From Spirochaetes bacterium ADurb.BinA120 (lineage in GTDB: Bacteria > Spirochaetota > UBA4802 > UBA5368), in NCBI GenBank assembly GCA_002069125.1, contig MVZN01000011.1, positions 1 to 63,971 on the forward strand: a DNA stretch of 63,971 nt. Reading direction: 5' to 3'. The notes under the pieces are model-generated. The model made no database searches. It was not told the origin of the DNA and was given only the letters and a program-made list of their open reading frames with translations. The translations under genes and the position numbers were made by a program. Positions 1 to 63,971 of this stretch are shown piece by piece. Within the stretch, counting starts at the first letter, position 1; each line of letters starts with the position of its first letter.

Positions 1-505
1 CGCCAATAACGCTTCCCACCGGTCCCTCGGGAATTAGATTGGGGCGCAAAATGAAGAGAAGCACCTGGGAGGCGATCACCATTAGAAACGAGAACATCGA
101 AACCCTTACATCGAAATAGAAAACGCTGAGCATGAGTATTAGGTAATGGGCCGCGAAAAGCTCGCGCGAGCCATATATGACATACTGAAACACAAAAAGA
201 CTCAACATCACCCCGAAAATCGTTATATAGCTCGATGCTACGCGCCCCCTGAAGCGCCGGGAAAAGAGTATCGTCACGGCGAGTATGGAGCCAACGGCCA
301 TCAATTCAATAAATATATCGGTAAACGTGAGATATTTGGATCCGGTTCCGGTAAAAAGAATAGCCGTAGTGGCCAGGTTGGCGAGGAGCACTATCCCCGC
401 AAAGGCAGTATACATACGTCTATTATTGTTCACCAGTACACGGCTGAAGATCTCTGTCTCCTCCAGTCGTATCCCTTCCTTCCGCCCGCCGGAAAAAAGT
501 CCCAT
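1..505 (-). CDS. Multi-TM membrane protein, N-terminal part (cut by window edge)
   Basis: An open frame of 168 codons runs from an ATG at 505 off the left end of the window with no stop. The start has a strong Shine-Dalgarno (GGGAGG about 5 nt upstream). After about 35 polar residues containing an acidic patch and Arg/Asn-rich stretch (LEETEIFSRVL, NNNRRMY), four to five hydrophobic segments follow, separated by short charged loops. This looks like the N-terminal membrane sensor module of a larger signalling protein such as a chemotaxis receptor, diguanylate cyclase or histidine kinase, which in spirochaetes often begin with several membrane helices. The output domain lies outside the window, so the function is inference only. 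Confidence 0.65.
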   Translation of the reverse strand, partial: MGLFSGGRKEGIRLEETEIFSRVLVNNNRRMYTAFAGIVLLANLATTAILFTGTGSKYLTFTDIFIELMAVGSILAVTILFSRRFRGRVASSYITIFGVMLSLFVFQYVIYGSRELFAAHYLILMLSVFYFDVRVSMFSFLMVIASQVLLFILRPNLIPEGPVGSVIG

Positions 506-628
506 GATCTCCTCCCTTCAGGGTTTCGAGGTGGACGCCGGCGGCTCCGCATCGAGCGGGCCGCGGTTGTTGCGACAATATCATGCCATAATAATATATT
601 ATTTATTATTTGTATAGCAAAATTTATA

Positions 629-653
629 TAATAAAACCGGGCAAGGCTCCCGG
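629..653 (-). terminator. Likely rho-independent terminator after tpx
   Basis: On the minus strand, just after the tpx stop, CCGGG and CCCGG (649-653 and 637-641) can pair around a 7-nt loop and are followed by TTTTAT. The stem is only five base pairs, so this is a modest candidate. Confidence 0.45.
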
Positions 654-658
654 CGCCA

Positions 659-1168
659 TCAGGCGCCGAGATTTTTAGCCTCGGAAAGAACCGGATCATA
701 GTCCGGCTGCTCGCCGATCTCCTTCACTATCTGCTTGTAGGCGAGCTTTCCATCGGCGTCCACGATGAAGACCGAGCGGGCCAGGAGTCCGAGCTCCTCG
801 ATGTACACCCCGTAACGAAGACCGAATTCGCGGTCCTTGTAGTCGGAGAGCATTGTGATGTTATCGATTTTGAACGAATCGCAGAACCTGCTCTGGGCGA
901 ATGGAAGGTCCATTGAGATAGTCAAGGGCTTTACCTTGAGTTTCGCGGCCTCCTCGTTGAAGCGCTTGGTCTGAAGCTCGCAAACGGGAGTGTCCAGTGA
1001 GGGCACGGCGCTGATGATGACTATGCTTCCCTTCAGCGAATCGAGCTTTACAGGCTGCAGGTCCCTGCCGATCGCCGTGAAATTGGGGGCGATGTCGCCG
1101 ACGCGAATATCCTGTCCCTGAAGCGTCACGGGTGTTCCCTTGAACATAACGATTCCCTTTCTTTCCAT
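659..1168 (-). CDS. tpx: Thiol peroxidase (atypical 2-Cys peroxiredoxin)
   Basis: Tpx reduces hydrogen peroxide and alkyl hydroperoxides using thioredoxin. The 169-residue protein matches the family's usual length of about 165-170. The peroxidatic cysteine sits in the family signature SLDTPVCELQTKRF at C63 and the resolving cysteine at C96 (SRFCDSF), the spacing expected for Tpx. The ATG at 1168 is preceded by AAGGAGGGAG at good spacing, supporting this start. It appears to be a single-gene unit, with a likely terminator downstream and about 120 bp without genes upstream. Family assignment is secure from the sequence alone. Confidence 0.95.
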   Translation of the reverse strand: MERKGIVMFKGTPVTLQGQDIRVGDIAPNFTAIGRDLQPVKLDSLKGSIVIISAVPSLDTPVCELQTKRFNEEAAKLKVKPLTISMDLPFAQSRFCDSFKIDNITMLSDYKDREFGLRYGVYIEELGLLARSVFIVDADGKLAYKQIVKEIGEQPDYDPVLSEAKNLGA

Positions 1169-1294
1169 AAACTCCCTCCTTTTTACGCGTAATTTATTTG
1201 AGGAATGGCGCCCTCGGAATCAATGGTTCTAAACTTCACAGGGGTAGGCGCCAATCCCCGCGGTTGGACAAACAAGTTACCCCTTTTGGATTCC

Positions 1295-2611
1295 TCATTT
1301 TTTTAGTTTAAGTAAATGCGCCGCGAGGCGTTTACCAAGCCCTATGATGGTAAGAACCGTCGGCCGATCGAGAGACTCCGGGAATACGCTTGCGTCGCAT
1401 ACGTACAGGCCTTGCGCCTCCGTCATCAGGTTTTTATCGAGCATGGTGTCGACCCGCACGGTTCCGCTCGGGTGCGTCCCCAATAGCGGGCGGGTAAATA
1501 TGCCGGACGGATCGGCGCCGGCCTTAATGAGTATTTTTTTACTAACCGCTTCGGCCTTCGAAAGGCGGGAGCGGTCCCCCTGGGTGAGCTGCTTGCTGAT
1601 GTACTTCGGATACACGCCGCCGGAAATGTCGTCCTTAAGCTTTATCATGACTCCGAGTATATTGCCCCAGCGGGGCCATTTGAGCGCATGCCGCAGTCCT
1701 ACCCTGATCGCGCCGAGGGGGTACAGAAGCCAGGGGTCTACAAGCGTGGAGAGCATGTAGCCGTCCTCGTCGTTTTCCCACGACCAGGTCATGGGCGGCT
1801 CCTTGCCGATACCCTTTTCCTTTATAAAACCGTACACCATCACCGTGGTGTCCATAGTCATCCCCACGCCCGCGTCCTTAAAGCCGGAAGCCTGAAGTAT
1901 GCGAGGGCTGCCTATTCCGCCCGCGGCAAGCACCACCGTCCCTGCGCTCACGGAGAAGGGCTTAGTACCCATGCGGCCCCTGACTCCGGAAGCATGGCCG
2001 CCTTCCACCATGACCTCCGTAACCCGGGCGCCGGTCAGCACCTGGAGGCCGTATCCGGACGCCTCGTCGACGTATTCCGCGGCGTTCCACTTCGCACCGC
2101 AGCGGCACCCTAACATGCACGAGGCGGTGCAGTCGAACCTCTCGGTGCGGGACGGCCGCATGAATTTGGGCTGGGCGTACCATCGGTATCCGAGCCCGTC
2201 CGCGGCCTCTGCTATGCGCGTGGAGGCCCTCCCGCGGAGCTCCGGCGGCAATGGCGCGATTTCCAACTCCTTCTCGGTTTCGAGCACCTCGCGGTCAATG
2301 TCGATTTTATACTTTCGCTTAAGCCAGACCGGCGGCCGCGCGGCACAAGCGCAGTACATGCTCGTCGCTCCGCCTAACATTAGGGGACTGACGATCTGGA
2401 GGCCCTCTCTGGTAAAAAGCAGGCTCATCCTGTCGGAGTACATAAGCGCCCCGACATAGGTGCCGTAATAGGATTTCCCGCGATGGTCGATCCCCCGTTC
2501 TACAAGAATCACCTTTCGCCCGGCCCTGGCCAGTTCTCGCGCCACCGTCGCCCCGCCGGGCCCCGAGCCCACAACGACCGAGTCCGCTAAAAACCTGAGT
2601 TCCCGCGCCAT
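1295..2611 (-). CDS. GMC-family FAD-dependent oxidoreductase
   Basis: The N-terminus has a Rossmann dinucleotide-binding motif (VVGSGPGGATVAREL) and the C-terminus has the GMC ending (HPSGTVRV, then YVCDASVFPESL), with a His in the position that supports alcohol oxidation in this family. A central cluster CTASCMLGCRCGAK, spaced like that in long-chain alcohol oxidases, is also present. Substrate cannot be told; an alcohol or sterol-like hydroxyl is plausible for this subgroup. I place the start at the ATG at 2611, because GGGAGG lies 5 nt upstream of it; a GTG five codons earlier (2626) would put that Shine-Dalgarno inside the gene. Followed closely by other minus-strand genes upstream. Confidence 0.85.
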   Translation of the reverse strand: MARELRFLADSVVVGSGPGGATVARELARAGRKVILVERGIDHRGKSYYGTYVGALMYSDRMSLLFTREGLQIVSPLMLGGATSMYCACAARPPVWLKRKYKIDIDREVLETEKELEIAPLPPELRGRASTRIAEAADGLGYRWYAQPKFMRPSRTERFDCTASCMLGCRCGAKWNAAEYVDEASGYGLQVLTGARVTEVMVEGGHASGVRGRMGTKPFSVSAGTVVLAAGGIGSPRILQASGFKDAGVGMTMDTTVMVYGFIKEKGIGKEPPMTWSWENDEDGYMLSTLVDPWLLYPLGAIRVGLRHALKWPRWGNILGVMIKLKDDISGGVYPKYISKQLTQGDRSRLSKAEAVSKKILIKAGADPSGIFTRPLLGTHPSGTVRVDTMLDKNLMTEAQGLYVCDASVFPESLDRPTVLTIIGLGKRLAAHLLKLKK

Positions 2612-2645
2612 CGCCTCCTCCCGCACTTCTTTTAGTATTCCGGGC

Positions 2646-3323
2646 TCAATCCCGCTTTAACGCGTACCTGCCCTTAATGAAACGATACATCGTAACGAGC
2701 GCCTGGTCAACAGGAGAAGAGATTTTCGTGTCGATCAGAACGTCCTTTCTGTGCTGGGAGAACCAGCCGTACAGCCGGCGCGCCCCCTCGCCCTCTCCGT
2801 CGGCCCCGTGACAGATCGCGACGAGCTTTCGCATCTCATCGAGCGAGAAAAAATTACGGGCGTTATTGATAATGATGATAAAGGAGCTTCCGTCATCGGC
2901 CTCCTTTACGTCGATGTCGGTCTTGTTCGCAGGCATCACCCCCTGGCGCACGGCCTCTCCGGCCATGGCCTTGCGCTCCTCGTGCTCTTTTAGCACCCTC
3001 GCGTTGTGTTCCAAAATCTGCGCCTGCCGTATAAGCTGTCGAATGTCGTTCTCACCCAGACCCGAGGCGGTCCTTGTAAGTTCGGCAAGCAGCGGATTTC
3101 CGCGTGCCGCGCCCCCGGCGCTTTGCCGGGAGACGCCTTTTAGAGTCTTTACCGGCCTGGCGGCCTGTTTTTTCCCGGGGCCGGACGCGGATACCGCCGC
3201 CTTCTTTTTCGTTACCGCCGGCGGCTTGGCCTTTGCGGAACTTTTTGCCGCTTTAGGCTTCCTGGCCGCCTTCCCGCTGGTTTTCGGTCCGGCCTTCTTG
3301 ACGCTCTTTACCGTCTTTTTCAT
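2646..3323 (-). CDS. Unknown protein with Lys/Ala/Pro-rich histone-H1-like N-terminal tail
   Basis: The first 75 or so residues are almost entirely Lys, Ala, Pro, Ser and Thr, in repeats of the KKA/KAAK kind (for example KPKAAKSSAKAKPPAV), like the basic tails of bacterial histone-H1-like proteins. A folded region of about 150 residues follows, with a helical segment (LGENDIRQLIRQAQILEHNARVL region), an acidic/hydrophobic strand (SSFIIIINNARNFF) and a C-terminal helix. I do not recognise this second domain. The start is taken at 3323, where GGGGGAG precedes the ATG; an in-frame ATG lies seven codons upstream. The basic tail suggests binding to nucleic acid or another polyanion, which is inference. 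Confidence 0.7.
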   Translation of the reverse strand: MKKTVKSVKKAGPKTSGKAARKPKAAKSSAKAKPPAVTKKKAAVSASGPGKKQAARPVKTLKGVSRQSAGGAARGNPLLAELTRTASGLGENDIRQLIRQAQILEHNARVLKEHEERKAMAGEAVRQGVMPANKTDIDVKEADDGSSFIIIINNARNFFSLDEMRKLVAICHGADGEGEGARRLYGWFSQHRKDVLIDTKISSPVDQALVTMYRFIKGRYALKRD

Positions 3324-3340
3324 CGTCTCCCCCTCCAATC

Positions 3341-5326
3341 TCATTTCCTTATTATGTAAAACTCGGTCCGCCTGTTTTTCTTCCGACCCTCCTCCGTGGC
3401 GTTGCTCGCTATCGGCTTTTCGGCGCCAAAGCCGACGGAGGCGAGGCGCTCGGGGCTTATGCCGTTCTTAATCATATATTCGATGACTGCGTCGGCCCGC
3501 CGTTCCGACAGCCGCTGGTTGTGCGCCTTTTCTCCGGTCGAGTCCGTGTGCCCCCTAACCTCTATTTTCATGGACGGGTTCCTCCGCAGTATGGCGATGA
3601 CCTTGTCGAGCACGTCGAGCGACTCCTTTTTTAAATATGCCCGGTCTATCTCGAAGTAGATGCTGTCCATTACTATGGTCTTGCCCTGCTCAATTTTTTC
3701 GAGCTTTATCGAGCGTTCGTCCTCGCCGCGGTTTACGATTATCTTTTTGGGGACAAATCCGTCCGCGGTCGCCATCACCTCCACGCCGTCGGTATCGGGC
3801 ACCTCTATCGGTTCCCCGGGCCTTGCGACCGATATCTCCTTTGAATAAACAAGCCTGTCGCGGTCCCATTTCTTAACGCTCACGCGGGCGCCGATCGACG
3901 CGTCTCCCTCGTCAGTCACCGTGAGCTTCATTTTTCTAAGCGGGAGGGGCTTTTCCGGTTCCCGTTTAACGGGCTCGAGCGGCTCATCCTTTCCGGCGGG
4001 AACCATTGCGGTGTCCGCAGGCGGGCCTTCTCCGCCAGGCCTGTAGTATCCGCTCCCGCCCTTCACGGTGCGCGGATAGTATTCGGTCCCTACCGCATAG
4101 AGGTAGTTGCCGGCGGGGAGCATCATGATTCCCCTGGAGGCCGCCGGCTGCGACGGGGCGCCAGGGAACGGCGACAAGAAGTCCCACATTGTCTCGTTAT
4201 TCGAGAACCTTATCGCCTTGAGCGAGGTGAATGTCAGTTCGCGCCCGCCGACCGTGCGCTGCGCCGAATGCGCTATGTATATCTGGTCGCGTATGATCAC
4301 GAAATACGGCCCCGTCCGCTCGCCAAAATCGATATCGCGTAGCGGCCTGCCGTCTGCCGGGTCGACCGAAACGATTCGCCGGTTCCCCACCGAGAAGATG
4401 ATCTCCCGCTCGGTAAATCCGGGGTTCGATGTAACCTGCTCTCCATACTCCTTCGACCATAGGACCCGGCCGTCCTCGAGTGCAAGACAGTATAGCTTCG
4501 CGCCGGAAACCGCGTAGACTCCCCCCTTGTACACCACAGGCGGATAGATGACCGGCGGCTTTTCGATAACCGCCTCCCATTTCACCTTTCCGCTGTCTGC
4601 GTACAGGCAGAAGATGGAAAAACGGCCCTTTCCGAAATCCATGGACTGGGTGATCACCCAGCGGTCGTATAACGTTGGAAATCCGCTGTAGCTTCCTATC
4701 GCGCTGTTGTTCCAGAGGGCCCTGCCGTTTCTTATCTCGCGCGACATGAAGACGTTCCTGGTGCCGTAGAGGATGGCGTCCTCGGAGACGAAAGGGTCGG
4801 AGTAGATGCCGTCCACCATGGCGCCCGAACTCTTCCCGTAGTGCTCCTCGGGCATGCCCGTGCGCGCCCAGCGGACCGAGCCGCTGTCCTTGTCTATGGC
4901 GTAGATGGCATACGAGTCCGAAACGAAGAGAGTGTCCCCTTTTATCAGAGGATACTTCACCTTTCCGGCGGGTCGGCGGGTCGGATTGAACTGGGCCGAC
5001 ACCTGGAGCAGGTCGAGCTTCCAGAGGAGTTTACCCTCCTCTTCGTCCAGGCAATAGACGGTTTTTTTTAGGTCGAGAAAGTACACCCTGCCATCGGAAA
5101 CTATTGGATTGAACACGGCCGCGGGGCACTCGTAGAGCCACTTGAGGTTATTGTTTTTTACGATTATCTCGTCGTTGTTGCCGGTAAAATAGATATTCCC
5201 CTTGTAGATGGGCCAGTCGGCGGCCGCGAGCCCGGAGGGCGGGATTAAAAATAGGCATAGCAACGCGAAAACGGCGGTCACATACGCCGCGCGGGGCGCG
5301 GCGATCAGCCGCTTGGGCTTGTTCAT
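3341..5326 (-). CDS. Exported PQQ-type beta-propeller fused to OmpA-like peptidoglycan-binding domain
   Basis: A 661-residue exported protein. Residues 1-36 form a signal peptide (basic start, hydrophobic core, then GLAAADW). Residues about 36-420 are a PQQ-like propeller with recurring blades of the form GRVLWSKEYG and GKVKWEAVIE alternating with short tyrosine-rich strands. A Pro/Lys-rich linker and a small beta domain follow (about 440-540). The C-terminal 120 residues are a complete OmpA domain (IYFEIDRAYLKK, VRGHTDSTGEK, NQRLSERRADAV, KNRRTEFYI). It is probably anchored to peptidoglycan or the outer membrane, with the propeller as a periplasmic scaffold. The start has GGAGGAGAG at 5 nt spacing. 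A BamB-like role is possible but not shown. Confidence 0.85.
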   Translation of the reverse strand: MNKPKRLIAAPRAAYVTAVFALLCLFLIPPSGLAAADWPIYKGNIYFTGNNDEIIVKNNNLKWLYECPAAVFNPIVSDGRVYFLDLKKTVYCLDEEEGKLLWKLDLLQVSAQFNPTRRPAGKVKYPLIKGDTLFVSDSYAIYAIDKDSGSVRWARTGMPEEHYGKSSGAMVDGIYSDPFVSEDAILYGTRNVFMSREIRNGRALWNNSAIGSYSGFPTLYDRWVITQSMDFGKGRFSIFCLYADSGKVKWEAVIEKPPVIYPPVVYKGGVYAVSGAKLYCLALEDGRVLWSKEYGEQVTSNPGFTEREIIFSVGNRRIVSVDPADGRPLRDIDFGERTGPYFVIIRDQIYIAHSAQRTVGGRELTFTSLKAIRFSNNETMWDFLSPFPGAPSQPAASRGIMMLPAGNYLYAVGTEYYPRTVKGGSGYYRPGGEGPPADTAMVPAGKDEPLEPVKREPEKPLPLRKMKLTVTDEGDASIGARVSVKKWDRDRLVYSKEISVARPGEPIEVPDTDGVEVMATADGFVPKKIIVNRGEDERSIKLEKIEQGKTIVMDSIYFEIDRAYLKKESLDVLDKVIAILRRNPSMKIEVRGHTDSTGEKAHNQRLSERRADAVIEYMIKNGISPERLASVGFGAEKPIASNATEEGRKKNRRTEFYIIRK

Positions 5327-5527
5327 GGCTCTCCTCCAGCCGGCCGTGGTAAAAGGGGGTTCGGCGGCATAATCGGAATTCGGGCGCCTCCCTTCCCTGC
5401 CGGCCTGAATTATGCAACGCGAGATATTTTTATTCCAGTATTTTTTCTTTACGCCTTAAGGCCCCCGCGATGACCTCCTCGATGTTTTTAATAAAACCCG
5501 GTGTGGGCCCCAAAAACCCATGGGCCG

Positions 5528-6340
5528 TCAGGGAGCCTTTCGAACCGCGCGGGCTGCAGCAGAGCGCACGAGCTTGACATCGTAGGCCATGGTCAGCGGC
5601 GCGTGATCCGAGTAGCGGCGCTCTTTATATATCCCGGCCGAGACGATGCTATTTTTCAATCCCGGCGTAACAACCTGGTAATCGATCCGCCAGCCTACGT
5701 TCTTCTCGCGGGCACGGCCCCGGTTGGACCACCAGGTGTACTGGTCTGTTTCCTGGTTTACGATCCGGAAAGCATCCACAAACCCGGCCTCTCCGAAGAG
5801 CCAGTCCATCCAGGCGCGCTCCTCGGGAAGGAAGCCGGAGTTCTTCTGGTTGGATCTCCAGTTTTTTATATCGCCCACCGTGTGGGCTATGTTCAAGTCG
5901 CCGCACAAAATATATTGCCGGCGCGAGCGGCGCATGGACAGCAAGACCTCCTTGAATCTATCCAGAAAGTCAAACTTCACCGCCTGCCGCTCCGGGCCGC
6001 TCGAGCCCGACGGAATGTAGAGCGAGACCACGCTGAGCTTTCCGAATCGCGCCTCCAGATACCGCCCCTCGGTGCTCATGGTCTCCCAATCGTCCCCCTC
6101 GATCACCCTGTCCGGCTCAACCCTGCTGAACAGGGCCACACCGCTGTAGCCCTTTTTTCTGGCGTTAAGGAAATAACAATGATAGCCCTCGGGATGGAAG
6201 GCCGGATTTTCCGAAAGCTCGTCCGAAAGCCTCGTCTCCTGCAGACACAACACGTCCGGACGTTCTTCGGCCAGCCAGTCGAAAAAGCCCTTCTCCCTAG
6301 CCGAGCGCAGGCCGTTACAATTCAGCGTAGTTATCCTCAT
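5528..6340 (-). CDS. xthA: Exodeoxyribonuclease III / AP endonuclease
   Basis: This is the base-excision-repair nuclease that nicks DNA 5' of abasic sites and degrades 3' ends. The 270 residues match the family length (about 268). Visible signatures are the start TTLNCNGLRSA, the metal-binding Glu in CLQETRL (E35), YIPSGSSG, the GDLNIAH motif near the middle, the WWSNRG loop and the catalytic YSDHAPL near the end. The ATG at 6340 has GGAGGAAGAAAGG immediately upstream. It is separated from the next gene by about 600 bp of repeat-rich DNA, so it is probably transcribed from its own promoter there. Confidence 0.95.
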   Translation of the reverse strand: MRITTLNCNGLRSAREKGFFDWLAEERPDVLCLQETRLSDELSENPAFHPEGYHCYFLNARKKGYSGVALFSRVEPDRVIEGDDWETMSTEGRYLEARFGKLSVVSLYIPSGSSGPERQAVKFDFLDRFKEVLLSMRRSRRQYILCGDLNIAHTVGDIKNWRSNQKNSGFLPEERAWMDWLFGEAGFVDAFRIVNQETDQYTWWSNRGRAREKNVGWRIDYQVVTPGLKNSIVSAGIYKERRYSDHAPLTMAYDVKLVRSAAARAVRKAP

Positions 6341-6385
6341 CCTTTCTTCCTCCAGACATTTTCGGTTTTATCATTGGAATAACAA

Positions 6386-6511
6386 AAATGCACATTAGGA
6401 CTTCCATAAATTGCAACTACTGGTAAATTCAGTAATTAGGTTTCGAGGTTGACTAAGAACAAGCAACTCCCACAGGAGCGTGGCCCGCTTGCGGGAAAAT
6501 AATAAACCTAT
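6386..6511. repeat. Dispersed repeat modules shared with the right end of the window
   Basis: The string AACTACTGGTAAATTCA begins at 6415 and is followed by TTAGGTTT (6436-6443). The same two modules in the same relative order, on the opposite strand, flank two hairpins near 63.69 and 63.79 kb. Here a small hairpin CCCGC-TT-GCGGG (6484-6495) lies downstream, then AAACCT. A further match, AAAAATGC plus TTAGGACT at 6386-6402, recurs near 63.84 kb. Seen directly; what the element is remains unknown. Confidence 0.6.
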
Positions 6512-6665
6512 AAGTAACATGCCTAAAAGTTATTTTAAAAAGCAAAGATAAAACTTCAAGCGCACAAGCCCTTTCAAATAAAAAGCCCGCCAGGCAGCGG
6601 CAAAGGAGGTGCCGCGGGCGAAGACAATAAACAGTTCAGAGTTCAAAGTTCAAAGAAAGGCCATC

Positions 6666-6716
6666 GGCATTAGCAAAACCCCCTCCGGGGGTGGCGCAGA
6701 GCGCCGGGGGCGTTAG
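6666..6716. repeat. Solitary copy of a 51-bp palindrome-containing repeat
   Basis: It runs from GGCATTAGC to GGGGCGTTAG and contains CCCCC-TCC-GGGGG and GGCGC-AGA-GCGCC hairpins. An almost identical 52-bp copy occurs at 39867-39918 and again in each unit of the tandem array at 39803-40197, 33 kb away. Confidence 0.75.
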
Positions 6717-6784
6717 GCTCGCAGCCCTGGGGTAAGCAAAAGGAAAAACCTACAGACAAGCCGAGCGGCGCCTGAGCGGGGCTT

Positions 6785-6820
6785 CCTTTGGTTACTTTCG
6801 CCCCACGAAAGTAACGAAGG
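6785..6820. repeat. Perfect inverted repeat / hairpin
   Basis: GTTACTTTCG (6791-6800) and CGAAAGTAAC (6806-6815) form a perfect 10-bp stem with a CCCCA loop, extended after small bulges by CCTT and AAGG. No U-run follows, so it is more like a REP-type hairpin than a terminator. It lies about 120 bp upstream of the metV-like gene. Confidence 0.7.
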
Positions 6821-6943
6821 CCGTTATATATTATATAGACTTAAGAGAGGGGCTCCCGAAAAACTATTGATTTTAATCCAACGACTGCGGATAGTGGAAG
6901 GCGTGGAATGTCCCATACCTTCCGGCATTATGGAGAGTGCGCC

Positions 6944-7588
6944 ATGATCGTCACCCGCAAAAAGGACGTCGAAACAGTAAAAAAACACGCCTCAAAAGCG
7001 CGAAAAGTGATAATAGTCGGCTGTTCCGAGTGCGCCGCAATCTGCCGAACGGGCGGGTCGGAACAGGTAAGGGAGATGGCGGAGGCCTTCTCCGACCGGG
7101 AGGTGCTGGCCACAATCTCCATCGAATCGCCGTGCGACAAGCGCATCTCCACGCGCGACTTCAAGCGCATAGAGGAAGAGCTCGCCGACGCAGATGCGCT
7201 CATAGCTCTTACATGCGGAAGCGGGGCGCAGGCCATATCCGAGGTTACCGGCAAACGGGTGGTGGCCGCACTCGACACGGATTTTGTCGGGATGGTGGAG
7301 CGCCTTGGCCGATTTTACGAGCGGTGTTCCCATTGCGGCGAGTGCATCCTCAACGAAACGGCGCTTTTGTGCCCCGTCACCCTCTGTCCAAAGGGGGTGC
7401 GTAACGGCCCCTGCGATGGAATCAAAGGCACGGCCTGTGAGGTTTACGAAGACCGAGAATGCGTATGGCACGCCATCCACAGTCGACTAACGGAACGCGG
7501 CGAACTCGAAGCCTTTACCGTCTATCACGCACCCGTCGATTGGTCCGAATGCCATTCTCCAAAGGAGGCCGTATGGGAGCGCTCCTGA
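6944..7588 (+). CDS. metV: MetV-like protein (methylene-THF reductase C-terminal/zinc-cluster domain)
   Basis: MetV partners the flavoprotein MetF in the methylene-tetrahydrofolate reductases of acetogens and related anaerobes, where it carries electrons. Numbered from the ATG at 6944, the protein has an N-terminal cysteine motif CSECAAIC (C27, C30, C34) followed by RTGG, as in MetV, and a C-terminal Cys-rich block with CSHCGEC, then LLCPVTLCPKG, NGPCDG and RECVW, all family landmarks. Homologues begin near MIV, so I prefer 6944 (GGAG 8 nt upstream) over the in-frame ATG at 6908. It overlaps the next gene by 16 bp and heads a coupled cluster with a MetF-like protein and IorAB. Confidence 0.85.
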   Translation: MIVTRKKDVETVKKHASKARKVIIVGCSECAAICRTGGSEQVREMAEAFSDREVLATISIESPCDKRISTRDFKRIEEELADADALIALTCGSGAQAISEVTGKRVVAALDTDFVGMVERLGRFYERCSHCGECILNETALLCPVTLCPKGVRNGPCDGIKGTACEVYEDRECVWHAIHSRLTERGELEAFTVYHAPVDWSECHSPKEAVWERS

Positions 7589-8118
7589 CCGAAAGACTTG
7601 CATACATGGCATCGATCGAATCGATGGAACAGGCCGCCGCCCTCGGCGCGAATGTTCCGGATAAAACTGCGCTCCTCCTCGGGGAATACGGTGCCATCTG
7701 CCCCATTGCTGTTTTGGACAGGATACGGCAAACGCTCAAAGGGCCGGTCCTCCTCGAGCTTCTGTCAAAGAACAAGAACAGGGACCTCATCAGATCGTCG
7801 ATTATCACATCGGCCGCCTGCGGCTTTCAGGGCGTGCTTCTCGCCTCGGGCATTTTTTCATCCGGAGACGGAAAGGCCAGGCCGGTTTACGACCTCGATC
7901 AGGCGCAGATGCTAAGGCTCGCCTTAGGGCTCAGGGAAACGGAGGCCATCCCCAATTCCTTCATAATAGCCGTTCGCTCTGCCTCCGGCAACGCCCCGGC
8001 CGAGCTTCGGGCCCGCTGGTATATCGAAGAGGGAGCGGACTACATAGCCCTCGAAAAAGGCGCCGTCCCAGGGCTTGAATCTAAAACCCTTTTGATTGAA
8101 CCGGTCCGGCCGGCATGA
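7573..8118 (+). CDS. Short MetF-like protein (partial methylene-THF reductase barrel)
   Basis: The start at 7573 has AAAGGAGG five nt upstream, inside the end of the metV-like gene. The 181 residues align in my reading with the central part of MetF: NRDLIRSSIITSAACGFQ matches the helix after the folate-site strand, then VLLASGIFSSGDG and VYDLDQAQMLRLA match the MetF pattern of a GD loop followed by a phenylalanine/leucine-aspartate segment, and EEGADYIALEKGA matches the GADF-I-TQ strand. Full-length MetF is about 290 residues, so the last third of the barrel is missing. It ends by ATGA overlap with iorA. It may be a subunit that needs a partner, or a repurposed binding domain; catalysis is uncertain. 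Confidence 0.7.
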   Translation: MGALLTERLAYMASIESMEQAAALGANVPDKTALLLGEYGAICPIAVLDRIRQTLKGPVLLELLSKNKNRDLIRSSIITSAACGFQGVLLASGIFSSGDGKARPVYDLDQAQMLRLALGLRETEAIPNSFIIAVRSASGNAPAELRARWYIEEGADYIALEKGAVPGLESKTLLIEPVRPA

Positions 8119-10031
8119 ACCAGCTCGCGCTAAACGAAAAGGGCAGGACCATCCTCGCCATGGGTAACGACGCCATAGTGCGCGGAGGGCTGGAGGCCGG
8201 CCTTGGCTATTTCAGCACCTATCCGGGCACTCCCGCCTCCGAAATCGGCGAAGGCTATCTCGCGCTTAGAAAGGAGTTTCCGCATATTCACGCCGAGTTC
8301 AGCGTCAACGAGCACGTGGCCGCACACGGAGCGCAGGGCGCAAGCTGGGCAGGCGTGCGCTCCATGGTAGCGATGAAGCATGTCGGCATGAACGTCGCGG
8401 CCGAGGTTTTGCACTTCGCCGGATATACTGGCGTTCGCTCGGGGCTTGTCGTCGTAATAGGCTCCGACCCCGGCGCAACCAGCTCGACCAGCGAGCAGGA
8501 CGACCGCTGGTATTCGCTACACACGCATCTTCCGATCCTCGAGCCCTCAACCATACAGGAGGCAAAGGACTTCACCGCGCTCGCCTTCGAACTAAGCGAA
8601 CGCTACAACCTTCCGGTTATATTGAACGCGCCGTCCAAGCTTTGCCATAACATAGGCTCCCTTCGCCTCGGCGCTCTCCCGGACGTCTTACCGGCCGGGG
8701 GGCGCTTCGAGCGGAACCCTAACAGGTATATAAACCTCTTCGGCGGCTCCGTGGCAAACCACCGCCGCGCGATGGAGGCCGTTGAAAACCTGCGAAAGGA
8801 CGTCCCCACGCTTGGGCTAAACAGGCTGCTTCCGGGAAGCGGAAAGATCGGCTTTATCTCCTCAAGCGTGAATTACCCGTATCTACTCGAAGCCCTCTTT
8901 CTTCTGGGCATAACAGACGCGCCCGTGCTCAAAATCGGCCTTAGCTTTCCGCTAAATGCCCGGGAGATCGAATCCTTCGCCGAGGGGCTGGAACGCGTAT
9001 ACGTCGTCGAGGAGCTCGAGGGCTTCATCGAGTTTCAGGCAAAGCGCCTCCTATACGACTCCGGCCTTCGCACGCCCGTCATCGGCAAGGCCGTGTTCCC
9101 CGCGTATGGAGAGCTCGACGTTGACATCATAACCGGGCGCATCGCGGACGAACTTGGCGTTAAGCTTCCCGGCCGCATGACGAGGGCCAATGAGCTCGCC
9201 GACAGGCTCGCGGGCGACCTCCCGCCGCGCCAGGGAGCCTTCTGCACCGGCTGCCCGCACAGGGCCACGCTGTACTCCATCGTAAAGGCCACTGGACGCG
9301 ACGCCGTATTTGCCGGAGACATCGGATGTTATACGCTATCGTGCCTTCCGCCCTTCAGGGCCTTCGACTGGGTCACATGCATGAACTGCGGCGTGGGGAT
9401 AGCCCAGGGCCTGCTTCAGAAGATCGAGGGTGAAGACCTCATCGCCTATGTCGGAGACTCCACCTTTTTTCATTCCGGAATCCCCGGCCTGATTAACGCC
9501 GTACAGCAAAATGCGGACCTTGTGCTCATCATCCTCGACAACAAGTGGGTCGCCATGACAGGGCACCAGCCCAGCCCCACCACCGACACGACGCTTGACG
9601 GCACGCGCATGCGTCCGGTGGACATCAAGGGCCTTTTAAAATCGATCGGCGTATCCTACGTACGCACCATAAAGCCATTCAACATAAAGGCCTCCATGGC
9701 CGCCATCAAAGACGCCATCCGCGCACGCGGCGGCGTGCGGGTGCTTATCGCCGAGGAGGAGTGCGCCCTGCAGTACGGCAGGCGAATCGCGCGGGAGCCG
9801 GGCGAGTATGAGGTCTACTATCAGATCGACGCGGAACGCTGCCAGAAATGCAACGAGTGTTACATCGAGCTCGGATGCCCGGCCATAAGGCGCGAGGACA
9901 CCGCCGACGGCTGGCGCTATTATATCGAAGAGGCGAGCTGTCTTAGGTGTGGAGCCTGCCACGACCTGTGCCTTAACTCCGCCATCCTTAGAACCGAGAT
10001 ACGGCGGCCAGTGGGAGCGGTGAAGTCATGA
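8115..10031 (+). CDS. iorA: Indolepyruvate ferredoxin oxidoreductase, alpha subunit
   Basis: IorA with IorB oxidatively decarboxylates aryl-pyruvates (from Trp, Phe, Tyr) to aryl-acetyl-CoA and reduces ferredoxin. The 638 residues show the pyrimidine-binding domain with YPGTPASEIGE near the start, the thiamine-diphosphate motif GDSTFFHSGIPGL and the segment MTGHQPSP around residues 450-500, and two C-terminal iron-sulfur motifs: CQKCNEC with a following CP, and CLRCGACHDLC. Length fits the family (about 600-650). It is translationally coupled to both neighbours by ATGA overlaps (8115-8118, 10028-10031), so a fixed stoichiometry with the MetF-like protein and IorB is likely. Confidence 0.93.
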   Translation: MNQLALNEKGRTILAMGNDAIVRGGLEAGLGYFSTYPGTPASEIGEGYLALRKEFPHIHAEFSVNEHVAAHGAQGASWAGVRSMVAMKHVGMNVAAEVLHFAGYTGVRSGLVVVIGSDPGATSSTSEQDDRWYSLHTHLPILEPSTIQEAKDFTALAFELSERYNLPVILNAPSKLCHNIGSLRLGALPDVLPAGGRFERNPNRYINLFGGSVANHRRAMEAVENLRKDVPTLGLNRLLPGSGKIGFISSSVNYPYLLEALFLLGITDAPVLKIGLSFPLNAREIESFAEGLERVYVVEELEGFIEFQAKRLLYDSGLRTPVIGKAVFPAYGELDVDIITGRIADELGVKLPGRMTRANELADRLAGDLPPRQGAFCTGCPHRATLYSIVKATGRDAVFAGDIGCYTLSCLPPFRAFDWVTCMNCGVGIAQGLLQKIEGEDLIAYVGDSTFFHSGIPGLINAVQQNADLVLIILDNKWVAMTGHQPSPTTDTTLDGTRMRPVDIKGLLKSIGVSYVRTIKPFNIKASMAAIKDAIRARGGVRVLIAEEECALQYGRRIAREPGEYEVYYQIDAERCQKCNECYIELGCPAIRREDTADGWRYYIEEASCLRCGACHDLCLNSAILRTEIRRPVGAVKS

Positions 10032-10651
10032 TAGCCTACGATATCCTGATATGCGGAATAGGCGGACAGGGCGCCATTTCGCTCGGAACGGTGCTCAAGC
10101 TCGCCGCTATACATGAAAGGCTCGAGGTCGTAGGGGCGGAGCGGCGCGGTGGTGCCCAGCGCGAGGGGATCGTAACGAGCAACGTAAGATACAGAAAGCT
10201 CGAGCCGGGCGAGACGCCAGACGAACGGCTGACAGCCGTATCCGGGCTCATCCCATCCGGCGGGGCACACATGATGATATCGATGGAGCCCCTTGAGGCG
10301 CTAAGGCACGGGCGCTGGCTCAACGAAAGCTCCGTGGTGATAGCTAACGATTTTCCTCTAACGCCCGTTTCGGTCCGTATGGGAGAGAGGGAATATCCCA
10401 CGCTCGAAAGCCTTAAGGAGAGGCTTGGGAAAATCACGCCGCACGTCCACGTTTTTCCGATCGACGAGCTCTCCAGACGTCATTTTAAATCCCTGCGGCA
10501 GGTAAACACCATCGCGCTTGGAATGGCGAGCGCCCTCGGCCCACTTCCGGTATCGGACGAATCAATACTCGCAGTAATCCGCGAGCAGTTTCCGGACTTC
10601 GAAACGAACCGCGAGGCCTTCGCCCTGGGAAAGCATACCGCGCTCGCGTAG
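10028..10651 (+). CDS. iorB: Indolepyruvate ferredoxin oxidoreductase, beta subunit
   Basis: IorB is the gamma-domain-like subunit of the enzyme and pairs with IorA. The 207-residue protein starts with the diagnostic ILICGIGGQGAISLG loop, then GAERRGGAQREG, both hallmarks of 2-oxoacid:ferredoxin oxidoreductase gamma/beta chains. Length is normal (about 190-210). Its ATG overlaps the iorA stop. It is the last gene of the cluster; the next gene converges on it 12 bp downstream with no obvious hairpin in between. Confidence 0.93.
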   Translation: MIAYDILICGIGGQGAISLGTVLKLAAIHERLEVVGAERRGGAQREGIVTSNVRYRKLEPGETPDERLTAVSGLIPSGGAHMMISMEPLEALRHGRWLNESSVVIANDFPLTPVSVRMGEREYPTLESLKERLGKITPHVHVFPIDELSRRHFKSLRQVNTIALGMASALGPLPVSDESILAVIREQFPDFETNREAFALGKHTALA

Positions 10652-10662
10652 GGCCGGACCCT

Positions 10663-13600
10663 TCAGCCGGAAACCGCCTCGTCGATCGCCTTTAATATAT
10701 CGTCTATTGTATAGGGCTTGGCAAGCACCCCCCGAAACCCGTAGGCCCTGAAGTTCGCCATAACGGGATCGTTGGAATAACCGCTCGATACGATCGCAAC
10801 GACCTCAGGATCGAAGGCCCGGATCTCCGCAAGCGCCTCCCGCCCGCCCATTCCTCCGGGGATGGTGAGGTCCATTATCACCGCGTTGAATCCGTTCCCC
10901 TTTTCCATCGCGGCGCGGTACTCCCTCACGGCCTCCGTCCCGTTGCCGACGCCCCTCGCATCATATCCGAAATGCCGCAGCATGCCGACCGCAAGCTCGA
11001 GTATGTATTCCTCGTCATCCATCACGAGGACCCTGCCCGCATGCGCCTGACGCGGGGCCATGGCATCCGCGGCCGGTTCCCGGGCAATTCCGTTTTCCGA
11101 GGCCCTGAGGTACACGTTAAAGGTCGTGCCGATCCCCTCATTCGATTCGACATCGATATGGCCTCCGTGTTTCTTGATGATGGAGTAGGCGATGGCAAGC
11201 CCCAGGCCGCTGCCGTATTCCTTGGTGGTGAAGTACGGATCGAATATCCTTCCAAGGTGTTTTCTGGGAATCCCGCCCCCCTCGTCCGAAATGGAGACCT
11301 TGACATAATTGCCTGCCGGCAATGGGAGCCATCGAACGTCCGAGATGTTTGCGACGGCAACATGAAGATTTCCCCCGCCGGGCATGGCCTGCATGGTGTT
11401 TATGATCAAATTGTGAATGACCTGACCGATCTGGTCGGGATCGATGTCCACGTGCGACACCACCCCTTCCACCCTCAGGTGGTGCCGTACGCTCGAGCCG
11501 GCCAGAAGGAATGAAACGCTCTCCTCCAGGAGCTCCACGATCGAGGCCGTCTTCTTGATGGGATCGCCCCCCTTGGAGAAGGTAAGCAGCTGGCGCGTCA
11601 GGCTTACGGCCCTATGGGAAAAGCTCTCGATTCGTTCGAGCATCTCCAAACACGCTTCGTTTCCCCTCGCCTCGATTTTCGCGAGCGAAAGATTGCCGAT
11701 TATCGCGGTTAAAAGGTTGTTAAAATCGTGTGCGATTCCGCCGGCCAGAAGGCCCAGCGATTCTATTTTACCGATCTTCATAAGCTCCTTTTCGAGCTTG
11801 TGCTTCTCCGTGATGTCGCGGACCGCCAGCACGGCCCCGAGGATCTCCCCGGCCGGAGTCTGAACAGGGGCGCCGGAGACCTCCACCACCCTCTCGTCTC
11901 CGTCGCGGTTGATCAAGACCAGCGGAACGTCGCTGAGCTCCAGGCCCCCTTTTCGGATCACTCTAGACACGGTGCCGCCTTTGTTTTCCTCTTTCAATGG
12001 GGCGCCTCCGGTGTTGAAAAGCTCCCCGACCGGGCGCCCGGCGGCCTTTTCCTGGGACCACCCGGTAAGCCTTTCGGCGGCGTAATTGAGCATAACGATG
12101 CGCCCTTCGGTGTCGGTGGCGATCACTCCGTCGCCGATGGAAACGAGCGTCGCCGCGAGCCGTTCTTTTTCCCTGACGAGGCGTTCGTTCACATCCACCA
12201 GCTCGTCATGTGTGCTTAAAAGCTCCCGGTTGAGCGACTCGACCTCCTCATACTGGGCGCGTATTTCCAGGTATTGTCTGTGCACCATATTCTCCGCCCT
12301 TTTCAGGTTCGACACATCGCTGATGATGGAGATCACCACGTCCTCCCCTGCCATGCGGATGCGCGACGCCGATATGATAACATCGATCAGCCGGCCGTCG
12401 GCGGAAATGAGCTGCGCCTCGTATCTGGAGGGAAGCCCCCCGCCCCCCAGCCTCTGCCGGTAACGCGGCAGGACAAGCTCTTTGCCGAGCGGCGTGTCAG
12501 GCAGAAAGTCGGAGATGTTTTTTTCGTAGAATTCTTTTTCCGGATAGGACAGCATCGAGATGAGGGATGGATTGGCGTACAGCGGCCGCTCGTCGGCGAG
12601 AAGGACTATCCCATCGTGCGCGTTTTCAACGAGCGTGCGGTATTTCTCCTCCGACTCGGCAAGGCGATCAAGCGCCCGCTCGCGCTCCTTACGGATGGAG
12701 TTGATCCTGTCGGCCACTCCGAGCGAAAAAAGCAGGGCCATTGCCGAAGAGCCGATCTGATAGGTCCATGCCGTTACCGGGTTTTCCGAAAGCAGACCGT
12801 AGGCGCGCAATACCATAAAAAGGGCGCCGATCAGAAAAACTAGGCAGGCCGCAAGATAATACCGGGCCTCCCTGTGCCGCCTTAAAAAAGCGACAAGCCC
12901 CGTCAGAATACACATGCTAAGCGCAAGCCCCGACATAACCACGGAGAGCTGAGTGGCGTAAAAATACTCCAGGACAAAGGGCGCCGCGAGCAAGGGCAGG
13001 TTGAGCGCCGCAAGCGCCCTTAAAACCCGGTCCAAGCCCGGTATTGTCCTCCCGGTCGAGAGGAAGTTCCGGGTGAACTGGAGCATGACCGCGTTCACCG
13101 CGAACATGAAAAACGGATGCGCCCTGTTCTGCCACTCGACGGACTCGGGCCAGAGGTACTGGAACCCGAGCCCGTTATTCACCATTGAAAATAGGGCGAT
13201 ACTGGCCGTGAACAGGGCGAGATACACGTAATTCACCTCGCGCACCGAGATGAAAAGAAATGCCATGTACAGGGCCAGTCCGATCATAACGCCGTAATAA
13301 AGTCCGAGGAGAAGCGTCTCCGTTATGCGCGCCTCCTCGAATGAATCCAGGCGCCACGCGACAAGCGGAGCAGTAAGGGAGCCCTGGCTTCGCACCCTCA
13401 TATAATACACGGCGCTTCCCGTTCCGGACGAAATCCTAAACACGGGGCAGCGGTATCTAACCTGACGCTCGGCAAAAGGACGGCGGTCGCCCGTCTCCAC
13501 TTTCCTGAACCCCTTTCCTTCGGGCATGAACAGCTCTACATGGTCGATGATGGGATAATTGTACTCGAGATACCATTCGACAGGCGAGGACGCCCGGTTC

Positions 13601-13902
13601 AACACCCTGAACCTCAGCCAGAGCGCGCCACGGCTGTACCCGAAAGAGGGGCTGCCCGCGCCAGGGTCAATCGATTGGAAGGGAGAGGCGGGCCCGGAAA
13701 CGGCGCCGATCCCGGCGGAACCTTTTTCGTCGAGGAAATACTCAAGGTGCCCGTCCAGGCCGCTCTTCGAAAAATGCTCACCCAGAACCAGAGGTTCGGC
13801 CGCAAATCCTGGCCCTCCCCATAGGAGCGCCAGGGTAATAACGGCCTGTACAAGGCCTAAGCATTTTTTTGGGGGATTCCCGATATATATATCGGAAGGC
13901 AT
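10663..13902 (-). CDS. Hybrid sensor histidine kinase (7TMR-DISM, two PAS, HATPase, receiver)
   Basis: A roughly 1080-residue signalling protein. In order: signal peptide; an extracytoplasmic beta domain of the DISMED2 kind (about residues 40-180); a seven-helix membrane region (about 185-400); a PAS domain (about 420-545); a coiled coil; a second PAS (about 580-700); a HisKA region with GGIAHDFNNLL; a HATPase domain (NLIINTMQAMPGG, then DEGGGIPRKHLGRIF and GSGLGLAIAYSI); and a C-terminal receiver (VLVMDDEE, phospho-acceptor in VIMDLTIPGG, KPY). The HDFNN-type H-box is typical of hybrid kinases without a paired regulator. I prefer the ATG at 13902, which gives a clean signal peptide; an in-frame ATG lies at 13959. 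Ligand unknown. Confidence 0.9.
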   Translation of the reverse strand: MPSDIYIGNPPKKCLGLVQAVITLALLWGGPGFAAEPLVLGEHFSKSGLDGHLEYFLDEKGSAGIGAVSGPASPFQSIDPGAGSPSFGYSRGALWLRFRVLNRASSPVEWYLEYNYPIIDHVELFMPEGKGFRKVETGDRRPFAERQVRYRCPVFRISSGTGSAVYYMRVRSQGSLTAPLVAWRLDSFEEARITETLLLGLYYGVMIGLALYMAFLFISVREVNYVYLALFTASIALFSMVNNGLGFQYLWPESVEWQNRAHPFFMFAVNAVMLQFTRNFLSTGRTIPGLDRVLRALAALNLPLLAAPFVLEYFYATQLSVVMSGLALSMCILTGLVAFLRRHREARYYLAACLVFLIGALFMVLRAYGLLSENPVTAWTYQIGSSAMALLFSLGVADRINSIRKERERALDRLAESEEKYRTLVENAHDGIVLLADERPLYANPSLISMLSYPEKEFYEKNISDFLPDTPLGKELVLPRYRQRLGGGGLPSRYEAQLISADGRLIDVIISASRIRMAGEDVVISIISDVSNLKRAENMVHRQYLEIRAQYEEVESLNRELLSTHDELVDVNERLVREKERLAATLVSIGDGVIATDTEGRIVMLNYAAERLTGWSQEKAAGRPVGELFNTGGAPLKEENKGGTVSRVIRKGGLELSDVPLVLINRDGDERVVEVSGAPVQTPAGEILGAVLAVRDITEKHKLEKELMKIGKIESLGLLAGGIAHDFNNLLTAIIGNLSLAKIEARGNEACLEMLERIESFSHRAVSLTRQLLTFSKGGDPIKKTASIVELLEESVSFLLAGSSVRHHLRVEGVVSHVDIDPDQIGQVIHNLIINTMQAMPGGGNLHVAVANISDVRWLPLPAGNYVKVSISDEGGGIPRKHLGRIFDPYFTTKEYGSGLGLAIAYSIIKKHGGHIDVESNEGIGTTFNVYLRASENGIAREPAADAMAPRQAHAGRVLVMDDEEYILELAVGMLRHFGYDARGVGNGTEAVREYRAAMEKGNGFNAVIMDLTIPGGMGGREALAEIRAFDPEVVAIVSSGYSNDPVMANFRAYGFRGVLAKPYTIDDILKAIDEAVSG

Positions 13903-14026
13903 GGGTTTACCCCGCCTCGCCGGACCGGAGGGATCGGGTAAAGGGCAGTCAGCTAACATTTATCCTCAATCACGAGTAAATTTTCATTGACGCAGCCACT
14001 GGTCCCGCATAGCATGGATAAACCCT

Positions 14027-14099
<73 letters not shown>

Positions 14100-14104
14100 C
14101 ATGG

Positions 14105-16417
14105 TTATTTCGAAGGGCGCAGGTCAGTGCGGTGACGGATGTCATCCCGGCCGAACGCCGCGAAATTCTCGTACTCCTTCCTGTAGTCAAAATAGTCTGA
14201 AAATGGATTGATCGAGTAGCTGTACGCCACAGAGTAGGTCGCCGATGTCTCGTCGTATATGCCCGACAGGCAGGTTGTCACGCCCGCCTTCAGGTTCTCC
14301 ATGGGCAACGGGGTCCCGCGATAGACCGTGGAGAATCCGCCCGCCAACGGCTTTTCATCTCCGCCGAAAAACATTCTCGACCAGAAACCGTCGTTGTCGA
14401 CAAGGGGAACGACGAACCGCCCCGAATGCAGGCTCCCCCAGGTCCAGTTCTCCATGATGGGTCCACGGCGCTCATTGAGATAGCGCATGGAGCGCAGAAA
14501 GGCCCTGTCGAAAATTTCATCCCTTCTCTCCTCTTTTCCCGGGGTCGTGATGTCATCGAAGAGCGGGGAGCGCTCGTCCTCGATCGCCTCCAGGAACTTG
14601 TCGGAAAAATAATGATGATGCTCTATGAGGCCCGCCATCTCATTTTTCAATTCGTCCCCAAGCGTTTCCTGGATAAGCTTTACCAGAAGCGTATGGTATA
14701 TCGTGGCGGCAACCGAATCCTTCCTCATCCTGAAATCCCAGTCCAGGAAATAGATTCGCGCAAGCCTCGCGGATGTCACCGGTATCTTTTCGAGAAGGCG
14801 GAGGAACAGGGGCACGAACCTGGATGCCGTAACCGAATGGGTGTCACGGAGCGCCCGTTGAAGCGTGATGACGTCGGCTCCGCCCGCCCCGGAGACCAGG
14901 TCCTTGAAGCGGGAAGTCCGGTTTTCATCGTTATACGGCAGGGCATCGAGCAGGGCGGCCGGGGCGCCATCGCCGATGGAATCCCCTATGACGCACACGT
15001 CACGCCCCGCGGGCTCGAAATGGCGGGAAATGTCGAGCACTCCGGCCCAGACAGGGTTGAACACCCTGTTGGCCGGCGCCCCACCGCCTCGCGGACGCGA
15101 CGGAAGCCTGCCGGAGAAACAGCGTAGCGCGTATTCCCCCGAGGCGAAAAGGAACGCCCTGGGCGGGGAGGCGACATCCACAAGCCGCGCCCGCGCCACG
15201 GCAGGAGAAGCCGCAAATGGCACATCGAAAAGCGCCGCGATGTACTCCACGCCAGGCAAAACCGTCCTTATCGTCAGGCAATCGGTCCGGTATATACCCT
15301 CGAAGATATCGCTAAGCACCGGACCCCGCTCCGTGGAACGGATACGAAGGCCCCGTCTCCCGGCCATATCGGCCGCGTCGAAATCGCGCCAGCCGAAGGC
15401 GCCGAGGTATTGCTCCGAATCCTTCTGTTTCCGGGTTGTTTCGATGTAAAAATCCTGGATGTCCGCCTTTGCGGTAAACGAAGCGAATTCCATCGTCCGG
15501 TTTCTTCCGCTGAAAATGAACGGCATCCCCGAAAAACCCACCCCCTCCAGCTCCTCAGCCCCCACCAGAAACCTGACGGGATACCAGGACGGATACTTGT
15601 GCATCGGCGCATCAAGATTAAACGCCATCCGTACCTTTGCGTCGTGTATCAGGGCCGCCGGCAGAAGACAGGCGAATCCGGAGTCGAACGATCCGACGAA
15701 TCCTTCCACGCTCTTCCTAAGCTCTTTAAGCGCGAATATGTTTTTCTGCTCCGAGTCTGAATACCAGAACAGCATGTCCTCCGGCATGACATCCCGTATC
15801 CGGTACGCGCTCAGGCGCTCGGGAAGGGCGAAGATCAGTTCGCGGTTGGCCAGGAACGACTGCGACCAGTCGAGAAGGAGCAGGATGGCCACTACATCCC
15901 GAGAAGACCACGAATCGTCCGGAAGCCGGGAAAAACGTACGATCTCCCGGTACTTTCTGTTTTTTGCGAGGTTGATTCCTTTGGCGTAGGATTCGAGGTA
16001 ATCCTTATACGGCGCGGATAGACTGTCGACCATGTCCGCGGCCCGGCCTTTAAAATCCATCGCGGAGGCGAGCCTGTCCATCAGGGCAGCATCCGGCCCA
16101 TACAATTCGACGAGACGTCCGCGTGCGAGGGCCCGGTAATATTCAATCATGATCAGGCGGTCCTGGGCATGGACATAGCCCAGCGCGAAGAACGCGTCAT
16201 CCCAGCCCGCCGCCTTTATCAGGGGTGTCCCTCGGCCATCCCTGAGTATTTCGACCCCTTGACCTACCTCGGCCTCGAACGAGCCGTCCATGGAGCCCGT
16301 ACTTTTAAGGAGCAGACGCACCCCGAGGGCCGCCGTCGCAACGCACAGCACAAGCGCGCCGGCCATTACTAGGACCCTTTTCGAAAAGAACCCGCCGCTA
16401 AAAATATTATATTTCAT
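14105..16417 (-). CDS. Penicillin-acylase (Ntn-hydrolase) family protein, divergent
   Basis: Family members are exported amidases that self-cleave to expose an N-terminal serine nucleophile and hydrolyse acylated amines such as beta-lactams or acyl-homoserine lactones. The 770-residue protein has one N-terminal membrane segment (about 13-35), then the alpha-chain signature VEILRDGRGTPLIKA and ALGYVHAQDRLIMIEYYR. The later family block FSGMPFIFSGRNRTMEFAS, with its following acidic D-x-Y-E, is present. The usual Ser-Asn-Asn-Trp nucleophile site that should precede it by about 60 residues is not seen; the nearest candidate is DSGFACLL. Activity is therefore uncertain. The ATG at 16417 is the only sensible start. 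Confidence 0.75.
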   Translation of the reverse strand: MKYNIFSGGFFSKRVLVMAGALVLCVATAALGVRLLLKSTGSMDGSFEAEVGQGVEILRDGRGTPLIKAAGWDDAFFALGYVHAQDRLIMIEYYRALARGRLVELYGPDAALMDRLASAMDFKGRAADMVDSLSAPYKDYLESYAKGINLAKNRKYREIVRFSRLPDDSWSSRDVVAILLLLDWSQSFLANRELIFALPERLSAYRIRDVMPEDMLFWYSDSEQKNIFALKELRKSVEGFVGSFDSGFACLLPAALIHDAKVRMAFNLDAPMHKYPSWYPVRFLVGAEELEGVGFSGMPFIFSGRNRTMEFASFTAKADIQDFYIETTRKQKDSEQYLGAFGWRDFDAADMAGRRGLRIRSTERGPVLSDIFEGIYRTDCLTIRTVLPGVEYIAALFDVPFAASPAVARARLVDVASPPRAFLFASGEYALRCFSGRLPSRPRGGGAPANRVFNPVWAGVLDISRHFEPAGRDVCVIGDSIGDGAPAALLDALPYNDENRTSRFKDLVSGAGGADVITLQRALRDTHSVTASRFVPLFLRLLEKIPVTSARLARIYFLDWDFRMRKDSVAATIYHTLLVKLIQETLGDELKNEMAGLIEHHHYFSDKFLEAIEDERSPLFDDITTPGKEERRDEIFDRAFLRSMRYLNERRGPIMENWTWGSLHSGRFVVPLVDNDGFWSRMFFGGDEKPLAGGFSTVYRGTPLPMENLKAGVTTCLSGIYDETSATYSVAYSYSINPFSDYFDYRKEYENFAAFGRDDIRHRTDLRPSK

Positions 16418-16469
16418 TGACGCTGCCCCACCGGGTGTTCGAACCCTTGTCCCACGCCGCCGGGCCGCC

Positions 16470-16510
16470 GAAAAAGCGAAACGCCCCGAGTGGACGGAAT
16501 ACCCCGGGCG
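16470..16510 (-). terminator. Weak terminator-like hairpin between dapL and the acylase gene
   Basis: On the minus strand CGCCC (16506-16510) can pair with GGGCG (16482-16486), followed by TTTCGCTTTTTC. The stem is short and the tail interrupted, so this is tentative. Confidence 0.3.
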
Positions 16511-16589
16511 CTTCGTCGGGAAAGCCGTAATGGCTCAAACCCGTTTTTCACGCCGGCCGGCGATCGACCATTATTCGGATGGTAGAACC

Positions 16590-17822
16590 TCAGAACTCAA
16601 GTTGTAAACCACTAAATCTTCTTTCGATCTCTTTAATGACGCGGCCCTCGGCCTCCATGGACGGCGCCTCGAAGGTCGCCGAGAAGCGCAGGAAATGCCC
16701 AACGTCGTCCCATGGAACCGTCGAAATTAACTTCTCTTTTATCAGGTACTGGGAAAAATCCTCTGCGGTCCGAAAGGATCTTCCGCCCTTTATCGCCTTT
16801 GGACTCCGAACATACAGATAAAAGGTGCCTCCGGGCATCTCCGCCGCAAACCCAATGGACGAAAGGACCCTCACAAGCTCCCTGAGGCGCCGCTCGTATT
16901 TCGCCTTTATGATGTCTGTAAGCTCGGGATGTTCCAGGGCTTGAATGGCCGCCCATTGGATGGCCTTGAACTGGCCCGAGTCGTAGTTGTCCTTTACGGC
17001 GGCGAAGGCCTTCACCACGCCCTCGTTTCCGGCGACAAAGGCCATTCTCCACCCGGTCATGTTATACGACTTTGAAAGTGAATGGATCTCCACCCCCACC
17101 TCGCGGGCGCCGGGGACACCAAGAAAGGACAGCGGTTTACCGTCGTAACTCAGGGCGGCGTAGGCCGCGTCCTGGACGACGACCACGTTGTTTGCAAGCG
17201 CGAATTCTATTACGCCTTTATAGAATGATTCGGTCGCCCTGGCCCCGGTGGGGTTGTTGGGATAGTTGATCACCAGAAGCTTCGCCCTCTTCCTTATGTC
17301 CGCGGGAACGGACTCCAGGTCGGGCAGGAACCCGTTTTCCTTTTCAAGCGGGATGTTATAGACCTCTCCGCCGTACCACTGGGTATGGGTGCCGGCAACC
17401 GGGTAGCCGGGAACGGTCATAAGCGTCACGTCGCCGGGGTTTATGAAGGCCGCCGGAATCATGGCGAGCGCGGGTTTGGAGCCTATCGAGTGGTTAACCT
17501 CGCGCTCCGGGGAAATACCGCTGACGCCAAAGACCCTCTCTAGATAGGCCGCTGCCGCCTCCTTGAACTCTGCTATACCGTTGTCGGAATAACCGCGATT
17601 ATCGTGCCTGCCGGCCTCGGACTTAAGCGTCTCGAGGACCACATCGAAGGTCCGTTCGTCGGGCTCTCCAACCCCGAGGTCGATGAGCTCGACGCCCGGA
17701 TTGTTTTTAACCGCTTCGCGCTTGGCGCGCTTTATCTTTTCGAATTTATAAATCTTGTCTTCTTTTCCGAACTGCGCTCCGCCGATCCTGTCGGCGAACA
17801 GTCCCTGTGCAAACAACTCCAT
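16590..17822 (-). CDS. dapL: LL-diaminopimelate aminotransferase
   Basis: DapL converts tetrahydrodipicolinate directly to LL-diaminopimelate, bypassing the succinylase or acetylase route; it is known from Leptospira, Chlamydiae, plants and others. The 410 residues match the family (about 390-410). Landmarks are DLGVGEPDERTF near the N-terminus, the YSDNGIAEFKEA segment, GYPVAGTHT, the aminotransferase motif NYPNNPTGA and the PLP lysine in SLSKSYNMTGWR. It lies 6 bp downstream of the lipoprotein gene, whose 3' end supplies AGGAGAAAT as Shine-Dalgarno. Together with dapF at 36272-37144 it supports meso-DAP and lysine synthesis. Confidence 0.92.
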   Translation of the reverse strand: MELFAQGLFADRIGGAQFGKEDKIYKFEKIKRAKREAVKNNPGVELIDLGVGEPDERTFDVVLETLKSEAGRHDNRGYSDNGIAEFKEAAAAYLERVFGVSGISPEREVNHSIGSKPALAMIPAAFINPGDVTLMTVPGYPVAGTHTQWYGGEVYNIPLEKENGFLPDLESVPADIRKRAKLLVINYPNNPTGARATESFYKGVIEFALANNVVVVQDAAYAALSYDGKPLSFLGVPGAREVGVEIHSLSKSYNMTGWRMAFVAGNEGVVKAFAAVKDNYDSGQFKAIQWAAIQALEHPELTDIIKAKYERRLRELVRVLSSIGFAAEMPGGTFYLYVRSPKAIKGGRSFRTAEDFSQYLIKEKLISTVPWDDVGHFLRFSATFEAPSMEAEGRVIKEIERRFSGLQLEF

Positions 17823-17828
17823 GGCGCT

Positions 17829-18272
17829 CTATTTCTCCTTGAGTACGGTAATCCTGGCATTGAGGATCTCGACCTTCGTATACGCGTCATCCAGCAGCGT
17901 GAAGAACCGGCCGAAATCCCCAACCGCGTCAATTTCGGTCTTTCCCTTGAGGAGGCCGGAGACGGTTTTGAGGTCACGGGAGTATATGTAGCAGTCCACC
18001 GCTCCCTTCTCATAGGGAACGCTTACCAGTACGCAGAATTCATAATCGATGTTGCCCGATACGATGACGTCCTTCACGATGGCGTTTTCAATCCGTACCC
18101 GCTTCTGTGCAAGCTCCCTTGCGGCGAGGAATTTATAGGCCGGATTGTCGGCCCCATCCATCTCCTCCTTTTTGGCGACGACCTGCTTTAGGTTGAGCGT
18201 CTCCTTGAAAAAGGAGCTGCATGAAAGCGTAAAGGACGCCAGAACCGTAAGAACGACCACCAGCCTTTTCAT
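17829..18272 (-). CDS. Putative lipoprotein of unknown function
   Basis: From the ATG at 18272, which has AGGAGA six nt upstream, the protein begins MKRLVVVLTVLASFTLSC, a signal peptide ending in a loose lipobox (TLS-C), as is common in spirochaetes. The mature part, about 130 residues, alternates beta and helical stretches (for example YEFCVLVSVPYEKGAVDCYIYS) and ends in a helix VEILNARITVLKEK. I do not recognise the domain. It is transcribed just ahead of dapL, probably as one operon. A longer upstream reading frame exists but lacks a ribosome site. Confidence 0.7.
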   Translation of the reverse strand: MKRLVVVLTVLASFTLSCSSFFKETLNLKQVVAKKEEMDGADNPAYKFLAARELAQKRVRIENAIVKDVIVSGNIDYEFCVLVSVPYEKGAVDCYIYSRDLKTVSGLLKGKTEIDAVGDFGRFFTLLDDAYTKVEILNARITVLKEK

Positions 18273-18396
18273 CGCGATCTCCTGTAAGCGAAATCCCCGC
18301 CGCCCGGGGCGGAAGCGTCCGGTGCGACGATCCACTAATAATCGGCCCTGTCGGCTTTTTGTCAAATAATCTTTTTCGGACGGCCATAAATGGCGG

Positions 18397-18420
18397 GGGC
18401 GATGGATATATCCACCGCCC
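18397..18420 (-). terminator. Strong hairpin downstream of the formate dehydrogenase genes
   Basis: A 24-nt near-perfect palindrome (GGGCGGTGGA pairing with TCCATCGCCC around ATAT, one G-U pair) sits between the end of fdhB and the lipoprotein gene. There is no long U-run, so it may act as a transcript end or stabiliser. Confidence 0.45.
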
Positions 18421-18442
18421 GCTGGTTTCGTTTATGCCGGAA

Positions 18443-19228
18443 TCAGGCCCGGCGCCCGTCCTTCTCGACCATCGACCTGGACATGCGATACGCGACCCTC
18501 TTTAGCGCCGGTATGCCCATACTGAAGAACGCGAGCAATCTGTACGTCTCCTTTATGGACTCGGCCTTTACAAGATCGATGGGCTTCGGGTTGAGCTCGA
18601 GGCCGTATTTCTCCGGGCTGTCCCTCAGGATCGTGATCACCCTCAGGCCCTCGAACTGTTCCCTCCCGTATATACTCGCGTTTGGGAAGTCCTTCCTGAT
18701 CTCTTCGAGCCGCTTTTCGGCCTTCTTGATTACGTTCAGCCGGTGATCATAGGTAAGGGCCCCGGTCGGGCACGCGAAGGCGCATGCCGGAATCTCGCGC
18801 GGGTTCAAGAGGCAGGCATGACACTTGTACGACTTGTGATCCACATCGCTTACCTGCGGAACCTTGTAGATACACTCGTTGACGCAGGCCCCGCAGCCTA
18901 TGCACTTGGACTGGTCAATAATCGTCCATCCGTCCTTTTTGTAGATAGCCTTTTCAGGGCATACCCTTAGGCAGTTGGCTATCTCACAATGGTAGCACTT
19001 CTTGTGCATGATCGTCCAGAATGGCCGCTCGGGGTTGGACCTGTCGATATCGAAGAATTTGACGTGGTTCCATGTTATGGCCGAGAGCTCCTTGGGATTG
19101 GTAAACTCGGGGCCTGCGAAAAACTCCGTCTTTTCGGCGGGAAGATCGTTCCACTGCTTACAGGCAACCTGGCAGGATCTGCATCCGGAACATTTAGTTG
19201 TGTCGACCAAGAACGCTTTATCTGCCAT
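18443..19228 (-). CDS. fdhB: Formate dehydrogenase iron-sulfur (beta) subunit
   Basis: This subunit passes electrons from the molybdenum/tungsten subunit onward. The 261 residues hold four ferredoxin-type cysteine groups: CSGCRSCQVACK (C13, C16, C19, C23), CYHCEIANCLRVCP, CIGCGACVNEC and CHACLL with CAFACPTG. Unlike E. coli FdnH I see no hydrophobic C-terminal membrane helix, and no gamma (cytochrome b) gene follows. Its ATG is 3 bp past the fdhA stop, with AAGGAGG inside the end of fdhA. The operon therefore appears to be only fdhA-fdhB. Confidence 0.92.
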   Translation of the reverse strand: MADKAFLVDTTKCSGCRSCQVACKQWNDLPAEKTEFFAGPEFTNPKELSAITWNHVKFFDIDRSNPERPFWTIMHKKCYHCEIANCLRVCPEKAIYKKDGWTIIDQSKCIGCGACVNECIYKVPQVSDVDHKSYKCHACLLNPREIPACAFACPTGALTYDHRLNVIKKAEKRLEEIRKDFPNASIYGREQFEGLRVITILRDSPEKYGLELNPKPIDLVKAESIKETYRLLAFFSMGIPALKRVAYRMSRSMVEKDGRRA

Positions 19229-19231
19229 GAC

Positions 19232-22204
19232 TTATGCCTCCTTCCTGATATCGACAAGAAATGCCTTGAACTCGGGGATGTTGGTGTTGGCGTCCCCAAT
19301 GCTCGGCGTTAGCTGATTGCAGCTGTCGCCCGACACTCCGCATCCATGGCCGAAGTGCCAGATCATACCGATCATCTCCACCATCTTTCCCTGTACCTTC
19401 AGCGGCTGCACCCTTTCGGTTACCAGGGCGTACGCGCCTATGCTGCCGCGGGAGTTGAATATCCGCACCCTGTCGCCGTTCTTTATGCCCTTGGCTTTGG
19501 CGAGGGTCGGACTAATTTCACAGAACATGTCCGGGACCAGCTCCGCAAGCCACGGAAGGTTTCGGGTCATGGCCCCTGCCTGCCAGTGTTCTACAACCCG
19601 GTAGGAGGTGCCGATATAGGGGAAACGCCCCGCATCGCCGAAATCTCCTTTAAGGCTGTCCAGCGCCTTCGCGGCGGGGTTCATCCTCTGCGAGCTGAAA
19701 ATGTTCGCCACCGGAGTTTCCATGGGTTCGTAGTGCTCGGGGAAAGGCCCGTCCACAAGGTCTCTGGAGAAGAGCTTGCCGACTCCCTCCGCGTTCATAA
19801 TGAAAGGATTTTTGGCGTCGGGTCCGGCCGCGGGCCCGCCGTCGACGATATCGCCCTTCCAGGCGCTGCCGGTCCACTTGACGACCCAGCGGTTCTTGTC
19901 CCACGGTTCGCCCTTGCGGTTAACGGCCGCCCGGTTGTAGATGATGCGCCGGTTGAGCGGCCAGCACCACGACCATTCCGGAAACATTCCTATCTTGTTG
20001 GACGCGTCCTTCGCTCCGCGGCGGGCCATCATGTTGCCCTTTTCGGTGTAGCTGCCCGCGTATATCCAGTCCCCGCAGGCGGTGGAGCCGTCGTCCTTGA
20101 GGTCCATAAAGGACTTCATGAGCTTCTTGGTTTTGTAATCGTAGCCGTTGATCTCCTTGGCAACGAGATGAGGGCTGGCCTCGTGCTCGCCCGGCTCGGT
20201 GTAGTTCCAAACCAATTTCAGGATGGGATCGGCAAACCTGCCGCCTTCCTTCTGGTATAACGCCTTGAGCTCGCGATAGATCATGTCGAGCATATCGAGG
20301 TCAGACTTCGCCACTCCGGGCGGGTTCTGCGCCTTGTAGCGCCACTGCGCCCAGCGGCCCGAATTGGACACGCTTCCCTCTTTCTCGAAAGAGGCTGCCG
20401 CGGGCAGAAGGAAGACCTCGGTCTTGATCCTGGCTGGATTCGCTCCAGGGCGCTTCCAGAAAATGGACGAGTCCGTCTCCCACAGGTCCACGGCCACCAG
20501 CCAGTCGAGGTTTTCCATTCCCCTGGCGGTACGGTTGGCGTTCGGACCGCCGACTATGGGGTTGGTGCCCATATAAAAGGCCCCTTTAAGCTGGCCCGCG
20601 TACATGTCCTCGAAAAGGGTGATATATGGAACCGGCTTGTGGGCCTTGGGGAGCCAGTCATAGCAGAAATCGTTTTCTTTTGTAGCGGCATCGCCGAACC
20701 AGGCCTTGAGCATGCTGATGAGATACTTGGGGCGGTTCGACCACCAGTTTATGCTCCTGGGATCATTGGTCTTCGGCGTGGTCGCCTTGAGGTAGGCCTC
20801 CAAATTGGGATGGGCCTTGGCCACCGGGGACGGGATATAACCGGGGAGGATATGCCAGAGAAGCCCGGCGTCGGTCGAGCCCTGCACATTGGACTCCCCT
20901 CGGAGAGCGTTTATTCCGCCGCCGGCAAGGCCCATATTCCCCATAAGTAGCTGAAGCACCGCGTATATGCGCACATTCTGCGTTCCCACAGTGTGCTGCG
21001 TTGTGCCCATGGCGTACATAATGGTCGCCACCTTGTCGGGCTTGTGGGTGGAGGTAAAGAGCTCCGCCACCTTGAGGAACGTCTCCCTGGGACAGCCGGT
21101 CGAAAGCTCCACCTTTTCCGGTGTGTAGCGGGAATAGTGCTTTTTCAGGAGCTGAAAAACGCAGTTGGGGTCCTTAAGCGTCCTGTCCTGCTTAGGGATA
21201 CCCTTGTCGTCGAGCTGGTAGGTCCAGCTTTTGGTATCGTAGCTTTTGGTAGCCGCGTTATAGCCGCTGAAAAGCCCGTCGTTAAATCTGAAATCGGGGT
21301 TTACGAGATAGGACGCGTTTGTGTATTCCAGCACGTATTCCTTCTGGATTCGATCGTTCTCCAGGGCATAATTTACGATTCCGCCGAGGAATGCCAGGTC
21401 CGAACCGGGGCGCAGGGGCGCGTAGAGGTCGGCGAGCGCCGCCGATTTGGTGAAGCGGGGGTCGACCACTATGAGCTTGGCCCCTCGCTCGTCCTTGGCC
21501 TTCTGGACCCAGCGGAAGGATATGGGATGGTTCTCCGCGGCGTTAGAGCCCATTACGAGGACAACGTCGGCGTTCTTCACGTCTATCCAGTGATTTGTCA
21601 TCGCGCCACGACCAAAGGAAGCCGCCAGACCGGCGACTGTCGCGCTGTGTCAAATTCGGGCCTGATGTTCCAGGTAGGTTATCCCCAGCATCCTCGCAAA
21701 TTTCGAGAGAGCGTAACACTCCTCGTTGTCGAGCGCGGCGCCGCCGAGGCTCGCTATCCCTGCGCAGCGATTTACGGTAACGCCGTTCTCATTTTCAATG
21801 AATGTGGCGTCCCGCGTGTCCTTGACCCTGCGGGCTATCATCTTGACGGCCTGCTCCCAGGAAATCTCCTCCCATTCCGTGCCGTAGGGTTTTCTGTACT
21901 GGACCTTGGACAGCCTTCTTGGATTGTCGGAGATCTGGAAGAGCGCGCTACCCTTCGAACAGAGGGAGCCCTGGTTTATCGGATGGTCCGGGTCGCCCTC
22001 GATATTGACGATTTTGCCGTTCCTCGTTGAAACGATAAGGCCGCACCCGACCCCGCAGTAAGGACAAATCGTCGTACTTTCGCGGGTTCCCTGCAGTTTG
22101 TCAGGCGCGGATTTACACCCGCTGAGGAACGATACACCGCCGAAGAAAGCCCCGGCCGCCGTAACACCGGACAGCCTGAGGAAATCCCTTCTGGTTATGG
22201 ACAT
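19232..22204 (-). CDS. fdhA: Formate dehydrogenase catalytic subunit, selenocysteine-containing
   Basis: A 990-residue FdnG-type formate dehydrogenase (molybdopterin guanine dinucleotide). From the ATG at 22204 (GGAGG 7 nt upstream) the order is: twin-arginine signal TRRDFLRLSG, hydrophobic core ending FLSGC (which also fits a lipobox), a 4Fe-4S site CPYCGVGCG with a later LCSKG, and an in-frame UGA at 21650-21652 as codon 185. The context QARI-U-HSATVAGLAASFGRG is that of selenocysteine formate dehydrogenases, and the frame is open on both sides (MTNHWIDVKNAD follows). The Sec residue ligates the metal. Length fits FdnG (about 1015). Reading the UGA as a stop would wrongly split the gene. 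Confidence 0.95.
21620..21638 (-). promoter_or_regulatory. Bacterial SECIS element (selenocysteine insertion hairpin)
   Basis: Eleven nt after the UGA, the mRNA can form a 7-bp stem AGUCGCC/GGCGGCU (one U-G pair) with the loop GGUCU. A GGUCU apical loop is the SelB-recognition signature of fdhF/fdnG SECIS hairpins. It lies within the coding region and is what turns this UGA into selenocysteine. Confidence 0.9.
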
Positions 22205-22779
22205 AACTATCCTCCTGCCTTTATTTTGATCGACCATTGATGAACTGTGTTAATGCTCTATGTGCATTCCGCAAAGGCGGAAGACATATATTCATGGGCT
22301 TAGCGATAACCGGGCCCGAACGGGAGGTCGGGATAGAAAGCGATCTGCAACCGGGGAAAAACGGAGAAAATGATAGCACCATTCCACCCGACCCTGCGCC
22401 AATAAAGTTACCGACATGCAAACGCCCCCTCCGCCGTCCAAGGCGGCCCGCCGGCAGGCAGCCTGCAGGGCCCGGGGTTTTGCACTTCTTTACAGAATCG
22501 GGAGGCGGGGTGATTTCTCGCCCGGCCTGCGGTCAGGCCCCATAGCATCCGCCTTAGGAGCGCAAACTCGAAGTGATTTTCTTTTATTTCCATCCCCCTA
22601 TATGTCAATGAATTTTTTAATAATAAAGGTTAACAAATCGAAAACCCGCATTGACCGCCTCCGCGCAAATACACGAAAAAACTGGTTTACAAATAGTGTC
22701 CTCCAATTATAAGCTCTATGCATATCCTGTAGAAACGCGTGGAAGACAACCGGCGCCGAAAACGTATCCAATAAATGAA
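22205..22779. other. Intergenic region upstream of fdhA and the DNA methylase
   Basis: I see no clear gene. It must hold divergent promoters for fdhA (minus) and the methylase (plus). A small hairpin TTCCGC-CTTT-GCGGAA lies about 75 bp upstream of fdhA (22268-22283) and a GC-rich stretch with several self-complementary pieces is at 22430-22480. I could not fit a molybdenum-cofactor riboswitch. The methylase frame is open back to 22651, so part of this stretch could be coding. Confidence 0.5.
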
Positions 22780-23487
22780 ATGAACAAACCTCCGCTTCGC
22801 GTACAAACAACAACCCTCTGGAACTATCCCTCGCAGAACTACGGCAAGGGTAAGCAGGGCGACCAGGACTACGCCGGGGCAACGCCGTCATATATCATCT
22901 GGAACCTCCTTTCGCGGTATACAAAGGCCGGTCAACTCGTCGTGGACCCCATGTGCGGCAGCGGCACCACCATCGACGTATGCAGGGATACCGGGCGCCG
23001 GGCGCTCGGCTACGACATAAATCCTGTTCGTGAGGACATATTCCGCGCCGATGCAAGAAGGCTCCCCCTGGAGGACCGCAAAGCGGATTTCGTCTTTATA
23101 GATCCCCCTTACGGCGATAACATTGAGTACTCTTCGGAAAAGGACTGTATTGGGCGGCTCAACGCGGCTGATCCCGCCTATTTCAAGGCCATGGAGGGCG
23201 TATTTGGAGAGATCCACCGGATACTGAGAAACGACCGCCACATGGCGCTCTACGTCAGCGATTATTATCACCGGAAAAGGGGCTTTATCCCCATCGGGTT
23301 CGCACTTTTCGGATTGCTCTCCCGGAGGTTTACGCCCGTTGACATAATCAGCGTCACCCGTCACAATAGGACCCTTAAAATGGGAAACTACCACAAAGCG
23401 GCCGAGGAGGGGAATTTCTTCCTGCGGGGGTTCAACTATCTTTTCATAATGAAAAAGGAAAAATCCGATGTTCAGTACCGAAAGTAA
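22780..23487 (+). CDS. DNA methyltransferase (N4-cytosine/N6-adenine class)
   Basis: The 235-residue protein has the AdoMet-binding motif I DPMCGSGTTIDV after a start typical of small modification methylases (TLWNYPSQNYG, GATPSYIIWNLL), and the catalytic motif IV in FIDPPYGDN. It also carries a YVSDYY strand and a target-recognition-like C-terminus. No restriction enzyme gene lies beside it, so it looks like an orphan methylase or an RNA/DNA-modifying relative. The start is uncertain: the ATG at 22780 has no clear Shine-Dalgarno and the frame is open to a TTG at 22651. Its 3' end overlaps the response-regulator gene by 20 bp. Confidence 0.8.
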   Translation: MNKPPLRVQTTTLWNYPSQNYGKGKQGDQDYAGATPSYIIWNLLSRYTKAGQLVVDPMCGSGTTIDVCRDTGRRALGYDINPVREDIFRADARRLPLEDRKADFVFIDPPYGDNIEYSSEKDCIGRLNAADPAYFKAMEGVFGEIHRILRNDRHMALYVSDYYHRKRGFIPIGFALFGLLSRRFTPVDIISVTRHNRTLKMGNYHKAAEEGNFFLRGFNYLFIMKKEKSDVQYRK

Positions 23488-24409
23488 GACCCGGGGTCGC
23501 ATCCTCCTTATCGACGACGACCAAAACGTGGCCAAGGTGGTGAAAAAGTTTCTGGAACGCGTGGGGCACTCGGTGGACACCGCGGCAAGCGGCGAGGAGG
23601 GTATTCGCCTCATTGGGGGAAACCAGTACGACATGGTCATAACCGACATTTATCTTCCGGGGATGGACGGCATGGCCGTACTCGACAAAATCAAGTCCAT
23701 CAACCCCGAGCTCGACATAGTGGTCATTACGGGTTACGGCTCCATAGAGTCCGCCGTCTCCTTCATGAAGGCCGGCGCCATCGATTACATCAGCAAACCC
23801 ATAAATTTGGAACACCTCGATATCGTCATCAGAAAAACCCTCGAACGCAAGGAACTCATCAAGGCGGCGCGCGAACGCGACATCTATTTTCGCATGTCGC
23901 TTACGGATGCGCTGACGGGGATGTTCAACCATAAATACTTCCAGGACAGCCTCGAGCGGGAAATACTGTATTGCCGCAGGAAGACGGAAAGTCTGACGAT
24001 CATGATGGCGGATATCGACGGCTTCAAGGCGGTCAACGACGATTTCGGACACCAGGCCGGCGACATGGTCTTACAGAAGATATCGATGAATATCCTGAAG
24101 GCATGCCGTAGTCACGACACCGTGTCCAGGTACGGAGGGGAGGAATTCGGGATCATCCTCCCCGAAACCGGGGTGGAAAAGTCGATGCGCGTGGCCGAGC
24201 GCATGCTGAACGTGGTGGGTTCCCAAAGCTACCCCCCCGTGAACCGCCCGATTACAATTTCCATTGGAATAGCCTCATTCCCCGAGCATGCCTACGACAG
24301 GGAGGAGCTCATCCAGAAAGCCGACCTTGCGCTTTACCACAGCAAGGGAAAGGGCAGGAACCGCTTCACGGTCTACGACGGCTCGCTCGAACCGGATATC
24401 AGGCACTGA
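23468..24409 (+). CDS. Response regulator with diguanylate cyclase (GGDEF) output
   Basis: Makes cyclic di-GMP when its receiver is phosphorylated. The receiver (about 10-125) has the acidic cluster IDDDQN and phospho-acceptor D60 in MVITDIYLPG, and ends with the ISKPI lysine. The GGDEF domain (about 145-305) starts with LTDALTGMFNHKYF and has an intact active site RYGGEEFG. An RSHD motif five residues upstream is a complete inhibitory I-site, so product feedback is expected. It overlaps the methylase gene by 20 bp and converges by 11 bp with the next gene. The cognate kinase is not adjacent. Confidence 0.93.
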   Translation: MFSTESKTRGRILLIDDDQNVAKVVKKFLERVGHSVDTAASGEEGIRLIGGNQYDMVITDIYLPGMDGMAVLDKIKSINPELDIVVITGYGSIESAVSFMKAGAIDYISKPINLEHLDIVIRKTLERKELIKAARERDIYFRMSLTDALTGMFNHKYFQDSLEREILYCRRKTESLTIMMADIDGFKAVNDDFGHQAGDMVLQKISMNILKACRSHDTVSRYGGEEFGIILPETGVEKSMRVAERMLNVVGSQSYPPVNRPITISIGIASFPEHAYDREELIQKADLALYHSKGKGRNRFTVYDGSLEPDIRH

Positions 24410-25520
24410 ATCCGCCGCCGGACCCATCCTCGCATCCCCGGGACGACTGCCGCGAGTCGTACTCGTCCAGAACGCGGTATATCTCGAGGAACGAATAAAA
24501 CAGCGTAAGGAGCAGAGGCCCGACAATGACCCCGGAAAGCCCGAAGGCCTGAATACTGCCAAGAAGCAGAAAGAAGAAAATGAGGGGATGAAAATTGAGC
24601 CGCTGTCCGAAGACCTTGGGCTTGAGAAAATTCTCGAGGAGCAGGTACCAGGCCAGGCCCCAGAGAAGGATAAACGCCGCCCAGCCGGGCCGGCCGACGG
24701 CCGCCAGATAGATCGCCGCGGGCACCCATGTCACCGATGTCCCTATGACAGGGATGAGAGAGAACACCGACGCGACACCGCCCCATAGGAGAGCCCCGTT
24801 TATTCCCGCGATAAAGAGCCCGATCCCGACCATCCCCCCCTGGAGTATCATGATAAGAAGATTCCCCGCAATGAGAATCTTTATGACCTCCTTGAGGCGG
24901 TTGGCGATGTCGTTTTCGATGTCCCTTGGGAATGGGCTCGCCCGGTAGATCGCCTCCTTGAACTTCCCGCCTTCCATAAAGAGAAAGAACAGAATGAGCA
25001 GCATAAAGAAGAAGTTGATGGAGAACCGTATGGAAAATGTCAATAGGTCCGTGAGGTTGCGGAACACCGAGAACGAAACGCTCTGCATGATTTCGGTGGC
25101 CTTCTTGGCGAGCTCTCCCCTGGATATGCGAAGGCTGTGCGCGAGTTCACCGATAAAATTGCTACTGTAGAAGAATTCGTCCAGCCTGGAGGGCTTGAAT
25201 TTCTTTTCTACGAATTGATACACATCATAGCTCTGGTCCGCGAGATTGAGAAGCAGAAAAAAAAGCGGGATGAGAAAACCCAGAAAGAGCAGAACGATCA
25301 TCAGCGTCGCCGAAAGCGACCTGCGTTTGACGAACCGTCCTACAAATATGTGCAGCGGGGACAGCGCTATGTAGAAAACCAGGGCGAAGAGGAACGGCCA
25401 GAAATAATACCGGAAGATATACCCCATGGAAAAGAGCAGAAGCGAAAACAGCGCCATGAATAGATACTTCAGCTTCTTGTTCTGCTGGAGGTTCCTGTAG
25501 GAATCGCTTTTTTCAATCAT
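24399..25520 (-). CDS. AI-2E family (PerM/YdiK-like) membrane permease
   Basis: A 373-residue polytopic protein of the AI-2E transporter family, whose members export small metabolites or ions; substrate cannot be predicted. It has two N-terminal helices (LFMALFSLLLFSMGY, then a Phe-rich helix), a third after SLSATLMIVLLFLGF, a cytoplasmic/periplasmic charged loop (KKFKPSRLDEFF), and four to five C-terminal helices with the family's GVASVFSLIPVIGTS-type and GLSGVIVGPLLLTLFYS-type segments. The start is placed at 25520 (MIEKSDSYRN), because the extra N-terminal residues of the longer frame are unlike the family. Confidence 0.85.
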   Translation of the reverse strand: MIEKSDSYRNLQQNKKLKYLFMALFSLLLFSMGYIFRYYFWPFLFALVFYIALSPLHIFVGRFVKRRSLSATLMIVLLFLGFLIPLFFLLLNLADQSYDVYQFVEKKFKPSRLDEFFYSSNFIGELAHSLRISRGELAKKATEIMQSVSFSVFRNLTDLLTFSIRFSINFFFMLLILFFLFMEGGKFKEAIYRASPFPRDIENDIANRLKEVIKILIAGNLLIMILQGGMVGIGLFIAGINGALLWGGVASVFSLIPVIGTSVTWVPAAIYLAAVGRPGWAAFILLWGLAWYLLLENFLKPKVFGQRLNFHPLIFFFLLLGSIQAFGLSGVIVGPLLLTLFYSFLEIYRVLDEYDSRQSSRGCEDGSGGGFSA

Positions 25521-25577
25521 GACGAAGCCCCGGCCGCCTGCATGCCCCCGGAATGGCCCCATGGAAACGGTACGATA

Positions 25578-25742
25578 TCATTTCGTGAGATAATGAGACA
25601 GGTCCGTCGCTATCTTTTTGATGGCGTGGTCCAGATACGTCTCATCGGCGACGCGTTTTCGATATTCTTCTATCTTCTTCGGATCGCCGCGGAGGGATCC
25701 CGGCTTTATCTCACGATCATCCTTGTTCATGAGACTCTTCAT
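25578..25742 (-). CDS. Small conserved-looking protein, 54 residues, unknown
   Basis: A 54-codon gene starting at ATG 25742 with AAGGAG eight nt upstream and ending at TGA 25578. The product is highly charged and predicted helical (MNKDDREIKPGSLRGD, KKIEEYRKRV, DHAIKKIATDLSHYL), without membrane segments. It sits between yraN and the AI-2E permease on the same strand. The start context reads through from a short Cys-containing stretch (YCKEC) with no start codon of its own. Coding is supported by the ribosome site and a balanced composition, not by homology I can name. Confidence 0.55.
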   Translation of the reverse strand: MKSLMNKDDREIKPGSLRGDPKKIEEYRKRVADETYLDHAIKKIATDLSHYLTK

Positions 25743-25861
25743 AATGGCGCACTCCTTGCAATAAGGTCGCCCGCTCCTCCATGAACGGGTCTTTGGACCT
25801 CATCTTTTACAATCGGCAAAAGGAGGGCGAATCATGAGCATTTTTTGCCCGGCCGGACCTG

Positions 25862-26245
25862 TCAGCGCAGAATATCCTCTATCAATTCAACCGAGACGCC
25901 GCTAACGGCGATCATATCGAAGCGGAAGGTGATGTCCCTGGAATTGAGCTCCGGCCGCCGGGCGAGGAAGTGCGACGCGACGAGGCGAAGAGTCTCTTTT
26001 TTACGGCGATTGATCGCGTAAAGCGGCCCCCCGTAGACCTGGGTGTTTCTGCTCTTTACTTCCACAAATACTACGAGGTTTCCCCTGCGGGCGATGAGGT
26101 CGATCTCGCCGGCCCTTCCGAACCGATAGTTACGCTCGAGAATCTCGAAACCGCGGCCCTCCAGAAAGGAGGCGGCAAGCTCCTCCCCTCCGGCGCCCAT
26201 TTGTCTTAGATTTACGTGCTCCACGCGGCGGGGCTCAGAGGACAT
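25862..26245 (-). CDS. yraN: YraN/UPF0102 family nuclease-fold protein
   Basis: The 127-residue protein has the UPF0102 signature: GAGGEELAASFLEGRGF, then ILERNYRFGRAGEIDLIARR and VVFVEVKSRN, which is the Holliday-junction-resolvase-like (PD-D/ExK) catalytic core, so it may act on DNA; the true role is unknown. The ATG at 26245 overlaps the end of the HD-GYP gene by 11 bp. YraN genes commonly sit next to rnhB, and that is nearly the case here. Confidence 0.9.
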   Translation of the reverse strand: MSSEPRRVEHVNLRQMGAGGEELAASFLEGRGFEILERNYRFGRAGEIDLIARRGNLVVFVEVKSRNTQVYGGPLYAINRRKKETLRLVASHFLARRPELNSRDITFRFDMIAVSGVSVELIEDILR

Positions 26246-27425
26246 CGAGGAGGCTTACACCGGCTTCCTTTTCGTCGAGCACCCGATTGACGAAAAGCGC
26301 GGTCTCCTCGAGCAGGTTTATGATAAGGAGGTCGGACAGCCTGTTCTTCTCGCTGTCGAAAATCAGCTTTATGATGGGCCTAAGCGGCTTTCTGGGCACG
26401 GAACCTATTACCAGGCCCACGCTCCCGTCATTGAGCTCCACCAGGGAGCCTATCGGATAGACCGACATCTTCGACAGGAAAACGCGGAGTATGACCGGAT
26501 CGAACCTGTTTACGCCGCTTGAAAGCAGGTTCTTCATCGCGTGATAGAATGACTGCTTCTCGCGATAGCTGCGGCTTGAAATCTGGGCCTCGTATGAATC
26601 CGCTATGGCCGCGATGCGCGCGTACTCGTCGATCTGGGTGCCCTTGATCCCCCTGGGGTATCCCTTGCCGTCGAAGTGCTCGTGGTGCTGCAGGCCGACC
26701 AGAGCGCTCTTTTCCCGGACCTTGCCGAGCTGTTTGATGAGGCGGTAGCCGTGGAGCGTGTGCGTTTTGATTAGATTGAATTCGTGATCGCTCAGATTGG
26801 ACTGCTTGTACGCGATATAGGCGGGCATCTTCGCCATGCCCGCGTCGATAAGAAGCGTTCCGATGGCGAGCTCGCGCAGTTTTTCAGGCGTGTATTTAAG
26901 CGCCGTCCCTATGAGAAGGGCGTAGAAGGTCACGTTCACCGAATGGGCGACCAGGTAGTTCTTGCCCTCCTCCAGCCCGTAGAGGAACAGGACGATATTG
27001 TTATCCTCCTCCATCAGCCGTATTATGCTCTTGGCGGTGTTCTCGATGGAGTCCGTGGTGAACATCTCGTCGTTTTTGATGGCCGTATAGACGTCCCCCA
27101 CCACCCTGCAGGCCTCGCGGTGAATGTCCATCAGCTCTTTTCGCTTTAAGAGCAGAAGGCTGTACTGGTCGACGATTTTTTTGGCGTCCGCCGAGATCGA
27201 CGCGTCGATCTTCTGGACGAAGCGCATATCGCTTTCGCTCGAGGAGAGGTTTCCCATCGTCTCGATCTCGCTGATGCCCCACTTCATCAGCCGCTTGATG
27301 TCGCTCTCCTTGATGGTTACGTTGGCGCCGACAAGCATGTTGTTACTGTCGATATAGACCGGCTTATCGAACCGCATTCCCGGCCGAAGCTCCTCGACCG
27401 GGATCTTCTTCATGATACCCGCCAT
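26235..27425 (-). CDS. HD-GYP-domain protein with degenerate HD motif
   Basis: HD-GYP proteins are usually cyclic di-GMP phosphodiesterases. The 396-residue protein has an N-terminal DUF3391-like region (VEELRPGMRF onward, about 1-60), a linker, and an HD-GYP domain (about 155-320). H161, H222, H225, H247 and the signature HFDGKGYPRG are kept, as is IADSYEA. The namesake HD pair is changed: where HDIGK is expected, the sequence reads IDAGM (residues 193-197), so one metal-binding histidine and the following Lys are lost. Phosphodiesterase activity is doubtful; it may sense or bind c-di-GMP. It sits between the FlhB-like gene and yraN in the operon. Confidence 0.9.
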   Translation of the reverse strand: MAGIMKKIPVEELRPGMRFDKPVYIDSNNMLVGANVTIKESDIKRLMKWGISEIETMGNLSSSESDMRFVQKIDASISADAKKIVDQYSLLLLKRKELMDIHREACRVVGDVYTAIKNDEMFTTDSIENTAKSIIRLMEEDNNIVLFLYGLEEGKNYLVAHSVNVTFYALLIGTALKYTPEKLRELAIGTLLIDAGMAKMPAYIAYKQSNLSDHEFNLIKTHTLHGYRLIKQLGKVREKSALVGLQHHEHFDGKGYPRGIKGTQIDEYARIAAIADSYEAQISSRSYREKQSFYHAMKNLLSSGVNRFDPVILRVFLSKMSVYPIGSLVELNDGSVGLVIGSVPRKPLRPIIKLIFDSEKNRLSDLLIINLLEETALFVNRVLDEKEAGVSLLDVL

Positions 27426-27437
27426 TGTCCGATTTCC

Positions 27438-27725
27438 TTATTCCGCCAATTTGTCTTTCAAGCGCTCATTGATCCTGTAACAGTACGCCAGCACCTCGGC
27501 CACCGCCCTGTAAAGCTCCGGCGGCACCGCGCTCCCCGCGTCCAGCGCAAAGAGCGCCGCCGCGAGGTCGGCGTCCCGGTATATTTCCACTCCGTGTTCG
27601 CGCGCAATGAGCTCCAGGCGCTCCGCAAGGCTCCCTCGGGCGCTCGCCAGCACCCGCGGCGCCTCTTCCGCCGGGGAATAGGCCAGGGCCACGCCCAGCC
27701 TTTCCCCACGCCTATGCCCGCGCAT
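27438..27725 (-). CDS. FlhB-like C-terminal cytoplasmic domain protein (FhlB/YlqH type)
   Basis: This 95-residue protein corresponds to the part of the flagellar export switch FlhB that lies after its autocleavage site. LGVALAYSPAEEAPRVLA matches the strand following the cleaved Asn-Pro-Thr-His, and VEIYRDADLAAALFAL, then VPPELYRAVAEVLAYCYRI match the FlhB C-domain. The cleavage motif itself is absent. Bacillus YlqH is the same kind of stand-alone domain and sits next to rnhB. It may modulate export-substrate switching. It overlaps the FliK-like gene by 14 bp. Confidence 0.88.
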   Translation of the reverse strand: MRGHRRGERLGVALAYSPAEEAPRVLASARGSLAERLELIAREHGVEIYRDADLAAALFALDAGSAVPPELYRAVAEVLAYCYRINERLKDKLAE

Positions 27726-28794
27726 CGAATTCGCCTCCCTGCAGGAGGAAGGCGCCCTGCTCGCGAATCACATCCATCGCCCGGTCGATTGACCTCACCG
27801 AAACCGTGCAGTTCATGCCCGCCGCCGAGCCTATCGTCGCCGCCAGGCGATCCCTGTCCGAGGCTATTTCGTCGCGAACGACCCCGTTGTCGCAAAAGAC
27901 GTCAACGCGAATATGGTCGTTCCACTCTCTGGCCAAAAGCTCAACATGCCCCAATTGGGAAAAATCGGCCTCGACCGCCATGCCGTCCGCGCTTCCTATG
28001 TACCTCGCCTCCCTGAAACCCTCGTCGTGAAAGTATATGATTCCGCTCCTTGCGGAAAGCTCTCCGGCAGCCCCGGCATCGAGAAGCGAGTGCGACAATT
28101 GGCGGATTATTTCCTCTCCGCTCTGAGACTCGCCGACGAATTCGTCAAGCGCATCGAGAATACCGCCGGTCCCATCGAATGAACCGTCCTCCGCCGCGAA
28201 TCTCACGACTGACTGGTTGTGGCGCCGCCGCCCCTCTCTTTCGGAGATCGCCAGGACAGAGGCGAGGCAATTCAGATTAATACCCTCAAAATCGGAAAAA
28301 AGGAAAGAAAAAAACAACAAACTCTCTATTTTTATTCCCCGGGCGGCCAGCGCGTTAAGCACCTCCGAAAGCCCGGTCTTTTTCTCGACGCCCCCGGACA
28401 GCCTGAAAAGCAGGCTGCTGTACGCATAGACCCCCACAAGCCCGTCTGTTGGCGCCCTTCCGAAAGGAATACGCCCCGTGTCGGACCGGGCGAAAGGGGT
28501 TAAATCCAGCAGGCGCTCCCGGGCTGTCGCCTTTGGGTCCTCCGCAACAAGCCTGAAGACGAAAGTGGAGCCCGTCCTTTTTTCAAGCAAGAGGTCCAGG
28601 CGTCCGGCGGAGGGAAGGCCGTTTACAAAGTTCGCGGAGACCCGCCTCCCGGCAATCTCCAAAACCGCGCGATGGGTGTCGATTCGTTCGACAATCCTCG
28701 CACCGATCACCCCTCCCTTCTCGAGCGCACCGAGGGCTTCCGCATGCGCCCCTCTCCCGAAAATGGTGATGGTGGCCGAGTTATCGATCCTCAT
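27712..28794 (-). CDS. FliK-like protein (possible hook-length/export control)
   Basis: A 360-residue protein with a low-complexity-poor N-terminus (TITIFGRGAHAEAL) and a C-terminal region (about 275-350) that resembles the FliK hook-length-control C-domain: FSQLGHVELLAREWND, then VFCDNGVVRDEI and a helix before GMNCTVSV. The match is weak by eye. Genes of this kind are often found between rnhB and a FlhB-C gene, as B. subtilis ylqG is. It overlaps both neighbours by 14 bp, so the three are translationally coupled. Assignment rests on position as much as on sequence. Confidence 0.55.
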   Translation of the reverse strand: MRIDNSATITIFGRGAHAEALGALEKGGVIGARIVERIDTHRAVLEIAGRRVSANFVNGLPSAGRLDLLLEKRTGSTFVFRLVAEDPKATARERLLDLTPFARSDTGRIPFGRAPTDGLVGVYAYSSLLFRLSGGVEKKTGLSEVLNALAARGIKIESLLFFSFLFSDFEGINLNCLASVLAISEREGRRRHNQSVVRFAAEDGSFDGTGGILDALDEFVGESQSGEEIIRQLSHSLLDAGAAGELSARSGIIYFHDEGFREARYIGSADGMAVEADFSQLGHVELLAREWNDHIRVDVFCDNGVVRDEIASDRDRLAATIGSAAGMNCTVSVRSIDRAMDVIREQGAFLLQGGEFDARA

Positions 28795-29512
28795 TTCCCG
28801 CGAAAAGGTCCTCCCGGTTCGTCAGATCGCGCAGGGGTGCGTAACTCCGGCGGTGCACCGGCGATGGGCCCATTCGCACGATCGATTCCCTGTGCTCGAG
28901 CGTCCCGTAGCCTTTGTTTTTTTTTAACCCATAGCCGGGATAAATCAAATCAAATTTATCCAGAATGCGGTCGCGATATATCTTCGCGGCGATCGAAGCC
29001 GAAGCGATCGATATGGAGATGGAGTCCCCCTTTTTTATGGAGATGAAACGCAAGCCGGGGGAAAAGGCGAAGCGCCCGTCCATGATGACCACATCGGGGG
29101 GCTCGGGGAGATGGCCTAACATCCTGCACAGCAGAAATTCGGTAGCGCCGTTGATGTTGAGGCGATCGACCGTCCGGTGGGATACCCCGGAGGCATAGAG
29201 ACATGAGGCGCTGCCGCGAATGTGCTCCAGAGCGGCAAGCCTGGCCCGGTGGCCCAATTTTTTCGAATCGTCCACGGAGGAGAGCAGGTCCTCCGGGGGC
29301 CGGGCTATGGTATCCGGAGAGAACATCACCATCCCCAGATACAGAGGGCCGGCAAGCGCTCCCCTGCCGACCTCGTCGACACCGACTATCCGCCGGTATC
29401 CCTGGTCCAACAGTTCACGCTCTATGTCGAACGTGGGGCCATGGAGGCGCCGGCGGCCGCCCCCTCGCCGCTCAGGCGTTTTCGTTTTCCTGGTTCTCAG
29501 GAATCGCCTCAT
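28781..29512 (-). CDS. rnhB: Ribonuclease HII
   Basis: RNase HII cuts the RNA strand of RNA-DNA hybrids and removes ribonucleotides from DNA. The core [15 protein letters not shown] provides the first two acidic catalytic residues; [11 protein letters not shown] and [16 protein letters not shown] supply the rest, and the C-terminus ends with the [11 protein letters not shown] motif. The first ATG that leaves a sensible length is at 29512, which overlaps the end of rplS by 41 bp and gives a basic N-terminal extension ([12 protein letters not shown]). A start nearer the TTG in ELLDQG cannot be excluded. Essential residues are all present. Confidence 0.9.
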
Positions 29513-29906
29513 GGGTGGCGGGAACCTCCACCACCGGAGCGACGGCCTTGCCGCGGGCGACCCTCTTCTCCTTAAGCCTGGCGGACTTGCCGGTGCGCTC
29601 GCGAAGGAAGTACAGCTTGGCCCTGCGGATCTTGCCCTTTCGTATGGGCTCGATCCTGGCGATACGGGCCGAATAGAGGGGAAACACCCTTTCCACGCCG
29701 ACATCGTAGGATATACGACGTACCGTGAAGCTCTTGCCGACGCCCTTGTTGTTTATGGCGATCACTATCCCCTCGAACACCTGAATGCGCTCGCGGCTTC
29801 CCTCCACGATTCTATAATGCACCTTTACGGTGTCGCCGACCTCAAAGTTCATGGGACGATCGAGCGGCATGATTTCCTTCTGGACGGTTTCAATTATATT
29901 CATCAT
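29472..29906 (-). CDS. rplS: Ribosomal protein L19, with C-terminal extension
   Basis: L19 is a large-subunit ribosomal protein at the 30S-50S interface. Residues 1-115 are standard ([80 protein letters not shown]). The remaining 29 residues form an acidic tail rich in Ala, Pro, Val and Glu ([15 protein letters not shown]) that typical L19 lacks. The ATG at 29906 overlaps the trmD stop. The tail's role is unknown. Confidence 0.95.
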
Positions 29907-30607
29907 TCTTCTCCTTTAATCTTTCCCTCACAATATCGTTTATACAGGTCCGGCCTCAGCCTTTCGGTCCGCTCCAGGCGCTGGTCCAAACGCCATCTCC
30001 GTATCCTGGCGTGGTCCCCGCTTAAAAGCACCTCCGGCACCGAAAGCCCTTCGATTTCGGCCGGTCTCGTGTACTGCGGGTATTCCAGCAGGCCGTTCTC
30101 GAAGCTTTCCTCGACGAGCGATTCGCTGTTCGACATGAAGCCGGGTATGTAGCGCGCCGTTGCGTCGAGTATCGTAAGGGCCGCGTATTCTCCGCCGGAC
30201 AGGACATAATCGCCGACGGACACCTCATGGTCCACATAACGGTCCACCACGCGCTGGTCGACCCCCTCATAGTGGCCGCAGACTATGCAGAGCTCCATCT
30301 CGCCGGCCAGCCGCTTTACCATTTCCTGGGTGAGCAGCTCGCCCGAGGCGCTTGTAAGCAGCACTTTCGTATCCTCTCCCCGGACCGACTCGATGGCCCG
30401 AAAAAGCGGCCCCGGCATCAACACCATGCCGCTTCCGCCTCCGTAGGGATAATCATCACACTGGCGGTAACGGCTTTCGGCAAAATCGCGCAGATCCACC
30501 ACATCCACCCGAAGAAGACCGGCGTCGATAGCCTTTCCCAGAAGCCCCGTGGAAAGCGGGCTCGTGAAAAATTCCGGAAACAGGGTTATTATCTTCACTA
30601 CCGCCAA
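29903..30607 (-). CDS. trmD: tRNA (guanine-37-N1)-methyltransferase
   Basis: TrmD methylates G37 of several tRNAs and prevents frameshifting. The 234 residues match the family (about 240-250). Signature pieces are [20 protein letters not shown], the trefoil-knot SAM-binding segments [11 protein letters not shown] and [10 protein letters not shown], and the conserved YTRPAEIEG with GDHARIRRW. It lies 45 bp downstream of rimM and 4 bp overlapping rplS, the usual arrangement. Confidence 0.96.
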
Positions 30608-30652
30608 TAACGACCGGCCATTGTCCTTAAAAATTGTCGGAACACCGGCGCG

Positions 30653-31177
30653 TCAATCCAGGAGGCCATCGATGGGATCGATATCGATTCTGCCCGAGAA
30701 AACCCGCTCGGTATTCACCATCGATTCGACGAACGGGAGCAGATGTTCGCGCCCGCCGGGAAGCTCTATGATTAAAAGCTCGCCGGCCCCACCGGAAAGG
30801 ATGTCCTTCACGCGCCCGAAGGCTTCCCCTCGCAGATATACCTCGCAACCTATAATATCATAATAATAGAAGGATCCGCCCTCCAGCACATCCCTCGTCT
30901 TCTCAGCCTCTTCGCGGGTGATGAACACCTCCAGCCCCCGCATCGAAAGGGCCGCGTCCCTGTCGTCGATGCCCGACAGGCGGAGCAGCGCCGTTTTTCC
31001 GTCCACCGGGATAAACTCCGTTATGGCATATCGCTCATAGAGCGGTCCCTTTTTGACGCATACCTCGTTTCCCGGGGAAAAACGTTCGGCGATGTCGGAT
31101 ATAACGACCACTTTCAGGCGCCCCTTCAGGCCGTGGGCGCCCGCGATCTTCGCTATTCGTATATGGGAATCACTCAA
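30653..31177 (-). CDS. rimM: 16S rRNA processing / ribosome maturation factor RimM
   Basis: RimM assists assembly of the 30S head together with S19. The 174-residue protein has the N-terminal barrel (RIAKIAGAHGLKGRLKV, LSGIDDRDAALSMRGLEVFI) and the C-terminal PRC-like barrel (YYYDIIGCEVYLRGE, LSGGAGELLIIE, HLLPFVESMV, RIDIDPIDGLLD), all canonical. Its start overlaps the khpA stop by 4 bp (ATGA). Confidence 0.95.
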   Translation of the reverse strand: MSDSHIRIAKIAGAHGLKGRLKVVVISDIAERFSPGNEVCVKKGPLYERYAITEFIPVDGKTALLRLSGIDDRDAALSMRGLEVFITREEAEKTRDVLEGGSFYYYDIIGCEVYLRGEAFGRVKDILSGGAGELLIIELPGGREHLLPFVESMVNTERVFSGRIDIDPIDGLLD

Positions 31178-31410
31178 TCAAGTATTTCCAGCACTACCCT
31201 CTTTCCGGATTTCGTGGCGGACGCGTTTATGATAGTCCGTATGGCCCTCGCTATGCGGCCGTGTTTGCCGATGACCTTCCCAATGTCGTCCTTGGTGACC
31301 TTTAGCTCCAGAATGGTGGACTTTTCCCCTTCGACTTCCCGTATCATCACCTCGTCGGGGTTGTCGACCAGGGACTTCACCATGTATTCCACCAGGTCCT
31401 TATAATTCAT
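31174..31410 (-). CDS. khpA: KH-domain RNA-binding protein (KhpA/YlqC)
   Basis: The 78-residue protein is a lone KH domain with the RNA-binding GKHG turn in GKVIGKHGRIARAIR. KhpA pairs with Jag/KhpB in cell-envelope growth and RNA binding in several bacteria. It follows rpsP closely, as in B. subtilis (ylqC). Length is typical. Confidence 0.95.
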   Translation of the reverse strand: MNYKDLVEYMVKSLVDNPDEVMIREVEGEKSTILELKVTKDDIGKVIGKHGRIARAIRTIINASATKSGKRVVLEILD

Positions 31411-31425
31411 TCCGGCCTCCAGGGC

Positions 31426-31689
31426 TTATTCGGCGCTCTTGAATTTCCGCCACACTCCCGTTTTTTTCAAGAGTTTCGCGATGGTTTCCGTCGGCTGTGC
31501 CCCCTTCTTGAGCCAGTCGATCACCCTGGCCTCGTCGACCGTAAACTGGTTTCCCGCGGAAATGGGCTGGTACTGACCGAGGTTTTCTATCGCCACGCCG
31601 TCCCTGCGCTTGTGCTCATCCATCACAACCACCCGGTAAAAGGGTTTTTTCTTTGTCCCAACTCTCTGCAGTCGAATCTTTACCGACAC
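31426..31689 (-). CDS. rpsP: Ribosomal protein S16
   Basis: The 87-residue protein has the canonical VKIRLQRVGTKKKPFYRVVV start, then GVAIENLGQYQP, ARVIDWLKKGAQPTETIAKLL and a short basic end. The start codon is GTG at 31689, with GGAGG seven nt upstream. It is the first gene of the operon and has a good promoter immediately upstream. Confidence 0.97.
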   Translation of the reverse strand: MSVKIRLQRVGTKKKPFYRVVVMDEHKRRDGVAIENLGQYQPISAGNQFTVDEARVIDWLKKGAQPTETIAKLLKKTGVWRKFKSAE

Positions 31690-31719
31690 GCCGCTACCTC
31701 CTCAGAAGATTAGGGGATG

Positions 31720-31747
31720 ATTATTTCCTGTGCCGGATTTTTGTCAA
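31720..31747 (-). promoter_or_regulatory. Likely sigma-70 promoter of the rpsP operon
   Basis: On the minus strand TTGACA (31742-31747), a 16-nt spacer and AATAAT (31720-31725) lie about 30 bp upstream of the GTG start of rpsP. The -35 is a perfect consensus. It would drive rpsP through to at least yraN. Confidence 0.6.
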
Positions 31748-31864
31748 TACAAATTGACCGGCCCGGCGGCCCACCGCGTGATCTATCGGCGCATTGAACT
31801 GTAATCGCGAATGAGAATGGCCCCCGGTCCGCTCTCCGGCCTTTCCCGGCTATGCCCGGCCGGT

Positions 31865-32563
31865 TCAAACGGCCCGCATGCCGTCCGCGGCCGCACGTTT
31901 GAGTTCCCGGGCCGCGCGGTTGGGGTCGTCGGCGCCGAACACCGCATTGCCCGCCACGATCACCCTCGCTCCGGCCCTTGCCACTTCGCCGATGTTTTTT
32001 ACGGAAATGCCGCCATCCACCTGTATGAGCGTCCCTGCGCCGCCGGCAGTGGAGTCCAGGTGTCCGCGCAGGCGCCTGATCCGGTCCAGAGCGGCCGGCA
32101 TGAAGGCCTGGCCGTAAAAACCGGGGTCAACTGACATCACGAGGATGAGGTCGCATTCGCCGCTAAGGTCGTAGAGCGCCTCGATCGGGGTCGCCGGGTT
32201 GACGGAAAGCCCCGCGCGCACGCCCGCTTTTCTGATGGTCTGCAAAATCCGGGAGGGGAATCGGGTCGATTCGTAGTGTATCGTCAAGCACCAGGGGACA
32301 AGCTCCAGGTAGGCCTCCAGCGAGAGCTCCGGGCGCTCGATCATCAGGTGAATGTCGAGCGGGATGGATGTATGCGATGCCAGCGCCCTTATATAGCCGG
32401 GGCCAAAGGTGAGGTTGGGTACGAAATTACCGTCCATAACGTCCAGGTGTAGCAGATCGAACGCGGCGGGATCGAAGGCCGAAACGTCCCTTCCCATCGT
32501 CGAAAGGTCAGAGGCGATAATGGAGGGAGACAGAAGAACGCCGTTGTCAGAATTCGCCGGCAT
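31865..32563 (-). CDS. rpe: Ribulose-phosphate 3-epimerase
   Basis: Interconverts ribulose-5-phosphate and xylulose-5-phosphate in the pentose phosphate pathway. The 232 residues form a typical TIM barrel with metal ligands in FDLLHLDVMDGNFVPN and HLMIERPE, phosphate-binding GLSVNPATP, the catalytic MSVDPGFYGQAF loop and VDGGISVKNI. Its ATG at 32563 overlaps the end of the PASTA gene by 17 bp, so the two are probably co-transcribed, an arrangement also reported in other spirochaetes. Confidence 0.95.
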   Translation of the reverse strand: MPANSDNGVLLSPSIIASDLSTMGRDVSAFDPAAFDLLHLDVMDGNFVPNLTFGPGYIRALASHTSIPLDIHLMIERPELSLEAYLELVPWCLTIHYESTRFPSRILQTIRKAGVRAGLSVNPATPIEALYDLSGECDLILVMSVDPGFYGQAFMPAALDRIRRLRGHLDSTAGGAGTLIQVDGGISVKNIGEVARAGARVIVAGNAVFGADDPNRAARELKRAAADGMRAV

Positions 32564-33587
32564 CGAACCTCAGGGTTTTTATCTTCTTTTTATTATACAG
32601 GATGTAGACGCGGGCATTTCCGTTACGGTGGAACACGAAATCCATTTTATCCCCCGGCCTCATGACCCGCGAATAGGCTATCCGGCGCGGGCTGTCGTCC
32701 TCGACGTAGGCCTCGTATAAACCGGGATCGTCGCCCTTCGATATGTCGTACTGAACGCGCTCGTATGCGCGATACAGCAGCTCTATCGGCTTGTAGTACG
32801 ACACCTTGAGCCTTACGGAGCCGCCCCGCTGTATCGCGGCGTCCTTTTCCGGCTTTTGGCCCTCCACCAGGCCGCTTCGCTCGGAAAGGCCCGTCTCCAC
32901 TACCTCTTCGTCTATCGACAGCCCCTTGGAAAGCAGAAGGTCCAAACAGAGATCGATGGACTGTCCAGTGATTCCAGGCATGAGCATGTCGCCTTCTATT
33001 TTACCGGCGGAGACCAGTATGTTTATACGACGGTCGGGCGTGACCTTTTCGCCGGCCTTGGGGCTTTGGTCCAGGACGATATTTTCGCCCGTTTTATCGG
33101 AAGGTATGTATGTAATAGCGCCGGCCGCAAGCGACACCGAACGATTATGGCTGTGCAGATTTCGGAGTTTGTTGACGGCAAACGGGAGCTCGATGCCGGT
33201 AAGGTTCGGAACATCGACGTATAGAGCGCCTCTGCTCACCTGGAGCTTGATTGCGCCGCCCTCGTAGACGATCTCTCCCGCCTCCGGATACTGGCTCAAG
33301 ATGGTTCCGCCGGTAATATCGTAAACGTCCTGAAAGCGTATTTCCGGCCGAAAGCCCTTGCGAACGAGCCCGTTGCATACGTCGGCGAACTGTTTCCCGA
33401 CAACGTCGGGAACCTTCACCTCGCGGTCGGGCTTGGTGAGCAGGAGCAGGATGAGCGTGGACACGAATAAATAGAAAGAGAGCCCCACAAAAAAAATGAG
33501 CGCTATTCTGCCGATCGGCCTGAAATAGGTAAAATCGAAACGGGGCTTGTCGCCGCTGTTTTTGGATGGAGAGTGGTCCTGCATCAT
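32547..33587 (-). CDS. PASTA-domain membrane protein
   Basis: A 346-residue protein with a cytoplasmic lead (about 1-25), one membrane helix (about 27-50, FVGLSFYLFVSTLILLLL), then three PASTA repeats: VKVPDVVGKQFADVCNGL (about 57-118), VDVPNLTGIELPFAVNKL (about 123-192) and MLMPGITGQSIDLCLDLL (about 200-265). PASTA domains bind muropeptides or beta-lactams. There is no kinase or transpeptidase domain, unlike the usual PASTA proteins, and the C-terminal 80 residues are a separate beta region. Likely a cell-wall sensor or scaffold. Overlaps rpe by 17 bp. Confidence 0.9.
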   Translation of the reverse strand: MMQDHSPSKNSGDKPRFDFTYFRPIGRIALIFFVGLSFYLFVSTLILLLLTKPDREVKVPDVVGKQFADVCNGLVRKGFRPEIRFQDVYDITGGTILSQYPEAGEIVYEGGAIKLQVSRGALYVDVPNLTGIELPFAVNKLRNLHSHNRSVSLAAGAITYIPSDKTGENIVLDQSPKAGEKVTPDRRINILVSAGKIEGDMLMPGITGQSIDLCLDLLLSKGLSIDEEVVETGLSERSGLVEGQKPEKDAAIQRGGSVRLKVSYYKPIELLYRAYERVQYDISKGDDPGLYEAYVEDDSPRRIAYSRVMRPGDKMDFVFHRNGNARVYILYNKKKIKTLRFDAGEF

Positions 33588-33846
33588 CGTCCCGCGATAT
33601 CAATTGCCGCGTGCCGCATAAACGCCCGGGGGGTTCGCGAATAGCCGCACGGCTCGTAATCAAGGGTGTATCAGAAATAAGCCCCTGGCATTCGTCAAGC
33701 ATTATTAATCGGGAGGGGAAATTCTCTTGACTGAATGTCTTCCGCCCATAAATAGTTGCACTGCGCCCATTGGAGGAGAGACACAGGGCGGGCCGGCGGC
33801 GGGCCGTACGGCCTGAAACGACCCGCCACCGGCGGAACAGGGAACG

Positions 33847-34437
33847 ATGAAAATACGAGAGCTTTTTTCCGGCAGGGTTTTTACCATCTCAAACTTCCTC
33901 TCGCTGATGCGGATACTCCTTGTCCCGTTTATCGCCATCGCCTTCCATCTCGAGAAAGTCAACGGCATACACGAATACCGGTATTACAGCATCGCCCTGC
34001 TCGTATTTCTGGCCGCAACGGATTTCTTCGACGGCTTTCTCGCCCGAACGCTCAACCAGGTATCCCGGCTGGGCCAGTTTATCGATCCGCTCGCGGACAA
34101 AATATCTGTTCTAACCCTTGCGGTGGCGCTGTGCGTTTACAAGGGCTTCCCCGCGTGGATGCTCGCTGTAATCCTTGCGCGCGACATATACGCCGTTATT
34201 GGCGGGGCCCTGCTCTTCTCCAGAAAGGACATACAGGTTCGCCCCAACATCTATGGAAAGATAATGGTGGGATTCATGGCCCTTTGCGGGCTCGTGTTCA
34301 TCCTCGAGCCGCCCATCCTGATATTCGGGCTGTCTTTGCAGGCGCTTTCGATCGCCGCCGTCCTCGTGTTCCTACTCCTTTCCTCACTTGCGTACTGGAA
34401 GATTTACTCAAGGATCTATTTTGGAAAAGAGCGGTAA
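33847..34437 (+). CDS. pgsA: CDP-diacylglycerol-glycerol-3-phosphate 3-phosphatidyltransferase
   Basis: PgsA makes phosphatidylglycerophosphate, the first step of phosphatidylglycerol and cardiolipin synthesis. The 196-residue protein has the complete CDP-alcohol phosphotransferase motif DFFDGFLARTLNQVSRLGQ with the following DPLADK, giving all the aspartates. It has several membrane helices (ILFSRKDI region and LSLQALSIAAVLVFLLLS). The start is ATG 33847, just after a GGAACG. The downstream amidase gene starts inside its end. Confidence 0.92.
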   Translation: MKIRELFSGRVFTISNFLSLMRILLVPFIAIAFHLEKVNGIHEYRYYSIALLVFLAATDFFDGFLARTLNQVSRLGQFIDPLADKISVLTLAVALCVYKGFPAWMLAVILARDIYAVIGGALLFSRKDIQVRPNIYGKIMVGFMALCGLVFILEPPILIFGLSLQALSIAAVLVFLLLSSLAYWKIYSRIYFGKER

Positions 34438-35608
34438 ATTCCGGTTTGCGCTCGTTCTGTTCCTTCTTTTTGGCTTTTCCCGTTCCCTTGCCGGAAACGG
34501 GTCCCTTCCCATCGTAACGCTTGACGGCGGCGACCTGGTCGCCCTCTCCGACCTCAATCGCCTGGGAGGGCTGGACAACTCCTTCGACATCATCACCCAG
34601 CGCGGCAGATTCTACCGGGGAGCCAGGACGGCGGTATACCAGGTCGGCCTCTCGGTGGCGCTCCTTAACGGATCGCTTAAAAAATACTCGCGCCCGGTGC
34701 TTCGCAGGGAGGGTGACGTCCTCTTTCCGGTGGAATTCGCCGAGGACCTACTGCGCGGTTTATACCCCGATCATACCCTAACGAGAAAAGACAGCCTTAT
34801 CGTCCTTTCCGCCGTTAGGACGGAACGAACGGGGCCGCCCATAATCGATAAGCCACCCGCGGGCGACATGGACGAAAAGCCCCCCGCGCGCGACAGGATT
34901 TGCTTTATAATCATAGACGCCGGTCACGGCGGCAAAGACCCGGGGGCCATAGGCCGGGGCGGCCTGTACGAGAAGAACATCACGCTTGGCGTGGCCCGAA
35001 GCCTGGAAGGTTATCTGAAGGCGAACCTCAAAGGGGTTCGTATCGTCCTTACCCGCCAGTCCGACCGCTTCATAGAACTCGCCACACGGACCAAAATGGC
35101 GAACGGCCACCTTCGCGAAAACGAAAACGGGGTATTCGTGAGCATCCATGTCAACGCCTCCATCTCGCCTCGCATTTCGGGATTCGAAACCTATTACCTC
35201 TCGCAAAGCCCCTCGAATGAGGAGGCGCGCGCCACCGCTGCGCTCGAAAACAACGTCGTGGTGCTCGAGGAAAAATCCCACCGTAAAAGTTATGACGAAA
35301 TAGAACATATGGAGGCCTTCATGCTGACTGCACAAATCCAGAGGGAGAGCGCCCTCCTGGCGGAGTGCATACAGTCGGGTATGAATGGCGCGGCGACAGG
35401 GTTCAAGTCACGCGGAGTGAAGAAGGCCGACTTTTTCGTGCTTCGCGGATCGCTCATGCCCGCCGCGCTCGCCGAAATTGGGTATATCACCAATCAGCAC
35501 GAGGCGCAGCAGTTGAAGAAGGCGGCCTGCCAGGAGAAAATCGCGCGGGGCATTGGCAAGGGATTGGTGACCTTTATAAAAAAATACGATCAAATGATAA
35601 AAAATTAG
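34421..35608 (+). CDS. N-acetylmuramoyl-L-alanine amidase (Amidase_3), exported
   Basis: Cleaves the amide between MurNAc and the stem peptide. I use the TTG at 34421 (AAGGA seven nt upstream), which gives a signal peptide MEKSGKFRFALVLFLLFGF; the gene overlaps pgsA by 17 bp. The N-terminal part (about 30-150) is a copper-amine-oxidase-N/AMIN-like beta region. The zinc amidase domain (about 165-390) has IIIDAGHGGKDPGA, the Glu in LYEKNITL, VSIHVNASI and LAEIGYITN. It is followed by the GerMN gene, an arrangement that suggests joint work on the cell wall. Confidence 0.9.
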   Translation: MEKSGKFRFALVLFLLFGFSRSLAGNGSLPIVTLDGGDLVALSDLNRLGGLDNSFDIITQRGRFYRGARTAVYQVGLSVALLNGSLKKYSRPVLRREGDVLFPVEFAEDLLRGLYPDHTLTRKDSLIVLSAVRTERTGPPIIDKPPAGDMDEKPPARDRICFIIIDAGHGGKDPGAIGRGGLYEKNITLGVARSLEGYLKANLKGVRIVLTRQSDRFIELATRTKMANGHLRENENGVFVSIHVNASISPRISGFETYYLSQSPSNEEARATAALENNVVVLEEKSHRKSYDEIEHMEAFMLTAQIQRESALLAECIQSGMNGAATGFKSRGVKKADFFVLRGSLMPAALAEIGYITNQHEAQQLKKAACQEKIARGIGKGLVTFIKKYDQMIKN

Positions 35609-35671
35609 TGACATCGCCCGGAGAGACCGTTTACCCTGCCACAACGATTGGCGTGTCCGGTGCGTTACTCC

Positions 35672-36301
35672 ATGAAAAAAGTCCTTACTCGCGTAAAGGC
35701 ATTCGCCGCGGAAGCGAGGGAAACCGTGTTCTCTCTCCACGCAAAGGCGATCGCGTACAAAAATGTACTGGACGGTGACCGCGTCCGGAAAAACCGCTTT
35801 CTGGTGCTCGCAATTTCGCTCCTGCTCATCTTCGACTACCTGGTCTTCTGCCATCATGCCGAAAAGAACATCTTCGACATTTTCCCCTCCCTGCCGAAAC
35901 TCGACCTGCGCGAGAGCAGGAACATCTACATACCCGCAAACGACGGGAAAAGCCTTCTCAAAGAGGCGAGGAGAATCGAAGTACCCGAGGAAAAGGAAAA
36001 GTTCGCCGCGCTCATCTTCCGAATTGTCAGCAGGGGATCCATCTACGAGAATACCTCGGGCGCGGTGCCGATCGACACGCATGTGCGGGCCATCTGGCTT
36101 AAGGGCGACACTTGCTATATCGATGCCGGGCTTGCCATGCTGAGGGACGGCACTCCAGTCATTCCCGGCTCCGAAGACAATTTCCGCACGGCCCTCGAGA
36201 AGAGCATCGTCGAAAACGTGCCGTCAATCAATCGGGTAGTATTGCTGGAAAAGGGCGTACCGCTAAAGCGGCTATGGGAGGTTGCCGCGGGCAGGGACTG
36301 A
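35672..36301 (+). CDS. GerMN-domain membrane-anchored protein
   Basis: About 209 residues from the ATG at 35672 (an in-frame TTG lies at 35648). An N-terminal cytoplasmic stretch (MKKVLTRVKAFAAEAR) is followed by one membrane helix (RFLVLAISLLLIFDYLVFC), then a periplasmic GerMN domain: a strand NIYIPANDGKSLLKEARR, RAIWLKGDTCYIDAGLAM, and the C-terminal NVPSINRVVLLEKGVP. GerMN domains occur in sporulation and germination proteins of Firmicutes and also in cell-wall amidase neighbourhoods of spirochaetes. It is co-directional with the amidase. The 3' end overlaps dapF (minus) by 30 bp. Confidence 0.75.
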   Translation: MKKVLTRVKAFAAEARETVFSLHAKAIAYKNVLDGDRVRKNRFLVLAISLLLIFDYLVFCHHAEKNIFDIFPSLPKLDLRESRNIYIPANDGKSLLKEARRIEVPEEKEKFAALIFRIVSRGSIYENTSGAVPIDTHVRAIWLKGDTCYIDAGLAMLRDGTPVIPGSEDNFRTALEKSIVENVPSINRVVLLEKGVPLKRLWEVAAGRD

Positions 36302-37144
36302 TGCCTGGCCCGGCCAGGTCCCCCGGAAGACCTCGACAGCCGGACCGGTCAGGAAGACATGGTTGTCCTCCTCCCTCCACTCGGTGCGCAAATCGCCCCC
36401 GTTTAGATGCACCAGTATGGACCGCGCGGTGCGCTTCGTAAGTACTCCCGCCACAGTCACCGCGGAGGCCCCCGTACCGCATGCCAGCGTCTCCCCCGAA
36501 CCGCGCTCCCATGTACGCTGAACGACCTCGTCCCGGTTCAGTATCTGCACGAATTCGACATTCGTGCGATTGGGGAACAGGTCGTGGTTTTCTATCATGG
36601 TTCCGTATTTTTCGACCGGGAAGTTCTTAACGTCCTCGACATAGATCACGACATGCGGATTGCCCATGGATACGGCGGTTATCTCGAATCGAACGCCGTC
36701 GCCGAGGGGCAGGGACTCGTTTATGACCATGCCGGGGTTTCCGGTCATGGGAATGCGTTCGCGCTGGAGGATGGGCTCGCCCATATCCACGCGCACGCTC
36801 TCCACTTTCCTGTTCCGCACAGAAAGGTCCAGATGCTTGATCCCGGCGGGGGTTTCGACCGATATCCGCTTGCTTTTCGACAGGCCGCGGTCATATACAT
36901 ATTTCGCGAAACAGCGTATTCCGTTTCCGCACATCTCCGCCTCGCTGCCGTCCGCGTTGAACATCCTCATCCTGAAGTCGGCTGTTTCGGATTTAAGGAT
37001 GAGGATGAGGCCGTCAGAGCCCACCCCGAAGTGGCGGTCGCTCATCGCCACCGCCAGCCTTTCGGGATGCCTCGGCGCGGCGGCGCGCGCGTCGATGTAT
37101 ATGTAATCGTTGCCGATTCCCTGCATCTTGGTGAATTTAATCAT
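36272..37144 (-). CDS. dapF: Diaminopimelate epimerase
   Basis: Interconverts LL- and meso-diaminopimelate, the last step before meso-DAP is used for lysine or peptidoglycan. The 290 residues are typical. The two catalytic cysteines are in EMCGNGIRC and TLACGTGASA, and the start FTKMQGIGNDYIY is canonical. With dapL at 16590-17822 it completes the DapL route. It converges with the GerMN gene, overlapping by 30 bp at their 3' ends. Confidence 0.95.
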   Translation of the reverse strand: MIKFTKMQGIGNDYIYIDARAAAPRHPERLAVAMSDRHFGVGSDGLILILKSETADFRMRMFNADGSEAEMCGNGIRCFAKYVYDRGLSKSKRISVETPAGIKHLDLSVRNRKVESVRVDMGEPILQRERIPMTGNPGMVINESLPLGDGVRFEITAVSMGNPHVVIYVEDVKNFPVEKYGTMIENHDLFPNRTNVEFVQILNRDEVVQRTWERGSGETLACGTGASAVTVAGVLTKRTARSILVHLNGGDLRTEWREEDNHVFLTGPAVEVFRGTWPGQASVPARGNLP

Positions 37145-37241
37145 GATCGATGAGTTCTCCCGGATGGTGTCTCTGACAGCGGAGTACCCCTTCCGGCGGG
37201 CGGTGTCAAGAATTCTTTATGGGGAAGGCGCTCTAATTTTT

Positions 37242-37249
37242 GCCGATAA
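37242..37249 (+). promoter_or_regulatory. Perfect match to a sigma-28 -10 box (tentative)
   Basis: GCCGATAA, the consensus -10 of sigma-28 (flagellar/motility) promoters, occurs 160 bp upstream of the deacetylase gene. The -35 TAAA is not found at the right distance (GGAA is there instead), so this may be chance. Confidence 0.2.
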
Positions 37250-37409
37250 TTTAAAAGAATTCGCCTATACGCCCTCCCCCCTCTTCCCCGGAAGCTGGGG
37301 GAAAACCGTCTTTCCCGAAAACGGCGAATTATTTTCGGTAAAATGTTGATTTGAACGATTTTTTAAAATAGATTCATGATAAAGCAATTGTCCATACCAC
37401 GGCAGCGGC

Positions 37410-38246
37410 ATGAAATACATTTATAAAAACAACCTGCCCATACTCTTCGCGATCTTTTTTATAACCGGCGTCGCCGTATACCTGCTCCTTTTCTGGCGCT
37501 CTTCGACGTTCCGACCTTTGGCCCAAGGCTCCTCTGGATGGCAACATCTGCGGGAAGAGGAGACCGGACGCCTGAATTCCGTCCCCGTGCTCTTATATCA
37601 CAACATCGACGGCAAAGGCCCGTTCTCGGTCGACCTGGATGCGCTTCGCGGGCACTTCACTCTGCTCAGGGACTCGGGCATACGCGTATTGAGCCTTTCC
37701 GAGTTCGTCGAAAGACTGGGGGGCGGCTGTTCCCTGGAGGAGCGGGCGATCGCGATCAGCTTCGACGACGGGTTCCTTTCCATGCACACCAAGCTCCTGC
37801 CTCTCAGCAGGGAGTTCGGCTACCCGATAACCCTCTTCGTCTACACCGACAACGTATATGTTCGAGCGGACAAAAACATCACCTGGAAGCGCCTGCGCGA
37901 GCTCGATGCAGGCGGGGTGACGGTTGAAGGCCATAGTCTGAGCCATGCGGACCTGGTCCGCCTCAATGCGCAGAATACGCCCGAATCCAAAAAAAGGCTT
38001 TTCGACGAGATCTACCTTTCGAAAAGGATACTCGAAAAATATTTAGGCAAAGAGATAAAATATTTCGCCTTTCCCTACGGCCGTTATAACATCCCGCTCA
38101 TTCGCATGTGCATGAACGCCGGATACGAGCGCGTATTTTCCACGGACTACGGCTCCAACGTGCTGACGCGCGACAACTACTGTCTGCGGCGGCACCATAT
38201 CAAACGGAAGTACTCCTTCGAGCACATCGAAAAAATAGTGCGCTAA
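37410..38246 (+). CDS. Polysaccharide deacetylase (CE4), membrane-anchored
   Basis: A 278-residue protein with one N-terminal membrane helix (LPILFAIFFITGVAVYLLLF) and a NodB-type deacetylase domain (about 58-260). It has VPVLLYHNI, the metal motif FDDGFLS with its catalytic Asp, and EGHSLSHADL, which supplies the H-x-x-x-H pair. FAFPYGRYN provides the conserved proline/arginine region. It probably removes acetyl or N-acetyl groups from an envelope polysaccharide. It stands alone between dapF and a J-domain gene. Confidence 0.88.
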   Translation: MKYIYKNNLPILFAIFFITGVAVYLLLFWRSSTFRPLAQGSSGWQHLREEETGRLNSVPVLLYHNIDGKGPFSVDLDALRGHFTLLRDSGIRVLSLSEFVERLGGGCSLEERAIAISFDDGFLSMHTKLLPLSREFGYPITLFVYTDNVYVRADKNITWKRLRELDAGGVTVEGHSLSHADLVRLNAQNTPESKKRLFDEIYLSKRILEKYLGKEIKYFAFPYGRYNIPLIRMCMNAGYERVFSTDYGSNVLTRDNYCLRRHHIKRKYSFEHIEKIVR

Positions 38247-38331
38247 GCCGGAAAAATCTCTTGAACCGACATCCGTAATTTATTAACCTCCGAAAGCCGC
38301 TCGCATCTATACGACCCACTTAAGGCAGGCG

Positions 38332-39183
38332 ATGGACATACAGGCTTGTTACAGGCTTCTTGAAATCCGCGAAACGGCCAGCGACGAGGAACTGGTAAAA
38401 TCATACAAGCGCCTCGCCCTCAAGTTACACCCGGACAGAAACCCCGACCGGGTGGAATGGGCCACGCGGGCCATGGCCTCACTAAACGACGCCTACACCT
38501 GCCTGAAGGGACACCGTTTCCGCGCCGCCAGGGCGGAGGAGAACGAACCCGCCGCGGCGGAAGGGCATAAAGAGGCCCGGGGCCACAGGCCGCCGGGGCC
38601 CGACCCGCGCGAGGAGCTGAAGGACGACCTGCTCATCCGCCAGTTCGTCCGGCATCGCGAGTCGGCCAAGGACGCCCTGTACCGTTATTTCCAGTACAAT
38701 CTTCACAACCTGGTGCGCAGGGAGAACCCCATAAACCGCGGCATATTCAGGGACGTAACGGCGGTACTGAGACGCAATTATCACGCCATACGAAAGCTCG
38801 CCTCCCTGACCGAAGACCGGGAGCTTCTCGATCACTTCGCCGTTTTCACGGAGATGGTGTTCAATTTCTACAGGGCCTCGGAGTGCCTTAACATCCCCGA
38901 CACCTACGCCAATCTCGTCGATGTCGAGGCCTTCAGGCTCTACAAGAAGGGAGACGACGCGCTACACCTGGCGCACCGTGAGCTTTTCTACGACCGACAC
39001 AACCGGGGATTCATCAAGCGGGACATAAGCGGCGCGATGCTGCTTAAGGCCCTATATCATTTCCGGGATGCGCTGAAGCTTTACTCCAGCTCCACCTGGG
39101 CCCTGGAAACCACCATTAAACTCGAATATGCGCTTTCGCTCAAGCGCTACGTTGAGCTCTTTTTTACAGAGGACGCGGCCTGA
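38332..39183 (+). CDS. J-domain protein with unknown C-terminal domain
   Basis: The first 65 residues are a J domain (YRLLEIRETASDEELVKSYK, LALKLHPDRNPD with the HPD motif), which stimulates DnaK ATPase. The remaining 215 residues are mostly helical and lack zinc-finger and DnaJ-C domains. A Pro/Glu/Ala-rich linker (about 67-95) separates the two. The C-terminus has a DFRDALKLYSSSTWAL-like helix pattern. This is a specialised co-chaperone rather than DnaJ itself. It is followed 27 bp later by mntP. Confidence 0.8.
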   Translation: MDIQACYRLLEIRETASDEELVKSYKRLALKLHPDRNPDRVEWATRAMASLNDAYTCLKGHRFRAARAEENEPAAAEGHKEARGHRPPGPDPREELKDDLLIRQFVRHRESAKDALYRYFQYNLHNLVRRENPINRGIFRDVTAVLRRNYHAIRKLASLTEDRELLDHFAVFTEMVFNFYRASECLNIPDTYANLVDVEAFRLYKKGDDALHLAHRELFYDRHNRGFIKRDISGAMLLKALYHFRDALKLYSSSTWALETTIKLEYALSLKRYVELFFTEDAA

Positions 39184-39210
39184 GAAAAACGGCCGCGATT
39201 GGAGACGGGG

Positions 39211-39771
39211 ATGGATCTGGCAGGCATCATCGGGATTGCCGTGGCCCTGGCCATGGACGCCTTTTCCGTTTCAATCGTAGCCGGAATGGTCATCCCCCAC
39301 CCCACGCCGCGGCACTACTTTCGACTGGCGTTTCATTTCGGCCTCTTCCAGTTTCTCATGCCGGTCATCGGATACTGCGGCGGGGCGTTCGTTGAGAACC
39401 TGATACGCGACTACGACCACTGGGTTGCGATGGCCCTGCTCGCCTTCATCGGCGGCAGGATGATCCGCGATTCCTACTCGCCCAACGATTCCGACATGAT
39501 CCCGGGCGACCCATCGCGCGGGTGGACGCTCGTTTTGCTTTCCCTTGCCACCAGCATCGACGCGCTGGCGGTGGGCCTCGGCATCGGCGTTCTGGGAAAG
39601 CCGATTTTATTTCCGAGTGTCGTTATAGGCCTTGTGTGCGCGCTCTTCTCCATAACCGGAATAGCTCTCGGGAAAAAGGCGGGAAGGCTCCTCGGACGAC
39701 GGGTGATGAGGATTGGCGGCCTCATCCTGATCGCCATCGGAATAAGGATCGTCTTCGAGCATCTGGGCTGA
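39211..39771 (+). CDS. mntP: Manganese efflux pump MntP (DUF204)
   Basis: MntP exports excess manganese across the inner membrane. The 186-residue protein (ATG at 39211, GGAG five nt upstream; a TTG at 39199 is less likely) has the duplicated family motif MDAFSVSIVAG and SIDALAVGLGIGV, each with the membrane Asp needed for Mn binding, and six membrane helices (ending RIGGLILIAIGIRIVFEH). Length and topology fit. No manganese riboswitch was recognised upstream. Confidence 0.92.
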   Translation: MDLAGIIGIAVALAMDAFSVSIVAGMVIPHPTPRHYFRLAFHFGLFQFLMPVIGYCGGAFVENLIRDYDHWVAMALLAFIGGRMIRDSYSPNDSDMIPGDPSRGWTLVLLSLATSIDALAVGLGIGVLGKPILFPSVVIGLVCALFSITGIALGKKAGRLLGRRVMRIGGLILIAIGIRIVFEHLG

Positions 39772-39802
39772 ATGATGCTGTTAAAAATTACACCATCTTT
39801 TT

Positions 39803-40197
39803 CGCGCTCTTAGCGGAGAGCACGCCTATATAGAAGGCCTATCCGTGAACTACCCGACCAGCAAGAGGCATTAGCCCAAACCCCCTCCGGGGGTGGCGCA
39901 GCGCGCCGGGGGCGTTAGTCTCGCCGCGCGTGGACGTCCTGTCCGCGCTCTTAGTGGAGAGCAGGCCTATATAGAAGGTCTATCCGTGAGCTACCCGACC
40001 AGCAAGAGGCATTAGCCCAAACCCCCTCCGGCTTTGGCGCAGCGCGCCGGGGGCGTTAGTCCCGCCGCGCGTGGACATCCTGTCCGCGCTCTTAGTGGAG
40101 AGCACGCCTATATAGAAGGCCTATCCGTGAACTACCCGACCAGCAAGAGGCATTAGCCCAAACCCCCCTCCGGCTTTGGCGCAGAGCGCCCGGGGCC
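39803..40197. repeat. 141-bp tandem repeat, 2.8 copies
   Basis: Units 39803-39943, 39944-40084 and a truncated third, 40085-40197, start with CGCGCTCTTAG and are nearly identical, with scattered substitutions (for example GGGGGTGG versus GGCTTTGG). Each contains the 52-bp element GGCATTAG...GGGGCGTTAG with its CCCCCTCC hairpin, and a CCGCCGCGCGTGGAC stretch. The same 51-bp element occurs alone at 6666-6716. The rest of 39772-40301 holds no gene I can support. Confidence 0.9.
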
Positions 40198-40301
40198 TTG
40201 CTTCCTAAAAATAGCTTTTTGACTGCCTCTCCTTCTGCCGATATTAGAATGGAAAGTTACTCCAGGCCATAATCGGAGCCGTTAAAAAAGAAAGCAAACT
40301 A

Positions 40302-41006
40302 ATGAAGGATTTCGCCAAAAAAAACGCGCTCCTCGCAGCTCTCGCGCTCATTTTGATGCTGTCGATGGATAGCGCATGGTCCGAGGACTACCAATACCAG
40401 TACTTCAAGGAGGAAAAGGAACGATACGTGCCGTTTTCGGACTACATTCCGAAATCGCGCCTTCATTTCAAAACAGTCCCCCACTACCTGGAGGACTTCT
40501 ATCTGCTTTACGGCATGAAGCAGTATTATAACGAAAACTCACTGCGGAAAAACATCGAGCGTATGAAGATCGCGCTTGAATGCAAATTCCGCCATCCTTC
40601 CGAGGCGCTGATAAAAATTGAAAGCGAGGAGGAATATTCCAAATACCGCAACCTGATGTTCATGCACATCAACATTCTCATCATGCGCGACCACATGAAG
40701 ATAGCAGCCCGCTACGACAAGCGCAAAATATATTTCTACAATCTCGACTTCGCCAAAGAGATCGGCGAAAGCCTGGGCATCGCCGAGGATATGTACGGAA
40801 AGGCTCTGCCCTATTGGGAGGAGGCGCGCCGGTACGCGGAGAGGGCCGGAGATTACCGCCTGACGACGGACATGGGCTATATCGAATCCGAGCGCTACGC
40901 GATAGTTCGCGGCGAGCTGGATTACGGCAGGATCATCAATGGCCACCTGGCAAGGGTAAGGGAGCGTAAAAAAGAATTGGAACAGGCCGCTGCGACAAAC
41001 AGGTAG
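40302..41006 (+). CDS. Exported helical protein of unknown function
   Basis: The 234-residue product has a signal peptide (MKDFAKKNALLAALALILML, then SAWSEDYQ with a cleavage after SAWS) and a mature part rich in Tyr, Arg, Glu and Lys, predicted mainly alpha-helical (for example RYAERAGDYR and RVRERKKELEQ). The spacing of aromatic residues recalls TPR-like helical hairpins, but no repeat is clear by eye. I do not recognise the family. Codon use and reading-frame length support it being real; it stands alone downstream of the tandem repeat. Confidence 0.7.
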   Translation: MKDFAKKNALLAALALILMLSMDSAWSEDYQYQYFKEEKERYVPFSDYIPKSRLHFKTVPHYLEDFYLLYGMKQYYNENSLRKNIERMKIALECKFRHPSEALIKIESEEEYSKYRNLMFMHINILIMRDHMKIAARYDKRKIYFYNLDFAKEIGESLGIAEDMYGKALPYWEEARRYAERAGDYRLTTDMGYIESERYAIVRGELDYGRIINGHLARVRERKKELEQAAATNR

Positions 41007-41035
41007 GGACGCGGTTTCCCACGCCCCTGTTTCTT

Positions 41036-41108
41036 CGCGCCTGACACGAGTTGAACGTGCGACACATGGCTCCGGAGGCCATTGCTCTATCCACTGAGCT
41101 ACAGGCGC
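41036..41108 (-). tRNA. tRNA-Arg (CCG)
   Basis: A 73-nt cloverleaf on the minus strand: acceptor GCGCCTG/CAGGCGC, D arm GCTC/GAGC, anticodon stem ATGGC/GCCAT with loop CTCCGGA (anticodon CCG), T arm CACG/CGTG with TTCAACT loop, discriminator G; CCA not encoded. The overall sequence resembles E. coli tRNA-Arg(CCG). Confidence 0.9.
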
Positions 41109-41170
41109 CTGTTGCGATCTCTGCTTGGCCTATACTTGGGCCGTTGGATGTTTTTTTCAACCATTTTCTC

Positions 41171-41638
41171 TCAGCCCAGCCATTTATTTATACTGGCAAT
41201 CCGGTCTATTGCGTCATCGACATAGGGATTATAGTCCATTCCCTCCACCAGCACCGCAAACTGCGCCTTTGCCTCTCTCAACCGCTCGCGCAGGAATTCC
41301 AGGTCGCCGACCCGCCCCTTTCGTACGCCCTCGCCGAAATACTCGTCGAAAGCGGAAGCCATGGATTTGAAGGCCTTCCGGTACTGTTCGTAACATGGCT
41401 CTCCGGCCGTTTTGAGTGGACCGGAAGAGGATGTCGGGTAGGCCGGAAGCTCCCTCAGAAAGCGGTAGCCTTCATTTATAATGACCATCCGCATCCCGGC
41501 CTCCGTATCGACGGCCACGTCGGGATGGTTTAGCTTTGCCAGCACGCGGTACGCGGACCGCAGCTCTTCGGAATCGAAATCTTCCGACAGACCGAAGAGC
41601 AGAAGGTAGCGTCGTTTTTTCTCATCGGTATCGTTCAT
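41171..41638 (-). CDS. Short J-domain-like protein
   Basis: The 155-residue protein begins with a J-like region: RYLLLFGLSEDFDSEELRSA, then YRVLAKLNHPDVAVDT with an HPD tripeptide, and ends with a helical part (LEFLRERLREAKAQFAVL). The glycine-rich and zinc-finger parts of DnaJ are absent. Together with the gene at 38332-39183 it makes two non-canonical J proteins within 3 kb. Its DnaK partner is not in the window. Confidence 0.7.
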   Translation of the reverse strand: MNDTDEKKRRYLLLFGLSEDFDSEELRSAYRVLAKLNHPDVAVDTEAGMRMVIINEGYRFLRELPAYPTSSSGPLKTAGEPCYEQYRKAFKSMASAFDEYFGEGVRKGRVGDLEFLRERLREAKAQFAVLVEGMDYNPYVDDAIDRIASINKWLG

Positions 41639-41820
41639 GCGTTATCCGCCGGACTTGCCGCTCCCGCGTTCAGGCGTTACAGTCGGCGGGCCGCAACCCT
41701 GGAAATCGTCTCCGGGTACAGTTCGGGAGGCACGCCTTCCGCTGGCCGGCAAAAGCTATTGACATAATGCAAACCGTTTAGGCAAATGTCAAACAACAAG
41801 CCGCCGGATTAAAGCCAGTC

Positions 41821-43260
41821 ATGAGCCCGGTCAAGACCATCGTAACGTTCCTTTTTTTCGCGGTCCTGTTCGAATTCATCGCGAGGCTGTTTTTCGTCAG
41901 GCGCAGGAGCTCGATCGAATTTCCGGCATCCTCTCTCTGCGCTCTCGCCGTCCTTTTACCCGAATATCTGAACCTGGAAGGCGTGGTGCCCTTCCCCTGG
42001 ATGACGATTATATCGCTTGCCGGAGTTTCGTTCTATCCGGTGGCCTACACGCGGATGGCGAGGGGCCTAATCGGAACCAGGGCCAAACCGCGCCAGCTCG
42101 TTCTCGCGGCGATATCGGCCGTTTCCATGGCCTTTATGATCGTATTCTCCGAGCAGGCGACACGCATCGCCTCGATCCTGCTCATGATCTTTTCCATCCG
42201 GACCGCCTGGCTTTTTCCCGGGAGCGCATCCGCCCCGCCCCTAATCCGCCCGATTCTCCGGATCGCGCTCGTCGCGGTCATGGCCTCATCGGCCCGCTCG
42301 GCCTGGACCGGCGCCTCGGTTTATTACGCGGCCGGAACCGGGGCGCTTCACGCGCTGACTTCGCTTCTTTTATTTTACGACCATCATGCGCATGTTGCCC
42401 GAATCCTGGCGCACTTCGGTAAATCACGGAAACTGAACAGGGGCCTCATGCTCAGCAATACCCGCCTCAGGCGGAAGGTTGAACAGCTCAAGTCGCTTGT
42501 CCAGGAGCAGGACAACGAACTCCTCCGGATGTCTCGCCACGCGAGCCTGGCGGAGGTCGCCACTGGCATAGCCCATGAGCTGGCCCAGCCGTTGACCGGC
42601 ATTAAGGCGATCGCCCAGAACATGATGGACGACATCAACTACGACGAATTCGACAATCTCGAGGCGGCGGCCGAGCTCATGAAGGTATGTACGCTGGTGG
42701 ACAAGTCCGCCTCCATTATAGACCGGATACGTAATTTTTCCAGGCGAATCGGAATAAACATGCGGATAATGGACCTCAATGGCGCGATTCTGGACGCCAT
42801 CGATCTCGTCAATACCCAGTTCAAAAAGTACGACATCGATATTATACTTGTGCTCGACGAGAACATAGCCAGATTGCACGCCGACCGGGTTAGCATCGAA
42901 CAGTTGATACTCAACATGCTCCTTAACGCCAGGGACTCCATTGTGGAGCACCGGAAGACCGCGGATAACGGCTATTCCGGAAGGATCACCATCGCCACGG
43001 ATCAGGCGGACGACGGGGTCCGCCTGATCATCGAGGACAACGGGGCCGGAATCCCGGAGGACATTGCAAGAAATATGTGGTCGCCCTTTTTTACGACCAA
43101 GCGCGGGACAAACGGCACCGGAATCGGCCTCTCGATAAGCGGCAGGATCCTTCGCGAACATAACGCGGGCATCAGGGTCGAATCGGCGCCGGGGAGGGGA
43201 GCGAGCTTCATTATGACCTTTCCGGTCCTGCGGGAACGGTCCGGTGTCGAGTCATCTTGA
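41821..43260 (+). CDS. Sensor histidine kinase, multi-TM
   Basis: A 479-residue kinase with about five to six membrane helices in the first 190 residues, a coiled coil (about 205-235), a HisKA dimerisation domain with the phospho-accepting His at H252 in GIAHELAQPL, and a HATPase_c domain with NMLLNARDSIVEH, DNGAGIPEDIA and GTGIGLSISGRIL. The HELAQPL form is the C4-dicarboxylate (DctB)-like subgroup signature. No response regulator is adjacent, so the partner is elsewhere. A short gap and an overlap-free layout put it just upstream of nth. Confidence 0.9.
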   Translation: MSPVKTIVTFLFFAVLFEFIARLFFVRRRSSIEFPASSLCALAVLLPEYLNLEGVVPFPWMTIISLAGVSFYPVAYTRMARGLIGTRAKPRQLVLAAISAVSMAFMIVFSEQATRIASILLMIFSIRTAWLFPGSASAPPLIRPILRIALVAVMASSARSAWTGASVYYAAGTGALHALTSLLLFYDHHAHVARILAHFGKSRKLNRGLMLSNTRLRRKVEQLKSLVQEQDNELLRMSRHASLAEVATGIAHELAQPLTGIKAIAQNMMDDINYDEFDNLEAAAELMKVCTLVDKSASIIDRIRNFSRRIGINMRIMDLNGAILDAIDLVNTQFKKYDIDIILVLDENIARLHADRVSIEQLILNMLLNARDSIVEHRKTADNGYSGRITIATDQADDGVRLIIEDNGAGIPEDIARNMWSPFFTTKRGTNGTGIGLSISGRILREHNAGIRVESAPGRGASFIMTFPVLRERSGVESS

Positions 43261-43278
43261 ACGGAGGCGATCGAACAA

Positions 43279-44001
43279 ATGGCATCCAAACACAACGGCT
43301 TTTCCGGAAACGCGGCCTCCGGCCGCGCAGACCGCCGGGGCGCTTGCCTCCCGACCATGACCCCGGCCCGCTCGCGTCGAATCGTGGCGGCCCTCCTCTC
43401 CCATCACGGCAACCCCGGGCCGGCGCTGAAATACGTAAATCCATACCAGCTCGCGGTTTCCGTTGTGCTCTCCGCACAGACCACCGACAGGCAGGTCAAT
43501 TCGGTGACACCGCGCCTTTTCGAGCGGTATCCGGATTTCGCGGACCTCGCACGGGCCCGGATAGCCGATCTGGAGAGCATCATACGGAGCGTGGGGTTTT
43601 ACCGCACCAAGGCCGGAAACATCCGCGCCCTTGCCCGAATGGTTATGGAGCGTTACGCGGGCAGGCTTCCATCCGGAAGAGACGAACTCATGTCGCTCCC
43701 CGGTGTAGGCCGAAAATCGACCAACGTCATACTGGCCATGGGCTTCGGCATTCCCGCCTTCGCCGTGGATACGCATGTCCTGCGCGTTTCAAACCGCATT
43801 GGATATGCGCGTTCGGACAATCCCGACATGGTGGAATCCTGCCTGACCGCGGTGATACCCCAGTCCGACTGGATAAGCGGGCATTTGCTTTTCATAAAAC
43901 ACGGCCGCGCCATCTGCAAGGCCCGCGGCCCGCTGTGCGGCCAGTGCCCGGTCAATGCCCACTGCGATTTTGTCGGTAATAATCCCGGAACGCGGCCATA
44001 A
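43279..44001 (+). CDS. nth: Endonuclease III (DNA glycosylase/AP lyase)
   Basis: Removes oxidised pyrimidines and cuts the abasic site. The core has the helix-hairpin-helix LPGVGRKSTNVI with the catalytic Lys, the catalytic Asp in FAVDTHVLR, and the iron-sulfur motif C-x6-C-x2-C-x5-C in CKARGPLCGQCPVNAHC. The 240 residues are about 25 longer than usual, from a Gly/Arg/Ala-rich N-terminal extension; a start at 43357 would remove it but has no ribosome site. It converges with the next gene with a 50-bp overlap of 3' ends. Confidence 0.95.
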   Translation: MASKHNGFSGNAASGRADRRGACLPTMTPARSRRIVAALLSHHGNPGPALKYVNPYQLAVSVVLSAQTTDRQVNSVTPRLFERYPDFADLARARIADLESIIRSVGFYRTKAGNIRALARMVMERYAGRLPSGRDELMSLPGVGRKSTNVILAMGFGIPAFAVDTHVLRVSNRIGYARSDNPDMVESCLTAVIPQSDWISGHLLFIKHGRAICKARGPLCGQCPVNAHCDFVGNNPGTRP

Positions 44002-45277
44002 CATCGGGGTCATTCATGCGTCTGTTGAGCACGCTCCGGGGATCGAGCCCGGTGATTCTCTGAAGGGATGTATAGGCGACCTCGGCGAGGGACGAATCCG
44101 TATTGGCGAGGTATTCGATGAGAAAGGGGATGTTCTCCCGGTCCGGGCCATCGCCGAGCACAGCGAGCCCCCAGCGGGCGAACTCCCTTCCGGAGCCCGC
44201 TATTTTCCGCCTGAAATCGTCCTCGTTACCGGGCACGTGCCGGGCCATAATTTTACTGAAATTTGCCGCGTTCTGAAGGCCCGGCTCGCCATGGGCCGAT
44301 TTTTCGAGCGCGAATCCAATGAGACTCTCATACCGAAGCGGCACGTTCATGTTCATGATTTGTTCGGAGATAAGGTCGGCCATCTCGACCGATCCCGAAA
44401 ACAACAGTGCCTCCCATTCATCGTCGGAGAAATCCATATCGATCCCGTATTCTCTCGAATACGTCAGAACGGCCCGGAAAAAATTCCCGTTTGGATTGCG
44501 CAGGAGATCGCCCTTAAGCTCCATTAGCGGCGAGGTGAAGCCCATACTGAGGAGCTGGAGGCCCGACTCCCGTTTCCGAAACGAATGCTCCGGGGCGGTG
44601 GCGAAGATAAGCCGGTAGGACCCGATGGAGAGCAGGTACGAGGCCATGCTCACGATAATCGCGGTGACGAGGAGCTTTAAAGGATTTCGCCGCGCGAAAA
44701 ACTCCACAAACAGAAAGAAAAAGAAAATAATGAATTTGACGATCATCATCGGATGGACGAGCACCCTGCCGGCCGCCAGGGAATCGACCGCCATGTCCAG
44801 GTAAAAGTACACCACACACATCCCCAAAAACAGCGGTATCGTCACGAAGGGATCCTTTCGCAGTTTGAGGACGAACAGAAGGAAGAGCGAATAAACCACC
44901 AGGTTGGAATACCGCCCGTTGAGCACCTCGATAATCTGCGCCCATGGCCACTCGGGGTGCTTGACTCCGGCGATGATGGTAAAAAGGATTATAACCAGAT
45001 ATATGAGAAGCAGCGGCGCGACCCGGGCCTCGAGGAACAGAATCTGCTCGCCTGGCGGGCCGAAACGCTCCCTGTATATGTCCTCGAAAAGGTCGATGTT
45101 AATGGAGGAGAACGTGAATACGAGATAGAAAGAAAAAATATAAATGTAGATGCGAACGATGAGGGTCAAGCCCTCCCAGGAGTAGTTCAGATTGAAAAAG
45201 AGGTTGAGCGCCAGAAGGAAGAACAGGATGTAAACAAAAACGACGATGCCCCTTAGGCGCGATGAGAAGAGTGACAT
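43952..45277 (-). CDS. Membrane protein with C-terminal HEAT-like region, unknown
   Basis: A 441-residue protein with about seven membrane helices in the first 225 residues (for example GIVVFVYILFFLLALNLFF and IIFFFFLFVEFF) and a soluble C-terminal half rich in paired helices (NVPLRYESLIGFALE, ARWGLAVLGDG, IPFLIEYLANTDSSLAEVAY) that resembles HEAT repeats. I do not recognise the family. It is co-directional with the gene at 45287, 9 bp upstream, so the two are probably one operon. Confidence 0.7.
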   Translation of the reverse strand: MSLFSSRLRGIVVFVYILFFLLALNLFFNLNYSWEGLTLIVRIYIYIFSFYLVFTFSSINIDLFEDIYRERFGPPGEQILFLEARVAPLLLIYLVIILFTIIAGVKHPEWPWAQIIEVLNGRYSNLVVYSLFLLFVLKLRKDPFVTIPLFLGMCVVYFYLDMAVDSLAAGRVLVHPMMIVKFIIFFFFLFVEFFARRNPLKLLVTAIIVSMASYLLSIGSYRLIFATAPEHSFRKRESGLQLLSMGFTSPLMELKGDLLRNPNGNFFRAVLTYSREYGIDMDFSDDEWEALLFSGSVEMADLISEQIMNMNVPLRYESLIGFALEKSAHGEPGLQNAANFSKIMARHVPGNEDDFRRKIAGSGREFARWGLAVLGDGPDRENIPFLIEYLANTDSSLAEVAYTSLQRITGLDPRSVLNRRMNDPDVMAAFRDYYRQNRSGH

Positions 45278-45286
45278 GGTTCCCCG

Positions 45287-46228
45287 TCAGTCCAGTGTCT
45301 TCAGCCTTTCGAGGGAGATGAGGTGCTCCTCCATGCCAATACCCTTTTTGCCTGTCCCTATTACGGTAAACTCGGAGAACGCTCGGAAGCGCACGTAGCG
45401 GGCCCTCCTGCCGCGGGGCAGGGGCATGTCTACGGAATGAATCCTGCGCGAAACAATGAGATCGCGGTCGTCCTGTGCGTCGCGGTAGGAGAACTCGCCG
45501 GAGAGCAGCGTCTTTTTTTCGCGGCTGAAGGCCAGAAGCTCGAGCTCCACGTTCATGATCGGAATATTACCGCTTCTGCGGGATATGAAACCCTGTGAAT
45601 ACGGCACTGAGCCCACCTCGAAATATGTGAGGTCCATGCTCATGTCCCTGAACTGAACGGTGACCCAGCTATAGCATTGCATCCGGTCCGAGAAACGCTC
45701 CCCCCAGGAATGCTTGCGCATTCCGGAACATTCGAACCGCCTGGCCTGCCCCTTCCGTTCACCGCGAAGAATGGAAAGCGCCCCCGAAACTCTGCATCGC
45801 TGCTCATAACGCTCCCACAGCTGGATCTCTCGCTCCCCCTCGCGGGCATGAGAATCAGCGGAGGTCGCCGCGGGAAAGATATACGCCGGATACGCTCCGG
45901 TTAGCGACAGGTCCAAAGAGATCGATTCGCCCTTCAATTTCATCTCGAACTTTTCGGGGGGATCGGCTATCCTGTATGTAAAACGCCGGTCGGACAGTAC
46001 GCGCGCGCCCTCCGCGGGGCGGAAGTCGACGGTATTGTAATAGGAATACAGCTCATCGTTGTAAAAGACGGACCAGGCGAACTCGGCCTCGTGCGGGGCC
46101 GGGTAATAATTGATGTCCGCAAAACCGTACAGCCTGTTCTTCCTGTCGACGAAGTTCATACTGTACGACTCCGCCCAGCCGGCGATCCGTTTTCCTTCGT
46201 GCAGGTACTCATCTTTCACGTTTATCAT
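45287..46228 (-). CDS. Unknown protein, possibly lipocalin-like (CrtC/AttH fold)
   Basis: About 313 residues from the ATG at 46228 (GGAAC five nt upstream); the frame is open further upstream but the extra residues are unlike a protein core. The product is beta-rich with many Trp/Tyr/Phe (SYSMNFVDRKNRLYGFADI, FAWSVFYNDELYSYY, HSWGERFSDRMQCYSWV). The last motif, a Trp-containing HxWG followed by a WVTVQF strand, is reminiscent of two-lipocalin proteins of the CrtC/AttH group, but the link is by eye only. No signal peptide. Sits upstream of the HEAT-like membrane protein gene in one operon. Confidence 0.55.
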   Translation of the reverse strand: MINVKDEYLHEGKRIAGWAESYSMNFVDRKNRLYGFADINYYPAPHEAEFAWSVFYNDELYSYYNTVDFRPAEGARVLSDRRFTYRIADPPEKFEMKLKGESISLDLSLTGAYPAYIFPAATSADSHAREGEREIQLWERYEQRCRVSGALSILRGERKGQARRFECSGMRKHSWGERFSDRMQCYSWVTVQFRDMSMDLTYFEVGSVPYSQGFISRRSGNIPIMNVELELLAFSREKKTLLSGEFSYRDAQDDRDLIVSRRIHSVDMPLPRGRRARYVRFRAFSEFTVIGTGKKGIGMEEHLISLERLKTLD

Positions 46229-46494
46229 CAACGTTCCGAACCCCGCGTTATGGAAAATCCTTCGTTTATTGCGCACGCTTCGCACGGCGCCGCAAGTTCC
46301 ATGATTATAGAATTCCGCAACCGGCGAAGGAGGTGCCGGAACCGCGTAACTCGGTGCCGCCCCGACATCCATCACGCCTACTCCAATGGGAAGAGTCCGG
46401 TGGAGGCGGCGGGAGAGCGATTCTGTTTTTTAACAAAACGGTGGTGAATCTACACATTCATTCCGATTTTTCAATCCTTTTTTTCTCAAAGCCG

Positions 46495-47331
46495 TTATTT
46501 TTGTCTCTTGAAGAGCGCCGCCCTCGGAAATCCGGCCAGGTCGTTGAGCACCGATACCTCAAATCCGGCGCGGCCGCCCGCTTCGACGATGAATTCGCGC
46601 ATATCGTGCCCGATCTCGAGGAGGAGTACGCCGTCCGGTGTGAGATGGCTGCCGGCCGAGGCGACGATACGGGTAAGGACACAGCGTCCTCGGTCCTCCG
46701 CGAAAAGCGCAACCCGGGGCTCGAAGGAGATCTCCCGCCGCAGCGACGGGCCCAGCGCCGGATCCACGTAAGGGGGGTTTGAAACTATGACATCGAAGCG
46801 TCGGTCGGAGAACGGAGCGAACAGATCGCCGGCACGGAAAGTGACGGCACGGGGCCCGGCTATGCGGCGGCAGTTTCTCTTCGCCACGCGCAGGGCGGCG
46901 GGCGATATGTCCGAGGCGTATATCTTCAGGTCCGGCCTGTTCCGCGCAAGGGATATGGCGATGGCCCCCGACCCTGTGCCGAGATCGAGAAGGGCCGCTC
47001 CGGGGCGGGCATGATAAAGCGCCATGTCCACAAGGAGCTCCGTTTCCGGGCGTGGGATGAGGACGTCGCGCGTGACCCGAAAGTCCAGGGAATAGAACTC
47101 CTTGCTTCCGACTATGTAGGCCACCGGCTCGCGCGCGCATCGACGGCGAATCAGACGACGGGCCGCGCGGAACGCGGCCGGATCCAGCGGGCGGTCGGCG
47201 TCCACCACAAGGCGGTAGCGCTCCACGCCGAGGCAGTGCGCAAGCAGGACCTCGGCGTCGAGTACGGGCGTTTCCACGTCCGCGAAGCTTAGGAGCATAG
47301 CGAGCTCCCTTATCGCCTCACCCGTTGTCAT
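46495..47331 (-). CDS. prmC: Peptide-release-factor glutamine N5-methyltransferase
   Basis: PrmC methylates the GGQ glutamine of release factors. The 278 residues have an N-terminal helical domain (LAHCLGVERYRLV, REPVAYIVGSKEF), the AdoMet motif LLDLGTGSGAIAISLA and the catalytic NPPY in VIVSNPPYVDP. VLIPRPETELLV is a further family landmark. It lies 17 bp after prfA, the standard pairing of the enzyme with its substrate. Confidence 0.95.
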   Translation of the reverse strand: MTTGEAIRELAMLLSFADVETPVLDAEVLLAHCLGVERYRLVVDADRPLDPAAFRAARRLIRRRCAREPVAYIVGSKEFYSLDFRVTRDVLIPRPETELLVDMALYHARPGAALLDLGTGSGAIAISLARNRPDLKIYASDISPAALRVAKRNCRRIAGPRAVTFRAGDLFAPFSDRRFDVIVSNPPYVDPALGPSLRREISFEPRVALFAEDRGRCVLTRIVASAGSHLTPDGVLLLEIGHDMREFIVEAGGRAGFEVSVLNDLAGFPRAALFKRQK

Positions 47332-47348
47332 GGCCCGTGTCCCCTCCG

Positions 47349-48419
47349 TCAGCCGACGGCGGTCTTCAACTTCTGTTCGACATCATGGCGCTTGAGCGCG
47401 TCGATCACCGTGTCCAGGTCACCCTCGAGAAAACTCTCCAGGGCGTGTACGGTCAGGCCGATGCGGTGATCGGTAACTCGCGATTGTGGAAAGTTATAGG
47501 TACGGATGCGCTCACTGCGGTCGCCGGAGCCGACCTGCGAGCGTTTTTCGCGCGCCTCTTTCTCGAGGCGTTCCCGCTCCATATTTTCGAACAGGCGGGC
47601 GCGCAATACCTTGAGCGCCTTGGTCTTGTTTTTAAGCTGGGATTTCTCGTCCTGGCAGGTGACCACCATGCCGGTAGGGATGTGGGTAATCCGGACGGCG
47701 GAGTCCGTGGTGTTGACCGACTGCCCGCCATGGCCGGTTGAACGGTACACGTCTATGCGCAGATCGCCCGGATCGATTACGATATCGCTCTCCTCGGCCT
47801 CCGGAAGCACCGCCACGGTTACCGCCGAGGTGTGTATTCTCCCGCCCGATTCCGTGCTGGGAATGCGCTGTACACGGTGCACCCCCGACTCGTATTTTAG
47901 ATTGTCGTAGGCCCCGGCGCCCGACACCGAGAAGACGACCTCTTTATAGCCCCCTATCCCCGTTGGGTTGCCGTCGATGAATTCGAGCCTCCAGCCCTGG
48001 TCGTCGATATATCTGCTGTACATGCGGAAGAGGTCCGCCGCGAAAAGCGCGGCCTCCTCTCCGCCGGTCCCCGCACGTATTTCCATTATAATGTTTTTCC
48101 CCGAATTGGGGTCCCTGGGAAGCAGTAGCACCATGAGCTCCGCATCGAGAGCGTCTAAACGGTCCCCGAGAAGGGCCATCTCGGAGCGGACCATCTCCCG
48201 CATCTCCTCGTCCTTTTCGTCTTTCAGGACCTCCTCGGATTCCGCAAGCTCCCTTTGGACCCTCCGGTACTCCTCGTACTTCGCGACGATTGGCCTTATC
48301 TGCGCGTGCTCCCGGGTAAGCTCCCTGAAGCGGTTGTTATCGCGTATTACCTCCGGCCGCGCAAGCTGGTCCTCTATCTCGGCGTACCTGCCGGCGATTT
48401 CACGAAGCCTGTCTTCCAT
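47349..48419 (-). CDS. prfA: Peptide chain release factor 1
   Basis: Releases peptides at UAA and UAG. The 356-residue protein has the peptide-anticodon P-x-T motif in RIPSTESGG (P187-S188-T189) and the catalytic GGQ at 231-233 in YRSTGHGGQSVN. The domain-1 coiled coil and MEIRAGTGGEEAALFAADL are present. Having RF1 and a UGA codon read as Sec (fdhA) in one genome is consistent, because RF1 does not read UGA. The next gene, prmC, follows. Confidence 0.96.
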   Translation of the reverse strand: MEDRLREIAGRYAEIEDQLARPEVIRDNNRFRELTREHAQIRPIVAKYEEYRRVQRELAESEEVLKDEKDEEMREMVRSEMALLGDRLDALDAELMVLLLPRDPNSGKNIIMEIRAGTGGEEAALFAADLFRMYSRYIDDQGWRLEFIDGNPTGIGGYKEVVFSVSGAGAYDNLKYESGVHRVQRIPSTESGGRIHTSAVTVAVLPEAEESDIVIDPGDLRIDVYRSTGHGGQSVNTTDSAVRITHIPTGMVVTCQDEKSQLKNKTKALKVLRARLFENMERERLEKEAREKRSQVGSGDRSERIRTYNFPQSRVTDHRIGLTVHALESFLEGDLDTVIDALKRHDVEQKLKTAVG

Positions 48420-48540
48420 TTATCACCTCTTGATAGAAGGGGCGCCGCCCCCGTTCCACAGGCTCCGGCAGGGGAAGGACCGCTGTCAACAAAATATTGG
48501 ATTTTTACCCGACGATGGCCGCGTGGCCGCTTTCGGTTCT

Positions 48541-49596
48541 TCAGCGCCCGCCCTCTCCGCACACGAGAAAGCGCTCGTCGAAGACGGCGCCGACCAAAAA
48601 GCCCCCGGGGAAAGGGGCGGCCACGCTCGAGGCGGAAAGCCTTTCTCCATCGTCCTGGAAGACCTCGTGGATGGCGTATTTGCCGCCCTCCTTGAGTTCT
48701 ATGCGCACCACCTTCGATGGCGAGGGCACCGACGAATCGGCCGCATGGCGCAGAAAGGTGAGCATCCTAAGATGGCCGGCCACCCACAGAGAGCCGTCGG
48801 CATCCACTTCGATATTGTCCGTGCCGAAGTCCGTATCGATTGAAAGCCTCGCCGAGAGGGCCCCGTTTTCCGAATCCCGCCTGTAGACGCGCAGGCCGCG
48901 GCCCACGGTGCTCGCCACATAGAGCTCGCCGCCGTCACCGCTTACGGCCACGCCGTTTGCAAACCCCAGCCTTCCCGCGACCCTTCGGAAAGCCGTACCG
49001 TCATAATACAGCACGTGGGAGCGCTTGAGCTGGAGATACTCCTCGACGATTTTACCGGCGGCCGATGTATTTCCGTGGTCATTGGTTACATAAAAGGCCC
49101 TGGGACCGACCGCCGCAACGTCGTTGGGGCTGTGCATGAGCGGGCCGCTTATCGATTCGAGGTGGACGAGCCTGTCGCGGTGGACCGCGAATATCTCCAC
49201 GAAATGCCCTTCGCCCCGGTGGTTTACCACGAAGAGGCGCTTTTCGCCCCCGCGAAGCAGGCCTATGCCATGGGGATGGAAATCGAACGGGAGATTTTCT
49301 GTGAGCCGAAACGGAACGGACGCAGCGGAGCGGGTATCGAATCCGTAAATTGCGCCCTGCACGGCCTTCCCTTCCATGGCCGCACGCCGGTCATCGACCG
49401 AAATGTATGCCAGGCGCGTCTCCGGATCGACGGTGATGTCTTCGGTCCCCGGAAGACCTTTGTGCCCCACGCACACGCACTCGCATCGTGACACTATCCT
49501 CTTGAATTCACCGGCGTCATGAAATGTTTTGAGCAGCAGCGCCGCAAAAAGAACCAGCACGATGCCCGTAATGGTAAAAACGGCACGCATACCCAT
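48541..49596 (-). CDS. Paraoxonase/arylesterase-like exported beta-propeller
   Basis: The 351 residues begin with a signal anchor (FTITGIVLVLFAALLLKTF) and form a six-bladed propeller like serum paraoxonase. Conserved pieces that hold the catalytic calcium site are visible: EDITVDPETRLAYIS, FHPHGIGLL, MHSPNDVAAVG, YVTNDHG, FANGVAVS and TDNIEVDADG. Family members hydrolyse lactones or aryl esters; the natural substrate here is unknown. The ATG at 49596 has GGGGTGAGGGG upstream. Confidence 0.85.
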   Translation of the reverse strand: MGMRAVFTITGIVLVLFAALLLKTFHDAGEFKRIVSRCECVCVGHKGLPGTEDITVDPETRLAYISVDDRRAAMEGKAVQGAIYGFDTRSAASVPFRLTENLPFDFHPHGIGLLRGGEKRLFVVNHRGEGHFVEIFAVHRDRLVHLESISGPLMHSPNDVAAVGPRAFYVTNDHGNTSAAGKIVEEYLQLKRSHVLYYDGTAFRRVAGRLGFANGVAVSGDGGELYVASTVGRGLRVYRRDSENGALSARLSIDTDFGTDNIEVDADGSLWVAGHLRMLTFLRHAADSSVPSPSKVVRIELKEGGKYAIHEVFQDDGERLSASSVAAPFPGGFLVGAVFDERFLVCGEGGR

Positions 49597-49757
49597 CCCC
49601 TCACCCCTTCCTTGTCGCTTGCCCCGGCATCCCGGGGCCCTTAACCGCTATCACGGATACCGGTAAAATACCAGCATTCTTTATTTCCTACGGAACCCGT
49701 GGAGAGTGAAATCTGGCTGGTTTTACTGTTGACTTTTTTGCGCCGCCATGGCAAATA

Positions 49758-49789
49758 TATTATTACATAATGTTATTTATGTAATAATA
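49758..49789. promoter_or_regulatory. Perfect 13-bp AT-rich inverted repeat (candidate operator)
   Basis: TATTATTACATAA (49758-49770) and TTATGTAATAATA (49777-49789) are exact inverse complements separated by 6 nt. The core TTACATAA/TTATGTAA is operator-like. It lies between the divergent paraoxonase-like gene and the small Cys-rich gene, 56 bp before the latter, and may bind a TetR- or FadR-type regulator. It could also be a hairpin. Confidence 0.45.
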
Positions 49790-49844
49790 CCAGGCAAGGC
49801 CGCCGCTAAGGCGAATCGGTTTGCCGGGAATTTCGGTACGGGCC

Positions 49845-50165
49845 ATGACATCCAAAATATTCAACCATCCGGCGCTGGGCGAAAAGGTGGAATCGATTTC
49901 GGGACACTATTCCTTTTTGCGGGAGGGCACACTCGATTACAAAGGAAGGAATGTGCTCTACCACTCCGGGTACGGAGTCATCGACTCGTCCTGCTGCGGC
50001 GTCGGCGGCTGCGTGTTCTGTCAGGTGGCGGGCTATGTCCTGAGACGGCACGACGGTGATTCCGTTCGCACGGAGGTCGAACCTATCGCAGACCCCGCGG
50101 AAAGGGATGAAATAACCGACATGCTTAAAAACAGGGAAAGTTGCACGCAGGTCAACTTTTTCTGA
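49845..50165 (+). CDS. Small Cys-rich protein, unknown
   Basis: About 106 residues from the ATG at 49845 (no clear ribosome site; an in-frame TTG is at 49821). The N-terminal half is YHSGYGVIDSSCCGVGGCV followed by FCQVAGYVLRRHD: four cysteines in the pattern CC-x3-C-x2-C that could bind a metal or an iron-sulfur cluster. The C-terminal part is acidic (PIADPAERDEITDML). I cannot name the family. It is directly upstream of the acyl-CoA ligase and downstream of the AT palindrome, so it may belong to that regulon. Confidence 0.6.
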   Translation: MTSKIFNHPALGEKVESISGHYSFLREGTLDYKGRNVLYHSGYGVIDSSCCGVGGCVFCQVAGYVLRRHDGDSVRTEVEPIADPAERDEITDMLKNRESCTQVNFF

Positions 50166-50283
50166 CATTTTTAACCATCTCCCGTTCTCCGGCCATCGTT
50201 ATAAATATTAAACAATCGTACATGACGGGATATACAGTGGCCCGCCATGACCATATCTACATACCCGCTCCAGGAGGTCCGTC

Positions 50284-51903
50284 ATGATGCAGGATCCGTT
50301 GCTGCTGACAAATTTCATGAACCGCGCGGCTCGACTGTTTTCGAAAAAGGAGATCGTGTCGGTGTACGGCGATTCAACATTCCGCTATACCTACGGCGAC
50401 TGGTACCGCCGCACCTGTCGTCTTGCCCATGCCCTAAAATCGCTCGGCATCGGCAAAGGGGACCGGGTCGCCTCTTTCTCGCTAAACAACCATCGGCATC
50501 TGGAGCTCTATTTCGGGGCTCCATGCATGGGCGCCGTGCTTCACACATTGAATGTCCGCCTGTCGCAGGAGCACCTCATCTACATCGTCAATCACGCCGG
50601 AGACAGGGCGATCTTCGTCGACGAGGACCTGTACTTTCTGCTCGAGCCAGTAAAGGACCAGCTTAAGTCCGTCGAGCACTATGTCATCATGTCGCAGTCG
50701 GGCAAGATGCCCGCGACGACACTCTCGCCCGTCGTGCTGTACGATGAGCTGATAGGCCCATTCCCCGACGAGTACGACTTCCCCATCGATCGCGACGAAA
50801 ACGACGCGGCGCTCATCTGCTATACCTCCGCCACCACAGGGGACCCAAAGGGGGTCGTTTACAGCCACAGGGGGCTCGTCCTTCATTCATTGACCTCCAG
50901 CGTGACGCTGGGCACCAGGGAGAGCGATTGCGTACTCCACGTGGTGCCGATGTTCCACGCAAACGCCTGGGGAGCGCCCTTTGTGGCGGCGATGATGGGA
51001 TGCAAGCAGGTGCTGCCGGGCCGTCAGATATTGGACATGAAGGCGCTTAGCGGCATCATCTCCGGTGAAGAGGTCACCTTTACGTGCGGGGTCCCCACAA
51101 TATGGATGATGCTGCACAAGTATCTCGAGGAAGGTGGCGAACACGATTTTTCCAAACTGCGCGCGGCCTACTCCGGCGGATCGGCGATTCCCCGCCACAT
51201 CATGATGGATATGGCGAAGAAATACGGCTTCAACATAGTGCAGGCCTACGGCATGACCGAGACCTCTCCGCTGGTTACGGCCGCCCTCCCGAAAAGCTAC
51301 ATGGACAATTACACCGAAAAGGAGCTGTATGACCTCAAGACCTCGGCGGGCATGCTCGTACCATGCCTCGATATGATGGTGAAGGGCCTGGATACCGGAG
51401 TGGAGGTCGCCTGGAACGGCGCCGATATGGGCGAGGTGTGCCTGCGCGGCCCCTGGATCGCCGACGAGTACTATAAGGACCCCGAGAGGAGCAAGGCCAC
51501 CTTTCGCGACGGGTGGCTGCACACCGGCGATATAGCGACGATCGACTCCGAGGGGTACATCCGCCTTGTCGACAGGACAAAGGACCTCATAAAAAGCGCC
51601 GGCGAATGGATATCGTCCGTGGATCTGGAGAACGAGATCATGTCGCACCCGAAGGTGATGGAGGCGGCGGTGATAGGAATGCCGCACGAGAAATGGCAGG
51701 AGCGGCCACTCGCGTGCGTGGTTCCGGCCCCCGACGCCGCCGGCTCGGTGACCGAGGAGGAAATCATCGATTATCTGAAAGAAAGGGTCGCTAAGTGGTG
51801 GGTTCCGGACCGTATTGTCTTTCTAGAGGCCATACCCAAGACTAGCGTAGGCAAATTCGACAAGAAGGCCCTTCGCGCGACGGTGCTCCCCCGGATCGCC
51901 TGA
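50284..51903 (+). CDS. Fatty-acid (medium/long-chain) acyl-CoA ligase
   Basis: The 539-residue protein belongs to the adenylate-forming superfamily and activates a carboxylic acid with ATP and CoA. Motifs: P-loop-like [42 protein letters not shown] (with [15 protein letters not shown]) and the catalytic Lys in [12 protein letters not shown]. The protein is closest in appearance to medium-chain AlkK-like ligases. It has AGGAGG before the ATG. It sits apart from the enoyl-CoA hydratase by 600 bp that include a hairpin. Acid specificity is not predictable here. Confidence 0.92.
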
Positions 51904-52516
51904 AATAGGCGGAGTGCGTTCTCGTAAAGCCTTGACGCCTCCTTCCTCCGTCGCTCATTGAATAGCCCCGAGCGGCCTGCGGAGCCGCCCCTTGGGCCCC
52001 CGCAGGCGGGCGCGGGGGGGGGGATTATTTTTCGGGATTAAACACTGTTATTGCGAGCCCCGGCCTTATCGGGGCCCGGCCATCTCTTTATGCTGAGCTC
52101 TATGGATTAATTTCTTGCCTTTTAAGACCGCCGCGTCGCAGCGCTTCCCGCGACAATATGTTCACTCAGATTTTAATTTACACCCGGCGCGGGGCATTCC
52201 CGCGGAGGGAAAAGGGCTTGACGAAAGGGGACGGCAGAGCATGTATGATAACATATATACTATTTCGGTATATTAATCTTTTCCATACACTCGATAAATA
52301 GAAATCCCCTGGGGGGTAAAGAAACGCCTATGGAAGGGCCTTCGTCTGCATATCAACGCAAGCAACAATCATTCAAGAATGAGTTTATCCGTAAATAAAT
52401 CGCTGTTTGAAAGCGTATATGGCCCTCTCACGCCTTTGACCGGAGAGGGACCGATTTAAGCCGGAAGAGCCGTTTGACTCACAGTGGACAATAGATATCA
52501 AAACTGGGAGGCTTAC
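51904..52516. other. Intergenic region between the acyl-CoA ligase and enoyl-CoA hydratase genes
   Basis: No gene is supported. It begins with GC-rich hairpins and a G9-G10 run (52013-52023), followed by an AT-rich stretch (about 52245-52300) with an ATATACTATTTCGGTATAT near-palindrome that could be a promoter or operator for the hydratase gene. Nothing else is recognised. Confidence 0.5.
51997..52031 (+). terminator. Terminator-like hairpin after the acyl-CoA ligase gene
   Basis: CCCCCGC (51997-52003) and GCGGGGG (52012-52018) are perfect arms around an 8-nt loop, followed by a G/A stretch and ATTATTTTT (52023-52031). Some bases separate stem and U-run, so it is a moderate candidate. Confidence 0.4.
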
Positions 52517-53326
52517 ATGTCAGAAGCTAATTTTGTCAGCGAAAAGAAGGACCACATTCACTACATCACCATCAACCGCCCCGATAAACGGAACGCCATA
52601 AGCTTCGATATGCTCGCCGAGATATCGGACATGATCGACGAAATCGGCGCCGACCGGGACGTGCGCGTCATCGTGCTTCGCGGAGAGGGCAAGATGTTCT
52701 CCTCCGGAGTGGATTTCATGTCGCTCGGCGGCCTTCTTCCCGCCTTCACCGGCGATGCCGCGGCGGGAGGTTTCTCAATTCGCGCGCTCGTAAACAAGGG
52801 CCAGCAATGTATGAACAAGCTGGAGAACGTCGAGATACCTATCATCTGCGCCATCCACAACCGCATACAGGGCATGGCGGTCGAACTCGCCCTGGCGTGC
52901 GACTTCCGCCTGATGAGCGACGACTGCACCTGGGGATTGCAGGAGGCGAAGTTCGGCCTCATTCCGGACCTTGGGGGAAACGCGCGCCTTTCGCGCATGG
53001 TGGGGGCGGCGCGCGCCATGGAGATCAACATTACCGGAAAGATGTTTACGGCGGAGCAGGCGCTTCAATGGGGGCTGGTAAGCTACGTATATCCGGCGGG
53101 AGAGTTTTTCTCCGAGGTCGACAAATTCGCCCGTGAGATCGCTTCGGCCGCGCCGCTTGCCGCGGGGGCGATAAAACGGGTCATACGAAAAGGTCTGGGC
53201 GTCGATTTGATGACCCATCTGGATCTCGAGGCGTATTACCAGAGCATAGTCGGCCGCAGCGAGGACTTCAAGGAGGGAATCGCCGCCATGCTCGAGAAGC
53301 GTCAGCCCGATTGGAAGGGTAAATGA
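52517..53326 (+). CDS. Enoyl-CoA hydratase/isomerase (crotonase) family
   Basis: The start is ATG 52517, with GGGAGG six nt upstream; the in-frame GTG at 52484 is unlikely. About 269 residues with the crotonase core: NRPDKRNAISFDMLAE, the oxyanion-hole segment GEGKMFSSGVDFMSLGG and the second one HNRIQGMAVELALACDF, then QEAKFGLIPDLGG. The catalytic acid is placed as in delta3,delta2-isomerase-like members rather than mitochondrial hydratase, so the precise reaction is open. It fits fatty-acid oxidation with the ligase upstream and the TetR regulator downstream. Confidence 0.88.
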   Translation: MSEANFVSEKKDHIHYITINRPDKRNAISFDMLAEISDMIDEIGADRDVRVIVLRGEGKMFSSGVDFMSLGGLLPAFTGDAAAGGFSIRALVNKGQQCMNKLENVEIPIICAIHNRIQGMAVELALACDFRLMSDDCTWGLQEAKFGLIPDLGGNARLSRMVGAARAMEINITGKMFTAEQALQWGLVSYVYPAGEFFSEVDKFAREIASAAPLAAGAIKRVIRKGLGVDLMTHLDLEAYYQSIVGRSEDFKEGIAAMLEKRQPDWKGK

Positions 53327-53448
53327 AGGCCGTGGCCCCAAAAAGCTAACAGTGGCCCGTCCATTTTGTATCTGCCGATGGCCTCGGGAGTCATCCGCAT
53401 CCGCCGGCTTGTGCGTGACTCGGCACCCCGGGGGGCGCGAGGCCATCG

Positions 53449-54114
53449 TTATTTATTATCTCGGATTATCCCGGAATCGGGGCACAGGATGCCCTTGTAG
53501 ATTATTTCACAGAGGTTTTCGGTAAGATCATCGGCGGATATCTCCCTGTCGAACACGACACCTGTGAGACAGACATGCTCGATGCTGCCGAGAATAACCT
53601 GTTTTATAAACGACGGCGAAAGTCCCGTCCTTATCTCACCCTTTTCAATACCCTCCTCGAGCACCCGCTGGAGGGCCTCGCTGTAACGCTTTACCAGTCG
53701 GTAGGGCCTGCTCTTGAAGTATTTTGAATAATTTCGCGCCTCGAGCAGCAGTATCTTCGCGAATACCCTGTCGGTCGTGTATACATGGATGTGCATCCAG
53801 ATGATCTTTCGAAGCCTGTTTAGCGGGCCTTCTATGGCAAGCAACTCCTTTTCGGCCCGTGTAATGTAATATTCCAGATGCCCCGCGAGGACCTCGTGCA
53901 GAAGATCGCGTTTGTCCTTGAAGTACTTGTAGATAAGAGCCTCCGTAACCCCGGCCGTCTTAGCGATCTCCGCGGTGGTGATGGCGCTGAAATACTTCCT
54001 TTTCAGCAAGGCCCTAAGCGCGTCCTCTATCTTCTTTCTCCCCGGAGGGGAACTCCCATCTCTCGCGGAGGATTTTGCCCTTTTCCCATTTACAGCTTTT
54101 GGCATTTTTACCAT
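53449..54114 (-). CDS. TetR-family transcriptional regulator
   Basis: The 221-residue protein has an N-terminal basic/disordered tail (about 1-28), a TetR helix-turn-helix (about 30-75: IEDALRALLKRKYF, TTAEIAKTAGVTEALIYKYFKDK) and a ligand-binding C-domain. It converges with the enoyl-CoA hydratase gene. Regulators of this family near CoA-metabolism genes often sense acyl-CoA (FadR/PsrA-like); here that is a guess. The 13-bp palindrome at 49758-49789 is a candidate operator. Confidence 0.9.
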   Translation of the reverse strand: MVKMPKAVNGKRAKSSARDGSSPPGRKKIEDALRALLKRKYFSAITTAEIAKTAGVTEALIYKYFKDKRDLLHEVLAGHLEYYITRAEKELLAIEGPLNRLRKIIWMHIHVYTTDRVFAKILLLEARNYSKYFKSRPYRLVKRYSEALQRVLEEGIEKGEIRTGLSPSFIKQVILGSIEHVCLTGVVFDREISADDLTENLCEIIYKGILCPDSGIIRDNK

Positions 54115-54173
54115 CCCTCAGTCCGGTTATACGCGGCCACGCTCTTCGATGCTCATATAACGAAACAAGCCAT

Positions 54174-55091
54174 TCAGGCCCTTTTGGTCCTCCACACGCC
54201 CTCCCTCAGCACTATGCGGGAGGGCTCGTCGGGACGCTGCGGCTGCCGGTATGCCTCGATGGTATATCCAGGATCATGCGGCAGCCTTACGCCAATATCC
54301 CCCTCTTCCGAGAAGGCCTCCGGAAGAATCGCGTAAATACTCCGCGAGGTCGCGGCCTCAAAAAGCTCTTCCGCAGTATCGAAGCCGCTGAGTTCCTCCA
54401 CCGTCTTGAGCGTCGGCGGCATGAGTGTGATCCTTCCCTCCCCGTGCTCTTCCAGGGCCCCGAGGGGCGTCATCCAGCGGGATTCCGTAAGCTCCACATC
54501 ATCATGGCGCGGCTTCTGGTTCCCGGGGATACGCGCTATAAAAAAGCGTGTGTCGAAACGCTTTGTTTCGATATCGGGCGTGATCCAATGCGCGTATGGC
54601 GCCAGTCGCCCCGGGGCAAGACGCAGCTTCTCCGCAATCACCAGCTCGCGGAGGCTGATATCCTTGTCATGCAGCCTCTTGCGAAGCGCTCCGAAATGCC
54701 CTGCCGTGCTCCGGTCGCATATCTCCGGGACCCGCCCGGAGTCGTCCACGGCGAGGAGCACGCCGGTTTCCTCGAACAGCTCCCTTATGGCGGCCATGAA
54801 AAGGCCAAGCGCCTTTCGCGGGTCAAGTTCCGCCTCCTGCAACAGCCGCCTTGCATCGTCCGAGGTAAAGGCATGAATATGCCCATCGAGCAGTGGGTCG
54901 CAATCGCCTTCGTCAAGCTTCCCTCCGGGAAACACGAAGGCCCCGCCCATAAATTCCTGCTTTCGGTGGCGCCTCATGAGAAATATCTCCAGTCCCGCCA
55001 TCTCGCCGTCCCTAACGAGGATTACGGTGGCGGCATCGAGAGGTGCGTTACCGTACCTCCTATCCCCTTCGGACGAACGCTCCGTTCTCAT
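54174..55091 (-). CDS. Nudix hydrolase of the NUDT19/split-box type
   Basis: About 305 residues from the ATG at 55091, which overlaps the upstream gene's stop as ATGA. The Nudix box is interrupted: AFVFPGGKLDEGD starts it and, after an insertion of about 40 residues (HIHAFTSDDARRLLQEA), AIRELFEETGVLL completes the REUxEExGU half. This split is characteristic of NUDT19-type CoA diphosphatases. The product may trim CoA or acyl-CoA, fitting the neighbouring acyl-CoA genes. The C-terminal half, with TPLGALEEHGEGR and YTIEAYRQPQRP, is a separate domain. Confidence 0.85.
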   Translation of the reverse strand: MRTERSSEGDRRYGNAPLDAATVILVRDGEMAGLEIFLMRRHRKQEFMGGAFVFPGGKLDEGDCDPLLDGHIHAFTSDDARRLLQEAELDPRKALGLFMAAIRELFEETGVLLAVDDSGRVPEICDRSTAGHFGALRKRLHDKDISLRELVIAEKLRLAPGRLAPYAHWITPDIETKRFDTRFFIARIPGNQKPRHDDVELTESRWMTPLGALEEHGEGRITLMPPTLKTVEELSGFDTAEELFEAATSRSIYAILPEAFSEEGDIGVRLPHDPGYTIEAYRQPQRPDEPSRIVLREGVWRTKRA

Positions 55092-55606
55092 GGTCCATTC
55101 CGCCGCTGTCCCGCCGCGCGGCGCACTCTCCACGCGCAGTGATCATCCCCCCTTGGCCGCGAGCGAACAAACTCCATGGAGAGGGACTCGTCCAATACGC
55201 CGAGCCAGTGCCCGAAAATGGTATCGTCTATCATCTCGCATGGGACCAGCTTCTCCCTTCCCATGCCCTTCAGATTTTCATACCATGGGCAGCGATCGAC
55301 CCGGAATTCCGGCCATCCGTCTTCGGCGATTCGGGCCGAGTATTCGGTGCCGTCTATACGCGAGAGGGCGCCAATAAAAAAAAGCACATCCTCGAACGGC
55401 ATGATTTTACCGGGATCGAGCGCTACATTGTTCATGCGGGCTATGCGTTTCAGGAGTACGACCCCGTAGCTTTTCCATACCTCGAGGTCAATCTCCAGCG
55501 CCTTTTCGAAACCAAACCGCTTTTCCAACTCCAGGAACCACAGGCCGTCGATGGCTGTCAGCGCCCCCAGCCGGAGACGCTCGAGCTGTTCATCATTGAT
55601 TTCCAT
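55088..55606 (-). CDS. DUF6125 / L-2-amino-thiazoline-4-carboxylate hydrolase-like protein
   Basis: The 172-residue protein has the pattern of this family: an N-terminal helix (LRLGALTAIDGLWFLELEKR), RCPWYENLKGMGREKL and a later CEMID. The Cys in CPWY and the second Cys are spaced as in ATC hydrolase, which opens a thiazoline ring on the way to cysteine. Whether the gene has that activity is uncertain. The start is ATG 55606 with AAGGAGG about 12 nt upstream. It overlaps the Nudix gene by 4 bp (ATGA), so the two are co-translated. Confidence 0.6.
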   Translation of the reverse strand: MEINDEQLERLRLGALTAIDGLWFLELEKRFGFEKALEIDLEVWKSYGVVLLKRIARMNNVALDPGKIMPFEDVLFFIGALSRIDGTEYSARIAEDGWPEFRVDRCPWYENLKGMGREKLVPCEMIDDTIFGHWLGVLDESLSMEFVRSRPRGDDHCAWRVRRAAGQRRNGP

Positions 55607-55701
55607 GCAATATCTTTCCTCCTTCTACCGTGGGGAAGTCTCCGCGAGTATCCGCCGGAGCGACATCCACGAACCACCTCCCCTGTTCCTCTCCTCACAT
55701 C

Positions 55702-55741
55702 ATAGAAAAGCGCGGCCTCCCGTCTGGACAAAAGGCCGCGC
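55702..55741 (-). terminator. Strong rho-independent terminator of the nitronate monooxygenase gene
   Basis: On the minus strand GCGCGGCCT (55733-55741) pairs perfectly with AGGCCGCGC (55710-55718) around a 14-nt loop, followed by TTTTCTAT. This is 137 bp downstream of the monooxygenase stop and 100 bp upstream of the DUF6125 gene, so the two genes are likely separate transcription units. Confidence 0.75.
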
Positions 55742-55877
55742 CCTTTGAAAGGATGTCGGTACGATCCCTTCAATATTTGAAGGTCAATCGAAGGCCCCGG
55801 CGCGGGCATTCAGCCGACGCGCCTTTGCCCTCCGCCTCGGAAACCCGGCAAGGCGCTCCATGAACATGCCGCAAGCC

Positions 55878-56867
55878 TCAGTTTTCGAATTTTCTGGAAA
55901 CCTCCTCCAACTGCTTCCTGGCCTCTTTCACCATGGTCTCCAGGAGCTCCTCGCAAGTCGGAATGTCATGGATGAGGCCGATAGACTGTCCGACCATCAT
56001 GGGCGCGACATCGACATCGCCATCCTCCCATGCCTTCTTCATTCGCTCGCCGGCGATGAGCGGGTATAGGTCCTCGAAGCCGCCTCCGCGCTCCTCTACC
56101 TTGCAAATCTCATCGACCACCTTGTTTTTCAGCGCGCGCCCCTGCAGGTTGAGCGATTTGCATATAAGGGTCGTCTCGTGCTCCTGTCGCCTGAGGATCT
56201 CGTTTTTGATGTTGTCGTGCACAACGCACTCCTTGGTGGCCATAAAACGGGTGGCCATCATGACGCCTTCGGAACCCAGGACAAGCGCCGCCGCGAGCGT
56301 TTTGCCGTTGGCTATGCCGCCCACGGTTACGACCGGGATCTTGACCGACTCGACTATGCGGGGCGTGAGTATCATCGTGGTCACATCGTCGCTAAGGGGA
56401 TGCCCCCCCTCCTCGATGCCCGCCGCGTAAATACCGTCGTATCCGGCCTTCTCCGCGTGCAGCGCGTGCCGCACCGAGCCCACCTTATGGAACATCTTTA
56501 CGCCGGCCTTCTTGAGCATATCCACGGCGGCCTGTCCCGCGGCCTTGTCCACCGGCGCGCCCGAAACCTCAATTCCCGCCACCTGCTCCTCCGCGCATAC
56601 GCGAAGATACATCTGATGGTGCTCCGAGGTAATGCGCACCGATGGAAGGATGGTCAGCCCGACCATGAAGGGCTTGCTCGTCAGTTTTCGCGTTTCGCGG
56701 ATGGCGGCCCGAAAATCCTCCTCGGTTTCATAGTTGCCCGCAGTGAGATTTCCCATGCCGCCCGCATTGGAAACGGCGGCGCAAAGCTGCGGTTTCCCAA
56801 GCCACTGCATCGCACCGCAGATGATGGGGTACTTGATGCCGAACATCCTGGTGATAGCCGTCTTCAT
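55878..56867 (-). CDS. Nitronate monooxygenase family flavoprotein
   Basis: The start is taken at ATG 56867 (MKTAITRMFG), with AAAGGAG seven nt upstream; the ATG at 56873 would overlap the ribosome site. The 329-residue FMN TIM barrel has KYPIICGAMQWLGKPQL, VSNAGGMGNLTAG, VHK-like KMFHKVGSVRHA, the active-site His region AAGIEEGGHPL, and VTVGGIANGKTLAAAL. These proteins oxidise nitroalkanes, or act as 2-nitropropane-dioxygenase-like/enoyl-reductase relatives; in this setting the latter is possible. A divergent promoter region separates it from the thioesterase. Confidence 0.9.
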   Translation of the reverse strand: MKTAITRMFGIKYPIICGAMQWLGKPQLCAAVSNAGGMGNLTAGNYETEEDFRAAIRETRKLTSKPFMVGLTILPSVRITSEHHQMYLRVCAEEQVAGIEVSGAPVDKAAGQAAVDMLKKAGVKMFHKVGSVRHALHAEKAGYDGIYAAGIEEGGHPLSDDVTTMILTPRIVESVKIPVVTVGGIANGKTLAAALVLGSEGVMMATRFMATKECVVHDNIKNEILRRQEHETTLICKSLNLQGRALKNKVVDEICKVEERGGGFEDLYPLIAGERMKKAWEDGDVDVAPMMVGQSIGLIHDIPTCEELLETMVKEARKQLEEVSRKFEN

Positions 56868-57219
56868 AAGCATCTCCTTTCCGTAACGCCTTTAAGCGTA
56901 ATTGATTTCTCCCCCCGAACCCCGAAGAGGAGCGTCAAGCATTGCGCTGTTTCAATCCCGCCCGGGGCAGGCGGTTTCTTCGAAGCGGGGCCTTCCAATT
57001 CCCCCGGGCCCCCTTCCGCTTTAGCCGGGACGGAGGCCAGGTAAGTGATATTCACTAATGCCTTTTTGTCAAACAAATTCCCGCCCCCGGGCTGTTTTCC
57101 GGTATAATAACAACAGTCCTATATATGTTAAGTCTTGACAATCGGAGCAATCCGGCTATAAAGATGTACCCGACGACAAAGATGGGACCGGCGAAACCCG
57201 GGCAACATGGAGGACGCGA
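56868..57219. other. Divergent promoter region, nitronate monooxygenase / thioesterase
   Basis: No gene is supported. It is GC-rich in the middle (56950-57030) and AT-richer toward the thioesterase, where the promoter at 57135-57162 lies. Nothing else is recognised. Confidence 0.5.
57135..57162 (+). promoter_or_regulatory. Sigma-70 promoter for the thioesterase gene
   Basis: TTGACA (57135-57140) is followed after 16 nt by TATAAA (57157-57162), about 57 bp before the ATG at 57220, which has GGAGG six nt upstream. Both hexamers are close to consensus. Confidence 0.65.
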
Positions 57220-57702
57220 ATGATAGAGGAAAGGTTCAAGAAGCTCGTCGAATATCTCGAGACCGGTGTGGAAGCCATAGCGCGCACCGGCGTAAAGACG
57301 CTTGAATGCCGGGAGCGCTATATCAAACTCTCCATGCCGCTCGCCGGCAATACGAACCATATAGGCATTATGTACGCGGGGACGCTCTTTACACTCGGCG
57401 AGATTCCGGGCGGCGCCATATTCGGCGTAAGCTTCGACGTCAGGAAGTACTTTCCCATCGTCAAGGAGGTCTCCATCCGCTTCCGCAGGCCTGCGATGAC
57501 CGACGTGACCCTCGAGCTGGGCATGGAGAAGGAGACCGTCGAAGCGCTCACCAGAGAGGTGGAGAGCAAGGGCAAGGCCGATTTCCCACTGCAGCTCGAA
57601 ATAAGGGACGCGACGGACGAGGTCGTCGCCACGGTGAACGGCACCTGGCAGATCCGCGCACTGCCGTCGGGCATGACAAGCCCGCTTGCCGAATTCGTCT
57701 GA
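57220..57702 (+). CDS. Hotdog-fold thioesterase-like protein (YiiD-C/DUF4442 type)
   Basis: The 160-residue protein has hotdog-fold features of PaaI/DUF4442-type thioesterases: VKTLECRERYIKLSMPLAGN, then NHIGIMYAGTLFTLGEIPGGA with the acidic residue in the long central helix, and the strands ISIRFRRPAMTDV-like VSIRFRRPAMTDVTLELG and ATVNGTWQIR. It would hydrolyse acyl-CoA or acyl-carrier thioesters. It fits the acyl-CoA neighbourhood but is divergently transcribed from the monooxygenase. Confidence 0.8.
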   Translation: MIEERFKKLVEYLETGVEAIARTGVKTLECRERYIKLSMPLAGNTNHIGIMYAGTLFTLGEIPGGAIFGVSFDVRKYFPIVKEVSIRFRRPAMTDVTLELGMEKETVEALTREVESKGKADFPLQLEIRDATDEVVATVNGTWQIRALPSGMTSPLAEFV

Positions 57703-57849
57703 TAATCCATTCCCATGTCGAAACCCGGGGCCCAGGGACTCCCGAAACGGACTGGAATATAAAACGAATGTGAATCGATTCGAATTTGCCCGATAGTATC
57801 AGTAGGTGCTGTAAGACGCGCTCATTCGCGCGTGGACCGGGGGGGGTAC

Positions 57850-58854
57850 ATGATAAAATCGAAGCACTGTGCGGCGGGCCTAATGTTTCTATTTATGGCC
57901 GCCGCTGTGGCCCGGGCGGGCGACTGCTCCAGGGGCAATTGCGATAACGGCAGCGGCACCATGATCTGGGCCGATGGGTCCGAATACACCGGGGAATGGA
58001 GAAACGGCACGCGCCACGGCCGGGGAGAGTACCGGAGCGCGGAGGGCGAAACCTATGAGGGGCACTGGCGAAACGGCCTAATGCACGGGCTCGGGACGCT
58101 CACGCGGGCCGACGCAAGCCGCTACGAGGGCCAGTGGATGAACGGCCGCCGGCATGGAAAGGGCCGTTCCACCCTTCCCGACGGCAGAAAATACGACGGC
58201 GACTGGAAAAACGACCGTATTGACGGAACAGGAATCATGACCTGGACGAACGGAGAAAGCTATTCCGGAGGCTGGAAGGACGGCCTGATGCACGGAAGGG
58301 GCGTGTTCGTCTTCGCGGACGGATCGGTTTACGAGGGGGCCTGGGCATACGGACGGATGAACGGCGAGGGCGAATACCGATACGCCAGGGGGATGAAGTA
58401 CACCGGCCGCTTCCACGACAGCAGGCGTAGCGGCGCGGGGGTGATGATATGGCCCGACGGAAGCCGCTATGAGGGCCAGTGGGCGGATGACCGCATGAAC
58501 GGCAAAGGGAGCCTACGGCGCCGCGACGGCAGCCTGTATACCGGCCTGTGGAAAGGCGACCGCATGAACGGCCCCGGCGAGATGAACTTTTCCGACGGTA
58601 GGACATACCGGGGTTCCTTCAGGGACGGTGAGATCGAGGGAAAAGGAACCATGCGCTGGCCGGATGGACGCGCCTACGAGGGCGAATGGAAAAACGGCGA
58701 GATGCACGGGACCGGAACGATGGTATTCCCTGACCGACGACGGTACACCGGAGAATGGCGAAACGGAGAGATGCACGGCGCCGGAACGATGACGGCTCCG
58801 GGCGGAAAACCGGTCGCCGGAAGGTGGGAAAACGGCGAACGGGTCGAGGATTGA
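57850..58854 (+). CDS. Secreted MORN-repeat protein, 13 repeats
   Basis: From the ATG at 57850 the 334-residue protein has a signal peptide (FLFMAAAVARA, cleaved before GDC) and then 13 consecutive 23-residue units of the MORN type, each of the form G-x-G-x6-G-x2-Y-x-G-x-W. Units begin near residue 34 (for example GRGEYRSAEGETYEGHW and GKGTMRWPDGRAYEGEW); the last is degenerate. There is nothing else in the protein. MORN proteins bind lipids or serve as scaffolds. A stop and tRNA-Arg(CCT) on the other strand follow within 10 bp. Confidence 0.92.
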   Translation: MIKSKHCAAGLMFLFMAAAVARAGDCSRGNCDNGSGTMIWADGSEYTGEWRNGTRHGRGEYRSAEGETYEGHWRNGLMHGLGTLTRADASRYEGQWMNGRRHGKGRSTLPDGRKYDGDWKNDRIDGTGIMTWTNGESYSGGWKDGLMHGRGVFVFADGSVYEGAWAYGRMNGEGEYRYARGMKYTGRFHDSRRSGAGVMIWPDGSRYEGQWADDRMNGKGSLRRRDGSLYTGLWKGDRMNGPGEMNFSDGRTYRGSFRDGEIEGKGTMRWPDGRAYEGEWKNGEMHGTGTMVFPDRRRYTGEWRNGEMHGAGTMTAPGGKPVAGRWENGERVED

Positions 58855-58861
58855 GAAGCTG

Positions 58862-58935
58862 CGCTCCCGGGAGGACTCGAACCTCCGGCACATAGTTTAG
58901 GAAACTACTGCTCTATCCGCCTGAGCTACGGGAGC
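58862..58935 (-). tRNA. tRNA-Arg (CCT)
   Basis: A 74-nt cloverleaf on the minus strand: acceptor GCTCCCG/CGGGAGC, D arm GCTC/GAGC, anticodon stem GTAGT/ACTAT (one G-U) with loop TTCCTAA (anticodon CCT), T arm GGAGG/CCTCC with TTCGAGT loop, discriminator G, CCA not encoded. It lies 8 bp past the MORN gene stop. Confidence 0.93.
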
Positions 58936-58941
58936 CCTGTA

Positions 58942-59592
58942 TTACGAAAACATGTTCTTGCGCCGAGAATTAACGATACGCTGAAAGTCGCGGATGTTCT
59001 TTACGATGATCCTGTCGTTGAACAGCTCGATCTTTCCAAGCTGGTTGAGGTGCGAGAGGATCTTCTGCACGTCCGCGATCTGCATCCCCGCCCAGTTCGC
59101 CACCTCCTGAATGGTCACCCTGAGCGTAATGGCCTCCTGCAAATCGAGGTGCGGGTCCTGCTCGGAGAGCATGCACATCACGTCCATCACCTTGACCTGG
59201 GGCTCCTCCAAAAGCAGGATCATGAGCCGTCGCTTTGCGTCGTAGATCCTCTTCGAGAAAATGATGAGGAGCTTGTAGGCAAGCTGAGGGTTCCCCTGCA
59301 GCAGGGCGTCGAAGTTCTCCCTCCGAAACCGGAGAAGCTTCACATGATCCATCGCGATGGCCGACGCCGAGCGCGGCTGCTCCTCGAGGATCGCCATCTC
59401 CCCAAAGACATCGCCGACCTCGAGTATATCAAGCGTTTTTTCGGTGTTGTTGATGATTTTTACGATCTTCACCCTTCCGGACTGGATGAAGTAAAACTCG
59501 TTTCCCGGCTCGTACTCGCAGAAGATAATATCGTTCGGGGAGTACTCCACTCCGAATTTGTCGAAAAGCTGGCCGTCGAGGAACATGCTCAT
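58942..59592 (-). CDS. CRP/FNR-like transcription factor (cNMP-binding plus HTH)
   Basis: The 216 residues have an N-terminal cyclic-nucleotide-binding barrel (NEFYFIQSGRVKIVKIINN, VGDVFGEMAILEEQPRSASA, with an acidic E in the GEMAI phosphate-binding loop) and a C-terminal HTH (VTIQEVANWAGMQIADVQKI, HLNQLGKIELFNDRI). It has the Glu of the PBC (FGEMAILEEQPRS) and could bind a cyclic nucleotide or another ligand. It follows the cNMP/TPR gene by 5 bp and probably is translated with it. Confidence 0.9.
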   Translation of the reverse strand: MSMFLDGQLFDKFGVEYSPNDIIFCEYEPGNEFYFIQSGRVKIVKIINNTEKTLDILEVGDVFGEMAILEEQPRSASAIAMDHVKLLRFRRENFDALLQGNPQLAYKLLIIFSKRIYDAKRRLMILLLEEPQVKVMDVMCMLSEQDPHLDLQEAITLRVTIQEVANWAGMQIADVQKILSHLNQLGKIELFNDRIIVKNIRDFQRIVNSRRKNMFS

Positions 59593-59597
59593 GGCGC

Positions 59598-60821
59598 CTA
59601 ACCGTTCTCCATCGCTTTCAGCCGCTTGGCGGCGAGTTTATTGATGGAATCCTTTGGCTCCATCGGAATCACCCTGTTGTAATAGGCGGCCGCCTTGTCC
59701 GCCTTCTTCACGCTCTCGTATACGACGCCCATGTGGAAGAGCGCGTTTTTGACGTTATCTGAATTTGGGAACTTCTTTATCATATTGGAGAATGCGGTCA
59801 GCGCCTCCGTATATTTGCCGAGCTTGAGGTGGCACCTGCCGAGCTCGAAATGCGCCTTCTCTAATATCTTGGCCTCGGAATCGTTCTTCAGATTGCGCAC
59901 CTCCAATATGCCGTTATAGAGCGCAAGGGCCCCCTGGTAATCCTCCTGCGAGAACTTGCTCATCGCCGCGTAGAAGTTCTCGGCGACGCCCTTGCCCCCC
60001 TTTTCGCTTGAGGTGTCGCCGAACGGGTCCGTGTCGAAATCGACCGATTTCCCCTCCGAGAAGAAATCGTCCATCTCGCTCGCCAGGGGGGACGACGAGG
60101 CCGAGTCCAGGCCGAAGTCATCCAGCGGAGAACGGGAAGCCGCCTCCGGCTTTTCGTCATCTATGCTGAAGTCGGTAAAATCGACACTGTCGTCAGAGCG
60201 CACCGGGGGCGAGGGGGGCGCGGCAGGCCCGGGGGCCGAAAAATCATCCCCACCGCCCGTGCTTCCGGATTCTATTGCGCGTATTCGCTGCATCGAGGCC
60301 CCCGAGTATTTTCCGTCGGGATAATATTCCATGTACCGCTTGTAGGCGTACTGGGCCTGCTCGACCCGTCCCACCTTGTAATAGTATTCGCCGATCTTGA
60401 AGAGCTCCTCCGCCGGGTTGATCGCCTCGCTCTCGCCGAGCACCTCGCGCTGGCTTTTACCTATGCGCCTGAGCTGGTTGCTGAAGATCCGCAGCATCTT
60501 GCGCACCACGTTTACGTTTTGCAAAACGAGCCTCTCGAAGTCCGCAAGCGTAAGGACCAGGAGCACCGTCTCGCCGATGGTCTGCGCCGTCTCCTCACGG
60601 GGGTACTTTCCGAGGGCGGACTTCACCCCGAAGAACTCGCCCGGTTTGATCTCCTCCTTCACCTCCTCGCCGGTATCGACCTTTTGAGAGGTGAGGATCA
60701 CCCGACCGCCCTTCAGAATGTATATGTACTCGCTTTTATCGTTCTCGAAATAGACGATGGAACCGTGTTTATAGCGCCGTGTAACGATTCCGGACGTCTG
60801 ACCCATAGCCCCGTTGGACAT
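59598..60821 (-). CDS. Cyclic-nucleotide-binding domain fused to TPRs
   Basis: A 407-residue protein without a DNA-binding domain. An N-terminal cNMP domain (about 10-120: KHGSIVYFENDKSEYIYIL, KPGEFFGVKSALGKYPREE, where the usual GEMA is FFGVKSA and the pocket may be altered), a helical segment with a first TPR-like unit (about 145-185, AQYAYKRYMEYYPDGKYS), a long Ser/Pro/Asp-rich linker (about 185-280), and two to three TPRs at the C-terminus (FELGRCHLKLGKYTEALTAF, LFHMGVVYESVKKADKAAAY). It may be a cNMP-responsive scaffold. Followed by the CRP-like gene. Confidence 0.85.
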   Translation of the reverse strand: MSNGAMGQTSGIVTRRYKHGSIVYFENDKSEYIYILKGGRVILTSQKVDTGEEVKEEIKPGEFFGVKSALGKYPREETAQTIGETVLLVLTLADFERLVLQNVNVVRKMLRIFSNQLRRIGKSQREVLGESEAINPAEELFKIGEYYYKVGRVEQAQYAYKRYMEYYPDGKYSGASMQRIRAIESGSTGGGDDFSAPGPAAPPSPPVRSDDSVDFTDFSIDDEKPEAASRSPLDDFGLDSASSSPLASEMDDFFSEGKSVDFDTDPFGDTSSEKGGKGVAENFYAAMSKFSQEDYQGALALYNGILEVRNLKNDSEAKILEKAHFELGRCHLKLGKYTEALTAFSNMIKKFPNSDNVKNALFHMGVVYESVKKADKAAAYYNRVIPMEPKDSINKLAAKRLKAMENG

Positions 60822-60839
60822 TGCTACTCCCCCGCGAAT

Positions 60840-62069
60840 CTATACATCGAACTCCACCGGCAGAAACGGCAGCTCCTTTTTGAACCCCACGGCCCTGCTG
60901 ATCCTCTTCATGAGCCCGATCAGATCCCCCTTTATCACCTTCTCCGCCCCGTCTATCAGCACGCGCTGGTACTTTAACTTGAGCGAATCGAAAAGCCACG
61001 AGTACTCCGCGTTGCCATACGCCGGTTTGCCGTCTATTACGACCAGCATGACGTCGCGAAGCTCCGCGGAGACTATCGACTCGTAGGGGCTCTTCCCCCT
61101 GTCGGCAAAAACCGTTAGGTCCGCGATAAAACCCGGTTTTACCTGCCCGAATTTTCTCAACCGGAAGGCCCTCGCCGGGTTGACGGTCACCATGCGCACA
61201 ATCTCTTCGTCGGAAAGGGCCCTGCCGTAGGCCTTTCGGAAATAGTCCCTGTCGAACTTCATCTCGGACAGAAGATTGAGCCCCCCCGACATCGGGGAGT
61301 CGGTGCCAATGCACACATTGACTCCCTCCTCGAGCATTTTCCCCACATTGGCCGTCCGGTTGAACATGAAGACGTTGGAATCCCCGCACCACACAACCGA
61401 CGCGCCCTTTTTCTTGATTAGCCGGATGTCCTCCTCGGTGAACGCTATGCCGTGCACCAGCACCGAATGCTCTCCCAGCCCGCCTTTGCCGTCAAGAGTT
61501 TTAAGGTCGCGCGCGGTCTCCGGATCGAAACCCTCGGCTATGTGCGTGATGAAAGGCATATCGTTCTTCACCGCTTTCTGGTACTCGACCTCCACGCCCT
61601 CGCCCCAGGCCAGGGCGAACGAGGTTATCGAATGCGCCAGGGCGTAATTTCGCAGGGCCCGCATAGGCAGGAGATCGAGGAACTGCTCGCTTACGAAGTG
61701 CGGAATATGATCCGACACCGTGGTGGTGCCGGCTATGAGGTTACGGTATCCGCCGAGCAGATACAGGTCCCGGTTTTCAATCTGCTGGCGCTCCTGGTAA
61801 ACCGGGGCGCTTTTTAGGTCGTTGTCCCAGGGAAGCCAGTTTTCGTATGGGCCGTTTCCCACCTTCGGGTAATAGGTGCCGAGTAGATGGTCGTGCGCGT
61901 TGATAAGCCCCGGCGCCAGTACGCCATTCTCGATTTCAAGGGTGAGCGCGGTTCTGGGTTTGTCCCGGACTATCTTCTCTATTTTATTGTCTTTTATCTC
62001 CAGACCGCCGCCCGAAGCGATGTCCTCGGGCGTCAGAACGGTTACTCCGCTAATACTCCATTCTTTCAT
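60840..62069 (-). CDS. Amidohydrolase (chlorohydrolase/ATZ-TRZ-like)
   Basis: The 409 residues have the metal-binding pattern of this superfamily: APGLINAHDHLLGTYYP (HxH-like), a later His in HIAEGFDPETA, HGIAFTEEDI and the Asp in CIGTDSPMSGG. The lack of an obvious substrate loop leaves guanine deaminase, S-adenosylhomocysteine deaminase or other deaminase possibilities open. The start at 62069 has GGAAGGAATGCGG upstream. It heads the cNMP/CRP gene row with an 18-bp gap. Confidence 0.85.
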   Translation of the reverse strand: MKEWSISGVTVLTPEDIASGGGLEIKDNKIEKIVRDKPRTALTLEIENGVLAPGLINAHDHLLGTYYPKVGNGPYENWLPWDNDLKSAPVYQERQQIENRDLYLLGGYRNLIAGTTTVSDHIPHFVSEQFLDLLPMRALRNYALAHSITSFALAWGEGVEVEYQKAVKNDMPFITHIAEGFDPETARDLKTLDGKGGLGEHSVLVHGIAFTEEDIRLIKKKGASVVWCGDSNVFMFNRTANVGKMLEEGVNVCIGTDSPMSGGLNLLSEMKFDRDYFRKAYGRALSDEEIVRMVTVNPARAFRLRKFGQVKPGFIADLTVFADRGKSPYESIVSAELRDVMLVVIDGKPAYGNAEYSWLFDSLKLKYQRVLIDGAEKVIKGDLIGLMKRISRAVGFKKELPFLPVEFDV

Positions 62070-62340
62070 TCCGCATTCCTTCCTGCATGCTGGTTGTACG
62101 CACTCAAAGCGGCCGCGGAACCCGTCATGCGGCCGGAACGCTTATCCGCGAAAAGCGGCCATGCCGCCTTCCCGGTCTTCTCTAAACCGAAAATCCGGCC
62201 AAATCCGGCCGAAAAAAATGACCCTTTAAGATTTTAGACATACGGCGGGGCTCAGTCAAGAAAAATATACACACGGCCGCCCCCGCCCCATGGAGGCCCA
62301 TCGATTATCTTATCGGCCCATAGCCGCGGGCAAAACACCC

Positions 62341-63306
62341 CTAATAGTTAAATTTTTCCAGGATGTCCCCCGGGGCGGCCGCGGGTTTCCTGCCGTAGTA
62401 TTCCATCAGGAGATCGCAGCGGTCGCTGAAAAATCCGTCGGCCCCGAAAAAGTTGAGCAGCGAAAACTGCCAGGGCGCATTCACCGTATATACATGAACC
62501 ACCAGCCCGGCCCTGTGGGCCCTTCCGAGGTTCCACGGATATGCGACGTAGCCTACCGGCCCCATGCCCGTTCCGATCTCCGCGGCCGCGCCTACAAGCC
62601 CGTTCCAGCCGGAATCCCTCTCCATCTTCTCGTCGACCAGGTAGGTGCGCGGGACGGCAGGGGCCGCCTTCGCAAAGGCCTTTAGGCTCTCCCGGCTGAA
62701 TGACTGGAACACGAGCCTGCGGGGATCGAGCCGGCCCCTAAGGGCGAGCGTCCCCACTATCTCCTGTTCGATGCCGGGATACATTTCCGGGCCCTTGCTC
62801 TCTATGTACAGGCCGACAGGCCGCCCGGCCGCCGAGGCGATGGCAATGACCTCCTCGAGAGTGAGAATCTTTAGGCCCCTGTAGGCCCGGCGTGCCCTGT
62901 CGGGATGGAGCGCATTGAACCACGAGCCCGCGTCCAGCGATTTTACCTCGGCCAGGGTGAAATCGGCCACCCGGTTTTTTGCGCGGGAAGGAAAGCGCTC
63001 GGCGACGTCCGTGTTCCGCTCGAAGCTGTCGTCGTGATGGGCGATCAGCACGCCGTCGGAGGTGCGCTGTACGTCGAGCTCCAGATAATCGGCCCCAAGC
63101 TCGCGGGCGAGAATATATGCCGGGGCGGTTGCCTCCGGAGCGAGATACGACGCGCCGCGATGAGCTATTACCGCAGGATAAACCATCCCTAAGCGTTCGG
63201 ACGCGGCCCTGCCCGCCGACGGGGCCGCTACGATTCGAATCGTTACGGCGGCCGCCGCGATCAGAAAAATGACGATTGAGGCAATAAGCGAAACCCGTCG
63301 TATCAT
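62341..63306 (-). CDS. Glycerophosphodiester phosphodiesterase, membrane-anchored
   Basis: The 321-residue protein has an N-terminal hydrophobic segment (LIASIVIFLIAAAAVTIRIV) and a GDPD barrel with AVIAHRGASYLAPE, LELDVQRTSDGVLIAHHDD (catalytic Glu/His/Asp) and a later LYIESKGPEMYP, which carries another metal ligand. It would cleave glycerophosphodiesters to glycerol-3-phosphate. The upstream region is the repeat-rich right end. The start at 63306 has GGGGG eight nt upstream. Confidence 0.9.
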   Translation of the reverse strand: MIRRVSLIASIVIFLIAAAAVTIRIVAAPSAGRAASERLGMVYPAVIAHRGASYLAPEATAPAYILARELGADYLELDVQRTSDGVLIAHHDDSFERNTDVAERFPSRAKNRVADFTLAEVKSLDAGSWFNALHPDRARRAYRGLKILTLEEVIAIASAAGRPVGLYIESKGPEMYPGIEQEIVGTLALRGRLDPRRLVFQSFSRESLKAFAKAAPAVPRTYLVDEKMERDSGWNGLVGAAAEIGTGMGPVGYVAYPWNLGRAHRAGLVVHVYTVNAPWQFSLLNFFGADGFFSDRCDLLMEYYGRKPAAAPGDILEKFNY

Positions 63307-63575
63307 GTGAAACCCCCGTCGTGGTTTTTTCTATTATATTCCACACCGGGCCCGGCTTTTCAATTATTATTTCCCCCGGCCACCGGCGCTTAAAGCAGGC
63401 ATGGGCTAAGCCGCGTTCGGCCCACGCCGCCCGCCTGTAAAGATCTTCGGTCGGACCGGAACATCGCCGCCGCCGGGGAGTCCGAGCATTTTCAAAACTG
63501 GTCAAAATATATATACATTATTTCATAAGTACATATATTAGACTCGTTGCATAACTGGCCGAGAGAGCCCTTTTT

Positions 63576-63594
63576 CCCCCGCCTGCGGCGGGGG
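63576..63594. repeat. Perfect GC hairpin
   Basis: CCCCCGCC-TGC-GGCGGGGG: eight-base perfect arms with a 3-nt loop. Just outside the left terminal inverted repeat of the neighbouring element. Confidence 0.8.
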
Positions 63595-63623
63595 TAACGT
63601 CGATTATTCCGAATTTGGCAACA

Positions 63624-63897
63624 ACTCTATTATAATGGCAACCTCTAATAATTAGGTTTCCCCGCCCGCCTTCGGCGGGCGGGGAAACCTAAGTCCCGAA
63701 TATACCAGTAGTTACGATTAATGGGAACTTTTAAAATTTAAGGGCAGTCGCAAAATTCGGTTTATCCGCCCGCCGAAGGCGGGCGGATAAACCTAACTTT
63801 TGAATTTACCAGTAGTTACATTTCAAAGAAAACCAAAAAAATGCTAATTTTTAGGACTCCCCTTAATTTTTAGAGGTTGCCGTAATATCAATAGAGT
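63624..63897. repeat. MITE-like element: imperfect terminal inverted repeats around two perfect hairpins
   Basis: The left end (63624-63654) and the inverse complement of the right end (63863-63897) share ACTCTATT and, after a short gap, GGCAACCTCTA and AATTA, about 33 bp in all. Inside are two perfect palindromes: 63654-63690 (17-base arms, TTC loop, arm AGGTTTCCCCGCCCGCC) and 63759-63793 (16-base arms, GAA loop, arm GGTTTATCCGCCCGCC). Each is followed by TATACCAGTAGTTAC or TTTACCAGTAGTTAC, whose inverse complement recurs at 6415. No transposase is encoded. Being a mobile element is inference. Confidence 0.7.
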
Positions 63898-63971
63898 GAT
63901 CGACGGGGGGGTATCTCCGACAGGCGTAGATGCAATGGCCGCGCCTCAGGCCCTCGCATGCCGCGGGACCG

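Follow-up and report, generated by a model that had tools for sequence, protein, structure and literature searches.

To our knowledge, the only role in which MetV has so far been encountered is that of the subunit through which electrons enter the methylene-THF reductases (MTHFRs) of acetogens, and the way in which it accepts electrons is still a matter of debate. The closest described systems are the MetVF-type enzymes (types II-IV), represented by MetVF of Clostridium ljungdahlii, MetVF-RnfC2 of Acetobacterium woodii and MetVF-HdrCBA-MvhD of Moorella thermoacetica, in which MetV modules serve several electron donors (PMC8760232). Here, a locus of Spirochaetes bacterium ADurb.BinA120 is described in which metV is followed by a short metF-like gene (sMetF) and by the genes of an IOR-like enzyme (iorA and iorB). 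The locus lies within a stretch of 63,971 nucleotides (positions 1 to 63,971 of contig MVZN01000011.1), referred to below as the window. As far as the literature was searched, this arrangement has not been reported previously, and a search for reports linking MetV genes with IOR genes found none.

All four genes were verified as open reading frames at the positions given in Table 1, and the overlapping metV-sMetF-iorA-iorB cluster, first proposed from the nucleotide letters of the window, was found as claimed: metV and sMetF overlap by 16 nt, while the sMetF/iorA and iorA/iorB overlaps are of 4 nt each. An in-frame ATG is also present at position 6908, upstream of the metV start (6944). Promoter and terminator scans returned signals at about background level. 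Control of the unit by a riboswitch was considered and rejected, the region upstream of metV being devoid of such elements; the search of the window yielded tRNAs and, at 22469-22585, a Moco riboswitch, but nothing else.

Table 1. Features of the metV-sMetF-iorA-iorB unit (positions within the window).
Feature	Position	Strand	Basis
metV, 214-aa MetV-family iron-sulfur protein	6944..7588	+	alpha/beta N-terminal half and PF12225 C-terminal domain
PF12225 domain of MetV, with cysteine cluster motifs	7265..7546	+	profile match and cysteines
sMetF, 181-aa short MetF-like gene, non-canonical	7573..8118	+	MetF-derived fold without MTHFR catalytic residues
KNKNR motif (sMetF 66-70)	7768..7782	+	counterpart of RDRNR motif in MetV-type MetF
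VYDLD motif (sMetF 105-109)	7885..7899	+	V, first D and second D common to MetV-type MetF
iorA, 638-aa alpha subunit of IOR-like 2-oxoacid:ferredoxin oxidoreductase (POR_N, TPP_enzyme_C)	8115..10031	+	PF01855, PF02775, TIGR03336
IorA C-terminal two-[4Fe-4S] ferredoxin-like segment	9840..9971	+	C576, C579, C582, C588; C609, C612, C615, C619
iorB, 207-aa beta subunit of IOR-like enzyme	10028..10651	+	PF01558, IOR_beta

The same gene order was detected in all 11 genomes of uncultured Spirochaetota that encode sMetF, in one of which the contig stops within iorA; in a twelfth genome the metV homologue runs off the contig end. The iorA-iorB overlap amounts to exactly 4 nt in each of the nine measurable loci, and the metV-sMetF spacing ranges from a 16-nt overlap to a 2-nt gap across 11/11 loci. 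At all other well-matched MetV/MetF loci examined in Spirochaetota, iorAB was absent from the vicinity. A wider contig scan, which constitutes the whole of our coverage of phyla beyond Spirochaetota and does not imply absence elsewhere, returned a sole match, JADFDB010000064.1 (QR_Bin.4), apparently the same as contig C202 of genome G002 in our set. Among plasmids, sMetF had no match, and MetV and IorA had distant matches only; relatives of the unit's proteins were not found among viral contigs.

Hence, the check for the same gene order in other genomes, suggested with the original proposal, came out in its favour, and the unit is more than a chance neighbourhood of a single genome. Its confinement, among the searchable genomes, to one order of one phylum might be taken as a sign of a chance or lineage-restricted neighbourhood without functional meaning. 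This explanation is exceedingly improbable, however, as the four genes stay together in three families while their flanks change from family to family, and IorA of the window type (69-84% identity) was never found apart from MetV-sMetF, the other IorAs of the order being at most ~42% identical. Since the four genes are conserved as a unit and coupled in translation, a functional link between their products is credible and the products probably form a complex. Co-transcription of the unit can also reflect shared regulation only.

The metV product matches PF12225 with 103.5 bits (cut-off 23) and retains 12/12 of the cysteines that are invariant in the MetV set of the phylum (C27, C30, C64, C91, C128, C131, C134, C143, C148, C157, C165 and C173), so that both the domain and the cysteine set of MetV proteins of the MetVF type are present. 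No other PF12225 gene occurs in the genome. The AlphaFold2 model of MetV has a pLDDT of 89.7; Foldseek with this model returned nothing at E < 0.001, and a PDB sequence search with the MetV profile gave no matches.

The assignment of IorAB to the IOR family is less strict. IorA scores 578.6 bits against TIGR03336, below the equivalog cut-off of 650.9, and IorB, which matches PF01558 with 80.3 bits, reaches 121-123 bits against the IOR-beta models, below their cut-offs of 205.8-238; for IOR_beta (TIGR03334) the score is 121.1 bits and the cut-off 205.8. The TPP domains, the C-terminal cluster cysteines and the separate IorB expected of an IOR are all present, and the eight cluster cysteines of IorA are invariant among nine homologues, the Fer4_10 match to this tail being weak and sub-cut-off. 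Because the scores fall below the curated cut-offs, the “indolepyruvate” label expresses a family resemblance, and aryl-pyruvate as the substrate is unproven. A second, canonical IOR is encoded on contig C12 next to a phenylacetate-CoA-ligase (PaaK-like) gene, its IorA being ~41% identical to that of the window. A PDB sequence search found no solved IOR structure.

The third component, sMetF, has no match in Pfam or NCBIfam at E 0.001, PF02219 included. When it was aligned with full-length MetF, as had been advised, a relation to MetV-type MetF was nevertheless found (hhalign 97.4%, E 1.4e-11, residues 42-159), residues 1-41 being unalignable by sequence. N69 (10/11 sMetFs) together with V105, D107 and D109 (11/11) are kept; the corresponding residues occur in 16/16 MetV-type MetFs and in 0/11 type I MetFs. 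Judged by this comparison, sMetF descends from a MetV-dependent MetF. The AlphaFold2 model (pLDDT 86.5, pTM 0.84) is a compact alpha/beta domain with seven strands, whose top PDB fold matches are MTHFRs (Z 13.5, 165 residues aligned, rmsd 3.1). The fold alone is not specific, because methylisocitrate lyases and OMP decarboxylases score only ~1 Z unit lower; a PDB sequence search with the sMetF profile gave chance hits only. The sequence-only reading had described a 181-residue MetF lacking the last third of the barrel. Its length and MetF-like nature were upheld, but the protein is not simply cut at two thirds, as the model aligns with residues 23-281 of E. coli MTHFR.

A pseudogene was rejected as an explanation, the frame being open in 11 genomes and dN/dS (~0.17-0.32) indicating purifying selection. 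sMetF evolves ~3x faster than the neighbouring genes, as would befit a loosely constrained accessory protein, and one may accordingly imagine MetV-sMetF as a regulatory or storage module co-expressed with IorAB by happenstance, with no complex formed. Such a module seems quite unlikely, as the genes are associated exclusively with one another in three families whose flanks differ, are tightly coupled and encode a MetV with fully conserved cysteines.

It had also been suggested that the complex couples aryl-pyruvate oxidation to the reduction of methylene-THF, or another folate-bound one-carbon unit, on sMetF. In favour of this view, known ferredoxin-dependent MTHFRs pair MetF with MetV (PMC8760232), sMetF is MetF-derived, and an IOR was detected by mass spectrometry in an acetogen MTHFR preparation, although the authors of that study regard the IOR as a contaminant that appears inconsistently (PMC9430772). 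However, the C1-carrier positions of MTHFR, the importance of which has been demonstrated by mutants, are Glu28, Asp120, Gln183 and Phe223 in E. coli numbering (PMC11094777), and all four are lost or unalignable in sMetF. The equivalents of Asp120, Gln183 and Lys172, the last a lysine conserved in both MetF classes, are lost in 11/11 sMetFs, the strand carrying Phe223 is missing, and no E-x-x-PP motif was found in the N-terminus. The full-length catalytic MetF that MetVF-type loci encode together with MetV is replaced here by a degenerate protein. In addition, the genome encodes a separate full-length MetF on contig C39, and type I MetF was found in 12/13 genomes checked, being absent, among the unit-bearing genomes, only from one incomplete assembly. 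It had been proposed that a complete MetF encoded at another site of the genome, accompanied by a second MetV, would count as counter-evidence; this holds by half, as the MetF exists but no metV adjoins it. That MetV of the window works with the C39 protein is not favoured, the residues of the latter being those of a MetV-independent type I enzyme.

Owing to the lost or unalignable C1-carrier positions and the separate ordinary MetF, folate reduction by the unit is judged unlikely from sequence, the suggested coupling was not borne out, and the corresponding model appears very improbable. Some residual chemistry may persist, since 6/11 sMetFs retain a Glu close to where strand 1 ends, and residues 1-41 cannot be aligned.

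The best reading of the whole, to which about an even chance may be given, is that of one functional unit in which a remnant of MetF, no longer acting on folate, would dock a MetV relay onto IorAB. The four products would most likely constitute a single enzyme complex, IorAB being its putative 2-oxoacid:ferredoxin oxidoreductase, a thiamine-diphosphate enzyme of the IOR family. The electrons released when a 2-oxoacid is oxidised would pass through the two [4Fe-4S] clusters in the IorA tail to the iron-sulfur clusters of MetV, a path rendered plausible by the retained 12 cysteines of MetV and eight of IorA. MetV would act as a wiring module, as in MetVF-type MTHFRs, exchanging electrons, in one direction or the other, with an acceptor that is not part of the unit. 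Since sMetF kept its MetV-partner features and lost the C1-carrier site, it would most likely be an adaptor docking MetV on IorAB, possibly with an altered ligand or flavin pocket, and presumably not a methylene-THF reductase. The MetV/MetF-remnant and keto-acid oxidation halves would probably be wired electrically, with no folate chemistry.

The residues that sMetF shares with MetV-type MetF could, on the other hand, be related to the binding of FMN instead of the docking of MetV. The residues invariant in 11/11 sMetFs (G37, E38, Y39, G40, E62, K68, R70, G93, D107, D109, R135 and R146) lie mostly at or just past the ends of predicted strands 2-5, on the flavin-binding side of the MTHFR fold, and the loop 95-104 before VYDLD, the only segment with pLDDT < 50, would suit a loop that becomes ordered once a ligand or partner is bound. 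A repurposed site, in which the shortened barrel would hold FMN or a novel ligand and reduce a non-folate acceptor with electrons of MetV and IorAB, is nonetheless unlikely given the loss of the Lys172 equivalent, and the conserved pocket could be a protein interface. A further reading, possible but rather doubtful, would see the MetF barrel turned into a new redox or ligand-binding subunit that has lost the folate site while retaining the features of its MetV side together with an altered, conserved pocket. With MetV and IorAB it would make up a four-subunit 2-oxoacid oxidoreductase that passes electrons to an acceptor, a non-MTHFR “type V” MetV complex.

If the docked-relay reading is true, the locus would be a natural case of MetV being bound up, along with a MetF remnant that cannot handle folate, with an enzyme that oxidises 2-oxoacids and reduces ferredoxin, and it would demonstrate that the wiring role of MetV can be a general one. 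In the unit, the MetV-side features persist in a MetF that has no folate site, which offers a natural means of testing which residues of MetF are there for MetV. It is also a warning for annotation: the presence of metV and metF-like genes alone does not justify inferring an MTHFR or the methyl-branch step of the Wood-Ljungdahl pathway.

Compared with the MetVF-type MTHFRs, the locus shares a MetV with invariant cysteines, whose gene directly precedes, and overlaps, one derived from metF, and MetV would likewise be an electron-transfer module joined to a further oxidoreductase. It differs in its MetF component, of 181 instead of ~300 aa and without the C1-carrier site, and in the added partner, a predicted thiamine-diphosphate 2-oxoacid enzyme in place of RnfC2 or Hdr/Mvh. 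As in IorAB (TIGR03336/TIGR03334), the POR_N, TPP_enzyme_C and C-terminal ferredoxin-like segments follow in order, IorB is separate, and IorA carries the GDSTFFHSG...LDN...AMTGHQ stretch typical of the IOR family; unlike canonical IorAB, the pair scores below both equivalog cut-offs and invariably accompanies metV-sMetF. Type I MTHFR (E. coli MetF, PF02219), finally, provides the best fold match of sMetF, which differs from it in lacking a PF02219 match, in the replacement of the catalytic Asp and Gln and the conserved Lys, and in being ~110 residues shorter.

The four genes that the sequence-only reading had described were borne out in the sequence, with overlaps of 16 nt between metV and the short metF (product sMetF, 181 aa) and of 4 nt at both the sMetF/iorA and iorA/iorB junctions. 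All 12 cysteines invariant among 24 MetVs are kept in the window MetV, whose structure was predicted with confidence (pLDDT 89.7), no close match to the model being found in the PDB. The eight C-terminal cluster cysteines of IorA are kept in 9/9 aligned homologues, and judging by their sequences, MetV and IorAB look intact. Upstream of metV, a 13-nt inverted repeat (TTGGTTACTTTCG/CGAAAGTAACGAA) lies at 6788-6818; similar words occur in two loci (L073, L132) of another genome of the phylum, and this is possibly a dispersed intergenic repeat.

Locations of the features (window positions, or fetched loci with the prefix L)
Feature	Location	Strand	Remarks
metV	6944-7588	+	PF12225, 103.5 bits
short metF (sMetF)	7573-8118	+	no Pfam or NCBIfam match
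iorA	8115-10031	+	indolepyruvate oxidoreductase (IOR) family match, under curated equivalog score
iorB	10028-10651	+	IOR family match, under curated equivalog score
formate-dehydrogenase-like gene	19232-22237	-	in-frame TGA at codon 196 (ARIUHSAT)
Moco (molybdenum/tungsten) riboswitch	22469-22585	-	precedes formate-dehydrogenase-like gene
AcsB-AcsD fusion, window's genome	L192:4705-5787 and L191:2-2470		contigs C119 and C89
AcsB-AcsD fusion, other loci	L193:5207-8686; L194:6864-10367; L195:5430-8972; L196:286-3891

sMetF was sought by profile and by sequence in 46 genomes of the window's order (the full sample of its class) and in 393 genomes sampled for the phylum; it was identified in 11, which all belong to three families (f1, f2, f4) of this order. 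The gene order first seen in a single stretch was recovered throughout: metV - short metF - iorA in all 11, with iorB next in 10, the contig of the eleventh stopping within iorA. In a twelfth genome (G007) metV lies at a contig end, and another (G001, 80% complete) lacks the unit, which is thus not proven universal in f1. Window-type IorA (69-84% identity among the genomes carrying the unit) occurs nowhere else in the order, the other IorAs of which share at most about 42% identity with it. Other MetV loci of the phylum mostly adjoin a full-length MetF (about 285-330 aa), and no iorAB was found near those examined. A related contig, JADFDB010000064.1 (QR_Bin.4), belongs to a genome of the window's genus; the one short-pattern scan reaching beyond Spirochaetota found a single close relative. 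Since the order is conserved while the flanking genes vary from family to family, and window-type IorA is exclusive to the unit, the unit is real and specific, and its age is sufficient for it to reach across three families.

Compared by profile with 16 MetFs of full length from the MetV-type (MetV-dependent) group, sMetF residues 42-159 gave 97.4% probability (E 1.4e-11). The confident AlphaFold2 model (pLDDT 86.5, pTM 0.84) has MTHFRs as its top solved-structure matches (Z 13.5, 165 residues, rmsd 3.1); other barrel enzymes reach Z 12-13, and the fold by itself is not specific. Because the model aligns with E. coli MTHFR residues 23 to 281, sMetF is predicted to be a shortened barrel of seven strands rather than a MetF simply truncated at two thirds; of the earlier description as a MetF-like protein lacking the last third, the likeness to MetF and the length stood. 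All 11 genomes have an sMetF of similar length (about 170-183 aa), and sMetF is under purifying selection, with dN/dS (NG86) of about 0.17-0.32 versus about 0.05-0.12 for MetV, IorA and IorB.

Four C1-carrier positions have been discussed for E. coli MTHFR: Glu28, Asp120, Gln183 and Phe223 (PMC11094777). The columns for Asp120 and Gln183 are unconserved in 11/11 sMetFs, the barrel part bearing Phe223 is missing, and an E-x-x-PP motif sought in the N-terminus was not found; a glutamate close to where strand 1 ends, present in 6/11, is the sole candidate remnant of Glu28. The Lys172-equivalent lysine, conserved in both MetF classes, is lost as well. All 11 sMetFs keep V105, D107 and D109 (VYDLD), and 10 of them N69; these four are conserved in 16/16 MetV-type MetFs and in none of 11 type I (MetV-independent) MetFs, all from genomes carrying the unit or their close relatives. 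With MetV-type residues kept and C1-carrier positions lost, sMetF descends from a MetV-dependent MetF, having retained the marks of a MetV partner and lost the folate side.

The window's genome, a 3.5-Mb assembly of 216 contigs with 96% completeness, has a single PF02219 MTHFR gene, on contig C39, coding for a 285-aa full-length MetF. The sequence-only reading had counted a full-length MetF with its own MetV as adverse; the former exists, but no MetV lies beside it, and the window MetV is the sole PF12225 protein of the genome. The coupling proposed earlier, in which aryl-pyruvate oxidation would drive reduction of a bound one-carbon or folate substrate, is disfavoured, because sMetF has lost the C1-carrier site and a separate MetF is present in 12 of the 13 genomes checked, the only genome with the unit and without such a MetF being a 76%-complete assembly. 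A second IorAB, the IorA of which scores over the IOR cut-off, adjoins a phenylacetate-CoA-ligase-like gene on contig C12. In other spirochaete genomes, two tandem metV-metF pairs (L098:6839-10312) and a MetV-type MetF adjoining a type I MetF (L140:6878-9908) indicate that MTHFR types have been duplicated and mixed in the phylum.

Acetyl-CoA synthase (AcsB/CdhC) is fused to the corrinoid iron-sulfur protein small-subunit domain (AcsD/CdhD) in proteins of about 1160-1200 aa. Fusion-length ORFs (1085-1207 aa) occur in eight genomes of the families carrying the unit, the ACS ORFs of other families of the order being 735-789 aa; a literature search found no paper describing this fusion for spirochaetes. 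Upstream of the CODH/ACS genes, three loci encode a conserved protein of 353-356 aa that has no Pfam match (L192:849-1919, L193:1361-2422, L196:7909-8979). Only two proteins of the window's genome carry Pterin_bind (PF00809), and one of them is probably FolP, so that no dedicated AcsE methyltransferase was identified. The in-frame TGA of the formate-dehydrogenase-like gene is consistent with selenocysteine.

The conserved, coupled unit encodes a 2-oxoacid:ferredoxin oxidoreductase together with an iron-sulfur module and a MetF remnant that has lost folate competence. Its four products would form one complex, in which electrons released by 2-oxoacid oxidation would travel from the tail clusters of IorA to those of MetV and on to an acceptor outside the unit, sMetF being a putative dock for MetV. 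A literature search found no paper pairing MetV genes with IOR genes. IOR was among the proteins of an acetogen MTHFR preparation, where it was inconsistently found and termed a contaminant (PMC9430772), which is at most a hint. Known electron-entry partners of MetV are ferredoxin (type II), RnfC2 (type III) and HdrCBA-MvhD (type IV) (PMC8760232). In contrast to these MTHFRs, IorAB would here be a further MetV partner, with the MTHFR reaction itself absent.
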